Assembly (NCBI GenBank): GCA_017387685.1
Contig: JAFOEU010000102.1
Coordinates: forward strand, 1-46,975
Direction: 5' to 3'
DNA length: 46,975 nucleotides
Source of the DNA: Clostridia bacterium
Lineage (GTDB): Bacteria > Bacillota > Clostridia > Oscillospirales > CAG-272
Within the stretch, counting starts at the first letter, position 1; every line of letters begins with the position of its first letter. Positions 1 to 46,975 of the stretch are shown here, piece after piece. The position numbers and the translations under genes are program-made. Under the pieces are notes generated by a model, which ran no database searches, was not told where the DNA came from, and saw only the letters and a list, made by a program, of their open reading frames with translations.

Positions 1-247
1 ACTCAGCAGTATTTTTTTCATTTTGAAAATCCGTTTTCAAATCAGCCATACACTTAGAAAATTTTGAGCTATACTTTTTGTACACTCTAATTATATTTCT
101 ACTTACAGCTTTGCAAATTTTCGAATAAGACTTTTGGGTTTCAATTTTATACACGTAATAAAAGTCTATCTTGCCTTTATTTATGCGGCTTACACAATCA
201 GGCTTTTGGATATCTTCCCTCGTTTTATTCTCTCTATTCTTTGCCAT
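1..247 (-). CDS. Unrecognised basic protein, 3' end cut by window edge
   Basis: Reading the minus strand from the ATG at 247 gives 82 codons without a stop, running off the window. A GGAGAG ribosome binding site lies about 11 nt upstream and a good promoter further upstream. The visible product is rich in Lys, Arg, Tyr and Ser, has no signal peptide or membrane segment, and contains a stretch (about residues 38-60, SYSKICKAVSRNIIRVYKKY) that could be a helix-turn-helix. I do not recognise the family; function unknown. It is a real gene by start signal and promoter, but only its N-terminal part can be seen. Confidence 0.55.
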   Translation of the reverse strand, partial: MAKNRENKTREDIQKPDCVSRINKGKIDFYYVYKIETQKSYSKICKAVSRNIIRVYKKYSSKFSKCMADLKTDFQNEKNTAE

Positions 248-322
248 GATCAACATCTCTCCTGCAGTATAAATAGTTGAGCTAATGCGGAGCAATTTAC
301 TTCCACAACATTAATTGCTTAC

Positions 323-351
323 ATTATATCACAAATCTCACATCTTGTAAA
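323..351 (-). promoter_or_regulatory. Promoter of the edge-truncated gene
   Basis: On the minus strand TTTACA (346-351) and TATAAT (323-328) are 17 nt apart, a near-consensus sigma-A promoter pointing at the gene starting at 247. Confidence 0.6.
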
Positions 352-385
352 GTACTGTCGTATATCGTATTATAAAGAAACAAAA

Positions 386-420
386 CCTCCGAGAGCAACC
401 ATAATGGTTGCTCTCGGAGG
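386..420 (-). terminator. Intrinsic terminator of the transporter operon
   Basis: A perfect 17-bp inverted repeat (386-402 and 404-420) closes on a single base, and on the minus strand is followed by TTTTGTTTCTTT. It lies 120 bp after the last gene of the minus-strand operon 5462-541. Confidence 0.8.
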
Positions 421-540
421 AATAATATTAAGTTTAATTTCTGAGGATTATTTTATATAATAATGAAAAACACCTGCAACATCATTAATACCTGCACACT
501 AAAACAACCATTATCAATAGCTAAGCTTTTCGTATAGTAT

Positions 541-1497
541 TCAGAATTTCTTGTTCATTTTAGCATTGATCCACATACAGATTGGGGCAATTATCAATAC
601 ATACACGGTCAATGCAAGTTTGTTTATATAGAATAATCTTTGCGCTGATCTCATTTCTCCATTGATCAACGAAGCCAATATCTCATAAAACGCCTCGAAA
701 TGAAATTCATAATCAAAAACATTGCCTTTCTGCGGCACCGCATCGCTCGGTAGATTCCCGGCAGCGCAGACTATCAGCAATAGAATAACAAACAGCAAAA
801 TCAAGAATATCCATTTGAGGTTGCTTTTGCGGAATCGGATGAGGTTTATAAATGTAACCGTTCCGGATAACACAAGTAAGATAACATACTGCGTCACGCG
901 CATCTGCTTTTTGTAATATACGATATCCGACGATTTTGCTTTCATCAATCGAAGCGAGAGCTCCTCCGGGACTTCACCGGCGCAAACAACCGCGGCAACT
1001 TTCAATTCACCGTAATCGGCAACCGAGGTGTATGGAATAAAGAAGGTATCGGTGAAATCAATTCCCGCAATATCCTCAAAAACATTCGTTTCGTCATCAA
1101 AAACCGCGCTGATCTTGTATTGAACCTTGTTGATCTCAACCGTGCACCCGAGAACATCGACGCTCAAAAACTCTTCAAGCGCGTAAGATTTGCTGACCGC
1201 AATAACGCAGTCACCTCTGCTGACAATTCCGCTGTCAAAATCTCTGCCAATTATGAGGTCAAATCCGACTGCATCGAGGAATCCTGCGCTTACAGCATAG
1301 ACACCGGTTTTATATTTCGCCGCAAAGGTACATGAATCCGAATATTTCTCAATCCCCGAAAGGGTGAATCCCGACGGACTGTGCCAGACCTTTATATCGG
1401 GATTCTGTAAAAAAGAAAGAGGTGGCAAAAATATCGGCAGTAATAAGACGATCAAGAGCAGAACAAGCGCGGATTTTTTAAGTATTATACGAAGCAT
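541..1497 (-). CDS. MacB-like periplasmic-core membrane protein
   Basis: A 318-residue protein. The start at 1497 is chosen because a GAGG site sits 5-6 nt upstream and the previous gene stops 8 nt before; an in-frame start at 1560 would overlap that gene. There is one N-terminal membrane segment (about residues 8-28), then about 170 extracytoplasmic residues with MacB periplasmic-core features (VSAGFLDAVGFDLIIGRDF, then a VLGCTVEINKVQYKISAVFDD stretch split over that fold), then about four membrane segments at the C-terminus. MacB/FtsX permeases work with a MacA-type adaptor, and a membrane-fusion gene lies directly upstream. Unlike true MacB there is no ATPase in this operon. Function in export or envelope sensing is inferred. 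Confidence 0.6.
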   Translation of the reverse strand: MLRIILKKSALVLLLIVLLLPIFLPPLSFLQNPDIKVWHSPSGFTLSGIEKYSDSCTFAAKYKTGVYAVSAGFLDAVGFDLIIGRDFDSGIVSRGDCVIAVSKSYALEEFLSVDVLGCTVEINKVQYKISAVFDDETNVFEDIAGIDFTDTFFIPYTSVADYGELKVAAVVCAGEVPEELSLRLMKAKSSDIVYYKKQMRVTQYVILLVLSGTVTFINLIRFRKSNLKWIFLILLFVILLLIVCAAGNLPSDAVPQKGNVFDYEFHFEAFYEILASLINGEMRSAQRLFYINKLALTVYVLIIAPICMWINAKMNKKF

Positions 1498-1504
1498 AGC
1501 CACC

Positions 1505-2377
1505 TCATTCCTCGATTGCCTCGGCGTGCGAGCCGAGAGATGCCGTCGTCGAGGTGACAACGAACTTATCCTTGCTGAAATTTCGTTTTATCGCGGCATA
1601 AATATCGTTTTCCTCGATCACGGTGACCTCGTAGCGGTAAATATCGTATCTGCCATCCTCAAGCGCTTCGGCGAGGTAAACATAATATAAATCATCCTTA
1701 TCCGTGGCAAAAAGCGCGGATTTGGGGATAACACAGTCGTGTGCATCTCCCTGTCTTGTCAGTTCAAGATCGAGACTATCGCCGAATTCTATCTTGCCCT
1801 TCGTGTTATCAAAGGCGAGAGTAAAGATATAATCTGTGTAATTGGCCGCAAGCGCTTTCGACTTTATTGTTCCCTTGATCGAGGTCGCCTTGCCGTCGCG
1901 AACGGCTTTGCCCTTGACGTCATCGCCAACTTCAAAGGTCTCTCCTTTTGCCTTTGGCACTGTTACGGTCACGTAGACCATATTGACCGCTTTTAGATAA
2001 GTGCAAACCTTCTCACCTGTCTTGACCGAATCGCCGAGGTCAAAATACAGATCAACCAGATACCCATCCGCAGGCGCAACAATATCGACTTCGTCTATGG
2101 TGATAATAACGTCTCCCTTCTTCATCTCGGTCATCTCGTTTTGATCGCATTTTGTTACAACTCCGTCGCTCTCACAGAGAATAACTGTATCGGGAGTTGC
2201 CTCCGCGCGCGCAGAAACCGAATAAGAATATTCAAGCGCACCTTCCTTGATCGTGGCAAGCGTCACACGCGGTGTTCTCAGATCTTCTATCGTCACCGAT
2301 GCGTAAAAGCAAACGATCATCAAAAGCAGAAAAGCAACGAGTAGAAAGAAAAATTTATTGTTCAGTAATTTAGTCAT
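1505..2377 (-). CDS. HlyD/RND-type membrane fusion (adaptor) protein
   Basis: A 290-residue protein with an N-terminal membrane anchor (about 9-27), followed by a barrel-sandwich (lipoyl-like) hybrid domain split around VIITIDEVDIVAPADGYL and GDSVKTGEKV, then a beta-barrel region. This is the plan of periplasmic adaptor proteins such as YknX/MacA, which link an export permease to the cell surface. The alpha-helical hairpin is almost absent, as in short Gram-positive adaptors. The gene starts 7 nt after the sugar-permease gene and ends 8 nt before the MacB-like gene, so all are one transcript. The partner ATPase is not present nearby. Confidence 0.75.
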   Translation of the reverse strand: MTKLLNNKFFFLLVAFLLLMIVCFYASVTIEDLRTPRVTLATIKEGALEYSYSVSARAEATPDTVILCESDGVVTKCDQNEMTEMKKGDVIITIDEVDIVAPADGYLVDLYFDLGDSVKTGEKVCTYLKAVNMVYVTVTVPKAKGETFEVGDDVKGKAVRDGKATSIKGTIKSKALAANYTDYIFTLAFDNTKGKIEFGDSLDLELTRQGDAHDCVIPKSALFATDKDDLYYVYLAEALEDGRYDIYRYEVTVIEENDIYAAIKRNFSKDKFVVTSTTASLGSHAEAIEE

Positions 2378-2384
2378 TTTAACC

Positions 2385-3188
2385 TCACACGGTATCTATG
2401 AATGATTTAAGCTTTTCCGCAAACAATCCGAAAAGCAGAAAAGGAATAATAAGGCAAAGCACACCCATCGCGTAATTCCGTCCCGTGCCGGAAACCGATG
2501 TAAATATCACCGAAATTGGCATTTTATCTACCGAAGTCAGAAAGATCTTCGGCGCCTCTACCATATTCCAGGAATCAAGAAAGATGAGCAGTGCTGCGGC
2601 AACGATGCTCGGAGCCGCGCCGGGAATCGCCATCTTTGAAAGAAGTCTAAAATCTCCGCAGCCGTCGATCTTCGCCGCATCGAGCACGGAATTATCAACG
2701 TATCGCATCCCCTGCCGCAAAATGCAAACACCGATCGTCGAAAAGATATTCGGCAGAATGATCGAGATCTGCGTGTCCATCAGCTCCCATTCCTTCATCA
2801 AGAGATAGTGCGGAAGCTGAAGTACCTGATAAGGCAGGAGCACAAGAATAAGATAAACTCCAAACAAGATCTCCTTACCGGGGATCTTGTATTTTTCAAG
2901 CGCAAATGCGGCGGGGATGGATATCGCAATCTGCCCGAGCGTGATCGAAAACGCCATCAAAGCCGAATTGAGCAGACCGCGCAAGAACTTGCTGTTCTCA
3001 AAAAGGCTTTCGTAATACTGCCCGAGCGAAAAATGCGAAATTCTCGAAAGAAGCCCTCTCGGCAGATAGTTCGGTTTAAGCACGGAATTGAACAAAAGTG
3101 AAACCATCGGGTAAAAACATATAAGTCCAACCAAAACCATCAGGCAGAACAAACCCACCCGCGGGAGAATTCTTTTCACTTTTATCAT
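2385..3188 (-). CDS. Carbohydrate ABC transporter permease (MalG type)
   Basis: A 267-residue inner-membrane protein with six predicted membrane segments and the EAA loop (AAKIDGCGDFRLLSKMAIPG) that docks onto the ABC ATPase. N-terminal FYPMVSLLFNS and the length fit the MalG/CUT1 subgroup, which moves mono- or oligosaccharides into the cell. It overlaps the end of the MalF-type gene by 4 nt. No ATPase is coded in the operon, as is usual for Gram-positive CUT1 systems that share an MsmK/MalK-type ATPase coded elsewhere. Substrate unknown. Confidence 0.88.
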   Translation of the reverse strand: MIKVKRILPRVGLFCLMVLVGLICFYPMVSLLFNSVLKPNYLPRGLLSRISHFSLGQYYESLFENSKFLRGLLNSALMAFSITLGQIAISIPAAFALEKYKIPGKEILFGVYLILVLLPYQVLQLPHYLLMKEWELMDTQISIILPNIFSTIGVCILRQGMRYVDNSVLDAAKIDGCGDFRLLSKMAIPGAAPSIVAAALLIFLDSWNMVEAPKIFLTSVDKMPISVIFTSVSGTGRNYAMGVLCLIIPFLLFGLFAEKLKSFIDTV

Positions 3189-4054
3189 GACTCCACCTCC
3201 ACGCGGCTTTGAATGAAGAAGAGTATACCGACGATAACGAGCGTGACGATCAAAATCAAAACACTCGCGGCTGCAAGGCGGTGATAATTGAGCGAGTGGA
3301 GATTGTTGTTGATGAAATGCTGGATCATATAGATCGTTTCATTTGGGTAATCTCCGCCGATCCAATATGCCTCGCGGTAAAGCTTGTAGGAATTGATGAT
3401 CGTGACAATAAAAGTCAAGAAAAACGTCGGCATCATAAGCGGAAGTGTGATCTTAAAAAAGCTCCGCACCGAGCCCGCACCGTCAAGTGCCGCGACTTCG
3501 TAATACTCCTTCTTTATCCTCACGCGCCCCGCAAGGTAAAGCAGGAAGTTGTATCCGGAATAGCGGAACACGAAAACGATAACGAGATAAACGAAAGAAA
3601 AACCATCGCCGTGCGTGTCGATTGGGGTCATACCAAGCCATTCGAGCGCGGAATTGAGAAACCCATTACTTACAAAAAACGAGTCAAGCACAAGCATCAC
3701 CGAAACAAGCGGCATAACGATCGGCATAGTCATCGCGACGGTGCAAAAGGAAGAGATCTTCTTGTTTCTGACTGCCGCCAGAGCAAGCAAAAGCGGAATT
3801 ATCAAAAGCGCGGGAATGGCAATGGCGTAGAATCGCAGAGTATTGCCGACCGCAAGTGCGAAAGCCTTGTTTGAAAAGAGATCGGTGAAATTTTTGAAGC
3901 CGACATAAACCTTTTCATTCACGCCCTCGGTGAAGCATTCGGAAAAATTATTTATGAGAGGGATGATGTAAAGGATCATTACGCCGACAATACTCGGCGC
4001 GAGCATAATAAGCGGCGGAATGATCCTTTTCATCCGTATAAAAATACGTTTCAT
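3185..4054 (-). CDS. Carbohydrate ABC transporter permease (MalF type)
   Basis: A 289-residue integral membrane protein with six membrane segments and an EAA loop reading EVAALDGAGSVRSFFKITLP, the hallmark of binding-protein-dependent sugar permeases. It forms a heterodimer with the MalG-type protein whose gene overlaps its stop. The gene begins 1 nt after the solute-binding protein gene. The whole order (binding protein, MalF, MalG) is the classic CUT1 layout. Substrate cannot be told from the sequence. Confidence 0.88.
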   Translation of the reverse strand: MKRIFIRMKRIIPPLIMLAPSIVGVMILYIIPLINNFSECFTEGVNEKVYVGFKNFTDLFSNKAFALAVGNTLRFYAIAIPALLIIPLLLALAAVRNKKISSFCTVAMTMPIVMPLVSVMLVLDSFFVSNGFLNSALEWLGMTPIDTHGDGFSFVYLVIVFVFRYSGYNFLLYLAGRVRIKKEYYEVAALDGAGSVRSFFKITLPLMMPTFFLTFIVTIINSYKLYREAYWIGGDYPNETIYMIQHFINNNLHSLNYHRLAAASVLILIVTLVIVGILFFIQSRVEVES

Positions 4055-4055
4055 A

Positions 4056-5462
4056 TTATTCGGTTAGGAAAAGTTCGAGTTGTTTTTTGTACTTTTTTAT
4101 AGCTTCGTCAAGGCTCATGCCGTTTGCATCAACCTCCCACGATATATTTGCCACCTGTCTCAGAGGGTCTGTGCTTACAAATTTGGGGAAATACAACCTG
4201 TTAATAATTGAATAATAGGAACCAAGAATTTCTTCGTCCAGATCTTCATAATCAAAGCTGTAGGATCTCTTTTTGTAATCTGCAGAAACTTCAAGTTCCT
4301 CGCCGTAGAAGACGTCTTTTATCGCTTCTCTGTGTTTGTTATTTATAAAGAGGGGTCTGTGCCATTCATCATCGGCGCAATATTCAAGGCTTGATGCATA
4401 TCTCAAAAACTGCATACACGCCTCCGGGTATTGGGTGTTCGAATTGATCGCAAGAGCATATTCGACTCTTGCTGCAACACCTTGACCGTCCATTGTCGGC
4501 ACGTAGGTTATTACAGGTGTGTTTCCGTTTTCAATTATTGCTGTGATGATAGTGTCAATGATCGGCAGATTACAATTTTGATAGTTATAGCGGTCGGTGC
4601 TGTAGAACAGTACTTCTTCGGCAAGAAGTGCACCGCACAAATCATTTGTATATCCTTTGTGGCTGATTTTCAAATCGTTGTAGCCACCGTTATATATATT
4701 GGGGAATAATTGAACATAACACTCCATAAAATCTCTGAATTCCTGACTTTCAAAATCTGCCGTTCCTTCTTTTTCGTCGATAACTTCAAGACCGACAGAG
4801 CGATAAAAACGATATGCGTATTCTGGGCGGTCAAAAACAGGCATAGAGGAAGCAATGCAAGACTCGGCGAATTCCTTAAAGGTTACACCGTCGCCGTACT
4901 TGATACCTTCCGCATCAAGAACCTCTTTCATTCCGATCAGGATGGGGAAAGAATAGAATATCGGGAATATAACGCGCTTTCCGTCAACGATGCCGTAGTC
5001 CATTGCATCTTGGTTGTAATTATCCCAACGGAGATAGTCATAAACTGCGTTAAGCTCGTCAATATCCGCAAACACACCGCTTTTGATATAATCGTATGTA
5101 TTGAAGAAGATCTCATCATTAATAATAAAAATGTCGGGACCGTTTTGTGCCAGAACATCTGCTGCAAGCTTTTCTTCGCAACCGTTGCGTCCGTCTTCAA
5201 GTACCGTAAGATTTACCTTTACACCGTATACGGTTGATTTAAAGCCCTTTACAAGATACTCAACCAAATCTATGGTTGCAGTATTACACATAATATTAAT
5301 TGTCTGATTCAGCGGCACTTCCGGCTTTTCGGGTTTTGCGGTTGTTTCGTCAATACTTAAAGTGGTTTCGGCACTTGTCTCCTCGGACTGTGCATCGTTG
5401 CAAGATGCGAGAGAGCAGAGAATCATAATAATTGCCAAAATCGCGGATAAAAATCTTTTCAT
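4056..5462 (-). CDS. Extracellular solute-binding lipoprotein (family 1 type)
   Basis: A 468-residue lipoprotein. The start at 5462 is supported by a GGAGG site 8 nt upstream; a longer in-frame start at 5591 would run through the operators. The signal peptide ends in the lipobox LASC, so the mature protein is lipid-anchored outside the membrane. A Ser/Thr/Glu-rich linker follows, then a fold typical of large CUT1 sugar-binding proteins (FIINDEIFF, GVTFKEFAESC, VEYALAINSNTQYPEACMQF). It should deliver a sugar or glycan to the two downstream permeases. First gene of the operon controlled by the LytTR-type boxes upstream. Confidence 0.82.
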   Translation of the reverse strand: MKRFLSAILAIIMILCSLASCNDAQSEETSAETTLSIDETTAKPEKPEVPLNQTINIMCNTATIDLVEYLVKGFKSTVYGVKVNLTVLEDGRNGCEEKLAADVLAQNGPDIFIINDEIFFNTYDYIKSGVFADIDELNAVYDYLRWDNYNQDAMDYGIVDGKRVIFPIFYSFPILIGMKEVLDAEGIKYGDGVTFKEFAESCIASSMPVFDRPEYAYRFYRSVGLEVIDEKEGTADFESQEFRDFMECYVQLFPNIYNGGYNDLKISHKGYTNDLCGALLAEEVLFYSTDRYNYQNCNLPIIDTIITAIIENGNTPVITYVPTMDGQGVAARVEYALAINSNTQYPEACMQFLRYASSLEYCADDEWHRPLFINNKHREAIKDVFYGEELEVSADYKKRSYSFDYEDLDEEILGSYYSIINRLYFPKFVSTDPLRQVANISWEVDANGMSLDEAIKKYKKQLELFLTE

Positions 5463-5511
5463 AATAAACCTCCGTTGTATATCCTTTGCGATCTTATCCG
5501 ACCGCATCATC

Positions 5512-5639
5512 ATTATATCACAATTTTCGCGCCAAAATATAAAATGGGATAATTCGCGGCGGTTTTGGGATAAAACGGTCGAAGGTATCAATTTATCCCT
5601 GAAATGCTTGATTTATCCCAAATCACCCCAATTATCCCA
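5512..5639 (-). promoter_or_regulatory. LytTR-type operator array and promoter of the transporter operon
   Basis: The minus-strand -10 TATAAT lies at 5512-5517 without a recognisable -35. Exactly 27 nt upstream is the first of two TGGGATAA boxes (5545-5552 and 5566-5573, plus-strand reading, 21 bp apart). Three inverted copies follow (5593-5599, 5613-5620, 5632-5639). Paired short repeats at about 21-bp period beside a weak -35 are the normal site of LytTR-family activators such as AgrA and VirR. The same design recurs twice at 6405-6547 beside a LytTR regulator gene, so that regulator is the inferred ligand. Confidence 0.72.
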
Positions 5640-5650
5640 ACCGTAACAGA

Positions 5651-5677
5651 AAAGCACACCCGCTAAAGGTGTGCTTT
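5651..5677 (-). terminator. Hairpin after the orphan membrane protein gene
   Basis: A 10-bp stem (5651-5660 with 5668-5677) lies just after the stop at 5684 and is followed on the minus strand by TCTGTT. A modest U tract makes it a likely but imperfect intrinsic terminator. Confidence 0.55.
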
Positions 5678-5683
5678 GTGTCT

Positions 5684-6370
5684 TTAGTTGTAAGTTCGCT
5701 CCAACATCGAGCAAAAGCTTCCGATATCGTGAAAGCTCAAATTCTGCCAAGTCTCACCGCCAATCACCTGTGTCCAGGTTGTTTTGTCAAGGAAAAATGC
5801 CTTGAGAGGGACGGGATTGAAAATTACAATTTCGTGTACGTTTCCGCTTTGGAGGACTTCGACTCCCTTTGTGTAGATAGTATTACTGGGGAACTCGACC
5901 ATTTCTGAGTGTGTCAATTTGAGCATATCTGCGGGGATATTTTTTGGTCTGAATATTCTCGCTAAATTGATGTAGTGTGCCGCGGTGGTGTTAAGAAGAA
6001 TGTAACCGACATTCTTTTCGCTAACGTAAGCATCGGGAGCAAAAAAACGAAGGGTGCGGTTCTTTCCAAATGTCGTAAGGAATCTTACGTTATATTGAGT
6101 AAGCCCCTTGGTCAAAACAAAACAAGTCTCCATATTGTGTGAATCGAAGTTAAGATAACTGCCGGTCTTTTGGCATTTGAATCCCGCCCTCGCTGCACTC
6201 TTTTTCAGGTTCCTAACGGCTTTCGTTCGTTTATTAACCACTCTCAAATATCTGTAAATAAAATAGATCATCACGCATCCCAGAACTATCAGTGCAAGTT
6301 CTCCGAGAAAAACGATCCAATTGTATATCGACTCCCACATTTCATAGTTTTCTACTCGTGATAACATCAT
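5684..6370 (-). CDS. Single-pass membrane protein of unknown function in the LytTR regulon
   Basis: About 228 residues. Two adjacent ATG codons (6370 and 6367) follow an AAGGAGA site; either could be used. One strong membrane segment (about residues 14-38) is followed by a basic stretch (VVNKRTKAVRNLKKSAARAG) and a mostly beta-rich cytoplasmic-type domain of about 180 residues. I do not recognise the family. It sits alone between two operator regions, and its own promoter has the same box geometry as that of the transporter operon. It may therefore serve the same response, for example as an envelope or sensing component, but this is only context. Confidence 0.7.
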   Translation of the reverse strand: MMLSRVENYEMWESIYNWIVFLGELALIVLGCVMIYFIYRYLRVVNKRTKAVRNLKKSAARAGFKCQKTGSYLNFDSHNMETCFVLTKGLTQYNVRFLTTFGKNRTLRFFAPDAYVSEKNVGYILLNTTAAHYINLARIFRPKNIPADMLKLTHSEMVEFPSNTIYTKGVEVLQSGNVHEIVIFNPVPLKAFFLDKTTWTQVIGGETWQNLSFHDIGSFCSMLERTYN

Positions 6371-6404
6371 TATCTCCTTTCCGGTCTTACCCGACCGCAT
6401 CTAT

Positions 6405-6466
6405 ATTATATCACATATTCCGCCCAAAAGCAAAAAGTGGGATAATTAGTGCATTTTCTGGGATAA
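6405..6466 (-). promoter_or_regulatory. LytTR-type operator and promoter of the orphan membrane protein
   Basis: Minus-strand TATAAT at 6405-6410, then 27 nt, then TGGGATAA boxes at 6438-6445 and 6459-6466 (21 bp apart). The flank CGGTC-TACCCGACCGCAT-like sequence downstream of the -10 is shared with the promoter at 5512, showing that the two regions are duplicated copies. Confidence 0.72.
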
Positions 6467-6485
6467 TTTGATCAAAATTCTCAAA

Positions 6486-6547
6486 TTATCCCTAAAATCA
6501 AGCGATTTATCCCAAAATCTGCGCTCGAAGCGAATTTAGTGTATAAT
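6486..6547 (+). promoter_or_regulatory. LytTR-type operator and activator-dependent promoter of the two-component operon
   Basis: Two inverted boxes (6486-6492 and 6507-6514, 21 bp apart) face the plus strand and are followed after exactly 27 nt by TATAAT (6542-6547), with no -35. This is the mirror image of the minus-strand promoter next to it and implies positive autoregulation of the regulator/kinase operon. Confidence 0.68.
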
Positions 6548-6564
6548 TATAATAGCATAAAACA

Positions 6565-6593
6565 TTTACATTTCCGCGCCGATATGCTATAAT
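6565..6593 (+). promoter_or_regulatory. Constitutive-type promoter of the two-component operon
   Basis: TTTACA (6565-6570), 17 nt, TATAAT (6588-6593), about 28 nt before the regulator start. It would give basal expression in addition to the box-controlled promoter upstream. Confidence 0.65.
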
Positions 6594-6621
6594 ATATTTA
6601 TCAACACAACGGAGTAAAAAC

Positions 6622-7353
6622 ATGATCAGAATAGTTATCTGCGACGACGATCCTTGCTTTGCTACAACGCTGACCGAAGAGCTGACCGCGCTTGCCGCGA
6701 AATACGAGGGCGATCTCGATCTCAAGATCGGTCCCACCTTCACCTCGCCCGAGCTCGTTCTTTCGTTCATGGAGCAGATGGATTTCGACATTATCTTCCT
6801 TGATATAGATATGCCGAAGATCACGGGCTTTGATCTCGCGGCGAAAATATCCGAAAAGGATCCGAAAGCTCTCATCATATTCGTCTCGGCTTACGATAAT
6901 TACGTTTATCAGTCCTTCGCTTACAGTCCCTTCCGCTTTTTGCGTAAGCTTCATCTTAAAGAAGAGCTGCCATCCGCATTCGATAAGGCGATAGAAAAGT
7001 GCCTTTCGGAAACGCAGGCACTCTCATTTAACTCGACCGAAGGAAACATCACCCTCCGCCCGAGCGACGTTCTATATTTTGAAAACGACAAAAACTATTA
7101 TAATATCTATTGCGAAAACGGCGCGACCTACAAATGCCGCGGCACGATAAAGGCGCTTGAAAGCATCTGCACCGATAAGAGATTTTTCAAGATCCACTCG
7201 GCATATATAATCAACCTCGAGCACGTTTCGGAAACGCATAGCAGCTCCGCGGTTACGATGAAGGATGGCGCCGTCCTCTCGATAGCGGCACCCCGCCGTT
7301 CCGAGTTTAAGGAAACCTATATGAAGTTCGTCCGCAGGAGGTATTCAAGATGA
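6622..7353 (+). CDS. LytTR-family response regulator (AgrA/VirR type)
   Basis: A 243-residue regulator with a receiver domain (residues 1-125; acidic pair D9-D10, phosphoacceptor D61 in FLDIDMP, switch Ser in FVSAYD) and a C-terminal LytTR DNA-binding domain (about 145-240). LytTR proteins bind two short direct repeats one or two helical turns apart. The start has a GGAG site 7 nt upstream. Its stop overlaps the kinase start (ATGA). It is the obvious candidate to bind the TGGGATAA boxes upstream of itself and of the two minus-strand units. The usual conserved Lys of the receiver appears in FRFLRK. Confidence 0.92.
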   Translation: MIRIVICDDDPCFATTLTEELTALAAKYEGDLDLKIGPTFTSPELVLSFMEQMDFDIIFLDIDMPKITGFDLAAKISEKDPKALIIFVSAYDNYVYQSFAYSPFRFLRKLHLKEELPSAFDKAIEKCLSETQALSFNSTEGNITLRPSDVLYFENDKNYYNIYCENGATYKCRGTIKALESICTDKRFFKIHSAYIINLEHVSETHSSSAVTMKDGAVLSIAAPRRSEFKETYMKFVRRRYSR

Positions 7354-8639
7354 TGCAGATGTTCGAAGTTGCGGCAACACTTTTTGACTCGATCCTCACG
7401 ATATGGTTCGTAACAAGGTTTTGTAAGCTTGAAAGTAAAAGGAGATATCAGATCGGCGCGGTTCTGCTGATTTTATGTGTAACCGTTTTTTGCGACAAGC
7501 TGTTTGCCGATTTTAATACGGTATCAATATTGTTGTGCGCTGCGATCACCTTGATGTATACCGCTCTTTCAGCGTATAGCATTTCATTCAGACAAATACT
7601 TGCCGTATGTCTGTTTTGGGTTTCGCTGATGGCGGTCAGCAGCACACTTTTTATCGTGATTTCGATGATAACGCAGGATTTTGAATCCCACCTTATGGGC
7701 AGCGATTCGACGGTAAGATATATTTACGTTATTCTACACAAGATAATACTTTTTACGCTTCTTCGCCTGATCCTTGCCTTAGTAAATGTGGATGGCAAAG
7801 TTGGCAGATTGAATGCGGTGCTTACATTCACGGTTTCTGCGGTTTCGGTGTTTGGACTTGGCGCGACAATGGTGATCGCCACAACGGATCACGCAAGCAC
7901 TCTCGGCTCGCAGATCGCCGTGCTGATCGTTTCCTTCCTTTTGGTAAATATTATTCTGTATTTCATGCTCGCGCAGATTCAAAGACTGCAAAAGAAGGAA
8001 TACGAGCTCAAACTCCTCGAAGAAAAGACCGCCTTCGACAGCGCGCGTCACGAGGAGACCACAGCAGTTTGGCAGAACGTCCGCCGAATTCAGCACGATA
8101 TGAAGCATCATTTCTCGGTTATAAACGCCCAACTCGAGGCGGGTAAAGCCGACGAAAGCCGCGAATACCTTGCAAAGCTCATACCCGAGATCGAGTCGAT
8201 GGGCAGAGTTATCCGCTCGGAAAACAAGACGATCGACTATATAATCAATTCCAAGCTCAGCGCGCTTACAGATACTCAGATAGTAATCTCGGGTCTGATC
8301 GCAGATTTTTCTGACATCGAAGACCGCGACCTCGCCTGCCTGTTCGGCAACATTCTCGATAACGCCATCGAAGCGATCTCGGAGCTTGAAGAAAAACGGA
8401 TAGAGATCCTTTTCTCTGTCGAAAACGCAAGCCGAATGATCATCTTCAAAAACACGATTGGCAAATCGGTGCTGAAAAACAACCCCGACCTCCGCTCGAC
8501 CAAAAAGGATAATTCCTCGCACGGTTTCGGTCACAAGATCGTAGAAAAGATCGTCTCCGACCACCGCGGAATGATCGACTACTTCGAGGAAGGCGATATG
8601 TTCGGAGTGCAGATCATTTTCCCGGGAATAGCAAAATAA
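7350..8639 (+). CDS. GHKL-type sensor histidine kinase (AgrC/ComD type)
   Basis: A 429-residue membrane kinase. Six membrane segments fill residues 1-210; a coiled-coil linker leads to the phosphoacceptor H249 in RIQHDMKHHF, and the ATPase domain shows the N box (LFGNILDNAIEAI, about 331-343) and G box (SHGFGHKIVEKI, about 390-401). This is the architecture of kinases that sense peptides or envelope stress. It is coupled to the response regulator by a 4-nt overlap. No agrD/agrB-like peptide genes are seen, so the signal is unknown and could be linked to the transporter operon it probably controls. Confidence 0.92.
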   Translation: MMQMFEVAATLFDSILTIWFVTRFCKLESKRRYQIGAVLLILCVTVFCDKLFADFNTVSILLCAAITLMYTALSAYSISFRQILAVCLFWVSLMAVSSTLFIVISMITQDFESHLMGSDSTVRYIYVILHKIILFTLLRLILALVNVDGKVGRLNAVLTFTVSAVSVFGLGATMVIATTDHASTLGSQIAVLIVSFLLVNIILYFMLAQIQRLQKKEYELKLLEEKTAFDSARHEETTAVWQNVRRIQHDMKHHFSVINAQLEAGKADESREYLAKLIPEIESMGRVIRSENKTIDYIINSKLSALTDTQIVISGLIADFSDIEDRDLACLFGNILDNAIEAISELEEKRIEILFSVENASRMIIFKNTIGKSVLKNNPDLRSTKKDNSSHGFGHKIVEKIVSDHRGMIDYFEEGDMFGVQIIFPGIAK

Positions 8640-8653
8640 TATAAAATAAAAAG

Positions 8654-8690
8654 TAGGGTGTCGTAAATCTTTTGGGTTTACGACACCCTA
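8654..8690 (+). terminator. Terminator of the two-component operon
   Basis: A perfect 14-bp stem (8654-8667 with 8677-8690) starts 15 nt after the kinase stop, followed by TTTAATAAAA; the A-rich 5' side could make it bidirectional. Confidence 0.8.
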
Positions 8691-9001
8691 TTTAATAAAA
8701 AATCATAAGTTATGATTGATTATGAGAAAATTTACCTTCGTACAATAATTACAACCAGCGTTCCCGATATGTATATATTCCATCTCGCTTAAATTAGCAT
8801 TATATCGAGTGAATTAAGGTCTTTTGACATAGTTTTTCGGGGGATTTGACCGCCTTTTTCCGCTTTATCTATGGCGTCTACGAAAAAACGGTATCAAAAT
8901 GGTATCAATGATATCACCCGGAAGTACGGTTCTTCGGTGTAATTCATTATACCATAAACAAGAAGTTTGCAGAGAATTTAAGTTTACATTTTTGCATTGG
9001 A
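8691..9001. other. Gene-free stretch with a short repeat
   Basis: AT-rich spacer. The only feature I see is a tandem GGTATCA motif at 8890-8908, related to the repeats at 11107-11131 and 40039-40063. No start signals with ribosome binding sites of note. Confidence 0.5.
8890..8908 (+). repeat. GGTATCAAAA-type tandem motif, copy 1
   Basis: Two GGTATCA units 11 bp apart, differing at one position from the first 19 bp of the 25-bp repeat at 11107-11131. Homology here is shorter than between the other two copies. Confidence 0.45.
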
Positions 9002-9030
9002 AAAGGCGGCACCCTGCAGGTGCCGCCTTT
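9002..9030 (-). terminator. Terminator of the sigma/anti-sigma operon
   Basis: A perfect 12-bp GC-rich stem (9002-9013 with 9019-9030) 38 bp beyond the minus-strand operon end. The following minus-strand sequence is only moderately T-rich. Confidence 0.6.
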
Positions 9031-9067
9031 CCTTGTGGTAGTCGTCGAATGATTGGCGGCTTATTAT

Positions 9068-10339
9068 TCAACCTGCAAGCTCAGGAACTCCAATCTCCAA
9101 ATAGATGCTTATAAATTTAATCGTATTCATATTGGATATTTCCTTCAATGCTTCAAGATTGATGTTCTCATACTTAACAGACAACCAGGCAAAAGCACTT
9201 GTTTGATACTTTCTCGTTACGTTGATTGTTTCATAATTTATGTCCTTGAAAACTTCTTCGGATAAAGCTGTACTGCTTGTTATCGAAATCATAATTCTAT
9301 CTGTATCATACTGCCCTGCTACGATCATAGCATTGATTTTATCAATCAACTCTGCATCCGTTTTTGCAAATCGCGAGGAATGATCGAAAGTCTCACATTC
9401 AATCTTTTCAAGTGCAAAACCCGTTACATTATTCTCATAAGTGGGTATATCGCCCTCTTCGTGCTCATAATTTCTACGCTTTGCAAGACTTAACTTATAA
9501 CTACCCTTGTCTACCACTTCAAGATTCGCAAGCTTTTCTTTTTGAATGAAAACAAACAATTTATTGTTCTTAACGATAGTACACAACCCCAACTCAGAGA
9601 AAACCTTTTCAGTATCATCCACGTAGCTACTGTGATAAGCCTTGTATGCATCATCCGCCATAATTTCTAACTGTTCCGCTTCGGCAAAAACATTTGAACT
9701 ATCTTCCTCCACTTGAGCTTTGTTAAACTCACCGTCCACTATATAATTCGACAAAAGATCTTCACCGTAATATTCAATCCGTTGGTCGTACAGCTCTTTT
9801 GCCCATTTTTCACCTTCGGGAGTCCCTATCGTATATACCAAGTCACCGTACTTTAACACATCACCATCTTTTAGAAGTTGAGCGAGTTTTTCAAAAAGGC
9901 TACATTTATCTTCTTTCTCTTGCCTTATTTGAGCTACGGTTTTTCCGTTGAAAACAAATCCGTCCGAAAAGGTTTTAGATATATGCAACGCAAAGTATTG
10001 ATTGGGAGCCGCTCTATCCAATTTTTGATAAAGTGAATATGAATCCACGCGCCAACCTTCCCATAACGGTACTTGTATACTGATGTCGGGTGCATCCCCT
10101 ATATCCGTATTCCAAATAATATTGTCTATATCAGTAGGAAGTCCGAATGAGGGTTCATCCTTGCTTAACATCGGTATCACGATGATTGTACTCAAAATCA
10201 GAGCAAAACACGCCGCAAGCGAAGCCCATTTTACCCACCCGTTTCTTTTTTTCTTTTGCACCGTCTCGGCAGGAGCAGCCTTTGCGATGAGTTCGGGATC
10301 AAGACCGCCGAGGCTCCTATAAATATTTGTATTCGTCAT
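9068..10339 (-). CDS. Membrane-anchored anti-sigma-like protein
   Basis: A 423-residue protein. Short cytoplasmic N-terminus (NIYRSLGGLDPELIAKAAP), a Lys-rich patch, one membrane segment (about 37-58), then about 360 extracytoplasmic residues with no recognised domain. This topology, and the ATGA overlap with the upstream ECF sigma gene, is that of regulators that hold an ECF sigma factor until an outside signal arrives. No zinc-binding anti-sigma motif is visible, so the anti-sigma role is inferred from position. Terminated by the hairpin at 9002-9030. Confidence 0.65.
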   Translation of the reverse strand: MTNTNIYRSLGGLDPELIAKAAPAETVQKKKRNGWVKWASLAACFALILSTIIVIPMLSKDEPSFGLPTDIDNIIWNTDIGDAPDISIQVPLWEGWRVDSYSLYQKLDRAAPNQYFALHISKTFSDGFVFNGKTVAQIRQEKEDKCSLFEKLAQLLKDGDVLKYGDLVYTIGTPEGEKWAKELYDQRIEYYGEDLLSNYIVDGEFNKAQVEEDSSNVFAEAEQLEIMADDAYKAYHSSYVDDTEKVFSELGLCTIVKNNKLFVFIQKEKLANLEVVDKGSYKLSLAKRRNYEHEEGDIPTYENNVTGFALEKIECETFDHSSRFAKTDAELIDKINAMIVAGQYDTDRIMISITSSTALSEEVFKDINYETINVTRKYQTSAFAWLSVKYENINLEALKEISNMNTIKFISIYLEIGVPELAG

Positions 10340-10893
10340 ACGTCAAAGCCCTCCTTATGTAAAAATTCTTTCAGCTTCTTTCTTGTGCGGAGCAAGAGGA
10401 CGGTTACGGAGCTTTCTTTCATTCTGTACTCCTCCGCAATCTCGGCTACGGAGCTTGAGTACCAATACCGGCGCACAAAAACATTCTGCGTTTTGTCGGG
10501 CAAAGACCAAACAAACTTATTTAGAGCGTCCCTCAGAGCAACGCTCTCGCCAATGTCCTCTCCGCTGTCGTTGTCGGGAATACACTCGGCAAGCTCGTCA
10601 AGAACAAGCATCACTTGTCCTCCGCGCTTCTGCGTGTGGTATTTCTCATAGAGATCAAGCGAAAGCTGACGGCTTATCATCCCGACGTATGGCTTTAGCG
10701 GATCGGGGCGATTGGGTGGAATCGTATTCCACATTTTGAGATAAGTATCGTTGACGATCTCTTTTGCGTCTTCGTCATTTTCGAGAATGCGATATGCGAT
10801 GTAATGGCAGTACCGTCCGTACTTCTTTTCGGTCTCGGTGATAGCAGACTCCGAGCGCTCAAAATATAGATCTACTATCTGCTTATCTTCCAT
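10336..10893 (-). CDS. ECF-type RNA polymerase sigma-70 factor
   Basis: A 185-residue sigma factor. Region 2 (residues 10-75, with DAKEIVNDTYLKMWNTIPP) binds core polymerase and the -10 box; region 4 (about 125-180, LPDKTQNVFVRRYWYSSSVAEIAEEY then a helix-turn-helix) reads the -35 box. An AGGAG site lies 9 nt before the ATG. Upstream a minus-strand TATAAT (10989-10994) and a small leader hairpin (10942-10955) are visible. It is co-transcribed with the membrane protein that probably controls it. Target promoters cannot be named. Confidence 0.9.
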   Translation of the reverse strand: MEDKQIVDLYFERSESAITETEKKYGRYCHYIAYRILENDEDAKEIVNDTYLKMWNTIPPNRPDPLKPYVGMISRQLSLDLYEKYHTQKRGGQVMLVLDELAECIPDNDSGEDIGESVALRDALNKFVWSLPDKTQNVFVRRYWYSSSVAEIAEEYRMKESSVTVLLLRTRKKLKEFLHKEGFDV

Positions 10894-11062
10894 AACTCAC
10901 ACTCCTTTCGTGTGTTCTTGAAGGTCCTTCACCCTAAAAAACGGGAATACTCCCGCCCACACTACACTCTGACGAAAACTTTTTTATAATTATAGCATAT
11001 TTTTTCAAAAAATGTGTGAACTGATATAAAAATATGGGTGCCACAGAATCTTTAATAAATAG

Positions 11063-11088
11063 CGGCAGAGACTTTTACATCTCTGCCG
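11063..11088 (-). terminator. Hairpin terminator after the sigma pseudogene
   Basis: A 9-bp stem (11063-11071 with 11080-11088) followed on the minus strand by CTATTTATTAAAG. It lies beyond the repeat that cuts the sigma pseudogene. Confidence 0.5.
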
Positions 11089-11106
11089 TTGTTCATTATT
11101 CTATTT

Positions 11107-11131
11107 GGTATCAAAACGGTATCAAAAATCC
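11107..11131 (+). repeat. 25-bp repeat, copy 2 (junction of the broken sigma gene)
   Basis: Identical over 25 bp to the reverse complement of 40039-40063, with looser similarity for another 15 bp (to a shared GTGCCGAAA). It contains two GGTATCA units 11 bp apart and supplies the stop codon of the broken sigma gene. Confidence 0.7.
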
Positions 11132-11600
11132 GCTTTGAGTGCCGAAAGTCCGGTTACGGCGGCAATCTTTTTGACCTGCTCGGAATAAAAATATCTGCGC
11201 ACGAACACCAGCGCATCAAGCTTCGGCAAGGATTCAAGGAAACAGTCGATAAGGTGTCCGATCTCCGTCGATTCGTAATCGGGCATATCGGCGGGTATGC
11301 ATTCATCGAGTTCTTCAAGGATCGCGCTCCGCTTTTGTCTGTTTTGTGCCTTGAGGGCGTTCAATGCGAGATTTCTGATTATGCGGCAAGCAAAGCTCTT
11401 GAGAGATGCGGGCCGCTCGGGTGGGATAGCTTCCAAAGGCGGAGATAAAGGTCGTTCAGACATTCCTCTGCGGTCAGGTGGTCGCCCGTGATGTCAAGAG
11501 CAAGCTTCAGGCACAAAGCCTTGTATTTCTTTTCAAAAAGACTAAGCCCCGCTTCATCGCGCTCAAATAACAGCTCGATGATCCTCTGCTCGTCATTCAT
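11122..11600 (-). pseudogene. Broken ECF sigma factor gene (frameshift and lost 3' end)
   Basis: The minus strand codes for an ECF sigma factor in two frames. From the ATG at 11600 (strong AGGAGG site) region 2 reads to AEECLNDLYLRLWK; then one base is missing near 11430 and the sequence continues one frame over as EAIPPERPASLKSFACRIIRN through region 4 to LDALVFVRRYFYSEQVKKIAAVTGLS. The last residues (ALKADF) are not sigma-like: they come from the 25-bp repeat, which cuts the gene inside the recognition helix. Full-length relatives go on for about 20 more residues. Probably non-functional; a sequencing error could explain the frameshift but not the truncation. Confidence 0.75.
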
Positions 11601-11762
11601 AAGACCGCCTCCTTTCTTTCGTCCTTCATTAAATAAGACAACATTTTTTCGGATTTCTGACAAATAATTAAAGTTTTCAAGTATATAATACCACCTTTTC
11701 TATTTACAGTCAAGAAAAAACTCTGTATAGCACTAATTACCAGACGGATTTTCAAAAAAGTA

Positions 11763-11791
11763 TTGACAAACGATTCGTTATGTGATATACT
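11763..11791 (+). promoter_or_regulatory. Promoter and possible operator of the LexA-like gene
   Basis: TTGACA (11763-11768), 17 nt, TATACT (11786-11791), then an inverted repeat AAGAAC-N5-GTTCTT directly after the -10. The half-sites GAAC/GTTC are those of Firmicute LexA boxes, but the spacer is 5 rather than 4, so this may be the island repressor's own operator. Confidence 0.65.
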
Positions 11792-11841
11792 ATATAAGAA
11801 CTTTTGGTTCTTTTATCGCGCGTAGTTTTTGTGAGGCAGTT

Positions 11842-12456
11842 ATGAAAAGGATGAATGAAGACAAACTGAATCAAATGGCGGAGTTTATTCACCGCTACAT
11901 AAGTGAAAACAACGGTGAATCGCCAAAATTCAAGGATATACTTGAGTATATGGAAATGAGCAAATCGGTGGGATACCGTTATCTGACCACGCTCCGCGAT
12001 CGCGGGGTTATCAAATATAACGGCCAGGATACACTTTCCATCAATGGGCAAGAAAAGATGAAGTCAGCGTTCCGACGCGTTGCCATTGTAGGATCTATTG
12101 TATGCGGCAAGCCCGAAGACAACTCGCAGATGATTCAAGGCTATGTTGCCATTCCTGAAGAGTGGATCGACGGTGATTGTTATCTGCTTCGCACATCGGG
12201 AGACTCAATGATCGACATAGGCATTGATGAAGGCGACCTTGTCCTCATAAAATGCGCCAAGGAGGCTTATGATAAACAAGTTGTTGCAGTACTCACGGAA
12301 ACAGGTACAACTTTGAAACGTTTTATGAGACACGAAAACAGTCGTCCATGGCTGATGGCAGAAAATAAAACCTATACCAAGGAGCTTCGTGAATTGAAGC
12401 CAAGCAAAATTGAAATACAGGGCATTGCCCTTAAAGTTATCAAAGATATAAAGTGA
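11842..12456 (+). CDS. LexA-like S24 self-cleaving repressor
   Basis: A 204-residue protein. The start at 11842 has GAGG 6 nt upstream. The N-terminal 65 residues form a LexA-type winged helix (FIHRYISENNGESPKFKDIL); the C-terminal S24 peptidase shows the Ser nucleophile in RTSGDSM and the Lys in TLKRFMR. The scissile pair appears to be Cys-Gly (VCGKP), as in UmuD, rather than the LexA Ala-Gly. Such repressors silence mobile elements until DNA damage triggers self-cleavage. Probable master repressor of the 11.7-17.5 kb island, controlling its own promoter through the adjacent inverted repeat. Confidence 0.85.
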   Translation: MKRMNEDKLNQMAEFIHRYISENNGESPKFKDILEYMEMSKSVGYRYLTTLRDRGVIKYNGQDTLSINGQEKMKSAFRRVAIVGSIVCGKPEDNSQMIQGYVAIPEEWIDGDCYLLRTSGDSMIDIGIDEGDLVLIKCAKEAYDKQVVAVLTETGTTLKRFMRHENSRPWLMAENKTYTKELRELKPSKIEIQGIALKVIKDIK

Positions 12457-12467
12457 GGGGAATATAA

Positions 12468-12707
12468 TTGCGTAAAGCTACACAAGATAAATACCCTATA
12501 GCAAGGTGTGCGAATCCGTCTTGCGGATGCACCATTCTCTACAGCAATGATCCGCGGAAAAAGCGCGACGTAACCGTGCGAATAGCTGAGCCCGGATTTA
12601 CAGGACTTACATACCTATGCCCCAGATGTAAGACGATGCTTGCAGTAATTGAGAAACCGACGGTTGCAGAAGGGTACGTTGCACTCCCAATCATCCAAGC
12701 AGTCTAA
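12468..12707 (+). CDS. Small zinc-ribbon-like protein
   Basis: A 79-residue protein starting with TTG at 12468, supported by a GAGGGG site 7 nt upstream; there is no ATG near. Cysteines are arranged as RCANPSCGC ... LCPRC, a likely zinc ribbon. It begins 11 nt after the LexA-like stop, so it is co-transcribed. Function unknown; nucleic-acid or protein binding is possible. The first copy of the 105-bp repeat begins 11 nt after its stop. Confidence 0.65.
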   Translation: MRKATQDKYPIARCANPSCGCTILYSNDPRKKRDVTVRIAEPGFTGLTYLCPRCKTMLAVIEKPTVAEGYVALPIIQAV

Positions 12708-12718
12708 TATTTATAATT

Positions 12719-12823
12719 GAAAGTGAACCATCCTCCCGGCTGTGAAATCGGGAGATAAGGGTGAGTATCAGGTTTATTACAGAGTCAAGATCTGTTTTAT
12801 TCTGATGCTCACCTTTTTGATAT
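12719..12823 (+). repeat. 105-bp structured repeat, copy 1
   Basis: 97 of 105 bases match copy 2 at 14569-14673. It folds as a CTCCCG/CGGGAG hairpin, then a long hairpin with outer arms GGTGAGTATCAG and CTGATGCTCACC and an inner CAGA/TCTG stem, followed by a T-rich tract. It comes right after the zinc-ribbon gene and may act as a terminator or as a cassette boundary. Confidence 0.8.
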
Positions 12824-12906
12824 TTTTTTACAAACAAACATATAATATATACACCTTGAAATAATTCGATATTTAAATATTTTATTTAGACAAATAAACA
12901 TTATAT

Positions 12907-12935
12907 TTGACAAAATAAAACATTTGTGATATAAT
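12907..12935 (+). promoter_or_regulatory. Promoter of the membrane/TPR-XRE cassette
   Basis: TTGACA (12907-12912), 17 nt, TATAAT (12930-12935): full consensus, with an unusually AT-rich upstream region that could raise its strength. It makes the cassette independently transcribed. Confidence 0.75.
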
Positions 12936-12959
12936 ATCCTCAAGCGAGGTGATATTATT

Positions 12960-14357
12960 ATGGATTATTTTAAGGCATTAATCGACTGGAGAAAAAACTC
13001 ATCCTTTTTTATGCTTTTTTTAATTTTGATAGCTGCGGTAACAGCCAACTATAATAATCTTAAAAGTACCCCAGATTCTCTGTGGTACAATAATATAGAC
13101 TATGTTTTGTTAATATTGTTAACAATTGCACCTATTCTTGTTGGCGCATATATTATCTTTATGCGAACATACATTCCCAAAGCCAAAAAAGGGAAAATCG
13201 GAATTGTGTTCTGCATTTCATATACAGAACCCCAACAATATAAAACCATATGCGACAAATTCGTCAGACCGTTTAAAAAACTTATTAACGCCAATCACTT
13301 AAATAAGTACGATGTTGTCATTGTCAACGACTTTGTCGCTGCGAAGTACTATCAACGTTTTGAAGAATATGGCAAAGACGCTGGTTTGAAATTTTTAAAG
13401 AAATCGAACTGCCAAATTCTAATTTTGGGTGATTGTATTAACGGCGGCGAAGGAGAAGAGCTTTTTTGCAAATTAAATCTTACGTTGGGCATAATACACC
13501 CCACCTTAATTCAAGCTATGGAACAGCTCCTCTGGCATGATATCAGTGTTGCATTCTCGCCCTTGAAAAAAATTGTTATTAATAAAAAGACTCAAACGCA
13601 AGATTTCGAAAGCAACGCCGATATTTTACAATATGTATTCAAATTCATATTGGCAACTACGCAATTATATTGTAACAATATTGAAGAAGCTACCAAATTA
13701 TTTTTAGAAATAAAGTCACTCCCCACCTTCAGTAATTGTCCCACAATTGATCAAATAAAGCAAACCCTTGACAACAGATTAGGGCTTTGCTATTTTGTTT
13801 TTGCAAGACAACAGTATTCACTATATCAAACCTCTCGAGATGCTTCATATCTCCAATCTGCACTTGGAGCAATCAATATGCCATACATCAAATCAATAAA
13901 GTACGATGTAAACGTACTAAAAGGAATTTGCTTATTTGTACTTAATAGAGATGTTGAGGGAGCTATTAACTGTATGAATACTGCCGAAAGAAATGATCCT
14001 ATTTTAAAATTCAATAAAGTGTTTTTGAAGTTATATCAAAACAACTCATCAACAAATATTAATAAGGCTTATTACACCTATCAATCCATCGATAAACTCC
14101 CTCAGCAAACTATTGAAGAATTGGAACGATTCATTTATGATGCATATAAGCAGGATGAAGAAAAAACTCAATTACTCTTCTTGCTTTCTATGATTTATAA
14201 CTACTTGGGCAATTCAGTTTTAGCTAAGTATTGTTATGATATCTTTTATCAAAAGAACCCCCATATTCAAAGCGCTCCCTCATTAAAGGCTGTTTTAAAC
14301 TTCTTTAACGAGGAGTATAAAAACATCGAATATACAGATGAGGAGGTACAGTTTTAA
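12960..14357 (+). CDS. Two-pass membrane protein with TPR-like C-terminal half, unknown function
   Basis: A 465-residue protein with two N-terminal membrane segments (about 16-30 and 46-67), then a cytoplasmic alpha/beta-looking domain (about 75-185: KIGIVFCIS, YDVVIVNDF, CQILILGD strands) and an alpha-helical, TPR-like half (about 220-450: IEEATKLFLEIKSL, AINCMNTAERNDPILKFN). I do not recognise a named family. The alternating hydrophobic strands recall nucleotide- or TIR/SLOG-like sensor folds, but no catalytic motif can be pinned down. GAGGTG site and consensus promoter upstream. AT-rich codon use differs from the chromosome around it. It is coupled to a small XRE regulator. Confidence 0.75.
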   Translation: MDYFKALIDWRKNSSFFMLFLILIAAVTANYNNLKSTPDSLWYNNIDYVLLILLTIAPILVGAYIIFMRTYIPKAKKGKIGIVFCISYTEPQQYKTICDKFVRPFKKLINANHLNKYDVVIVNDFVAAKYYQRFEEYGKDAGLKFLKKSNCQILILGDCINGGEGEELFCKLNLTLGIIHPTLIQAMEQLLWHDISVAFSPLKKIVINKKTQTQDFESNADILQYVFKFILATTQLYCNNIEEATKLFLEIKSLPTFSNCPTIDQIKQTLDNRLGLCYFVFARQQYSLYQTSRDASYLQSALGAINMPYIKSIKYDVNVLKGICLFVLNRDVEGAINCMNTAERNDPILKFNKVFLKLYQNNSSTNINKAYYTYQSIDKLPQQTIEELERFIYDAYKQDEEKTQLLFLLSMIYNYLGNSVLAKYCYDIFYQKNPHIQSAPSLKAVLNFFNEEYKNIEYTDEEVQF

Positions 14358-14566
14358 TGACAGTATCTTATAACAAACTGTGGAAAGTAATGATAGATAA
14401 AGGAATAAACAAGACAGAGCTGCGCCAAATGAGCGGTATATCTACAGTTACTTTAGCAAAATTAGGAAAGAATCAAATAGTTAGCATGGATGCATTGATG
14501 AAGATTTGCATCGCTCTTGAATGCGATATAAAAGACATTTGCGAGTTTATTCCTAATAATAATTAA
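14357..14566 (+). CDS. Small XRE/Cro-type helix-turn-helix regulator
   Basis: A 69-residue protein that is almost only a Cro/CI helix-turn-helix (LWKVMIDKGINKTELRQMSG then ISTVTLAKLGKN). Its start overlaps the previous stop by 1 nt, with AGGAGGT ahead, so translation is coupled. It probably represses its own operon. It belongs to the common class of very small XRE proteins that accompany phage and island cargo. Confidence 0.85.
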   Translation: MTVSYNKLWKVMIDKGINKTELRQMSGISTVTLAKLGKNQIVSMDALMKICIALECDIKDICEFIPNNN

Positions 14567-14568
14567 TA

Positions 14569-14673
14569 GAAAGTGAACCATCCTCCCGGCGGTGAAATCG
14601 GGAGACAAGGGTGAGTATCAGATTTATTGCAGAGCCAAGCTCTGTCTTATTCTGATGCTCACCCTTTTGATAT
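14569..14673 (+). repeat. 105-bp structured repeat, copy 2
   Basis: Begins 2 nt after the XRE stop. Eight differences from copy 1. In this copy the long stem is extended to 15 perfect pairs and the inner stem is CAGAGC/GCTCTG; the T-to-C change at the closing pair keeps pairing (T-G to C-G). Both copies stand in the same position relative to the end of a gene unit. Confidence 0.8.
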
Positions 14674-14705
14674 GAAATTAATAAAACAGATAGGAGATAA
14701 AACTA

Positions 14706-15578
14706 TTGCCAGAAGAAAAAGATATTCAACAAATCGCGGATGAATTCGTAACCGCGCTTGTAAACACCGTTAGAGATGGGACAGTGCAGGAGGTTGTTGA
14801 GAAAAACAAAAATGATGCTCTCGACATAACCAACATAGCTGCCGCGCTTCCACTCAAAGAAATGCCGCCGGAAGCGGTAAAGCATCTTAAAGAGCTCTCG
14901 CAGCTCGTGAAAGATACAAGTATGGATACGCGCCATGATCTGAGTTTGGCGTTTCCACCATCACACTTTTCGGGGGAAGATAATCCGCTTATGCTGTTTT
15001 ATAAGGCATTTTATGATACTGTTACTTATTATACCGCACTTATTCAAAGTACACCCGAGATGCGTGATGCTCTTATTAAAGCAATGGCAGACAAAGGATA
15101 CAACGAGGATAATATTGACGAGTTTTTGAAACGCGAGTGGGATATCAATGCATATCTTATGAATCTTCCGCAGATTGCAGAGATTTTCAAGGAATTGCCC
15201 GATTATTCCGATTATAACTGCGGCAAGCCTTACAATTATTCACTTCAAAACGCCAAGCGCAAAATTGAGCATATTATCGACGGACAGCTTGTTGAAAAAG
15301 TATCGCTTGAACGTGGAGGTCCCTTAGATTCAAGCGGTCAATATACACCTTATCCTTTGGATGATGTAACCGATGTTACTGCCGAAGTCATCGATAAGGT
15401 ATATCTTGAACAATGCCTTGCTCTGCTTTCGCCCGAAGATCGTGAGCTTTTGATTCGTCACGCCAATGGAGAAACCTTGACCGCGCTCGCTAAAGATTAC
15501 GGTTATGCCAATGCAAGTGGAGTAAGAAAACGCATTGAACGGATCAAGAAACGAATTACTGAAAAATTTTCTGCGTAA
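14706..15578 (+). CDS. Protein with C-terminal sigma-region-4-like helix-turn-helix
   Basis: A 290-residue protein starting with TTG at 14706 (GGAG about 10 nt upstream). Residues 1-220 are mostly helical and unrecognised. Residues about 235-288 (LEQCLALLSPEDRELLIRHA, then LTALAKDYGYANASGVRKRI) look like sigma-70 region 4: a helix pair plus helix-turn-helix. It lacks region 2, so it is not a normal sigma factor. It directly precedes the serine recombinase (63 nt) and may regulate it or assist element transfer; that is inference from position. Confidence 0.7.
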   Translation: MPEEKDIQQIADEFVTALVNTVRDGTVQEVVEKNKNDALDITNIAAALPLKEMPPEAVKHLKELSQLVKDTSMDTRHDLSLAFPPSHFSGEDNPLMLFYKAFYDTVTYYTALIQSTPEMRDALIKAMADKGYNEDNIDEFLKREWDINAYLMNLPQIAEIFKELPDYSDYNCGKPYNYSLQNAKRKIEHIIDGQLVEKVSLERGGPLDSSGQYTPYPLDDVTDVTAEVIDKVYLEQCLALLSPEDRELLIRHANGETLTALAKDYGYANASGVRKRIERIKKRITEKFSA

Positions 15579-15641
15579 ATTGCTCGCACATTTGCAAGGA
15601 TCGAAGACTTATGATAAAATAAGCGCGAAAGGGGTGATTAG

Positions 15642-17114
15642 ATGACAGGCGTTATTTACGCAAGATATTCCTCGGATAATCAAAGAGAGGAATCTATCGA
15701 AGGTCAGCTTCGCGAATGCACGGCGTTTGCACAAAAGAACGATATCAAGATTATTGAGCATTATATTGACAGAGCCTACTCTGCCAAAACGGACAACCGT
15801 CCCGAATTTCAAAGAATGATCCGGGAAAGTGCTCGAAAAGCGTATGATGTGGTGATCGTATGGAAGCTCGACAGGTTTTCGAGAAACCGTTTTGACTCTG
15901 CTAAATACAAAGCTGCTCTGAAAAAGAACAATGTGCGCGTAGTTTCCGCAACCGAGGCTATATCCGAGGGTGCAGAGGGTATTATTCTTGAATCGGTACT
16001 TGAAGGAATGGCAGAGTATTACTCAGCAGACCTTTCGGAAAAGGTTACAAGAGGTCATACCGAAAATGCTCTCAAATGTCAATCCAACGGCAGCATTGTT
16101 CCATACGGGTACGTAGTCGACAAAGAAAAGCATTATCAGATCGATCCCGAAAAAGCGCCCGTAGTTCTTGAAATATTCAATCGCTATACAAGCGGGGAAA
16201 CGGTTACAGAGATCATAACCGACCTTAACGCCAGAGGTCTTCGCACGTCAAAAGGAAACGAATTCAACAAAAACAGTCTTCATCATATGTTGAAGAATCG
16301 CAAATACCTCGGTGAGTACCGCTACAACAATATCGTTACACCGGGAGGAATTCCCGCAATCGTTCCCGAAGACATTTTCAATAGAGCCGTTACTATCTTG
16401 GAAAGCAACAAACGCGCTCCTGCGAGAAAGAAGGCTAAGGAAGATTATTTACTTACTACAAAGCTTTTCTGCGGAGATTGTCTTGCGATGATGGTTGGCG
16501 ACAGCGCACAAAAAAGCAACGGTAATATATACCGTTATTATAAGTGTGTAGGAGCAAAAAAACATATTTGTCGCAAAAAAGCCGTCCGTAAGGAATGGAT
16601 CGAAGAAATAGCTTTTAAGCTTACGATGAAGATATTGATGAGTGATGACGATCTTCAAAAAATAGCCGATAGGATTATGGAGTTACAAAAAGCCGAAAAC
16701 ACAATAATCCCAATACTTGAACGGCAACTCGAAGATATTCGCGCTTCTATTGATAACATGCTCAAAGCCATCGAAATGGGAGTGTGCACGCGTTCAACGA
16801 AAACCCGCCTTGAAGAACTTGAGGCAGAAGAAGAAAGAATCAAGTGTGACATTGAACGCGAACAAATGGGATCTCAACTAATTACCGAGGATCAGATCTG
16901 GTATATCTTTGAAAAATTCCGTAAAATGGACTTGTCAATGCCAAGGCAGCGCCAACGTCTTTTTGACAGCTTTCTGCAATCAATCGTTCTTTTCGATGAC
17001 AGACTTATTATATCGTTTAATTATCGCAGTCAACCCGTTACAATTATGCTCGATCAACTGGTTGAGTTTGTTAATGGGGACATTTCGGATTTGAAAAGTT
17101 CAGCTTCACCATAA
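15642..17114 (+). CDS. Large serine recombinase
   Basis: A 490-residue site-specific recombinase. The resolvase domain (1-145) has the nucleophile region YARYSSDNQ and the conserved IVWKLDRFSRNRFD; then come the recombinase domain (about 155-260), a zinc ribbon (CGDC ... CVGAKKHIC, about 275-305) and a coiled coil (about 340-410). Such enzymes insert and excise phages and islands by cutting attP/attB with a phosphoserine link. AAAGGGG site upstream. It is the likely integrase of the 11.7-17.5 kb island. Length and motifs look intact. Confidence 0.93.
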   Translation: MTGVIYARYSSDNQREESIEGQLRECTAFAQKNDIKIIEHYIDRAYSAKTDNRPEFQRMIRESARKAYDVVIVWKLDRFSRNRFDSAKYKAALKKNNVRVVSATEAISEGAEGIILESVLEGMAEYYSADLSEKVTRGHTENALKCQSNGSIVPYGYVVDKEKHYQIDPEKAPVVLEIFNRYTSGETVTEIITDLNARGLRTSKGNEFNKNSLHHMLKNRKYLGEYRYNNIVTPGGIPAIVPEDIFNRAVTILESNKRAPARKKAKEDYLLTTKLFCGDCLAMMVGDSAQKSNGNIYRYYKCVGAKKHICRKKAVRKEWIEEIAFKLTMKILMSDDDLQKIADRIMELQKAENTIIPILERQLEDIRASIDNMLKAIEMGVCTRSTKTRLEELEAEEERIKCDIEREQMGSQLITEDQIWYIFEKFRKMDLSMPRQRQRLFDSFLQSIVLFDDRLIISFNYRSQPVTIMLDQLVEFVNGDISDLKSSASP

Positions 17115-17147
17115 AGAAAGCACCTTGCAACGCAAGGTGCTTTCTTT
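17113..17147 (+). terminator. Terminator of the recombinase gene
   Basis: A perfect 16-bp stem (17113-17128 with 17132-17147), arms AAAGAAAGCACC-type, 3-nt loop, overlapping the recombinase stop and ending in TTTCTTT. Confidence 0.85.
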
Positions 17148-17280
17148 ATGCTTATTTTTACAGAATCAGAACTCCGCGAGTTTGCACAGCAAACTCGCTA
17201 TAGTGTGCGGCAAGCTGTATTGCAGTTTAGCTCCAATTTTATCCGCACACATGAGTTCAGATTCTCGTACGGGTCACCAA
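17148..17280. other. Island edge: hairpin and tRNA-3'-end-like fragment
   Basis: Contains a perfect 10-bp hairpin (17176-17185 with 17189-17198) and, at 17251-17278, a piece resembling a tRNA T arm plus acceptor end (ATGAG-loop-CTCGT, then ACGGGTCACCA). No 5' tRNA half is present. It could be the attachment-site remnant of the serine-recombinase island. Confidence 0.35.
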
Positions 17281-17317
17281 AAACAAAAGCACGATGCGTT
17301 GCATCGTGCTTTTGTTT
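17281..17317 (+). terminator. Strong hairpin with T-rich arm
   Basis: Perfect 17-bp stem (17281-17297 with 17301-17317), A-rich 5' arm and T-rich 3' arm, so it can stop transcription in both directions between the island and the following genes. Confidence 0.7.
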
Positions 17318-17320
17318 TAT

Positions 17321-17507
17321 CCAAGCCGCAGGCTTGGTATATCATCACGCGCCAGCGTGTATATCATCGCCGTAGGCGTATATCATCACGCGGAGCGTGT
17401 ATTTCTGCGGCTTGATGATATACAAGGCTTCGCCTTGATGATATACAATTCCTTCGGAATTGATGATATACACGCCTTCGGCGGATGATATGCACGCCTA
17501 CGGCGTG
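17321..17507. repeat. Array of eight mini-hairpins with TATATCATC/TGATGATATAC spacers
   Basis: Eight short palindromes (4-7-bp stems, 3-4-nt loops; for example CCAAGCC-gca-GGCTTGG, CAAGGC-ttc-GCCTTG, CACGCC-tac-GGCGTG) are separated by a constant spacer. The spacer reads TATATCATC at 17338, 17360 and 17379, and its reverse complement form TGATGATATAC at 17413, 17436 and 17461, with a decayed copy at 17484. The direction flips at about 17400. Stems vary while spacers do not. Confidence 0.85.
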
Positions 17508-17515
17508 ATTGAGCC

Positions 17516-17953
17516 TTATTCTCTGCTCTGCCGCTTTTGCTTCAGCGCTTCATTGACCTTTTTGGTATTTGCTTTGGTTACCGAAAAGATCACCGCCCAG
17601 ATCGCTATGAAGCCGATGATGAATATCAAGCTGAAAACGATTATGGGCATCACGCCGTTTTCGATCCAACCGTTGAGGAGATATGTGATCAGATAACAGA
17701 CATACAATACCCCGCCGTGGATCAGGATGGCAATCGTCAAGGGCAGTCGTTCTATTTGGTATACTACGTTTGAGCCTCCCACAATGAACGCAAGGATGTA
17801 TAACGAAACTATACCGACGCAAATCTGACCTGTGCTGACCGCATCCACTTCTGCCACGCTGTTCAGTATCAGATATACCACAGCCAATACGATCGGTCCG
17901 AAGCCTCCGGCAATCAGTCCGCGGAGAAAAAATTCCGATGCAAGCTTTTTCAT
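17516..17953 (-). CDS. DUF3021 family membrane protein
   Basis: A 145-residue protein with four membrane segments (about 10-32, 40-62, 72-94, 102-125) and a basic C-terminal tail. Length, topology and the gene order (directly after a LytTR regulator that lacks a receiver) fit DUF3021, which is thought to control its partner LytTR protein at the membrane. Its ATG begins right after the LytTR stop, with an AGGAGGT site inside the upstream gene. Last gene of the operon. Confidence 0.78.
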   Translation of the reverse strand: MKKLASEFFLRGLIAGGFGPIVLAVVYLILNSVAEVDAVSTGQICVGIVSLYILAFIVGGSNVVYQIERLPLTIAILIHGGVLYVCYLITYLLNGWIENGVMPIIVFSLIFIIGFIAIWAVIFSVTKANTKKVNEALKQKRQSRE

Positions 17954-18391
17954 TTATTCATACCTCCTTCTGATCTCCGCAAAGCAGCGTCTTGAAACGT
18001 ATTCGCGGTATCCGCAAGCAAACACGGCGTCAACTCCTCCGCTGAAAACGGCATCAAAGCGCGTAATACGCTGCTCGTTCGCAATTGCTGATTTGTTGAT
18101 ACGGATAAAATACGATGGCAAGATCTCCTCTAAATCGCGAAGTCTGTCACGGACGGTGTAGCGATCACCCGCCGTGTCAATTGCCACAACTTTTCTGTCG
18201 ATAACGGTTATGCATTCGATTTCAGCAAAAGCAAGCCTGCGCATTGCATTGTCGCGATACCCCACAATGCTGTCCGCGCCCGTGTATTCGCGGACGAGAT
18301 TTTCTATCTGCTCGCTCAGGGCAGACGGCGCGTGAACAGTCACGGTCACCGATTCCTCCGCATTTTTATCTATTATGAGTTTATATTTCAT
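17954..18391 (-). CDS. LytTR-domain DNA-binding protein without receiver
   Basis: A 145-residue protein. The start at 18391 has AGGA 6 nt upstream; a longer frame would overlap the permease gene. The N-terminal 45 residues are a short alpha/beta domain; residues about 50-145 are LytTR (ITVIDRKVVAIDTAGDRY, LEEILPSYFIRINKSAIAN). Without a receiver it cannot be phosphorylated and is probably controlled by the DUF3021 membrane protein coded next. It likely regulates the exporter operon it belongs to. Confidence 0.85.
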   Translation of the reverse strand: MKYKLIIDKNAEESVTVTVHAPSALSEQIENLVREYTGADSIVGYRDNAMRRLAFAEIECITVIDRKVVAIDTAGDRYTVRDRLRDLEEILPSYFIRINKSAIANEQRITRFDAVFSGGVDAVFACGYREYVSRRCFAEIRRRYE

Positions 18392-18399
18392 AGTTTTTC

Positions 18400-19131
18400 C
18401 TACTGCTTTTTCATTTGTCCGATAAAGCACAGCACCGCCGCCGCAGAAGCAATAACACTATAAATAACGATCGGCAGAATGTGCGCTCCCGCAGCCTCAA
18501 AATTACCGCTGAAAAGTGCTTTTTCAAATTCTACAGCGTGAACGAAAGGCAGTGCATTCGCTATTTTTCCAAACGCACCGCCGACGAGCTCGAGATCAAA
18601 CCAAACGCCTGAAAGCCACGCCGAGAGATTGGTCAGCAAAGCTCCGCAAATACCGCCGACCTGCTTTACCCCCAAAAGACTTCCGCAAAGGAGTCCGAGC
18701 GCGATATTGAATACCACCATCGGGATTATCCCAATCACGGCATAGATCACGTTCACTCTGACGGTCAGCCCGAGCGGGATCGCAAAAAGATAGCATATCA
18801 CCGCCTGCCCGAGCGCGATGGGTATGATCGGTAGCATATATCCGAGAATGAAATCAAATCCCGTCAGCGGAGTTGTGTAAAGCCTCTGCAAAAGCGCGCT
18901 TTCGCGGTCTTTGGCAGCCAAGGTTGCCGAAAAGAGAGTTATAAACGAAAGTCCGAAGACGGTGATGCCGGGAGTCAGCGTATCGATCTCAAACATACTC
19001 ACAGGGATGTTTGCTTGAATTGCGCTGAGAAGCAGGAGCAAAACGAGCGGAAATCCAAGCCCGAAGCATAGATTCAGCGGATCGCGCAATATTTCTTTCG
19101 CGCATCTTCTCGAAAAAGTCAAAAGCCTCAT
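18400..19131 (-). CDS. ABC-2 type exporter permease
   Basis: A 243-residue membrane protein with six membrane segments. The region LFSATLAAKDRESALLQRLYTTPL between segments 2 and 3 is the usual ABC-2 coupling motif. Its start overlaps the ATPase stop by 4 nt. Together they form an export pump, perhaps for antibiotics, lipids or peptides; substrate unknown. Ends 9 nt before the LytTR start. Confidence 0.88.
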   Translation of the reverse strand: MRLLTFSRRCAKEILRDPLNLCFGLGFPLVLLLLLSAIQANIPVSMFEIDTLTPGITVFGLSFITLFSATLAAKDRESALLQRLYTTPLTGFDFILGYMLPIIPIALGQAVICYLFAIPLGLTVRVNVIYAVIGIIPMVVFNIALGLLCGSLLGVKQVGGICGALLTNLSAWLSGVWFDLELVGGAFGKIANALPFVHAVEFEKALFSGNFEAAGAHILPIVIYSVIASAAAVLCFIGQMKKQ

Positions 19132-19856
19132 ACTGTCCCCTCCTTTACGATAGCAACGAAAGCGGATTCAAAGTCACAGACGCCCGCGCGAGCCTTCAGT
19201 TCATCGGCAGTTCCGACGGCAAGCAATCTGCCGTCCTTCATAATGCCGATCCTGTCGGAAAGTGCCTCGGCTTCTTCCATATAATGCGTAGTCAGAATGA
19301 CGGTCACCCTTCCCTTAAGTGAACGGATCGCATCCCACAGAGCGTGTCTTGCGATAACGTCAAGTCCAAGCGTAGGTTCATCGAGAAAGAGTATCTCGGG
19401 CTCGCAGATCAGCGCCATTGCAATACTGAGGCGGCGTTGCCATCCGCCCGAAAGCTTGGCTGCTTTTCGTTTCAAGACGCCGTCAAGATCAAACCGCGCG
19501 GAAAGCTCCCCGATCTTCTCTTGCGTTTTCTCTTTTGAAAAACCGTAAATACCGCAGATCAGCTCAAGGTTTTCTTTCACGGAAAGGTTCGGCGCGACCG
19601 CTGTCTCCTGAGGCGAAACGCCGATTATTCGCTTGACCTCGTCAGCTTGCCCGATTATACCGTATCCACCCACAAAAGCCTCGCCCGCAGAGGGCTTGCT
19701 CAAGCCTGTCAGCATTTTGACCGTCGTAGTCTTGCCCGCGCCGTTGACACCGAGCAGAGAAAACAGCTCTCCGCGCGCAATTTCAAGATCAAGACCGTCC
19801 ACGGCGGTTATCCCTTTATAACGCTTGGTAAGTCCGAGAGTTCTGATAGCATACAT
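19128..19856 (-). CDS. ABC exporter ATPase (ABC-2 partner)
   Basis: A 242-residue ATPase with Walker A GVNGAGKTT (about 36-44), Q-loop VSPQETA, signature LSGGWQRRLSIA, Walker B ILFLDEPTLGLD and switch His in LTTHYMEEAEALSDRI. This is the DrrA/CcmA-like subgroup. First gene of the operon ATPase, permease, LytTR, DUF3021. The upstream minus-strand region holds a GGAGG site and a TATAAT-like box near 19880. Confidence 0.93.
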   Translation of the reverse strand: MYAIRTLGLTKRYKGITAVDGLDLEIARGELFSLLGVNGAGKTTTVKMLTGLSKPSAGEAFVGGYGIIGQADEVKRIIGVSPQETAVAPNLSVKENLELICGIYGFSKEKTQEKIGELSARFDLDGVLKRKAAKLSGGWQRRLSIAMALICEPEILFLDEPTLGLDVIARHALWDAIRSLKGRVTVILTTHYMEEAEALSDRIGIMKDGRLLAVGTADELKARAGVCDFESAFVAIVKEGTV

Positions 19857-19978
19857 TTATCCACGCCTCCTTTTTTAATATTATAGCACAAAACCGCGCA
19901 AAAATCTATATTTTTGTCTCTTCGGTCATTTGCGGAGGCTCATCGGTTTCATATTTTTGCAAAAGCTCATATTTTATC

Positions 19979-20007
19979 TTGACAACCGTGCGAAAAACAG
20001 TTATAAT
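19979..20007 (+). promoter_or_regulatory. Promoter of the ceramidase-like gene
   Basis: TTGACA (19979-19984), 17 nt, TATAAT (20002-20007), with GGAGG at 20026-20030 before the ATG at 20040. Confidence 0.78.
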
Positions 20008-20039
20008 ATAACCAACTAATCAAACGGAGGCTACACGCC

Positions 20040-21521
20040 ATGTCAAAGCTCAGATTCGGTTGGGGAGAGGTTTCGCTCGTTCCCGAAGGGAAAAAGATAA
20101 ATCTTGCAGGTCAGTTTTATGAAAGAATAACCGACGAGGTTCGCGATCCGATCGCGGTCACGGCACTTGCCGTTGAGGGCGAGGATATCGCCATCTTCTG
20201 CTCCTGCGACCTTGAAAGCACAAGCTACACCCTTCTCTGCGCTGCCAGAGATATTCTGAAAAACGAAAAAAACTTTCCTTATTATAATAAGGTGATCGTC
20301 AACGCGATCCACTCGCACACCTCGATCTCCTACTCTAACTACAGTGACGCCTACGGCAGCACGCTGAGCGTCCTCGACAAATACATTCCCGAGGGCGTTG
20401 GCTACGAGGAATTCGCAAGTGCGGATTCGGGCGATCTGCTCGACGGTGAGGCGGCTTTTGATTTTATCGCACATAAGATCGCCGATGCGGCTGTCCTTGC
20501 ATATGAAGATCTCAAAGCGGGCAAATATGCTCCCGGCTTCGGCCGCGCAGCTGTCGGAATGTGCCGCCGCGTTTGCTATGATGACGGCAGCGCGAAGATG
20601 TGGGGCGACACCAATTTCGCCAACTTCACTGAGCTTGAGGGCGGAAACGACAGCGGAATTGAGATGCTTTTCATCACCGATGAGAACGAAAAGCTCACGG
20701 GCGTTGTTGCCAATCTCGCCTGCCCCGCGCAGACACTTGAACACAGAAGCATCATATCCGCCGATTTCTGGGGCGACGTCAAGAAAAATCTCCGTGCGAA
20801 ATTCGGCGCGGACGTTCATCTGCTCCCTCTCTGCTCTCCCGCGGGCGACCAGTGCCCCCGCGATATGATCCGTTGGGTCGAGCCCGAGACACCTATCAAC
20901 GATCCCAACATCATCCGCGAAAACGTACCCTACCGTCGCGCCGATCCCTCGATGTTCGATATCAAGGGCTGTATCCGCGCGGCTCGCAGAATTACCGATG
21001 AGATCCTTTACGCTTACGAGGATATCGAAGCATATATTTCCGATGCGGAATTCGTCCACAAGGTCATCGCACTCGATATGCCCGTCCGCCGTGTAACCAT
21101 TGAGGAAAAGGACCGCGCGCTCGAGGCGATCAAGACCTTCTTCGCAAATCATAAGGGCACGCTCACCTTCAAGGACAGCGCCGCAATGCACGTCCACGCG
21201 GGAACGGTAACACGTTACGAGGTTCAGCAGACGGTCAACACCGACGAGATCGAAATTCACATCCTGAAGCTCGGTGACGTTGCGTTCGCGACCTGCCCCT
21301 ACGAGCTCTTCCTCGACTTCGGCAACCGAATCCGCTCGCGCAGTAAAGCCGCACAGACCTTCCTCGTTCAGCTCTGCTGAGGAAACAAGGGATATCTGCC
21401 CACGGAAAAGGCAGAAAAAGGCGGTCACTACTCCGCATACGTTTCAAGCGGCACCTCGGGCCACGAGGGCGGCGACCTCCTCGTCCGCAAAACGCTGACC
21501 GAGATCAATAAGATGTTTTAA
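20040..21521 (+). CDS. Ceramidase-like hydrolase interrupted by an in-frame TGA
   Basis: The frame codes for 446 residues to a TGA at 21378-21380 and then goes on, in the same frame, for 46 more codons to TAA at 21519, giving 493 residues. The start (FGWGEVSLVPEGKKINLAGQ) and VNAIHSHTS resemble the neutral/alkaline ceramidase N-terminal family; the part after the TGA (GYLPTEKA, GGHYSAYVSSG, GGDLLV) also belongs to this fold and ends at a normal terminator. So TGA is either a recent nonsense mutation or is read through (for example as selenocysteine). No signal peptide, so probably cytoplasmic. Other genes here use TGA as a normal stop. Confidence 0.72.
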
Positions 21522-21530
21522 CATAAATAA

Positions 21531-21566
21531 GGAAGGAAATCCGCGGATTTCCTTCCTTTTTTATTT
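21531..21566 (+). terminator. Bidirectional terminator between convergent genes
   Basis: A 26-bp perfect palindrome (21531-21556) with an A-rich 5' flank and TTTTTTATTT after it. It serves the plus-strand hydrolase gene and the convergent minus-strand operon. Confidence 0.88.
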
Positions 21567-21567
21567 A

Positions 21568-22605
21568 TCAAAATACGTTTTTTGTAGTGTTTTCGTTTAC
21601 GGGGAAGACAACGTCATCGGGATAGAAGCTGTAGCCGCGAATGAACGCGCGGTCGGCTTCGTCCTTGATGTAGTTGACAACGTATATCTCGCCGTCGGAA
21701 AACTGCACCCATCCCGTATATCCGAGATCGGGGCTCGGGTTGCGGTCGTAATCAAGCGGCATAATGCGAACGCGCTGATCGCGCCTGCCGGTCGCCTCGA
21801 TACTTTCTCGACTCATAAAAGCGGCAAACATGTTCTGCGTTCCCGAGGGGATATAACGGTATGTGACCATAACGCTGCCGTCCGCAAGGAATCCCGAAAC
21901 GGGGCGGTGTCCGCTGTCCATCGAGGTTTTATATATCTCCGACCAGGTCTCTCCGCCGTCGGCGGAGAGTACCTTGAGGATCGGACATCCCTTGAGGGAA
22001 TTTTCGCGAAGGTATGCTACGAGTTTATTTTCACCATATTCGAGGATTGAAACCTCGCAGAGATTGTATCTCGGATCTGCGGCAACAGTCACGCGATCAG
22101 ACCAAGTTTTGCCTTCGTCATCACTGTACCATAGATACTGCTCGAGCTTGCCCGTTTCAGCGCTCTTGAAGTGCGCCGCAACGATGAGTCTGCCGCTTTT
22201 GAGCTGACGGTATTTGTCGGGAACGATTCCGCAGAATGGGAGTCTGATCGGATCGCTCCAAATCTCTCCCTCGGAATCACCGAGCCAGAGATAGTTTTCA
22301 GCCTCTCGGTTTTCGTTTCCGTAGACCTTGTCGCAGATAATGGCAAGCGAACCGTCATTCAGCTTTGAGATGCGCGCGCAGTTGAAATACTCGCCCGCGT
22401 GTCCCTTTTCGGTCAGCGGATGCTTCTGTGACCACGTTCTGCCCCGATCGGTGCTTTCGGTGAGCATCACGCGCGCCGCCTCGCGGTTCTTGTGATGCTC
22501 GCATTCCGAAAACACACAGACCAGCTTTCCGCCGTCGGTGAGCACTACGTCAGGCCATGCCTCGTATATCGAATCGTCACGGCTGACGTTGAATTTTTGA
22601 ATCAT
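21568..22605 (-). CDS. BNR/Asp-box (sialidase-like) beta-propeller protein
   Basis: A 345-residue protein with at least three Asp boxes of the form SxDxGxTW (STDRGRTW about 51-58, SDDEGKTW about 161-168, SADGGETW about 214-221), the signature of six-bladed sialidase-type propellers. No signal peptide is visible, so it probably acts in the cytoplasm on imported glycans, or is a catalytically unproven relative. Its start overlaps the stop of the secreted beta-helix protein (ATGA), so the two are translated together. Confidence 0.8.
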   Translation of the reverse strand: MIQKFNVSRDDSIYEAWPDVVLTDGGKLVCVFSECEHHKNREAARVMLTESTDRGRTWSQKHPLTEKGHAGEYFNCARISKLNDGSLAIICDKVYGNENREAENYLWLGDSEGEIWSDPIRLPFCGIVPDKYRQLKSGRLIVAAHFKSAETGKLEQYLWYSDDEGKTWSDRVTVAADPRYNLCEVSILEYGENKLVAYLRENSLKGCPILKVLSADGGETWSEIYKTSMDSGHRPVSGFLADGSVMVTYRYIPSGTQNMFAAFMSRESIEATGRRDQRVRIMPLDYDRNPSPDLGYTGWVQFSDGEIYVVNYIKDEADRAFIRGYSFYPDDVVFPVNENTTKNVF

Positions 22606-25358
22606 TCCTCGTCTCTCTTTTTCTTGAGAGCAACAGCGGTCGCAATTGCACCAACTACTGCAGCCGCAGAAACAGCGGATGCGCCGCAGCCCTTCTTTTC
22701 GGGAGCGGGCTCGGTGACCGCGGGAGCCTCGGTCGTAGCAGGCGCTTCGGTGATAGCGGGAGCTTCTGTTACAACGGGAGCTTCGGTCTCGGGTGCGGTA
22801 GTGGTCTCGGGAATTTCGGGAGCTTCGCCTGCCTTCCAGCCGGTAAGCTGCTCGATCAGCTCGATGATAGCATCACCGCGGCTGATATAAGCATCTGCCG
22901 TGGGATGGCTTGCGATTCCAAGCTCCTTGCCGCTGCAGGGCTTGAGCTTGAGGTAAGTGATATGAGTGTCACCCGAGCTGCGGAGCTCTTCGACTACCTG
23001 CTTGATCTGAGGAGTCCAACCGGTGCTCATCATACCGTATGCGTAAATGATCTCCGCGTCCGGATTCTTCGCGCGGACGTCAAGAAGGAATGACTTAAGA
23101 GCTGCGCTAAATTCAGCTGCGGTAAGACCGGTAACGCTACCCGAGGCATCGTTAGTACCCGCGTTGATAACGATAACGTCAGCCTTACGCTTGAAATCGT
23201 ACTTCACGCCCTCACGGTTGTAGTCGTCAAGGGATGCGTAAAGCAGGGGGATAAGTCTTTCTGTCGTGTTGCCGTAGTTGCGGGCGATACCTCTGCCCGA
23301 AACTGCGATTACACTATAATCTGCACCGAACGCGTTTGCAATATACTCGGAATAGGTCTTGGTAGCATCCTCGGTAGCGGTGCTCCAGGACGTAGTAGTG
23401 CTCGCCTCCTTGGATGCGGAGTAACCGACTGTGATCGAGTCGCCAACGAATTCGATAAGTCTTGCCTTCTCTGCGGGAGGAGCGAGCTTTTCGCCGTCGT
23501 TAAGCTTAAGTGAAACGAGAGCGGCGGTCGATGAACGCGCGTTGCTTCTCTTTACAACACGAATGGTGTGGGTGCTGTTAGGATCAAGTCCCTCTGCAAG
23601 AGTTACTGTCTGATTTGCCTTGGTAAGTACAACGTCGGGCTGTTCAACGCCATCGATAAATATCTTGATATACGCGTTGTTACCTCCGCCGGGAGCGTTC
23701 GATACGATCTCTGCGCGGACTCCGCTGCCCTTGAAGGAGAATTCAAATCCCGACGCGGACCAGTTGAAATAGTGCTTTCCGTCCATCGAATAGGTTCTAC
23801 CGAGCCAGCGGACCTCGTTTTCGATATCAAAGAAGAGCTTTGCGGGATTAGTGGTGGTTACGGTTGCGGTATACACTTCTTCCTTCACTCCGTTTGCAGA
23901 CATAATTTTAATGTAGAAGGTGTTGGTTTCCTTATAGAGCTTAACGGGATTTGCCATCTCCTTGGTGAGTTCCTTATCGGAGTATACCTTGAAGGTATTA
24001 CCCGCGGAGGTGGTGATCGCCACCTTGTATTCGTCCTTGGTTACGCTGTCCTTGAGAGTCTTTGCACTCTTATCGACGGTACCGGTGCTCGGAACGCCGT
24101 CAACGACCGACTTGGCGGGATCGTCCTTGGGGCTTCTGTAGGTATTATCCTTCATATCGACCTCGGTAGTCGACTGAGGAAGCGAGAGTGCGGTGGGGAT
24201 ATTATCGAAGGTGTTGCCCTTGACAACGAACTTCGATGCGAGATCGCGGGAGTCGGTCGCACCGTGGATAGCTATGAAGTTATCCGAAGCAACACCCGAA
24301 ACCTTGAATACGTTGTCGATAATGTTGAAGTACACGTTATCGCTCTTGATCTGCGGAACGATGATGTTATTGTTCGAAGCAACGCCCGAATCATTGTCGA
24401 TAAAGACGTTGTTGGTAATATTAACGGTAACCTTGGAGCATCCGGCTACGTTCTTGACCATATTGTGTCCGCCCGCACCCGTGGTGACGTTGCAGTTGAG
24501 AATCTGATTGGTCTTCTGTCTGAACATCGAGTCACGAACGGTATAGATCGCCTCGCCGCCTGCCTGAACTACGCTGGACATAGCGATGAATCCAAACATC
24601 TGCTTGGTGGATGCCGCGTCAAAGTAGATACCGGATGCATCCATTGCGTCAACGTCAAGATTGAATCCGGGGGCGGTTGTCATACCCTCAAAGCGGATGT
24701 TTTCGCAGATAAGGTTACGCGAGTAGTCATTTACCGCCTTATCGGGATAGTAGGAATAGCAATAAAAGGGACCGTTTCCCGAGGTGGTGTAGCCGTAAAC
24801 GAGCATATTCTTATAGGTAAGAGTAATATTGCCCGCCACACCATAGTTGGAACGGAGCATGCCGGCACCGGAGATAGCGATACCGTCAATGGTAACATTG
24901 TGGCAATCGTAAACTGCCTTATTGGGCGCATTGATACCAACGTGCCAGCTTGTGGTAAGGACAGCCTCGCCCTGACCGCGCTCGGGATTACGGGTCCAAT
25001 CATCTGTCTTCTCATTGCCCTTTACGTTGGGGTTGATACCCGCTTTAGGTCCGAGAATAGTGACGTCCTTCTTGATCGTCACACCCTCGGCGTATGTACC
25101 TGCGGCAAGAATGACAGTTCCACCAGCGGGAACAGCTTCAAGCGCGGCACCGAGAGTAGAAAATCCGGTTGTACCGACAACAACGGAATAAGTCTTGTCA
25201 CCGACCTTGATATCAGTTGCAGTGCCTGCCGCCGCAGAGAGCGCAAGGTCAACAACTACGGTGTCGGCGGGAACTACTTCAGCCGCAGCGGGAATGGCAA
25301 AGCCAAAGCTCGCTGTGAGCATTGACAGTAATAATAAAGCGGAAATAATACGTTTCAT
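22602..25358 (-). CDS. Secreted multidomain beta-helix and SGNH carbohydrate-esterase-like protein
   Basis: A 918-residue surface protein. Signal peptide (1-27); right-handed parallel beta-helix (about 65-420, with many N-ladder stretches such as NVTIDGIAISG and ITNNVFIDN); a short beta domain (about 430-505); a jelly-roll like that of CE2 esterases (about 515-620); an SGNH hydrolase (about 640-830) with block I FVGDSITVGY, VINAGTND and the HPTADAY catalytic pair; a TEAP-repeat linker; and a C-terminal KKGCG, membrane segment and KKKRDEE tail that should anchor it. It probably deacetylates or otherwise trims polysaccharide outside the cell. GGAGG site 8 nt before the ATG. Confidence 0.82.
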   Translation of the reverse strand: MKRIISALLLLSMLTASFGFAIPAAAEVVPADTVVVDLALSAAAGTATDIKVGDKTYSVVVGTTGFSTLGAALEAVPAGGTVILAAGTYAEGVTIKKDVTILGPKAGINPNVKGNEKTDDWTRNPERGQGEAVLTTSWHVGINAPNKAVYDCHNVTIDGIAISGAGMLRSNYGVAGNITLTYKNMLVYGYTTSGNGPFYCYSYYPDKAVNDYSRNLICENIRFEGMTTAPGFNLDVDAMDASGIYFDAASTKQMFGFIAMSSVVQAGGEAIYTVRDSMFRQKTNQILNCNVTTGAGGHNMVKNVAGCSKVTVNITNNVFIDNDSGVASNNNIIVPQIKSDNVYFNIIDNVFKVSGVASDNFIAIHGATDSRDLASKFVVKGNTFDNIPTALSLPQSTTEVDMKDNTYRSPKDDPAKSVVDGVPSTGTVDKSAKTLKDSVTKDEYKVAITTSAGNTFKVYSDKELTKEMANPVKLYKETNTFYIKIMSANGVKEEVYTATVTTTNPAKLFFDIENEVRWLGRTYSMDGKHYFNWSASGFEFSFKGSGVRAEIVSNAPGGGNNAYIKIFIDGVEQPDVVLTKANQTVTLAEGLDPNSTHTIRVVKRSNARSSTAALVSLKLNDGEKLAPPAEKARLIEFVGDSITVGYSASKEASTTTSWSTATEDATKTYSEYIANAFGADYSVIAVSGRGIARNYGNTTERLIPLLYASLDDYNREGVKYDFKRKADVIVINAGTNDASGSVTGLTAAEFSAALKSFLLDVRAKNPDAEIIYAYGMMSTGWTPQIKQVVEELRSSGDTHITYLKLKPCSGKELGIASHPTADAYISRGDAIIELIEQLTGWKAGEAPEIPETTTAPETEAPVVTEAPAITEAPATTEAPAVTEPAPEKKGCGASAVSAAAVVGAIATAVALKKKRDEE

Positions 25359-25388
25359 TAGAACGCCTCCTGTAAAAGTGTTGTTTTA

Positions 25389-25417
25389 ATTATACCATAT
25401 TTGCCAGCGTAGGTCAA
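25389..25417 (-). promoter_or_regulatory. Promoter of the beta-helix/sialidase-like operon
   Basis: Minus-strand TTGACC (25412-25417), 17 nt, TATAAT (25389-25394), 31 nt before the start codon. Confidence 0.75.
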
Positions 25418-25868
25418 TAGTTTTTTAATTTTCGTACACATATTTATATAAAAGGAAGGAATAACAATGCGAGAGATCTTTTGGTAGGTTTTCTTCCTTA
25501 TTATATAAAGCTTTATGTATTTTTTATGAATACGGTTTTGAAGGAAGTGCAGGCAAAACTTGCATTTTTATTTTTTCATTCGAAACATATTATTTCTGAA
25601 GAAAGTGAAAAAATAACTGTATAAAGTCAAAAGCCTCCCAAGTGCGGCACATCCGAGTCTTTTTTGTGCCGACTATTTTGCACACGAATTAATCGAACAG
25701 GTATTTTCGGTTCAGATTAGGCACATATAGCCGATCCTCGCCCTTCAGGCTCAATAATTCAAAATGCAACATTTTTCAAAAAAGTGTCAAATTCAACTTA
25801 CGGTTTATAATCTTATGAACAATTGGTTAATTCTATGTAAAAAACATTAACAATTTTTACAATATCCG
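25418..25868. other. Gene-free stretch between divergent operons
   Basis: AT-rich. The main structure is a hairpin at 25641-25684 (CGGCACA with TGTGCCG, 10 bp counting one bulge). A T-rich run at 25560-25580 follows a weak stem. I see no credible gene. Confidence 0.45.
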
Positions 25869-25953
25869 TTGACAAAATACTCATTATGTAATATAATATT
25901 CCTGTACATTTTCCGCGGGCACTCCTTATGTAAATTGCCGTTAGCATAAGGGG
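25869..25953 (+). promoter_or_regulatory. Promoter and structured leader of the peptide transporter operon
   Basis: TTGACA (25869-25874), 17 nt, TATAAT (25892-25897). The mRNA leader is about 118 nt and holds a 9-bp hairpin (25922-25930 with 25945-25953, one G-U pair) near the 5' end, which may stabilise the message or regulate it. Confidence 0.72.
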
Positions 25954-26022
25954 CGCTGTCTTTGCGGTTTAGTGACAAAAATAATGAGGAACAACCTCAA
26001 AAATTCAATGGAGGAACACCAA

Positions 26023-28473
26023 ATGTTCAAGAGAATTCTTTCGGTTGCTCTTGCACTTGCAATGCTCGTTTCTTGCTTCGCTCTCGCAGCATGTAAGGAC
26101 GACGGTTCTCTCAAGAGAGACCCCAATGCAGAGTACACCTACAACACATTCCTTTCCACCTTCCCCACGGTTTGGAACAACCACACCTACCAGACCCAAA
26201 CTGACTCCGAGATCATCGGTTACACCGAGACCGGTTTCTACACCTTCGATTACAACGAGACCCTTGACGGTTACAAGATCGTTCCCGATATGGCAACCGC
26301 AGAGCCCGTAGACGTTACCGCTGAGTACGTTGGCGAGCAGTGGGGCATCGCTGAAGGCGACACCGCTAAGGCTTGGAAGATCACCCTTCGTCAGGATATC
26401 AAGTGGGAAGACGGCACTCCCATCAACGCTCACGATTTCGTTGAGTCCGCTAAGAGACTTCTCAACCCCGTAGCTAACAACTACAGAGCTGACTCTCTCT
26501 ACCAGGGCAACCTCGTTGTCCACAACGCTAAGAATTACTTCTACGGCGGCAAGACTGTCACCCTTCCTTCGGATGACATTTACGAGGTTTACTCCGCAGA
26601 TCTCGATTCTAAGCTCGTATTCTCTCTCGCTGCTCCCAGCGAAGACAGAAACTGCGAAGTTTCTATGAGAACCTCCATGGGCTTCCCTGCATCCTACGAC
26701 GCAGCTAAGTGCGCAGCTTACATCGCTGACGGTTATCTCCCCGGCTCCGCATTCACCGTAGAAGTAGCAGCTACCATGGAAGGCAAGACCTTCGCTGAGA
26801 TCAAGGCTGACGCTACCATGAAGGCAGCTTGGGACGCTCTTATCGGCTGGTGGCAGACCGAGCCCAACGAGGAGCTTGACTTCTTCGTTGCAGAGCAGAC
26901 CTACGAGGAGATCTCCTTCGATACCGTTGGTGTCAAGGCAGTTTCCGACTATGAGCTCGTTCTCATCATCGACAAGCCTCTCGAGGGCTTCTACCTCCTC
27001 TACTCCCTCACCGGTGCTTGGCTCGTTAAGACCGATCTTTACGACTCCTGCATCACCATGACCGACGGTGTTTACAACATCACCTACGGTACCTCCGCAG
27101 AGACCTATATGTCCTACGGCCCTTACAAGCTCCAGTCCTTCCAGGCTGACAAGCAGATCGTTCTCGTAAAGAACGACCAGTTCTACGGCTACAACGACGA
27201 GGCTAACAAGAACAACTACTGGACCACCAAGATCGTTTACGATTACATCCAGAACGGCGAGACCGCTATGGAAGCTTTCCTTCAGGGTAAGCTTGATGCT
27301 AAGGGACTTGACGTAGACCAGATGGCTGAGTACTCCAAGTCCGAGCACACCTACTACACCACCGGCGACTCCACCTTCTTCATCGCTATCAACCCCGACC
27401 TCGACGCTCTCAAGGCTGAGCAGGAAAAGGTTGGCGCAAACATCAACAAGACCATCCTTACTGTTAAGGAGTTCCGTCAGGCTCTCTCCTTCACTCTCGA
27501 CCGCGCAGCATTCTGTCTCGCAACTTCTCCCTCCAATGCTCCTGCATTCGGCGCATACTCCAGCCTCATCATCTCTGACCCTGAGAACGGTACCGCATAC
27601 CGCACCACCGCTCAGGCTAAGGACGTTCTCGTAGACTTCTGGGGCGTTAAGGATGAGATCGGCGACGGTAAGCTCTACGCTACCATCGACGACGCTATCG
27701 ACTCCATCACCGGCTACAACCTTGAGATGGGTAAGGAATACTTCAACCTCGCTTACGACAAGGCTATCGCTGACGGTCTCCTCAAGGAAGGCGACACCAT
27801 CGAGATCTGCGTTGGTATCCCCAACCCTGAGGCCAAGTTCTACAACAACGGTTACGACTTCCTCGTAAACAACTACACCGAGGCTGTTAAGGGCACCAAG
27901 CTCGAGGGCAAGCTCACCTTCACCAAGGACGATACCATCGGTAACGGCTTCTCCGACGCTCTTAAGGCAAACCAGGTTGACCTCCTCTTCGGAGTAGGAT
28001 GGACCGGTTCCGCACTCGATCCTTACGGACTCATGGAGGCTTACACCTCTTCTGATTACCAGTACGACCCCGCTTGGAACACCACCACCGAGACTCTTAC
28101 CCTCGCTATCGAAGGCAAGAACTACACTGCAACCGTTTGGGATTGGACTCTCGCTATCATGGGCGAAAAGGTAACCCTTACCGCTGATGACAAGTCCACC
28201 ATCGAATACTCCTGCGGTACCGCAGACAAGAAGCCCGAGGAAAGACTTAACATCCTCGCAGCTCTCGAGGGCGCAGTTCTCCAGACCTACGACATGATCC
28301 CGATCATGGACGACGCATCCGCAGCCCTCAAGGGTGTGCAGATCAAGTACTACACCGAGGAGTACATCTACGGTGTTGGTCGTGGCGGCATTAAGTACAT
28401 GCAGTACTACTACTCTGACGCTGAATGGGATGCATTCGTTGCAGAGCAGGGCGGCACTCTTAACTACAAATAA
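26023..28473 (+). CDS. oppA: Oversized oligopeptide-binding lipoprotein (family 5)
   Basis: An 816-residue lipoprotein. The start at 26023 has GGAGG 8 nt upstream. The signal peptide ends in lipobox LAAC. The mature part has family 5 features (LRQDIKWEDGTPINAHDFV; a C-terminal DLLFGVGWTGSALDPYG stretch). Family members are usually 530-600 residues, so about 200 are extra, spread over the mid part. It captures peptides (substrate inferred) for the permeases coded downstream. Codon choice is very uniform (GGC, CTC, TAC, AAG), a sign of high expression. A strong hairpin after the stop separates it from the rest of the operon. Confidence 0.88.
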   Translation: MFKRILSVALALAMLVSCFALAACKDDGSLKRDPNAEYTYNTFLSTFPTVWNNHTYQTQTDSEIIGYTETGFYTFDYNETLDGYKIVPDMATAEPVDVTAEYVGEQWGIAEGDTAKAWKITLRQDIKWEDGTPINAHDFVESAKRLLNPVANNYRADSLYQGNLVVHNAKNYFYGGKTVTLPSDDIYEVYSADLDSKLVFSLAAPSEDRNCEVSMRTSMGFPASYDAAKCAAYIADGYLPGSAFTVEVAATMEGKTFAEIKADATMKAAWDALIGWWQTEPNEELDFFVAEQTYEEISFDTVGVKAVSDYELVLIIDKPLEGFYLLYSLTGAWLVKTDLYDSCITMTDGVYNITYGTSAETYMSYGPYKLQSFQADKQIVLVKNDQFYGYNDEANKNNYWTTKIVYDYIQNGETAMEAFLQGKLDAKGLDVDQMAEYSKSEHTYYTTGDSTFFIAINPDLDALKAEQEKVGANINKTILTVKEFRQALSFTLDRAAFCLATSPSNAPAFGAYSSLIISDPENGTAYRTTAQAKDVLVDFWGVKDEIGDGKLYATIDDAIDSITGYNLEMGKEYFNLAYDKAIADGLLKEGDTIEICVGIPNPEAKFYNNGYDFLVNNYTEAVKGTKLEGKLTFTKDDTIGNGFSDALKANQVDLLFGVGWTGSALDPYGLMEAYTSSDYQYDPAWNTTTETLTLAIEGKNYTATVWDWTLAIMGEKVTLTADDKSTIEYSCGTADKKPEERLNILAALEGAVLQTYDMIPIMDDASAALKGVQIKYYTEEYIYGVGRGGIKYMQYYYSDAEWDAFVAEQGGTLNYK

Positions 28474-28513
28474 GATAGAATTCTCTTCTGTCTGACTCAA
28501 ACATAATGTTTGA

Positions 28514-28556
28514 GACATACGACTCCCCGAGGGACACCCCTCGGGGCAGTCGTGTC
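28514..28556 (+). terminator. Large hairpin after the binding-protein gene
   Basis: Arms 28514-28533 and 28538-28556 pair with two small mismatches (core CCCCGAGGG/CCCTCGGGG). No U tract follows, so it probably protects the oppA message and lowers readthrough into the permease genes, rather than ending the operon. Confidence 0.65.
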
Positions 28557-28688
28557 TAAAAGGGCAATTTTCACAGACGGCAAATTTTGTTTGCAAGTCT
28601 TTCAAGAACACGTTGTGGATATTTTATTTCCGTTTCTTTAGAAAAGAGTGAACACAAGCGTTTTTGAAGGCGTGCAAATGCAATTTGC

Positions 28689-28711
28689 ATGCCGAATTTT
28701 ATTTTCGGCAT
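28689..28711 (+). other. Hairpin in the oppA-oppB spacer
   Basis: ATGCCGAA (28689-28696) pairs with TTCGGCAT (28704-28711); flanking TGCAAA/TTTGCA sequences can lengthen it. It lies in the 308-nt spacer 28474-28781, which otherwise holds the hairpin at 28514 and no gene. Confidence 0.5.
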
Positions 28712-28781
28712 CTTTGCATTTCAAAAAGAAAAACTTTTTTCGCAAAAACACAGCCGCAAAAGCGGCAAGAAAGAGGACAAC

Positions 28782-29750
28782 ATGTTTAAATACGTTCTGA
28801 AAAGAATTGGTTTGATGCTTGTGGTATTCTTCATCATCATCTCAATTTGTTTCGTACTCGTCAAGCTCCTCCCCAATACCGAAGCAACACAGTTCGGTAA
28901 AGACAGGGCGATCATAGAGCAAAGACGCGCACAGCTCGGCTACGACAAGCCTCTGATCGTGCAGTACGGTATCTTCATTCAGAAAACGCTTCTCGGCTTC
29001 AACTGGGGCGTTTCGGAAGAGCTCTACCGCGGTCAGGACGTCTGGCAGATATTCGTAAGCAAGCTCCCTCCCACAATGCTCGTAAACACGTATACGATGC
29101 TGATCGCAGTACCGATAGGTCTTCTTCTCGGTATCTACTCCGCGCTCAAGAAGAACAAGTGGCAGGACCACGTTATCTCGACAGGCGTTATGATCTTCAT
29201 TTCGGTTCCTTCATACGTATATGCATTCCTCGTTCAGTATCTCCTCTGCTTCAAGCTGACGGGCTGGGTAGGTAAAGAGGTCTTCCCGCTTCAGATGCAG
29301 GCGGGTACCGACTACTTCTCCTGGGGTATGTTCGTTTCGCTCATTCCCGCTATCCTCTCGCTCGGCTTCGGTACCATTGCAGGACTTGCAAGATACACCA
29401 GAGCAGAGCTCTGCGAGGTACTGACTCAGGAATATATGCTTCTTGCAAGAACCAAGGGTCTTACCCGCGGACAGGCTACCGTCCGCCACGCGCTCCGTAA
29501 CTCGATGGTTCCGATCTTCCCCATGATCATGGGTGAATTTATCGGTATTATCGGCGGTTCGCTCATCATCGAGCAGATCTTCGGTATCCCCGGAGTAGGT
29601 CCGCTCTATATCAACTCGATCACAGCACGCGACTACAACTTCTTTATGCTCCTTTCCGCATTCTACACCATCATCGGTCTTGCAAGCGGACTTCTCGTTG
29701 ACCTGAGCTACGGATTTGTAGATCCCCGCATCAGAATGGGAGAGAAATAA
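28782..29750 (+). CDS. oppB: Oligopeptide ABC transporter permease OppB
   Basis: A 322-residue membrane protein; start at 28782 supported by GAGG 6 nt upstream (the frame is open further up but without a site). Six membrane segments, a DppB/OppB-type N-terminus (FKYVLKRIGLMLVVFF), RAQLGYDKPLIVQY, and an EAA loop (LLARTKGLTRGQATVRHALR). Normal family length, unlike its partners. Pairs with the OppC-type protein coded directly after it (stop and start overlap as TAATG). Confidence 0.92.
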   Translation: MFKYVLKRIGLMLVVFFIIISICFVLVKLLPNTEATQFGKDRAIIEQRRAQLGYDKPLIVQYGIFIQKTLLGFNWGVSEELYRGQDVWQIFVSKLPPTMLVNTYTMLIAVPIGLLLGIYSALKKNKWQDHVISTGVMIFISVPSYVYAFLVQYLLCFKLTGWVGKEVFPLQMQAGTDYFSWGMFVSLIPAILSLGFGTIAGLARYTRAELCEVLTQEYMLLARTKGLTRGQATVRHALRNSMVPIFPMIMGEFIGIIGGSLIIEQIFGIPGVGPLYINSITARDYNFFMLLSAFYTIIGLASGLLVDLSYGFVDPRIRMGEK

Positions 29751-31279
29751 TGGATTATCAGAATATACCCAAGGAAAAATTCGTATTTGCGGATCCCAAC
29801 CGCAGAACGGGCGACAAGAAGTTTGATACGAAGCCCGTAAGCTACGCAAAGGACGTATGGACTCGCTTCTGCAAGAACAAGTCCTCCGTTGTTGCGGCTT
29901 GCATCATCGTATTCCTCCTTCTCTTCTCGATCCTCGTTCCGATCATTGCCTCCACCACCTATTCCGAGGCACTCACTGACACCACCTACCTTCAGTATGC
30001 AAAGCTGACCCCCAAGAACAATCTCCTCGCGCCCCTCGGCATCTGGGACGGCTGTCAGAAGACCACTCTTAACAAGGCGACCTACGACTATTGGCAGGCT
30101 ATCACCGAGGAGACCGGCTTCACCATTATGCCCAAGATCTACAAGGCGGGCTACAGCCAAGGCGGTCCCGCATCGCGCTCCACCTACTATGACGTTAAGA
30201 TCGACACCTATATCAAGAACGGTATGACTTACCTCACTCTCACCGAGGCACAGTTCAAGGATATTCAGGCATGGCAGAATGAGACCGGCATTCAGGTCAT
30301 CTATCCTGCTGTCAACATCAAGAAGATCAAAAACGAGATGTATAAGTCGGACGCTAATATCTGGTACGAAAACGATATGAAGGGCGCTCCTATTATGCAG
30401 AACGGCAAATACCAGGACATCTACCTTAACTCCGGCAACGAGGACGGCTACGACAGCCTTCGTATTGACGGTGATGACGGTTCTCTTCGTTACGCCCGTA
30501 TCGGCGGTACCTCGGATAACAAGTCCTATATCGTCCGCGTATTCAAGTACACCTACTTCCAGTACCGCTACGGCTTCGAGCCCTCCTTCCTCTTCGGTAC
30601 TAACGCAAAGGGTCAGGACCTCCTCACCCGTCTTGCTGCCGGCGCGCGTTTCTCGCTCGTTCTCGCAGTATGCATTTCCGCTATCAACCTCTTTATCGGT
30701 GCCATCATCGGTTCTATCGAGGGTTATTACGGCGGCGCGATCGATATCATCATCGAGCGTATAATCGATATTTTGGGCGGCGTTCCCTCTATGGTCGTTA
30801 TGGCGCTCTTCCAGCTCCATCTGGCATCAAAGGTCGGACCTGTCTGGTCAATGGCATTTGCGTTTATACTGACCGGATGGATCGGTATGTCGGCGAGAAC
30901 CCGTATGCAGTTCTACCGCTTCAAGCGTCAGGAATACGTTCTTGCGGCAAGAACTCTCGGTGCATCCGACCGCAGACTTATGTTCAAGCATATCTTCCCC
31001 AACGCAATGGGTACTCTTATTACCGGTAGCGTACTTTCGATCCCCGGAGTTATCTTCTCCGAGTCGTCTCTCACCTACCTCGGAATCGTAAACCTCGAGT
31101 CCTCGACTCAGACCTCCGTCGGTACCCTTCTCTCCAACGGTAACGGTATGCTCGCATCCTTCCCGCACATTATCTTCTTCCCCGCACTCTTTATCTCTCT
31201 TCTCGAGATCTCCTTCAACCTCTTCGGCAACGGTCTCAGAGATGCATTCAACCCGTCACTGAAGGGAATCGAGGACTGA
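29750..31279 (+). CDS. oppC: Oligopeptide ABC transporter permease OppC with large extracellular insertion
   Basis: A 509-residue protein; normal OppC is about 300. The N-terminal cytoplasmic part and first membrane segment (about 47-67) are normal. Residues about 70-280 form an extra, polar, probably extracellular domain rich in Tyr, Asn and Thr. After that the sequence returns to family form (FGTNAKGQDLLTRLAAGARFSL, EAA loop LAARTLGASDRRLMFKHIFPN). The insertion lies in the first outer loop, where it could touch the large binding protein. Coding frame is unbroken. Confidence 0.88.
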   Translation: MDYQNIPKEKFVFADPNRRTGDKKFDTKPVSYAKDVWTRFCKNKSSVVAACIIVFLLLFSILVPIIASTTYSEALTDTTYLQYAKLTPKNNLLAPLGIWDGCQKTTLNKATYDYWQAITEETGFTIMPKIYKAGYSQGGPASRSTYYDVKIDTYIKNGMTYLTLTEAQFKDIQAWQNETGIQVIYPAVNIKKIKNEMYKSDANIWYENDMKGAPIMQNGKYQDIYLNSGNEDGYDSLRIDGDDGSLRYARIGGTSDNKSYIVRVFKYTYFQYRYGFEPSFLFGTNAKGQDLLTRLAAGARFSLVLAVCISAINLFIGAIIGSIEGYYGGAIDIIIERIIDILGGVPSMVVMALFQLHLASKVGPVWSMAFAFILTGWIGMSARTRMQFYRFKRQEYVLAARTLGASDRRLMFKHIFPNAMGTLITGSVLSIPGVIFSESSLTYLGIVNLESSTQTSVGTLLSNGNGMLASFPHIIFFPALFISLLEISFNLFGNGLRDAFNPSLKGIED

Positions 31280-31283
31280 TACT

Positions 31284-33476
31284 ATGGAAAAGAAACTTGA
31301 AGTCAAAAATTTAAGAATATCGTTCAAGACAGCCAACGGTAAGGTTCAGGCTGTAAGAAACATCAATTTCGAGCTCTATAAGGGCGAAACTCTCGCGATC
31401 GTTGGTGAGTCGGGTTCGGGTAAGTCTGTTACCTCGAAGTCGATGCTCGGCATTCTCGCGGGCAACGCGATCATCGAAAGCGGCGAGATCATCTATGACG
31501 GCCGCGACCTCCTCAAGATCACAGAGGACGAGTTCTACCGTATCCGCGGCGATAAGATCGCAATGATCTTCCAGGATCCTATGTCCTCCCTGAACCCCAT
31601 CATGAGAATCGGTAAGCAGCTTACCGAGGCTATGATCCTCAAGGGCAAGGCAAGACAGAAGGCAAGCCGCATCGCATTTAATGATACCCTTAAGCTCTTG
31701 AGTGAAACTATGATCAAGGCTATCGCCGAGGGCGGATATACCTCCGTTTCGGGCGAGAAGCTTGCAAAAACCAAGTCCGCCGACGAGCTGACAAAGATCT
31801 GTAAGGATTTCGACGCATTCGAATTCAAGCACATCGAGCTTGAGCAGGCTTACAACGAGGCAAAGGAATCCGCCGTTGAGGCTCTCTCCGCCATCGTCGA
31901 CGTTCTCTTCCACATCGAAAAGAACGCATTTGCAGATCCCAAGGAAAAGATCCGCGAGATCGTAAATCTTGCCTCGAAAACCTACAACGAATACGTTGTT
32001 AAGGAAGATGCCGCAGAGCTTAAGGCGCTTCTCTCCAAGCTTACCAAGAAGCTCTCCGCGGATATCAAGTCAAATAATTACACCGCCACAGCAGAAGCGC
32101 TTACTTCGATCAAGGCAATTCTTGAAGCCGCACTGGCAAAGGAAGTTCCCAACTTCTTCAGAATGGGTTACTACCTCAAGTTCTCGGGCAAGGCACTTCC
32201 CGAAATGCCCGTTGCAGAGCTCAACGAGTTCCTTCTTAACTACCTCAACGAGCACTTTATGCTCGAGTTCCTGACCTATGCAGAGACCGCGCTCAAGTAT
32301 TCCGCTCTCGTTTACGCGGAAAAGAAGAAAGCCGCTCTCGCAGAGGCGGCAAAGGCTATCGCGGTATTCTCCGCTGACGGCTCCCTCGACAAGAAGACCG
32401 TTGAAGCAGCTGCAAACGCACTCATTGAGGCAGTTGAAGCGTCTATCGACCGCCTTGAGATCAATAAGGACAGTATCGCATACACCTTCCACACCAGCCT
32501 TAATTACGCTATCGAGAACTACTTCAACGCTATCCCCAGAAATGCGGCGGCACAGAAGGCTCACGATAAGCAGCAGGCGAAGTACGATGCTCTTTGTGCA
32601 AAGGGCAAGAAGCCCGATTGGAAGGTCATTCCCGCGGCTCTCATCAACCTCGATGACGCAAAGCAGGATATCGTAAACGTAGTTGACCGTCTTATCGCTC
32701 ATTATGAGCACCTCCTCGCTGTTGCGGCTAACCGCGACTTCGCCAAGGAGACCGTTGCGCTCGTCGACTTCCTCAAGCTCAATGCATCCGAGACCGTTTA
32801 TAAGGTCACCAAGAGCATGGCAAAGCACAAGGCTATCAAGCTTATGGAGGAGGTTGGTATTCAGGAGGCTCGCAAGAGATTCAAGCAGTATCCCTTCGAG
32901 TTCTCGGGCGGTATGAGACAGAGAATCGTTATCGCGGTCGCTCTTGCGGCTAACCCCGACATCCTTATCTGTGACGAGCCCACCACCGCGCTTGACGTTA
33001 CCATTCAGGCGCAGATCCTCGAGCTTATCAACAAGATCAAGGAAGAGCGTCAGCTTTCCATCATCTTTATCACTCACGACCTCGGCGTCGTAGCAAATAT
33101 GGCGGACAGAATCGCCGTTATGTACGCGGGCAAGATCGTTGAATACGGCACCGCAGAGGAAGTATTCTACTCCCCCGCACATCCCTATACCTGGGCACTT
33201 CTCTCCTCTATGCCCGACCTCGACACCAACGAGCGTCTTGAGGCGATCCCCGGTACTCCCCCCAATATGATCTATCCCCCTGTCGGCGACGCTTTCGCAG
33301 ACAGAAACAAATACGCTCTTGAGATCGACTTCGAGATGCAGCCGCCTATGTTCAAGATCACTGAAACCCACCACGCGGCTACATGGCTTCTCCACGAGAA
33401 TGCTCCCAAGGTCGATCCTCCCAAGATCGTTACCGACAGAATTGAAAGAATGAAGAACCGCGGAGGTGAAGAATAA
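31284..33476 (+). CDS. oppD: Oligopeptide ABC transporter ATPase OppD with about 385-residue insertion
   Basis: A 730-residue ATPase; normal OppD is about 330. Walker A GESGSGKS (41-48) and Q-loop MIFQDPMSSLNP (94-105) come early; then residues about 126-512 are an Ala/Lys/Glu-rich, largely helical block absent from normal relatives; then the family resumes at LMEEVGI (about 520), signature FSGGMRQR (540-547), Walker B ILICDEPTTALD, switch His in FITHDLGVVA and an oligopeptide C-terminal domain without the usual cysteines. All catalytic motifs are kept, so the enzyme should be active. The insertion lies in the helical subdomain that faces the permeases. Confidence 0.9.
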   Translation: MEKKLEVKNLRISFKTANGKVQAVRNINFELYKGETLAIVGESGSGKSVTSKSMLGILAGNAIIESGEIIYDGRDLLKITEDEFYRIRGDKIAMIFQDPMSSLNPIMRIGKQLTEAMILKGKARQKASRIAFNDTLKLLSETMIKAIAEGGYTSVSGEKLAKTKSADELTKICKDFDAFEFKHIELEQAYNEAKESAVEALSAIVDVLFHIEKNAFADPKEKIREIVNLASKTYNEYVVKEDAAELKALLSKLTKKLSADIKSNNYTATAEALTSIKAILEAALAKEVPNFFRMGYYLKFSGKALPEMPVAELNEFLLNYLNEHFMLEFLTYAETALKYSALVYAEKKKAALAEAAKAIAVFSADGSLDKKTVEAAANALIEAVEASIDRLEINKDSIAYTFHTSLNYAIENYFNAIPRNAAAQKAHDKQQAKYDALCAKGKKPDWKVIPAALINLDDAKQDIVNVVDRLIAHYEHLLAVAANRDFAKETVALVDFLKLNASETVYKVTKSMAKHKAIKLMEEVGIQEARKRFKQYPFEFSGGMRQRIVIAVALAANPDILICDEPTTALDVTIQAQILELINKIKEERQLSIIFITHDLGVVANMADRIAVMYAGKIVEYGTAEEVFYSPAHPYTWALLSSMPDLDTNERLEAIPGTPPNMIYPPVGDAFADRNKYALEIDFEMQPPMFKITETHHAATWLLHENAPKVDPPKIVTDRIERMKNRGGEE

Positions 33477-34540
33477 TGGAAAACAAAAACGAAGTTTTGC
33501 TTGAAGTTAAAAATCTTTGCCAGTACTTCAAGATCAACAAGGCTGTTGACGACGTTAGCTTTGCAGTAAAGAAGGGCGAGGTTTTTGGACTCGTTGGCGA
33601 ATCGGGTTGCGGTAAGACCACCACAGGTCGTTCCATCATCCGCCTTTACGACATCACCTCGGGTGACGTTTACTTCAAGGGCACCCGTATCGCGGCAGGT
33701 ACAAAGTCCTATAAGGATGCTATTGCAAAAGCGAAGGCAGACATCAAGCAGCTTAAGGCTTCGGGTGCTTCGGCAGCAGAGATCGATGAAAAGAATAAAT
33801 TCATCGCAGATCAGAAGGCGGCTATGGCGGCGGCTATCCACGATCATAAGCACTGCCCCAAGGATCTCGTCACCAAGATCCAGATGATCTTCCAGGACCC
33901 CATCGCATCCCTCGACCCCCGTATGACCGTCCGCGATATCATCGCAGAGGGACTCATCATCAACGGTATGAAGGATAAGAAAGAGATCGACGAGAAGGTA
34001 TTCAAGATGCTTGAAATGGTTGGTCTCGTTAAGGAGCACGCATCGCGTTATCCTCACGAGTTCTCCGGCGGACAGAAGCAGCGTATCGGCGTTGCCCGCG
34101 CGATCATTATGGAGCCCGAGATCATCATCGCGGACGAGCCTGTTTCCGCGCTCGACGTTTCGATTCAGGCACAGGTCATCAACCTTCTCAACGACCTCCG
34201 TCGCGAGCTTGGTCTGACTATCCTCTTCATCGCACACGACCTCTCGGTTGTAAAATACTTCTCCGACCGTATCGGCGTTATGTACTTCGGTAAGATGGTA
34301 GAGCTTGCAGATGCAGATGAGCTCTTCAAGAATCCTCTCCATCCCTACACCAAGTCGCTTCTTTCGGCTATTCCTCTTCCCGATCCTCAGTACGAGAAGC
34401 AGAGAAAGAGAATCAAGTACGATCCTCTCGAGTCGCACGACTACTCCGAGGAAGGTCCCACTCTCCGTGAGATCACTCCCGGTCACTTCGTATACTGCAA
34501 TACCGCAGAGTTCGAGAAGTATAAGAGCGAGCTGAAATAA
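33476..34540 (+). CDS. oppF: Oligopeptide ABC transporter ATPase OppF with helical insertion
   Basis: A 354-residue ATPase. Walker A GESGCGKTTT (41-50), Q-loop QMIFQDPIASLDP, signature FSGGQKQR, Walker B IIIADEPVSALD, switch His in FIAHDLSVVKYFSDRI. Between Walker A and the Q-loop about 45 extra residues (about 78-125, AIAKAKADIKQLKASG, EIDEKNKFIADQKAAM) probably form a helical hairpin. It forms the second nucleotide-binding subunit with OppD. Start overlaps the OppD stop by 1 nt (TAATG). Confidence 0.92.
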   Translation: MENKNEVLLEVKNLCQYFKINKAVDDVSFAVKKGEVFGLVGESGCGKTTTGRSIIRLYDITSGDVYFKGTRIAAGTKSYKDAIAKAKADIKQLKASGASAAEIDEKNKFIADQKAAMAAAIHDHKHCPKDLVTKIQMIFQDPIASLDPRMTVRDIIAEGLIINGMKDKKEIDEKVFKMLEMVGLVKEHASRYPHEFSGGQKQRIGVARAIIMEPEIIIADEPVSALDVSIQAQVINLLNDLRRELGLTILFIAHDLSVVKYFSDRIGVMYFGKMVELADADELFKNPLHPYTKSLLSAIPLPDPQYEKQRKRIKYDPLESHDYSEEGPTLREITPGHFVYCNTAEFEKYKSELK

Positions 34541-34545
34541 ACCCG

Positions 34546-34962
34546 ATGGAAAATAAAAAAACAGAAAAGCTTATAAGCTTTCTGACATCGACCGTTATCG
34601 GCTTGGGAATTGCCTTTGCAATTGCCTATTGGCGCGGCGTTTTCGAAGCCGATAGCGCGCTAAAGGCTCTCAGTGCCGTCAGCGACGGTGCATTCGTAAC
34701 CGGCATACTCTATACCGGCTTCGGACTGCTCCTTCTGATCGCAAACGAAGGCATCCTTGATATCTTCGGCTTCGGCTTCAAATCCCTCGTCTACCTCTTC
34801 ACTCCTCGTAAGCTTGATAAAAAAGCGACGAATTATTACGAGTACCGTATGAAAAAGAATGAAGAACGCGCGGGCAAAAGCGTAAATACCAATATCCTTC
34901 CCATCGGAGTTGGATTTATCCTCCTCTCGATCCTCGCAGTCGCATTAGCATATTCAATATAA
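34546..34962 (+). CDS. DUF3899-like small membrane protein
   Basis: A 138-residue protein with three membrane segments (about 10-30, 48-70, 115-137) and a charged cytoplasmic loop (RKLDKKATNYYEYRMKKNEERAGK) as in DUF3899. It begins 5 nt after the oppF stop, so it is the last gene of the peptide transporter operon. Function unknown. A strong terminator follows immediately. Confidence 0.72.
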   Translation: MENKKTEKLISFLTSTVIGLGIAFAIAYWRGVFEADSALKALSAVSDGAFVTGILYTGFGLLLLIANEGILDIFGFGFKSLVYLFTPRKLDKKATNYYEYRMKKNEERAGKSVNTNILPIGVGFILLSILAVALAYSI

Positions 34963-35002
34963 AAAATACGGTATGGTTCAAAAGAATCATACCGTATTTT
35001 TA
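34963..35002 (+). terminator. Terminator of the opp operon
   Basis: An 18-bp stem with one G-T pair (34963-34980 with 34985-35002), A-rich then T-rich, adjoining the last stop codon. Confidence 0.88.
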
Positions 35003-35012
35003 TAAAACAATA

Positions 35013-35040
35013 ACCCCGAACCGAAAGCGGCACGGGGTTT
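35013..35040 (-). terminator. Terminator of the Cys/Asp-rich protein gene
   Basis: AACCCCG (35013-35019) pairs with CGGGGTT (35034-35040); the minus strand continues ATTGTTTTA and the plus strand TTGTCTTTT, so it can work both ways. Confidence 0.6.
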
Positions 35041-35053
35041 TGTCTTTTAGAAA

Positions 35054-35308
35054 TTACTCAGCGTCAGCTGCAAGCTCTTCCTCTTCAGCATCTTCGAGCT
35101 CGATCTCGTCGCAAAGCTCGTCGTCGAGGCAGCAGTCATCACAATCGCAGCAATCGCAGTAATCGTCGCAGCAGCAGAAATAGCCTGCTCTCTTAAGAAG
35201 AGCGTAGAGTGCAACGCCTGCAGCGCCGATAGCAGCAATAATGCCAAGGGTAATGCCAACTATCTTCCAATAGTTAGTCTTTTCTTCCTTCTTCTGAAAA
35301 AGAAACAT
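35054..35308 (-). CDS. Small membrane protein with Cys/Asp-rich tail
   Basis: An 84-residue protein: short basic start, one membrane segment (about 15-37), then a run of Cys and Asp (CCCDDYCDCCDCDDCC, about 45-60) and an acidic end. GGAGG lies 9 nt before the ATG and a TATAAT-type box further up. Monocistronic. The Cys/Asp cluster suggests metal binding or a redox-sensitive surface, but no family is recognised. Confidence 0.7.
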   Translation of the reverse strand: MFLFQKKEEKTNYWKIVGITLGIIAAIGAAGVALYALLKRAGYFCCCDDYCDCCDCDDCCLDDELCDEIELEDAEEEELAADAE

Positions 35309-35502
35309 GGTGAAATACCTCCAATATAAATTATTTTACAATTATATTATATCATATTTTTTCAAAAATGCAAGGCTTTTCGTAATAATTTTTGATTTAT
35401 TTTTACAGTATTAAAAATCCTCTCATTTTTTTGCTCCAAAAGTATTTATTTTTTCCAAGATTTATGATAAAATATATAATAGATTAATTTGCGGAGTTTT
35501 AA

Positions 35503-36321
35503 ATGACCTATAACAAAGCCGTCGCGCTTCTGTGTGAAGCGGGAATCGAAAATGCGGAGACCGACGCCGCCATACTTTTTGAGCATTTCGCGGGAATGGC
35601 AAAGCATTCTCTTCCCTTCCGCCGTAATGAGGAAATTGAAAGTCGTGAGCTCATGTCCGCGCTTGAGCGCAGAACAGCACGCGAGCCATTGCAATACATC
35701 CTCGGAGAGTGGGAATTCTTTGGACTTCGCTTCAACCTGAATTCAGACTGTCTTTGTCCCCGTCCCGATACCGAGCTGATAGTTGAGCTCGCACTCAAAA
35801 ATCTTCCACCTCGTGCGCACTTCTGCGATATCGGAACCGGAAGCGGTGCGATCGCGGTTTCAACGGCACATTACCGTAAGGATACCACCGCAGAAGCTTT
35901 TGACATAAATGAAAATGCCCTCTCTGCCGCTTCTCATAATAGCGTGATCAACGGCGTTTCTGATAGGGTAATGTTTACGCAGGCAGACGCGCTTGCCGAG
36001 GATTTTCTTGACGGCAAAAGGTTTGACGCCATACTATCTAACCCCCCCTACATCCCCGCCAAAGTCATCCCGACTCTCGCCCCGGAGGTTCTCCTTGAGC
36101 CACACCGAGCACTCGACGGCGGAGATGACGGACTTATCTTCTACCGCGCAATCACGAAAAAGGCTACGTCCGCGCTCAATCCGGGAGGCTTCGTGCTCTA
36201 CGAAGTCGGCATCGGTCAAGCACATGACGTGGCTCACATCGGCGAAGAAAACGGTTTCACCGCCGAAATATATCCCGACCTCGCAGGCATCGACCGCGCG
36301 GTCCTCTTACGAAAAATTTAA
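35503..36321 (+). CDS. prmC: Release factor N5-glutamine methyltransferase PrmC
   Basis: A 272-residue SAM-dependent enzyme that methylates the Gln of the GGQ motif in release factors RF1 and RF2. Helical N-terminal PrmC domain (1-75), SAM-binding motif FCDIGTGSGAIAV (about 107-119) and the diagnostic NPPYIP motif (about 180-185). Full length. Start follows a GGAG site. First of a run of housekeeping genes; ddl begins 19 nt later. Confidence 0.93.
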   Translation: MTYNKAVALLCEAGIENAETDAAILFEHFAGMAKHSLPFRRNEEIESRELMSALERRTAREPLQYILGEWEFFGLRFNLNSDCLCPRPDTELIVELALKNLPPRAHFCDIGTGSGAIAVSTAHYRKDTTAEAFDINENALSAASHNSVINGVSDRVMFTQADALAEDFLDGKRFDAILSNPPYIPAKVIPTLAPEVLLEPHRALDGGDDGLIFYRAITKKATSALNPGGFVLYEVGIGQAHDVAHIGEENGFTAEIYPDLAGIDRAVLLRKI

Positions 36322-36340
36322 CTCTGGAAGGTATTTATAA

Positions 36341-37381
36341 ATGAAAATTGCAGTTCTTGCAGGCGGTCTTTCCCCCGAAAGAGACGTTTCGCTCACCTCA
36401 GGCTCGCTCATTGCGACCTCGCTTTCAAGATCGGGGCACTCGGTCGCCCTTGTCGATCTCTACCTTGGAATCAAGGATATCCCCACCGATATCGACAGCC
36501 TTTTCGTCAAGGGCGGAAGTTATTCCCATAAGGTAGAAACCGCAGAGCCCGACCTCGAGGCTCTTATCGAATCCAACGGAGGCAGACGGGCGCCCATCGG
36601 CGAAGGCGTTCTCGATATCTGTCGTGCGGCGGACGTCGTTTTCCTCGCGCTTCACGGCTCGATCGGCGAAAACGGTCAGCTTCAGGCAACCCTCGATTGC
36701 CACGGCATCAAGAGATACACGGGCACCGGCTACATCGGCGCACTCCTTTCGATGGATAAGGACATTTCAAAGCGCCTTATGGTCGAGGCGGGGGTCAAAA
36801 CTCCCCGTTGGGCGTACGTTGACACAACGAATCCGAACGCCAAAGAGATCGCGGCGAACGTAGGTCTCCCCTGCGTCATCAAGCCCGTATCCTGCGGATC
36901 GAGTGTAGGCGTTTCTATAATCAACAATATTGACGAGATCGACGAGGCGATCCGCGCGTCGGCTAAATACGAGCGTTATCTGCTCGCGGAGGAAATGATC
37001 AAGGGGCGTGAGTTTACTATCGCTGTCATTGACGGAAAGGCTCTCCCCCCCGTCGAGATCATTCCGAAATGCGGATTTTACGATTACAAAAACAAGTACC
37101 AAAGCGGTCTGACCGAAGAGATCTGCCCCGCACACCTCACCGACGAGCAGAACGCAAAGCTCGCAGAGGCGGCACTCGGCGCTTTCTCCGCGCTCCGAAT
37201 GGAGATGTACGGCAGAGCCGATTTTATGCTCGGCGCGGACGGAGAATTCTACTGTCTTGAGGTCAACGCTCTCCCCGGAATGACCCCCACCTCGCTTCTT
37301 CCCCAGGAAGCTGCCGCTATCGGCATCGACTACGATGCACTCTGCGAGCTTCTTGTCAAGCTTGCATATAATAAGGAGTAA
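36341..37381 (+). CDS. ddl: D-alanine-D-alanine ligase
   Basis: A 346-residue ATP-grasp enzyme that makes the D-Ala-D-Ala dipeptide for peptidoglycan. N-terminal VLAGGLSPERDVSLTSG; substrate loop FLALHGSIGENGQLQA; ATP-grasp CVIKPVSCGSSVGVSI; Mg-binding end EVNALPGMTPTSLLPQ. Cytoplasmic. It is slightly longer than many Ddl because of an insertion around residues 60-95 that is also seen in some Firmicute forms. Follows prmC by 19 nt with GGAAGG ahead. Confidence 0.93.
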   Translation: MKIAVLAGGLSPERDVSLTSGSLIATSLSRSGHSVALVDLYLGIKDIPTDIDSLFVKGGSYSHKVETAEPDLEALIESNGGRRAPIGEGVLDICRAADVVFLALHGSIGENGQLQATLDCHGIKRYTGTGYIGALLSMDKDISKRLMVEAGVKTPRWAYVDTTNPNAKEIAANVGLPCVIKPVSCGSSVGVSIINNIDEIDEAIRASAKYERYLLAEEMIKGREFTIAVIDGKALPPVEIIPKCGFYDYKNKYQSGLTEEICPAHLTDEQNAKLAEAALGAFSALRMEMYGRADFMLGADGEFYCLEVNALPGMTPTSLLPQEAAAIGIDYDALCELLVKLAYNKE

Positions 37382-37386
37382 AAATC

Positions 37387-38454
37387 ATGCTTTATTCAAA
37401 GGAAGTCGATCAGAGCGGTCTTGTCCGCTACGGAATTTTAGGTCTCGGTATCGGTATGGCGCACGTCGGTGCAGCCGCCGCATCTAAGAATTGCGTTCTT
37501 TGCGCTGTTGCAGACCTTGACGAAAAGCGCCGCGCAACCTTCTCGGAGGAATATCCCGACGTCCCCACTTATAATACGCTTGAAGAAATGCTTGAAAACG
37601 AGCAGATCGACGCCGTCAGCATCTGCCTACCCACGGGTATGCACGCCGATTATGCCATCCGCGCAATGGAGGCGGGCTGTCACGTTCTCGTTGAAAAGCC
37701 GATCGACGTAACCGTCGAGAAGGCGCTCCCCGTCATCGAGGCATCAAATAGAACGGGCAAGAAGTGCGGTGTCGTTTTCCAAAACAGATATAATTTCGGT
37801 CTCGATCCCGTCTACGAGGGGCTTTCGGACGGAACGCTCGGCAAAGTCTTCCTCGGCACGTTTGCCGTAAAATGGCACCGCGACGATGCCTATTACGCCG
37901 CAAACGGCGGTTGGCGCGGCACTTGGGAAATGGACGGCGGCGGTTCGCTTATGAATCAGTCGATACATACCGTCGATCTTATGCTTCAGCTTCTCGGCAA
38001 GCCGAAGTCGATCACCTCGCAGATGCGCCTCTGCGGTCACGATATTGAAAGTGAGGATCTGACCGTTTCAACCCTCACCTTTGAGTCTGGCGCAGTCGCA
38101 ACCTTCACGAGCACCACCTGCGCTTACCCCGGCATCTGCACGGAGATCTCTCTGACCTGCGAAAACGGCTACGTTGCCCTCGACGCGGATAAGCTGACCA
38201 CCTGGAAGCTTCGCGGAGCAGACCCCGAGGCAGAGGCTGAAAAGCTCGCAAAATACTCGGTCGGCAACCGTAAGGCGCAAAAGCTCTGCCGCGGAAGACT
38301 CTTCGGTCACAAGAGAGTTATCGACGATTTCTGCCTCGCTATCATTGAGGACAGAGCTCCCGCCGTCACCGCAGAGGAGGGACTTCTTCCCCTTCGCGTT
38401 ATCTGCGCGGCTTACGAGTCCGCAAAGAGCGGAAAAACCGTATTTTTTAATTGA
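37387..38454 (+). CDS. Gfo/Idh/MocA family oxidoreductase
   Basis: A 355-residue NAD(P)-dependent sugar-type dehydrogenase. Rossmann N-terminus (YGILGLGIGMAHVGAAA), conserved catalytic EKPIDVT (about 100-106), then the beta-sheet substrate domain (GGWRGTWEMDGGGSLMNQSIHTVDLM with H as probable catalytic residue). Substrate unknown, probably a sugar or inositol derivative. It starts 5 nt after ddl, so is in the same transcript. A weak hairpin with T run (38449-38470) overlaps its stop. Confidence 0.9.
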   Translation: MLYSKEVDQSGLVRYGILGLGIGMAHVGAAAASKNCVLCAVADLDEKRRATFSEEYPDVPTYNTLEEMLENEQIDAVSICLPTGMHADYAIRAMEAGCHVLVEKPIDVTVEKALPVIEASNRTGKKCGVVFQNRYNFGLDPVYEGLSDGTLGKVFLGTFAVKWHRDDAYYAANGGWRGTWEMDGGGSLMNQSIHTVDLMLQLLGKPKSITSQMRLCGHDIESEDLTVSTLTFESGAVATFTSTTCAYPGICTEISLTCENGYVALDADKLTTWKLRGADPEAEAEKLAKYSVGNRKAQKLCRGRLFGHKRVIDDFCLAIIEDRAPAVTAEEGLLPLRVICAAYESAKSGKTVFFN

Positions 38455-38481
38455 TTTTTTCAATTTTTTTGTCAAAAACTA

Positions 38482-38510
38482 TTGCAATCGAATAAAAAAA
38501 GTTTTATAAT
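38482..38510 (+). promoter_or_regulatory. Promoter of guaA
   Basis: TTGCAA (38482-38487), 17 nt, TATAAT (38505-38510), 31 nt before the ATG. The leader is too short for a purine riboswitch. Confidence 0.75.
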
Positions 38511-38540
38511 ATTATATTATATTTCTCGGAGGTGTCACGA

Positions 38541-39542
38541 ATGAATTCCAACGTAAGACCCGATTCTATGGAAAGAATCACAAATTTTGAACTCGCAAAT
38601 AAATTTATTGATGAACAGGTTGCCGCCGTACGCGAACAGGTAGGCGACAAGAAGGTTCTTCTGGCACTTTCGGGCGGTGTAGACAGCTCGGTAGTTGCCG
38701 CGCTCCTTATCAAGGCGATCGGCAAGCAGCTCGTTTGCGTACATGTTAACCACGGACTTATGCGCAAGGGCGAAAGCGAAGCCGTAATCGAAATGTTCGG
38801 CAAGGCTCTTGAAGCAAACCTCATCTACATCGACGCAACCGACCGTTATCTCAACCTTCTCGCAGGCGTTTCGGATCCCGAGACCAAGAGAAAGATAATC
38901 GGTAAGGAATTCATTGAGATCTTCGCAGAGGAAGCAAGAAAGCTCGAGGGCATCGAGTTCCTCGGTCAGGGTACCATCTACCCCGATATTCTTGAATCCG
39001 TCAAGCAGGCAGAGGGCAAGAAGGCAGTCAAGTCGCACCACAACGTCGGCGGACTTCCCGAGGACCTCAAGTTTGAGCTCTGCGAGCCCGTAAAGCTCCT
39101 CTTCAAAGATGAGGTAAGAGTAGTCGGCGAGGCTCTCGGACTTCCCCACGAAATGGTATACCGTCAGCCCTTCCCCGGTCCCGGACTCGGCGTTCGTTGC
39201 CTCGGTGCGATCACCCGCGACCGTCTCCACGCACTCCGCGAAGCAGACGCGATCCTCCGCGAGGAATTCGCAAACTGCGGACTCGCAGAGAAGGTATGGC
39301 AGTATTTCGTAGTCATCCCCGATATCAAGTCGGTAGGCGTTAAGGACGAAAGCCGCTACGAGGGATGGCCCGCGATCATCCGCGCCGTAAACACCAAGGA
39401 CGCAATGACCGCAACCATCGAAGAGATCCCCTACGCGGTTCTCCACAAGATCGTAAACAGAATCACCACCGAAGTTCCCGGCATCAACAGAGTTCTCTAC
39501 GACCTCTCGCCCAAGCCTACCGGAACTATTGAGTGGGAATAA
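38541..39542 (+). CDS. guaA: GMP synthase ATP-pyrophosphatase subunit (stand-alone)
   Basis: A 333-residue enzyme half that adenylates XMP and adds ammonia to make GMP. The ATG at 38541 (GGAGG 8 nt upstream) is preferred over the GTG at 38532, which overlaps that site. P-loop LSGGVDSS (about 42-49), KSHHNVGGLPEDL, RQPFPGPGLGVRCLG and the terminal GTIEWE of the dimerisation domain are all present. The usual bacterial N-terminal glutaminase domain (about 190 residues) is missing, so ammonia must come from a separate glutaminase subunit or free ammonia. The last 12 bases are the left attachment site of the element beyond. Confidence 0.9.
   Translation: MNSNVRPDSMERITNFELANKFIDEQVAAVREQVGDKKVLLALSGGVDSSVVAALLIKAIGKQLVCVHVNHGLMRKGESEAVIEMFGKALEANLIYIDATDRYLNLLAGVSDPETKRKIIGKEFIEIFAEEARKLEGIEFLGQGTIYPDILESVKQAEGKKAVKSHHNVGGLPEDLKFELCEPVKLLFKDEVRVVGEALGLPHEMVYRQPFPGPGLGVRCLGAITRDRLHALREADAILREEFANCGLAEKVWQYFVVIPDIKSVGVKDESRYEGWPAIIRAVNTKDAMTATIEEIPYAVLHKIVNRITTEVPGINRVLYDLSPKPTGTIEWE
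39531..39542 (+). other. Left attachment site attL (GAGTGGGAATAA)
   Basis: The last 12 bases of guaA recur exactly at 46835-46846. The 3' end of guaA is a known target of tyrosine-recombinase elements, and the repeat keeps the gene intact after insertion. Confidence 0.85.
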
Positions 39543-39644
39543 TAAACGTGTTTTAGCAAAAATGATTTATCCTCTTCGGGGCAATTTCTTTTATCCTTTC
39601 TCGATTAGATAAATCACTGCAAAAGCAAACAATATAGTAATTTT

Positions 39645-39690
39645 GAAGACCTTGTGTCATCGGAAACGATGACCAAGGTCTTCTTTTTTT
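39645..39690 (+). terminator. Terminator at the left end of the element
   Basis: Stem 39645-39662 with 39667-39683 (GAAGACCTTG/CAAGGTCTTC, GAAA tetraloop at the tip), then seven T. It stops guaA transcripts from entering the element. Confidence 0.88.
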
Positions 39691-39736
39691 GTCGCAAGAG
39701 AGACCTTGACCACTAACTTTTCGCAAGATTAGACCT

Positions 39737-39913
39737 ATCCTTGCCAAAAACCTTTATTTTTCAGCATATTTTCCCCTTTTTCTTCTCTTTTCGTGAAGAA
39801 GAATCCTTGCCAATCACTTTAATTTTCTTGATTTTTTCGGGTATGAATGAAAGAAAAAAGAAGGGTTTGGACGAGAAATATCCTTGCCAAAAGTGGCATC
39901 ATCCTCGCTAAAA
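39737..39913 (+). repeat. Four ATCCTTGCCAAAA-type direct repeats (putative integrase arm sites)
   Basis: Copies at 39737-39749, 39803-39813, 39880-39892 and a variant ATCCTCGCTAAAA at 39901-39913, all in one direction, 200-380 bp inside the left end. Tyrosine integrases of the Tn916/lambda type use such distal arm repeats. The rest of 39543-40154 shows no gene. Confidence 0.55.
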
Positions 39914-40038
39914 ATGCAGAGGAAATGCAGAAAGGAAAAGGATAAAAAGTTTTGCCTTGATGAAACTAAAAGGAAAATGGCGAGACAAAACGTAAGTCGA
40001 AAAAGCCTTATATATCAAGGGTTTTCGGCACTTCAAAC

Positions 40039-40063
40039 GGATTTTTGATACCGTTTTGATACC
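40039..40063 (-). repeat. 25-bp repeat, copy 3 (inside the element)
   Basis: Exact reverse complement of 11107-11131, with weaker similarity extending to the neighbouring CGGCACTT. It follows a TTATATATCAAGGGTTTTCGG-type stretch. Its presence both in this element and at the broken sigma gene links the two loci to related elements. Confidence 0.7.
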
Positions 40064-40154
40064 ATTGGTATTATTCTCATAACAAATTCAATATAAGAGA
40101 TAGCCTCTCTTGTTGAACCGCTTAAGTTCAGCAAGAGAGGCTATTTTTGTATTC

Positions 40155-41657
40155 TTACTCTTTTGGCTTCCTGTTCGGGAAGTAACCTTCCATCCAAGCA
40201 ACGTATTCCTCAACGGTGATTTTACCGTCCGAGCACTCATCGCGCTTGGCGAGAGCTTGGAACTTCCATTTCTTAAAGTCCGCTTCTTTGATCTGACGGG
40301 AACGTACACGAGCTGCATAACGCTTATAGTATTTACTGTAAATCGGGAGTGCGGGATTTTCAGCCGCTTTCGCCTTGTAGTTCTCTTGCGCTGCGAGATC
40401 TTGGCAAGAACGTGTCTGACCGTCCGCAACTCGATCACAGTAGTTGGTATCGTAATTTCCCTTCATAATGAAGTATTTGCCACAACGTTTGCACTTGCGA
40501 AGTCGGATATTGGATTCAAGCATTTTGGTAAACTCAAGTTCAAGCATTTCGTAAATACTTGAGCAGACATATTGTACACCTATGCAGGAAGGGATTTTCA
40601 AAACAACATCAACCAACTTGTTCTTTTTACAATATTTTTCCTCAAACTCTCTATATTCATTAGATGTTGTATCAATTTTTAAAGCCATGCGTTGCTTTAC
40701 AAGCTCGATGTTATAACCGAATGGCATTTCGCTTTCTCCGGAAATTCGGCGATGTACGCTAAATTTCTCTCGGCGCATATGTGTAGACGGACCATCGCTA
40801 TATAAATCGTTGTATAACCGATATCTTTCAGCCGGGTATAAATGCCCAAGTAAAGACGGGTAAAAGTCGGGGTCAAAGCAAAAAGTCAATTTCTCCTTGA
40901 ACTCATCTTGCAATATTTTTATGTAATTGATGTAGCGGTTCAAAGAAGTTGCTTCAACATCAAGGATGACGGGAGTAAATATAGCGGTATAGAGTGATGA
41001 ATAGAAATAATCTCTACAGAACTCATTGGTAATTCTCCATTGTTGATCAATAAACTCGCCCTTTTCATCTAAATTCTTAATTTTAATAGGCTCATTATTC
41101 GGTTCTTCTCGATCAACCATATTTGCAATCAGCTTTTTCCCTTTGCTCGACAGTAACGCAAACATAAATTGCAAAGAGGAAATATGCTTTTCTATGTCAA
41201 AGTAAAAAAAGTCTAATATGCCTTCTCCGAGATGATAAAAAATACTACTTCCGCTCAAGGCATTGGCGTAATATTCATGGTCATAGTGTTTGGGTATTTC
41301 TTCTCCTTCTTCTACCTCGTCATAGAAATGTATTTCAAAACGTTTGCATAATCTTGCCAATTCTTCTTCGGCTGAAGTTGGTTCGTTATCGACATCATCC
41401 TCTTCATCCTTATGCTTACTTTCTTCTATGTGAGAAAGAATTTCCTCTCCTGTATAAATACCGGGACCTCGACCTTCTGATTCTTCATATTGTTTTGCAA
41501 AGTACGGGTCAACAAATATGCGGACTGTTTTTCCGTCGTTGCTAAAATGAACATTACAATTTGAATTATTAAGTATCAAACCTTTTGAATTGCTACGCAA
41601 AGCCATATATTTTTCATATTCGCTATATTGATATTCAGACATATCGAATTTTGCCAT
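40155..41657 (-). CDS. DUF6076-like protein with C-terminal zinc finger (element cargo)
   Basis: A 500-residue cytoplasmic protein; the start at 41657 has GAGGTG 6-7 nt upstream. The N-terminal part is acidic (residues 85-105 Glu/Asp-rich), the middle is helical, and residues about 400-425 hold a probable zinc finger (CKRCGKYFIMKG, NYCD, then another Cys). Overall it fits DUF6076 proteins that are common in Clostridial elements; the assignment is from memory. Function unknown. It is divergent from the excision/integration genes and shares their control region, the usual place for cargo or a regulator. No DNA-binding motif other than the zinc finger is seen. Confidence 0.7.
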   Translation of the reverse strand: MAKFDMSEYQYSEYEKYMALRSNSKGLILNNSNCNVHFSNDGKTVRIFVDPYFAKQYEESEGRGPGIYTGEEILSHIEESKHKDEEDDVDNEPTSAEEELARLCKRFEIHFYDEVEEGEEIPKHYDHEYYANALSGSSIFYHLGEGILDFFYFDIEKHISSLQFMFALLSSKGKKLIANMVDREEPNNEPIKIKNLDEKGEFIDQQWRITNEFCRDYFYSSLYTAIFTPVILDVEATSLNRYINYIKILQDEFKEKLTFCFDPDFYPSLLGHLYPAERYRLYNDLYSDGPSTHMRREKFSVHRRISGESEMPFGYNIELVKQRMALKIDTTSNEYREFEEKYCKKNKLVDVVLKIPSCIGVQYVCSSIYEMLELEFTKMLESNIRLRKCKRCGKYFIMKGNYDTNYCDRVADGQTRSCQDLAAQENYKAKAAENPALPIYSKYYKRYAARVRSRQIKEADFKKWKFQALAKRDECSDGKITVEEYVAWMEGYFPNRKPKE

Positions 41658-41727
41658 ACGAACACCTCTCAATTTTAGAAAATGTAAATCAAACTTATTT
41701 TAGACAATCAACATCACTCCAATAAAC

Positions 41728-41770
41728 ATTATACAATTCTATTGCAATTTTGTCAAGAGGCTTGTATAAT
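41728..41770. promoter_or_regulatory. Overlapping divergent promoters of cargo and integration genes
   Basis: Minus strand: TTGACA (41751-41756), 17 nt, TATAAT (41728-41733). Plus strand: TTGCAA (41742-41747), 17 nt, TATAAT (41765-41770). The two -35 boxes interleave, so polymerase cannot occupy both at once. Confidence 0.75.
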
Positions 41771-41834
41771 ATATTTGGACAATGTGAGATAGACAAATCA
41801 AGATTATCCAAAAGCTAAGAAAGGAGGCGGTTTT

Positions 41835-41903
41835 ATGGAATTGAAACTTTCGGGGAAAGGAGGTACGTTGAATGGAGAGAAAGCTTATGGTCACCGCAGT
41901 TGA
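41835..41903 (+). CDS. Possible 22-codon leader peptide
   Basis: ATG at 41835 follows AGGAGG by 8 nt and the frame ends with TGA at 41901, overlapping the first 32 bases of the excisionase-like gene in another frame. Its codons contain that gene's own ribosome binding site, so translating it would affect excisionase-like synthesis. Too short to judge by homology. Confidence 0.35.
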   Translation: MELKLSGKGGTLNGEKAYGHRS

Positions 41904-42069
41904 GATCGTTTCTGATCTCGGAGTTTCCCGCGCTTACGCATATAACCTGATCAAGCGTCTGAACGCAGAGCTTGAGGCAAAGGGTTATATCACGATTTCC
42001 GGCAAGGTTAGCCGCAAGTATTATGAAGAAAAAATCTACGGTATGCAGACAGAAATGAAAGGAGCGTAA
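41872..42069 (+). CDS. xis: Excisionase-like small helix-turn-helix protein
   Basis: A 65-residue basic protein with a winged-helix/MerR-like motif (VEIVSDLGVSRAYAYNLIKR) and a C-terminal wing (ITISGKVSRKYYEEKIYG). It ends 2 nt before the integrase, the standard place of Xis in Tn916-like elements, where it bends DNA and drives excision. GGAGG site about 8 nt upstream. Confidence 0.8.
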   Translation: MERKLMVTAVEIVSDLGVSRAYAYNLIKRLNAELEAKGYITISGKVSRKYYEEKIYGMQTEMKGA

Positions 42070-42071
42070 TA

Positions 42072-43142
42072 ATGCCAGCTTACAAAGAAAAAGATGCCAA
42101 GACTTGGTACGTGTCCGTTCGCTACGAGGATTGGACGGGCAAAAAAACACGAAAGGTCAAGCGAGGTTTTGCAACCAAGCGCGAGGCTCTTGAGTGGGAG
42201 AGAAAATTTCTGCTCAAGGAAAATGCAAGCCTTGATATGACATTTGATTCCTTCTTAGAGCTTTACAAGGAAGATCTGAAGGACAGACTCAAGCTCAGCA
42301 CTTGGATTATGAAAACAAGCGTGATCGACCAAAAGATCCTCCCCTATTTTAAAAACAAGCGTATGTGCGATATCAAGACGTCGGATGTGATTGCTTGGCA
42401 GAAGGAGATCATGGCATATAGGGATGAGGACGGCAATGCTTACACGCCCACCTATCTGAAAACGATCCACAATCAGCTCAGCGCGATATTCAATCACGCC
42501 GTTCGCTACTACGAGCTTGCAAGCAACCCTGCGGCAAAGGCAGGAAATATGGGCAAGGAAAAGACGAGAGAAATGCTCTTTTGGACAAAGGAAGAGTACA
42601 CGAGCTTCGTCGAGGAGATTATGGACAAGCCAATTTCCTTCTATGCTTTCGAAATGCTTTATTGGTGCGGACTCCGTATGGGTGAGCTTCTTGCTCTGAC
42701 ACCGAGCGATTTTGATCTGAAGGAAGGTATCGTCCATATTACAAAATCCTACCAAAGAATTCACGGCAAGGACGTTATCACGGATCCCAAGACCGAGAAA
42801 AGCGTTCGCAATATCAAAATGCCCGATTTTCTTGTGGATGAGATTAAGGACTACCTTAACGCCTTGTATAACGTGGAGAGCGATACTCGTATCTTCCCGA
42901 TCACCAAGAGTTATCTTCACCATGAGATGACGAGAGGCTGCAACGCTACAGGCGTGAAGCGTATCCGTATTCACGACCTGCGCCATTCGCACGTGTCCTT
43001 GCTCATCAATATGGGATTCTCTGCCGTGGCTATCGCAGACCGTGTAGGTCACGAGAGTATCGATATCACCTACCGATACGCACACCTTTTCCCTACCACA
43101 CAGAAGGAAATCGCAAACAAATTAAACACAGAAAGAGGTTAA
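42072..43142 (+). CDS. int: Tn916-like tyrosine recombinase (integrase)
   Basis: A 356-residue site-specific recombinase. An arm-binding N-terminal domain (1-50, KTWYVSVRYEDWTGKKTRKV), a SAM-like core-binding domain (about 55-150) and a catalytic domain with Arg in CGLRMGELLAL, HDLRHSHVS, GHESIDIT and the nucleophile Tyr in YRYAHLFP. It inserts the element into the GAGTGGGAATAA core of guaA. AAAGGAGCG site ahead. Intact. Confidence 0.95.
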   Translation: MPAYKEKDAKTWYVSVRYEDWTGKKTRKVKRGFATKREALEWERKFLLKENASLDMTFDSFLELYKEDLKDRLKLSTWIMKTSVIDQKILPYFKNKRMCDIKTSDVIAWQKEIMAYRDEDGNAYTPTYLKTIHNQLSAIFNHAVRYYELASNPAAKAGNMGKEKTREMLFWTKEEYTSFVEEIMDKPISFYAFEMLYWCGLRMGELLALTPSDFDLKEGIVHITKSYQRIHGKDVITDPKTEKSVRNIKMPDFLVDEIKDYLNALYNVESDTRIFPITKSYLHHEMTRGCNATGVKRIRIHDLRHSHVSLLINMGFSAVAIADRVGHESIDITYRYAHLFPTTQKEIANKLNTERG

Positions 43143-43146
43143 TATT

Positions 43147-43473
43147 ATGTCAGCAAAAAATCGAGACAAGTATCAAAGATGGCGTTGCCATACCATTGCA
43201 TTCAGAATGTCACCCGAGGAAAGCCAACAGCTCGATATTGCCGTGAAGCTTTCTGGACTCACAAAGCAGGACTACGTTTGTAACCGTTGCCTTGAGCGCG
43301 ACGTGGTCGTACAGGGCAACCCAAGGGTCTACAAGGCTCTCAAGGAACAGTTGGCGGAAGTACTCGCAGAGCTCCGCAGGCTCGCTACAGCGTGCGAAAT
43401 AACGCCCGAATTGCTCGAAACAATCAACCTTATCACCGTTACAATGGACGGTATGAAAGGAGCGAACGTATGA
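43147..43473 (+). CDS. MobC-like relaxosome accessory protein
   Basis: A 108-residue protein with a ribbon-helix-helix-like start (HTIAFRMSPEESQQLDIAVKL, GLTKQDYVCNRCL) and a helical C-terminal half, as in MobC-type mobilization proteins that bind oriT. GAGG site about 8 nt upstream. Its stop overlaps the next start (ATGA). Role inferred from domain pattern and the mob context. Confidence 0.75.
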   Translation: MSAKNRDKYQRWRCHTIAFRMSPEESQQLDIAVKLSGLTKQDYVCNRCLERDVVVQGNPRVYKALKEQLAEVLAELRRLATACEITPELLETINLITVTMDGMKGANV

Positions 43474-44621
43474 GCGAAAAAGAAATGACTGCCCTTGCAA
43501 CATCTGTTGGCGCAGATGCAGGACAGCCATTCAACAATATTCACACAGATATTATAACACAAACCGAAGAAGAAAACAAGGGGTTTGACGATTTTTCTTA
43601 CGATTTTCAAAGAGAGTGGCTTTTGGCGAATGACACCTCCTATTTGAAGACCGTTACAATGGACGAGCTTTATGAAACGACCTTTGACGTTAACCTTCCG
43701 ATAATCGAGGGTGTTCTCTATCCGGGAACGTATCTTTTCGCAGGTCCTTCCAAGGTTGGAAAGAGCTTCTTTATGGCTCAGCTTGCCTATCATGTAAGCA
43801 CGGGCATTGCTCTTTGGGGCAATGCCGTGCGCAAAGGAACGGTTTTATATCTTGCGCTTGAGGACGATTACGCACGTCTTCAGCGAAGATTCTACCGTAT
43901 GTTCGGAACGGACAGCACACCAAATCTCCACCTTGCAACCGAGGCGCGAGTGCTCGGTGACGGCTTCGACGAACAGATCAAAGCGTTCATCCGCAACCAT
44001 CCCGACACAAAGCTGATCATCATTGACGTCCTTCAGCGCGTGCGCGATGTAGGCGGGAAGGATTACAGCTATGCGAGTGACTATGATATCGTTGCCAAGC
44101 TGAAGGCAATGACCGAGGGTTCGGGCGTTGCTCTCCTGATCGTCCATCATACGAGAAAGCAACACGCAGACGATATCTTTGATATGATCTCCGGCACGAA
44201 CGGTCTAATGGGTGCCGCCGACGGCGCTTTCATCATCAGCAAAGAAACACGTACCGGGAACGGCGCCACCGTCGCCGTTGTCGGCAGAGATCAACCCGAC
44301 CAAAGATTTCACCTCCAGCGCAACGTGGAAACGCTTGCGTGGGAGCTTGAGAAAGCCGAGAACGAGCTTTGGGTTGAGCCGAAGGATCCGTTGCTTGAGT
44401 TGATTTCTTCTTTCCTTTCTGCCGATAGAACAAGCTGGTCGGGTACGCCGACCGAGCTTGTAACTCTCCTTGGTGTTGATCTGAAGCCGAACGTTCTCTC
44501 ACTCAAGTTGAACATCAATGCAGGACGGCTGCTCAAGGAATACGGTATTTTTTATAAGAGCAGCCGTAGTCACGACGGGCGCAGAGTGAGTCTATCACTT
44601 GCAGAACCGCGCCGGGCGTGA
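43470..44621 (+). CDS. RepA/AAA_25-type helicase-like ATPase
   Basis: A 383-residue protein; start at 43470 chosen for its AGGAG site and overlap with the mobC-like stop. RecA-fold with Walker A FAGPSKVGKSF (about 90-100), Walker B LIIIDVLQRV (about 180), and LLIVHHTRKQ, as in plasmid RepA/RegA hexameric helicases. On mobile elements such proteins can support replication of the excised circle. The C-terminal part (about 300-383) may bind DNA. Common partner of MobC and MobV in Clostridial elements. Confidence 0.85.
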   Translation: MSEKEMTALATSVGADAGQPFNNIHTDIITQTEEENKGFDDFSYDFQREWLLANDTSYLKTVTMDELYETTFDVNLPIIEGVLYPGTYLFAGPSKVGKSFFMAQLAYHVSTGIALWGNAVRKGTVLYLALEDDYARLQRRFYRMFGTDSTPNLHLATEARVLGDGFDEQIKAFIRNHPDTKLIIIDVLQRVRDVGGKDYSYASDYDIVAKLKAMTEGSGVALLIVHHTRKQHADDIFDMISGTNGLMGAADGAFIISKETRTGNGATVAVVGRDQPDQRFHLQRNVETLAWELEKAENELWVEPKDPLLELISSFLSADRTSWSGTPTELVTLLGVDLKPNVLSLKLNINAGRLLKEYGIFYKSSRSHDGRRVSLSLAEPRRA

Positions 44622-44626
44622 CGCTC

Positions 44627-44840
44627 CGTGACGGTCGTGTCGGTGTTTTTGAGGTGTATCAAACATCGTCACCACCGACACGCATCGTCACGGTGCCGGG
44701 GTGCAGGGGCAGCGTCCCGCCCCCTCGGGAGAGCGCAATAGCGCTTTTGATGGCCTTTAGGCTGTCAAAAGTGCTTTTGCGTTACTTTTGACAAAAGTAA
44801 CAAAACCGCTACCCTTACGGGCAGCAGATAGGAAGGTGAT
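44627..44840 (+). other. Candidate transfer origin (oriT) region
   Basis: A 220-nt gene-free stretch ahead of the relaxase with stacked inverted repeats: 44627-44645 with 44673-44692 (CGTGACG ... CACCGACACG ... CGTCACG), GCGCAATAGCGC (about 44735), and TGTCAAAAGT/ACTTTTGACA (44763-44772 with 44784-44793). The last arm also begins a second palindrome ACTTTTGACAAAAGT. Palindrome sets beside a mobV gene are typical of oriT. Confidence 0.55.
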
Positions 44841-44843
44841 ATT

Positions 44844-46067
44844 ATAGAAAGAACGATAAGCGCAGAGATGGGAAAGGGATCTGTAGCCCACAATTCAAGA
44901 CAGTTCAAAGCTGCCAACGTCGATCCCGAACGAACCTCGCTGAACCGACGATACTGTAACCGTAATATCAAAAAGGTTTATGAGGAACTCTTTGGAGAAG
45001 CGTTAGAAAAATACAATGCCAAGCAAACACGCTCGGATAGAAAAATAAAAAACTACTACGAGAAGATCCGCACGAGCAAACAGGAAAAGCCCTTCACCGA
45101 GCTTGTTATGCAGATAGGAAATCACGAGGATACCAATGCACAAAGTGAATTTGGAGCAAAGGCTGCGGAGATCCTTGACGAATATATGAAAGGCTTTCAA
45201 GAGCGCAATCCGCACCTGCGAGTGTTTTCAGCCTATATGCACATGGACGAATCAACACCGCATTTGCATATCGACTTTGTTCCTTTTACCACCGGGAGCA
45301 AACGAGGACTTGAAACGCGCGTATCTCTGAAATCGGCTCTTGCTCAGCAAGGTATTACAGGTGGTACAAAGTACGAAACCGAATGGAGCGTTTTCACTCG
45401 CAGAGAGAAGGAACAGCTTGCAGAAATCATGGAGAGGCACGGTATCGGATGGAAACAGCTCGATACTCACGAGGAGCATTTGTCCGTGCTTGACTACAAG
45501 AAAAAGATGCGAACCCAAGAGGTGGAGGAGCTTTCCACCGAGCTTGAAGCCTTACAAGAAAGCAAGGAGACCGTCGAGGAAGATATTGCGGATGCGCGTG
45601 AACGCTACGATGCTCTGACCGATGCTCTCGGTACAATGAAAAACACGGTTGAACGTGTAGAAACGGAGGTGTCGAAATACTACGTCGGTCAAGAGTGGCG
45701 CACGCCCGAACCGAAAGGCTTGATGAGTGCCAAGACGTATAAGGAGAAGCTTGTAGATCCTTTTGTAAAAAAATTGAAGGATGTCATTGCAACCTTCATC
45801 AGCAAGTTCTTGGATCTGACTCGTGAGTATCAGCGTGTCAAGGATCAGCTTTGGAGGGCGCGTAACGATAACGAAAAATTAGCAAATAGAAACCGAGCGC
45901 TTCAAAAAGAATCCGATGAGCTTAAGCTCATCAAGAGCGAACTTGGATCCGAGCAGTACGAAGAGATCTTGGATATAGCCTATCAGAGAATAGAGGACGA
46001 AGAGCAACGCCAAGAGCAAGCTCGTCAAGCAAAACAAAAAAATCACAAGTGGGAAATGTCCCTATAA
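44844..46067 (+). CDS. MobV-type relaxase (plasmid recombination/mobilization enzyme)
   Basis: About 407 residues. The first ATG (44868) has no ribosome binding site, but GGAAGGTG lies 5 nt before an ATA at 44844 whose frame reads ERTISAEMGKGSVAHN, matching the conserved start of the family; a non-standard ATA or ATT start is likely. The catalytic HMDESTPHLHIDFVP motif lies at about 132-146; a long coiled coil fills about 220-280 and 320-400. It nicks oriT and leads the strand into a recipient with help from another element. Confidence 0.88.
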   Translation: MERTISAEMGKGSVAHNSRQFKAANVDPERTSLNRRYCNRNIKKVYEELFGEALEKYNAKQTRSDRKIKNYYEKIRTSKQEKPFTELVMQIGNHEDTNAQSEFGAKAAEILDEYMKGFQERNPHLRVFSAYMHMDESTPHLHIDFVPFTTGSKRGLETRVSLKSALAQQGITGGTKYETEWSVFTRREKEQLAEIMERHGIGWKQLDTHEEHLSVLDYKKKMRTQEVEELSTELEALQESKETVEEDIADARERYDALTDALGTMKNTVERVETEVSKYYVGQEWRTPEPKGLMSAKTYKEKLVDPFVKKLKDVIATFISKFLDLTREYQRVKDQLWRARNDNEKLANRNRALQKESDELKLIKSELGSEQYEEILDIAYQRIEDEEQRQEQARQAKQKNHKWEMSL

Positions 46068-46167
46068 AATTCAAGAAAGGATTTAGGATTAATGACCTCA
46101 TTCGTACATATATAAAGTGAAAGGGCAAAGATAATGCCCCTGTGGCACAATGCCACCTTTATATCTT

Positions 46168-46211
46168 GTCTGTCTCATAGAGGAATCTCCTTTATGGGAC
46201 AGACTTTTTTT
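46168..46211 (+). terminator. Terminator after the relaxase gene
   Basis: GTCTGTCTCATA (46168-46179) pairs with TATGGGACAGAC (46193-46204) with one mismatch, then seven T. A second small hairpin (GTGGCACAATGCCAC, 46142-46156) precedes it. Confidence 0.82.
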
Positions 46212-46329
46212 ATGCTTACCACTGACTGTCGCACAGTACATTTCCCCGATTTAATAGCATTTGTCGCATTCTTTAATTGGAGCGAAATCGCAAATTCGCC
46301 AATCAAATTATGAAAGGAGAAATGCTACT

Positions 46330-46578
46330 ATGGCAGACCTAAGATTTAATTGTACCGAAAAATATAAAAAGCAAATTAAGAAACAGGCAGTGGATAAGGG
46401 TGTCAGTGTATCTACACTACTGAGCGAAGTGGTTTTATCAGCGATTCCTGCTGATGAAGAATTCGTTGATTATGATGAACTCAAAAAAGAATTGGATATC
46501 GCTGCTGGCATTCCTCGGAAGCCGTATCTATTGCCGCCGTCAGATCAGCGGAAGATAAACGCACAACCGCATGAATAA
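46330..46578 (+). CDS. Small ribbon-helix-helix-like protein
   Basis: An 82-residue protein; start at 46330 with AAAGGAG about 11 nt upstream. It opens with a beta strand and two helices (LRFNCTEKYKKQIKKQAVDK, VSVSTLLSEVVLSAI) like CopG/Arc-type DNA-binding proteins and has a polar tail. No toxin partner is visible. It may be an auxiliary mobilization protein or a repressor of the element. Confidence 0.68.
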   Translation: MADLRFNCTEKYKKQIKKQAVDKGVSVSTLLSEVVLSAIPADEEFVDYDELKKELDIAAGIPRKPYLLPPSDQRKINAQPHE

Positions 46579-46588
46579 CAAAAAATTT

Positions 46589-46617
46589 GAGGCTCCCGCC
46601 GTTCCGGGGGGAGCCTC
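46589..46617 (-). terminator. Hairpin after the ribbon-helix-helix gene
   Basis: GAGGCTCCC (46589-46597) pairs with GGGAGCCTC (46609-46617). A T-rich tract follows only on the minus strand, so it would best stop transcripts coming from outside the element. Confidence 0.55.
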
Positions 46618-46643
46618 TGATCATATCAATTTTGCTCGAAGTA

Positions 46644-46672
46644 TTGACAATCGCCGTAATATCTGATATAAT
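46644..46672 (+). promoter_or_regulatory. Consensus promoter with no gene behind it
   Basis: TTGACA (46644-46649), 17 nt, TATAAT (46667-46672). No open frame longer than about 11 codons follows before the element ends; a hairpin (ATCAGATAG/CTGTCTGA, about 46739-46760) lies in the transcript. The region 46673-46834 otherwise shows nothing. Confidence 0.7.
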
Positions 46673-46834
46673 ATAAATAATCTAAAGGATTTCGCTACTG
46701 TTACAATCTCAACTTTAGCAACAGTATGGCAACAAAAAATCAGATAGCCTCTGCTGTCTGAATAATGGAAATAATCCTAAGACCTTGAACTAAATCCCAT
46801 AAGCAAATCTGTTTAAGATTTATTTTTCAGGAGC

Positions 46835-46846
46835 GAGTGGGAATAA
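46835..46846 (+). other. Right attachment site attR (GAGTGGGAATAA)
   Basis: Exact copy of the last 12 bases of guaA (39531-39542), 7304 bp away. Flanking bases differ on both sides. Confidence 0.85.
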
Positions 46847-46949
46847 ATCAACGAGCGCTGCCGGTGGCAGATGAAGCGAGTTGATTTATTGCGCCGCGGT
46901 CTATAAAATCGAGGAAAAGCGAAAGCCCGAAGATTTTATAGGGCACCGC
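46842..46949 (+). other. Two long hairpins in the flank beyond the element
   Basis: Hairpin 1: AATAAATCAAC (46842-46852) with GTTGATTTATT (46880-46890), holding an inner CTGCC/GGCAG stem. Hairpin 2: GCGGT plus CTATAAAATC (46896-46910) with GATTTTATAG (46932-46941) and ACCGC (46945-46949). The first stem begins inside the attachment site, so before insertion it directly followed guaA. No gene is visible in 46847-46975. Confidence 0.6.
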
Positions 46950-46975
46950 AAGCGGGGCGGCCAAATTTCACGCAG

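What the first reader, a model, noticed from the sequence alone, without database searches (positions are those of the whole stretch)
5512..6547. Nine TGGGATAA boxes with fixed geometry define a LytTR regulon
Two intergenic regions carry nine copies of TGGGATAA/TTATCCC(A). At three promoters two boxes lie 21 bp apart and the nearer box is separated from TATAAT by exactly 27 nt (boxes 5545/5566, 6438/6459, and inverted 6486/6507). None of the three has a good -35. This is the layout of LytTR activator sites, and a LytTR regulator/GHKL kinase pair is coded next to them. It predicts one circuit for a sugar-type importer plus export adaptor, an orphan membrane protein, and autoregulation. The extra inverted triplet at 5593-5639 has no -10 behind it and may be a relic of duplication or a decoy.
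Basis: partly seen in the sequence, partly recalled or inferred. Interest (0 to 1): 0.8.

Follow-up and report, generated by a model that had tools for sequence, protein, structure and literature searches.

The report
LytTR regulon with paired TTATCCC boxes
A gut bacterium of the class Clostridia seems to use one sensor-regulator gene pair to switch on several promoters that each carry the same two short DNA boxes at a fixed distance; this is a new, well-defined member of a known kind of bacterial control circuit.

Summary
Nine TTATCCC boxes lie in two intergenic regions; three pairs at exactly 21 bp precede TATAAT by 28 nt (27 from the 8-mer), with 0.02 pairs expected. The same genome has four more such promoters outside the window. 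In 395 genomes of the family, box pairs plus a -10 occur at period 21 in 9 genomes and at period 20 in 21; reversed-pattern control none. The boxes follow one LytTR subfamily: box genomes that did not supply the profile carry it in 11 of 18 cases, box-free genomes in 2 of 46. Of 78 named homologue loci only the three closest have boxes; two of these are genomes already counted. Head-to-head pairs stand upstream of 13 of 27 regulator loci while the divergent gene differs between genera, so the inverted triplet is best read as half of a duplicated four-box operator. A second, box-free promoter fits basal expression plus feedback. Against: 7 of 27 box genomes show no such regulator and 8 of 27 regulator loci lack a clean pair. 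Binding is untested. New member of a known kind.

The parts
5546..5573 (-). box pair (TTATCCC-14-TTATCCC, period 21) of the ABC-importer/adaptor operon promoter
   Evidence: conserved in G155
5512..5517 (-). TATAAT -10 with extended TGA, 28 nt from the box pair
5593..5638 (+). inverted box triplet (5593, 5613, 5632; spacing 20 and 19) without a -10; second half of a duplicated head-to-head operator
   Evidence: all three boxes kept in G155
6439..6466 (-). box pair of the orphan membrane-protein promoter
6405..6410 (-). TATAAT -10 with extended TGA of the orphan gene
6486..6513 (+). box pair of the regulator's own promoter P1
6542..6547 (+). P1 -10 TATAAT, 28 nt from the box pair
6565..6593 (+). 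box-free second promoter P2 (TTTACA-17-TATAAT, extended TGC), probably basal
   Evidence: equivalent in 4 of 4 box-bearing genomes of the genus
6622..7353 (+). response regulator, receiver plus LytTR DNA-binding domain, 243 aa
   Evidence: Pfam Response_reg 2.3e-13 and LytTR 1.6e-15
7350..8639 (+). GHKL sensor histidine kinase, 429 aa
   Evidence: Pfam HATPase_c_5 2.9e-19; NCBIfam AgrC 2.9e-6 at 26.7 bits, cut-off 500
5684..6367 (-). orphan membrane protein, predicted target; 227 aa if it starts like its G155 counterpart (ORF open to 6400, 238 aa)
   Evidence: no Pfam or NCBIfam match; membrane nature read from the sequence
4056..5462 (-). extracellular solute-binding protein (ABC importer), first gene of the target operon
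   Evidence: Pfam SBP_bac_1 2.6e-11; start MKRF
3185..4054 (-). ABC permease
   Evidence: Pfam BPD_transp_1 8.7e-12
2385..3188 (-). ABC permease
   Evidence: Pfam BPD_transp_1 1.3e-10
1505..2377 (-). HlyD/RND-type adaptor protein
   Evidence: NCBIfam RND_mfp 4.5e-23, 81.7 bits, below its cut-off of 94.9
541..1560 (-). MacB periplasmic-core-like membrane protein; no ATPase domain matched
   Evidence: Pfam MacB_PCD 5.2e-7

Best explanation
The boxes are half-sites of an operator for the LytTR response regulator coded at 6622-7353, phosphorylated by the GHKL kinase coded next to it. A dimer would sit on two TTATCCC half-sites 21 bp (two helical turns) apart, ending 28 nt upstream of a mostly extended -10 (TGnTATAAT), and stand in for a weak or missing -35 to recruit RNA polymerase. 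In this genome it would switch on seven promoters: its own operon, the divergent membrane protein, the importer/adaptor/MacB-like operon, and four unlinked loci (small membrane proteins, secreted proteins, and less surely an ECF sigma-factor series). A separate box-free promoter gives basal regulator, so the P1 boxes close a positive feedback loop. Shown: box geometry, its recurrence, and its tracking of this regulator subfamily. Inferred: binding, phosphorylation, activation rather than repression, and the signal (unknown; no AgrB gene matched in the draft genome).
For: Three exact pairs in the window against 0.02 expected. Seven promoters in G000 at period exactly 21, reversed control 0. Gap to TATAAT exactly 28 nt in 25 of 28 distinct sites in held loci although 24-31 was allowed. 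In the genus, boxes occur in 4 of 13 genomes, the same 4 that hold the regulator at 70% identity or more (Fisher 0.0014). Of 20 regulator loci at 36% identity or more, 13 have a pair with up to 2 mismatches at period 19-21 within 450 bp (0.3 expected from shuffles); of 22 more distant LytTR loci, 4 (0.23 expected). Regulator profile at 200 bits or more: 20 of 27 box genomes and 7 of 51 box-free ones; leaving out genomes that supplied the profile, 11 of 18 against 2 of 46 (Fisher 2.6e-6), and among the 13 first seen with boxes, 8 of 13 (Fisher 2e-5). Of 78 named homologue loci only the three closest (46, 41, 37%) have boxes. The divergent gene differs between genera while boxes and regulator stay. 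Geometry matches published LytTR sites: 9-11-nt repeats with 11-13 bp between (PMC4847170, passages), just upstream of the -35 (PMC6193735, passages).
Against: No binding or expression data. Seven of 27 box-bearing genomes show no subfamily regulator at 200 bits (G012, G123, G039, G260, G060, G215, G075); the 200-bit line was drawn after seeing the scores. G012 has five pairs but only LytTR proteins of 27-30% identity. G123 has the boxes before a kinase remnant and no regulator found. G023, G204, G112 and G027 hold the regulator without clean upstream boxes, as does the 57% paralogue in G228. Without the -10 in the pattern, one search found matches in 10 of 196 genomes, and 7 of these 10 look like chance or coding hits apart from G077's; its reversed control found 2. 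G000 has two other LytTR proteins that could share the boxes. Related genomes are not independent samples.
Confidence: 0.85

Rival explanations
1. The boxes are bound by a different transcription factor, coded elsewhere, that happens to control the regulator operon; the LytTR protein is only a target.
For: Five box genomes (G039, G260, G060, G215, G075) have no subfamily regulator at 200 bits and no explanation, and G012 has several pairs with only distant LytTR proteins. Three order-level box loci (G413, G467, G528) have no subfamily regulator within the 12 kb taken.
Against: Presence and absence follow this LytTR subfamily. The divergent neighbour differs between genera while the regulator stays. 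Two-turn direct repeats just upstream of the promoter are the published LytTR geometry (passages).
Confidence: 0.08
2. The regulator represses rather than activates these promoters.
For: Most sites have a strong extended -10 (T and G each in 25 of 28), which can work without an activator (general knowledge); G327's regulator promoter also has a fair -35, TTGAAA.
Against: The boxes end 28 nt upstream of the -10 and so do not cover the core promoter; the three window promoters have no good -35; the position resembles AgrA upstream of P2 and P3 (PMC4227749, passages).
Confidence: 0.1
3. The boxes and their spread are a copied promoter cassette or repeat family with no binding function.
For: The two window regions are duplicates, 74.3% identical. 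A 6.1-kb contig with a box promoter is 99.3% identical between genomes assigned to different families, so DNA with these boxes moves or contaminates.
Against: 28 non-redundant sites share mainly boxes, A-tract and -10; spacing is fixed; sites lie in front of unrelated genes.
Confidence: 0.03

Closest known systems
Staphylococcus aureus agr P2/P3 (AgrA)
   Same: LytTR response regulator with its kinase; a pair of direct repeats upstream of each of two divergent promoters with suboptimal spacers; activation of its own operon (PMC4227749, passages).
   Different: No AgrB match in 13 of 13 genomes of the genus; different half-site; the two pairs lie close together (5' ends 9, 19-21 or 31 bp apart); seven box promoters in one genome.
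Clostridium perfringens VirR/VirS regulon
   Same: Two-component regulon with several targets in a clostridium (PMC2838878 and PMC2688746, search listings with start of abstract).
   Different: Target genes differ (toxin genes there). The VirR box was not compared in any call.
LytTR Regulatory Systems (HdrRM, BrsRM)
   Same: Two direct repeats with 11-13 bp between them upstream of the promoter, autoregulation, a putative extended -10 at hdrRM (PMC6193735, passages).
   Different: Those pair the LytTR protein with a membrane inhibitor; here a receiver domain and a kinase are present, and the half-site is TTATCCC rather than ACCnCTTAT-like.
E. coli YpdA/YpdB
   Same: Kinase/LytTR regulator with paired direct repeats (PMC4847170, passages).
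   Different: Different half-site (GGCATTTCAT); no four-box arrangement in the passages seen.

Membership tests
LytTR-type two-component response regulator | receiver domain followed by LytTR DNA-binding domain | tested here: met
   Pfam PF00072 2.3e-13 and PF04397 1.6e-15, both above cut-off
LytTR-type two-component response regulator | GHKL histidine kinase coded in the same operon | tested here: met
   PF14501 2.9e-19 at 7350-8639, overlapping the regulator's stop
LytTR direct-repeat operator | two direct repeats about two helical turns apart just upstream of the promoter | tested here: met
   geometry from passages of PMC6193735 and PMC4847170
LytTR direct-repeat operator | bound by the LytTR protein | not testable with these tools
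   only co-occurrence was tested
agr quorum-sensing system | agrB peptidase gene present | tested here: not met
   no PF04647 match in any of 13 genomes of the genus; drafts, G000 about 85% complete. agrD was not searched for
agr quorum-sensing system | regulator is an AgrA equivalog | tested here: not met
   NCBIfam AgrA 44.4 bits against cut-off 400; the cut-off model is built for staphylococcal-type AgrA (recalled)
LytTR Regulatory System (LRS) | LytTR protein paired with a membrane inhibitor instead of a kinase | tested here: not met
   receiver domain and GHKL kinase present

The most novel reading that the evidence does not exclude
The four-box head-to-head operator is a unit of its own: two regulator dimers held on the same face of the helix (5' ends 9, 19-21 or 31 bp apart, about one turn between classes) cooperate as a tetramer. 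It would fire whichever divergent gene has landed beside it, so the operator, not the neighbouring gene, is the conserved element of a portable agr-like circuit that has no agr peptide genes and senses an envelope or transport signal.
Probability: 0.25. Interest if true: 0.6.

Novelty: new member of a known kind. Interest (0 to 1): 0.42.

Why it matters
It gives a regulator, a half-site, a promoter geometry and a gene list in uncultured gut Clostridia (the three closest named relatives are MAGs from roe deer cecum, water deer rectum and a 'Lapin' sample). The strict spacing makes regulon members findable by pattern alone. Predicted targets include ABC exporters, an ABC-FtsX transporter, a CAAX-type protease, small membrane proteins and ECF sigma factors, which points to a testable role in export or envelope response.

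Tried and rejected
Rejected: chance (0.02 pairs expected in the window; reversed-pattern control 0, but 2, whose pattern lacked the -10). Rejected: boxes specific to the divergent membrane protein, whose relatives were found only in loci of the four box-bearing genomes of this genus (tblastn over held loci). Rejected: a full agr system (no AgrB match). AgrB genes do lie near the regulator homologues of G023 and G077; neither has a clean upstream pair, though G077 has an exact pair farther downstream. Rejected: decoy as the main reading of the triplet, because head-to-head pairs recur in 13 of 27 loci and the triplet boxes persist in G155. Led nowhere: a PDB sequence search matched only the receiver part, within residues 1-132. 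Paper searches for TTATCCC with 'response regulator' (47 papers, 15 listed), LytTR regulons in Clostridia (113 papers, 15 listed) and LytTR with rumen or metagenome terms (1 paper) showed no report of this box in the listings; the papers were not opened for this. Not done: structure prediction. The five TTATCCC outside the two regions (1725, 5020, 18726, 19808, 23248) are at chance number and were not followed.

Full report
Observation. The window holds 14 exact TTATCCC, with 5.8 expected and 0 of 100 shuffles reaching 14; nine lie in two intergenic stretches. Pairs at period 21: 3 found, all exact, 0.02 expected. In all three the gap from TTATCCC to TATAAT is 28 nt and the hexamer at the -35 position is poor: ATATTT, TTGCTT, CTGCGC. 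The two stretches are copies of each other, 74.3% identical over 148 aligned positions.

The genome. G000 has 2.58 Mb in 116 contigs and is about 85% complete. TTATCCCN{12,16}TTATCCC occurs 9 times, the reversed control 0 times; seven are at period exactly 21, four of them outside the window, and the other two are overlaps inside the triplet. All seven are followed by TATAAT with a gap of 27-29 nt. The nearest downstream genes are a 214-aa protein with membrane segments (C24), a 121-aa membrane-like protein followed by a MutS-domain-V protein (C47), and two paralogous secreted-looking proteins of 467 and 488 aa (C63). At the second C47 site a series of ECF sigma factor, LRR protein and pilin-like protein begins about 480 nt downstream, so its membership is less sure. 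In G228 (9 sites) the nearest genes are the divergent membrane protein, the regulator, two ABC exporters in a row, an ABC protein followed by an ABC-FtsX protein, a small protein plus CAAX-type protease, an ECF sigma factor, an HTH protein, a 175-aa protein without a family, and, about 1 kb downstream, a MoxR-type ATPase.

Geometry. In 395 genomes of the family the period-21 pattern with TATAAT 24-31 nt on is found in 9 genomes, 33 sites, control 0. Of the 28 distinct sites in held loci, 25 have a gap of 28, two 29 and one 27. Twenty-eight non-redundant sites chosen for gap 28 give the consensus TTATCCC-A-tract...TTATCCC...TGnTATAAT, with T and G of the extended -10 each in 25 of 28; one of these (G529) is probably chance. 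A period-20 pattern with TATAAT or TATACT finds 21 of 395 genomes, 37 matches, control 0; some single matches (for example G039) look like chance, and several others carry a TTGAC-like -35 (G241 C19, G293 C4), so not every box promoter lacks one. The period-21 pattern without a -10 matched 10 of 196 genomes, 24 places, with 2 reversed-control matches; 17 of the 24 are in G000, G155 and G012 plus one in G077 near its regulator homologue, and most of the rest look like chance or coding hits. In the order, 10 of 394 genomes match at period 20-21, control 0; at least two (G529, G630) look like chance. Of the eight matching genomes outside the family, G518 and G676 have the regulator subfamily within about 1.5 kb; G413, G467 and G528 have none in the 12 kb taken and G599 none in its 6.1-kb contig.

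Which protein. Within the genus, 4 of 13 genomes have sites and the same 4 hold the regulator at 70% identity or more; G112 has a 35% homologue and no sites, and eight have neither. Upstream regions of 20 regulator loci at 36% identity or more: 13 have a pair with up to 2 mismatches at period 19-21, with 0.3 expected from shuffles. Of 23 loci at 35% or less, one could not be tested; 4 of 22 have one, with 0.23 expected (13 of 20 against 4 of 22, Fisher 0.004). So some more distant relatives also seem to use such boxes. With a profile of 16 subfamily members (A1), 20 of 27 box genomes and 7 of 51 box-free genomes reach 200 bits. I chose the 78 genomes by hand: all 27 box genomes, and controls mostly from the same genera, five of which (G027, G045, G078, G096, G182) had supplied the profile. 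The 200-bit line was drawn after seeing the scores. Leaving out profile genomes on both sides gives 11 of 18 against 2 of 46 (Fisher 2.6e-6). Among the 13 first seen with boxes and outside the profile, 8 have the regulator (Fisher 2e-5), six of them with a site within 250 bp of its start (G217, G329, G342, G288, G360, G220). Of 78 with enough upstream DNA, the three closest relatives have pairs and the other 75 do not; L210, fourth by identity (36%), was one of the two without upstream DNA. L207 and L208 have the contig lengths of G342 and G117 contigs, so only L209 is a new positive; the 75 negatives are the new part.

Exceptions. Box genomes without the subfamily regulator at 200 bits: G012, G123, G039, G260, G060, G215, G075. 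In G123 the site sits before a kinase remnant with no regulator found. In G012 two of the sites and a 27% LytTR gene lie at contig ends. Regulator loci without a clean pair within 700 bp: G342 (C25 copy), G027, G182, G096, G290, G023, G204, G112, that is 8 of 27. G182 and G096 have pairs with 2 mismatches; G342 has a site beside its second copy; G290 has a site about 700 bp upstream; G027 shows GGGACA variants by eye. The 57% paralogue in G228 has no boxes.

The inverted boxes. Upstream of the regulator, 13 of 27 loci have one pair pointing each way, not always with a recognised -10 on both sides. Their 5' ends are 9 bp (G171), 19-21 bp (11 genomes) or 31 bp (G045) apart, about one helical turn between classes; with so few classes this is suggestive only. 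Relatives of the divergent membrane protein were found only in the four box-bearing genomes of this genus; other genera have unrelated frames there. The importer region shows the same layout with the second half changed to three boxes at 20 and 19 bp and no -10. G155, 87.9% identical over 8 kb, keeps all three boxes. I read it as the second half of a duplicated operator, either partly decayed or still helping the importer promoter.

Feedback. The regulator has a second promoter without boxes (TTTACA-17-TATAAT, 6565-6593); equivalents (TTTACA or TTTACT, 17 bp, extended -10) stand at the same place in 4 of 4 box-bearing genomes of the genus. In G327 the box promoter itself also has a fair -35, TTGAAA. 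Basal regulator from P2 plus activated P1 is the simplest reading (inference).

Known systems. LytTR sites are two repeats of 9-11 nt with 11-13 bp between them and no common consensus (PMC4847170, passages; PMC6193735, passages). The agr P2/P3 region has AgrA repeats upstream of two divergent promoters (PMC4227749, passages). The present case matches in kind. It is not agr as tested: no AgrB match in 13 of 13 genomes of the genus and 44 bits against a cut-off of 400 for AgrA. I saw no report of this box in the listings.

Status of steps. Shown by computation: boxes, spacing, promoter geometry, recurrence, association with the subfamily, duplicated operator. Inferred: binding, phosphorylation, activation, cooperation of four boxes, signal and function.

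Noticed in passing
window 17954-19856 (-): A second, short LytTR protein (158 aa; LytTR match) follows what look like an ABC permease and ATPase (read from the ORFs, not tested); the boxes near it (18726, 19808) are single.
   Followed up: no
window 9068-11663 (-): Frames that look like two sigma factors and an anti-sigma protein (read from the ORFs, not tested) lie just downstream of the kinase; no period-21 box pair there.
   Followed up: no
L145 (G599) against L125 (G290) and L149 (G123): A whole 6.1-kb contig with a box promoter is 99.3% identical between genomes assigned to different families: recent transfer or binning contamination.
   Followed up: partly
L149 about 6950-9500 (G123): Box promoter retained in front of a kinase remnant, with no regulator found.
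   Followed up: partly
L039 (G023) and L041 (G077), upstream of the regulator: Short AgrD-like peptide frames (likeness recalled) near AgrB genes beside more distant members of the regulator subfamily.
   Followed up: partly
L091 (G228:C32) and L099 (G228:C43): G228 has two regulator copies, one with boxes (70% identity) and one without (57%).
   Followed up: no
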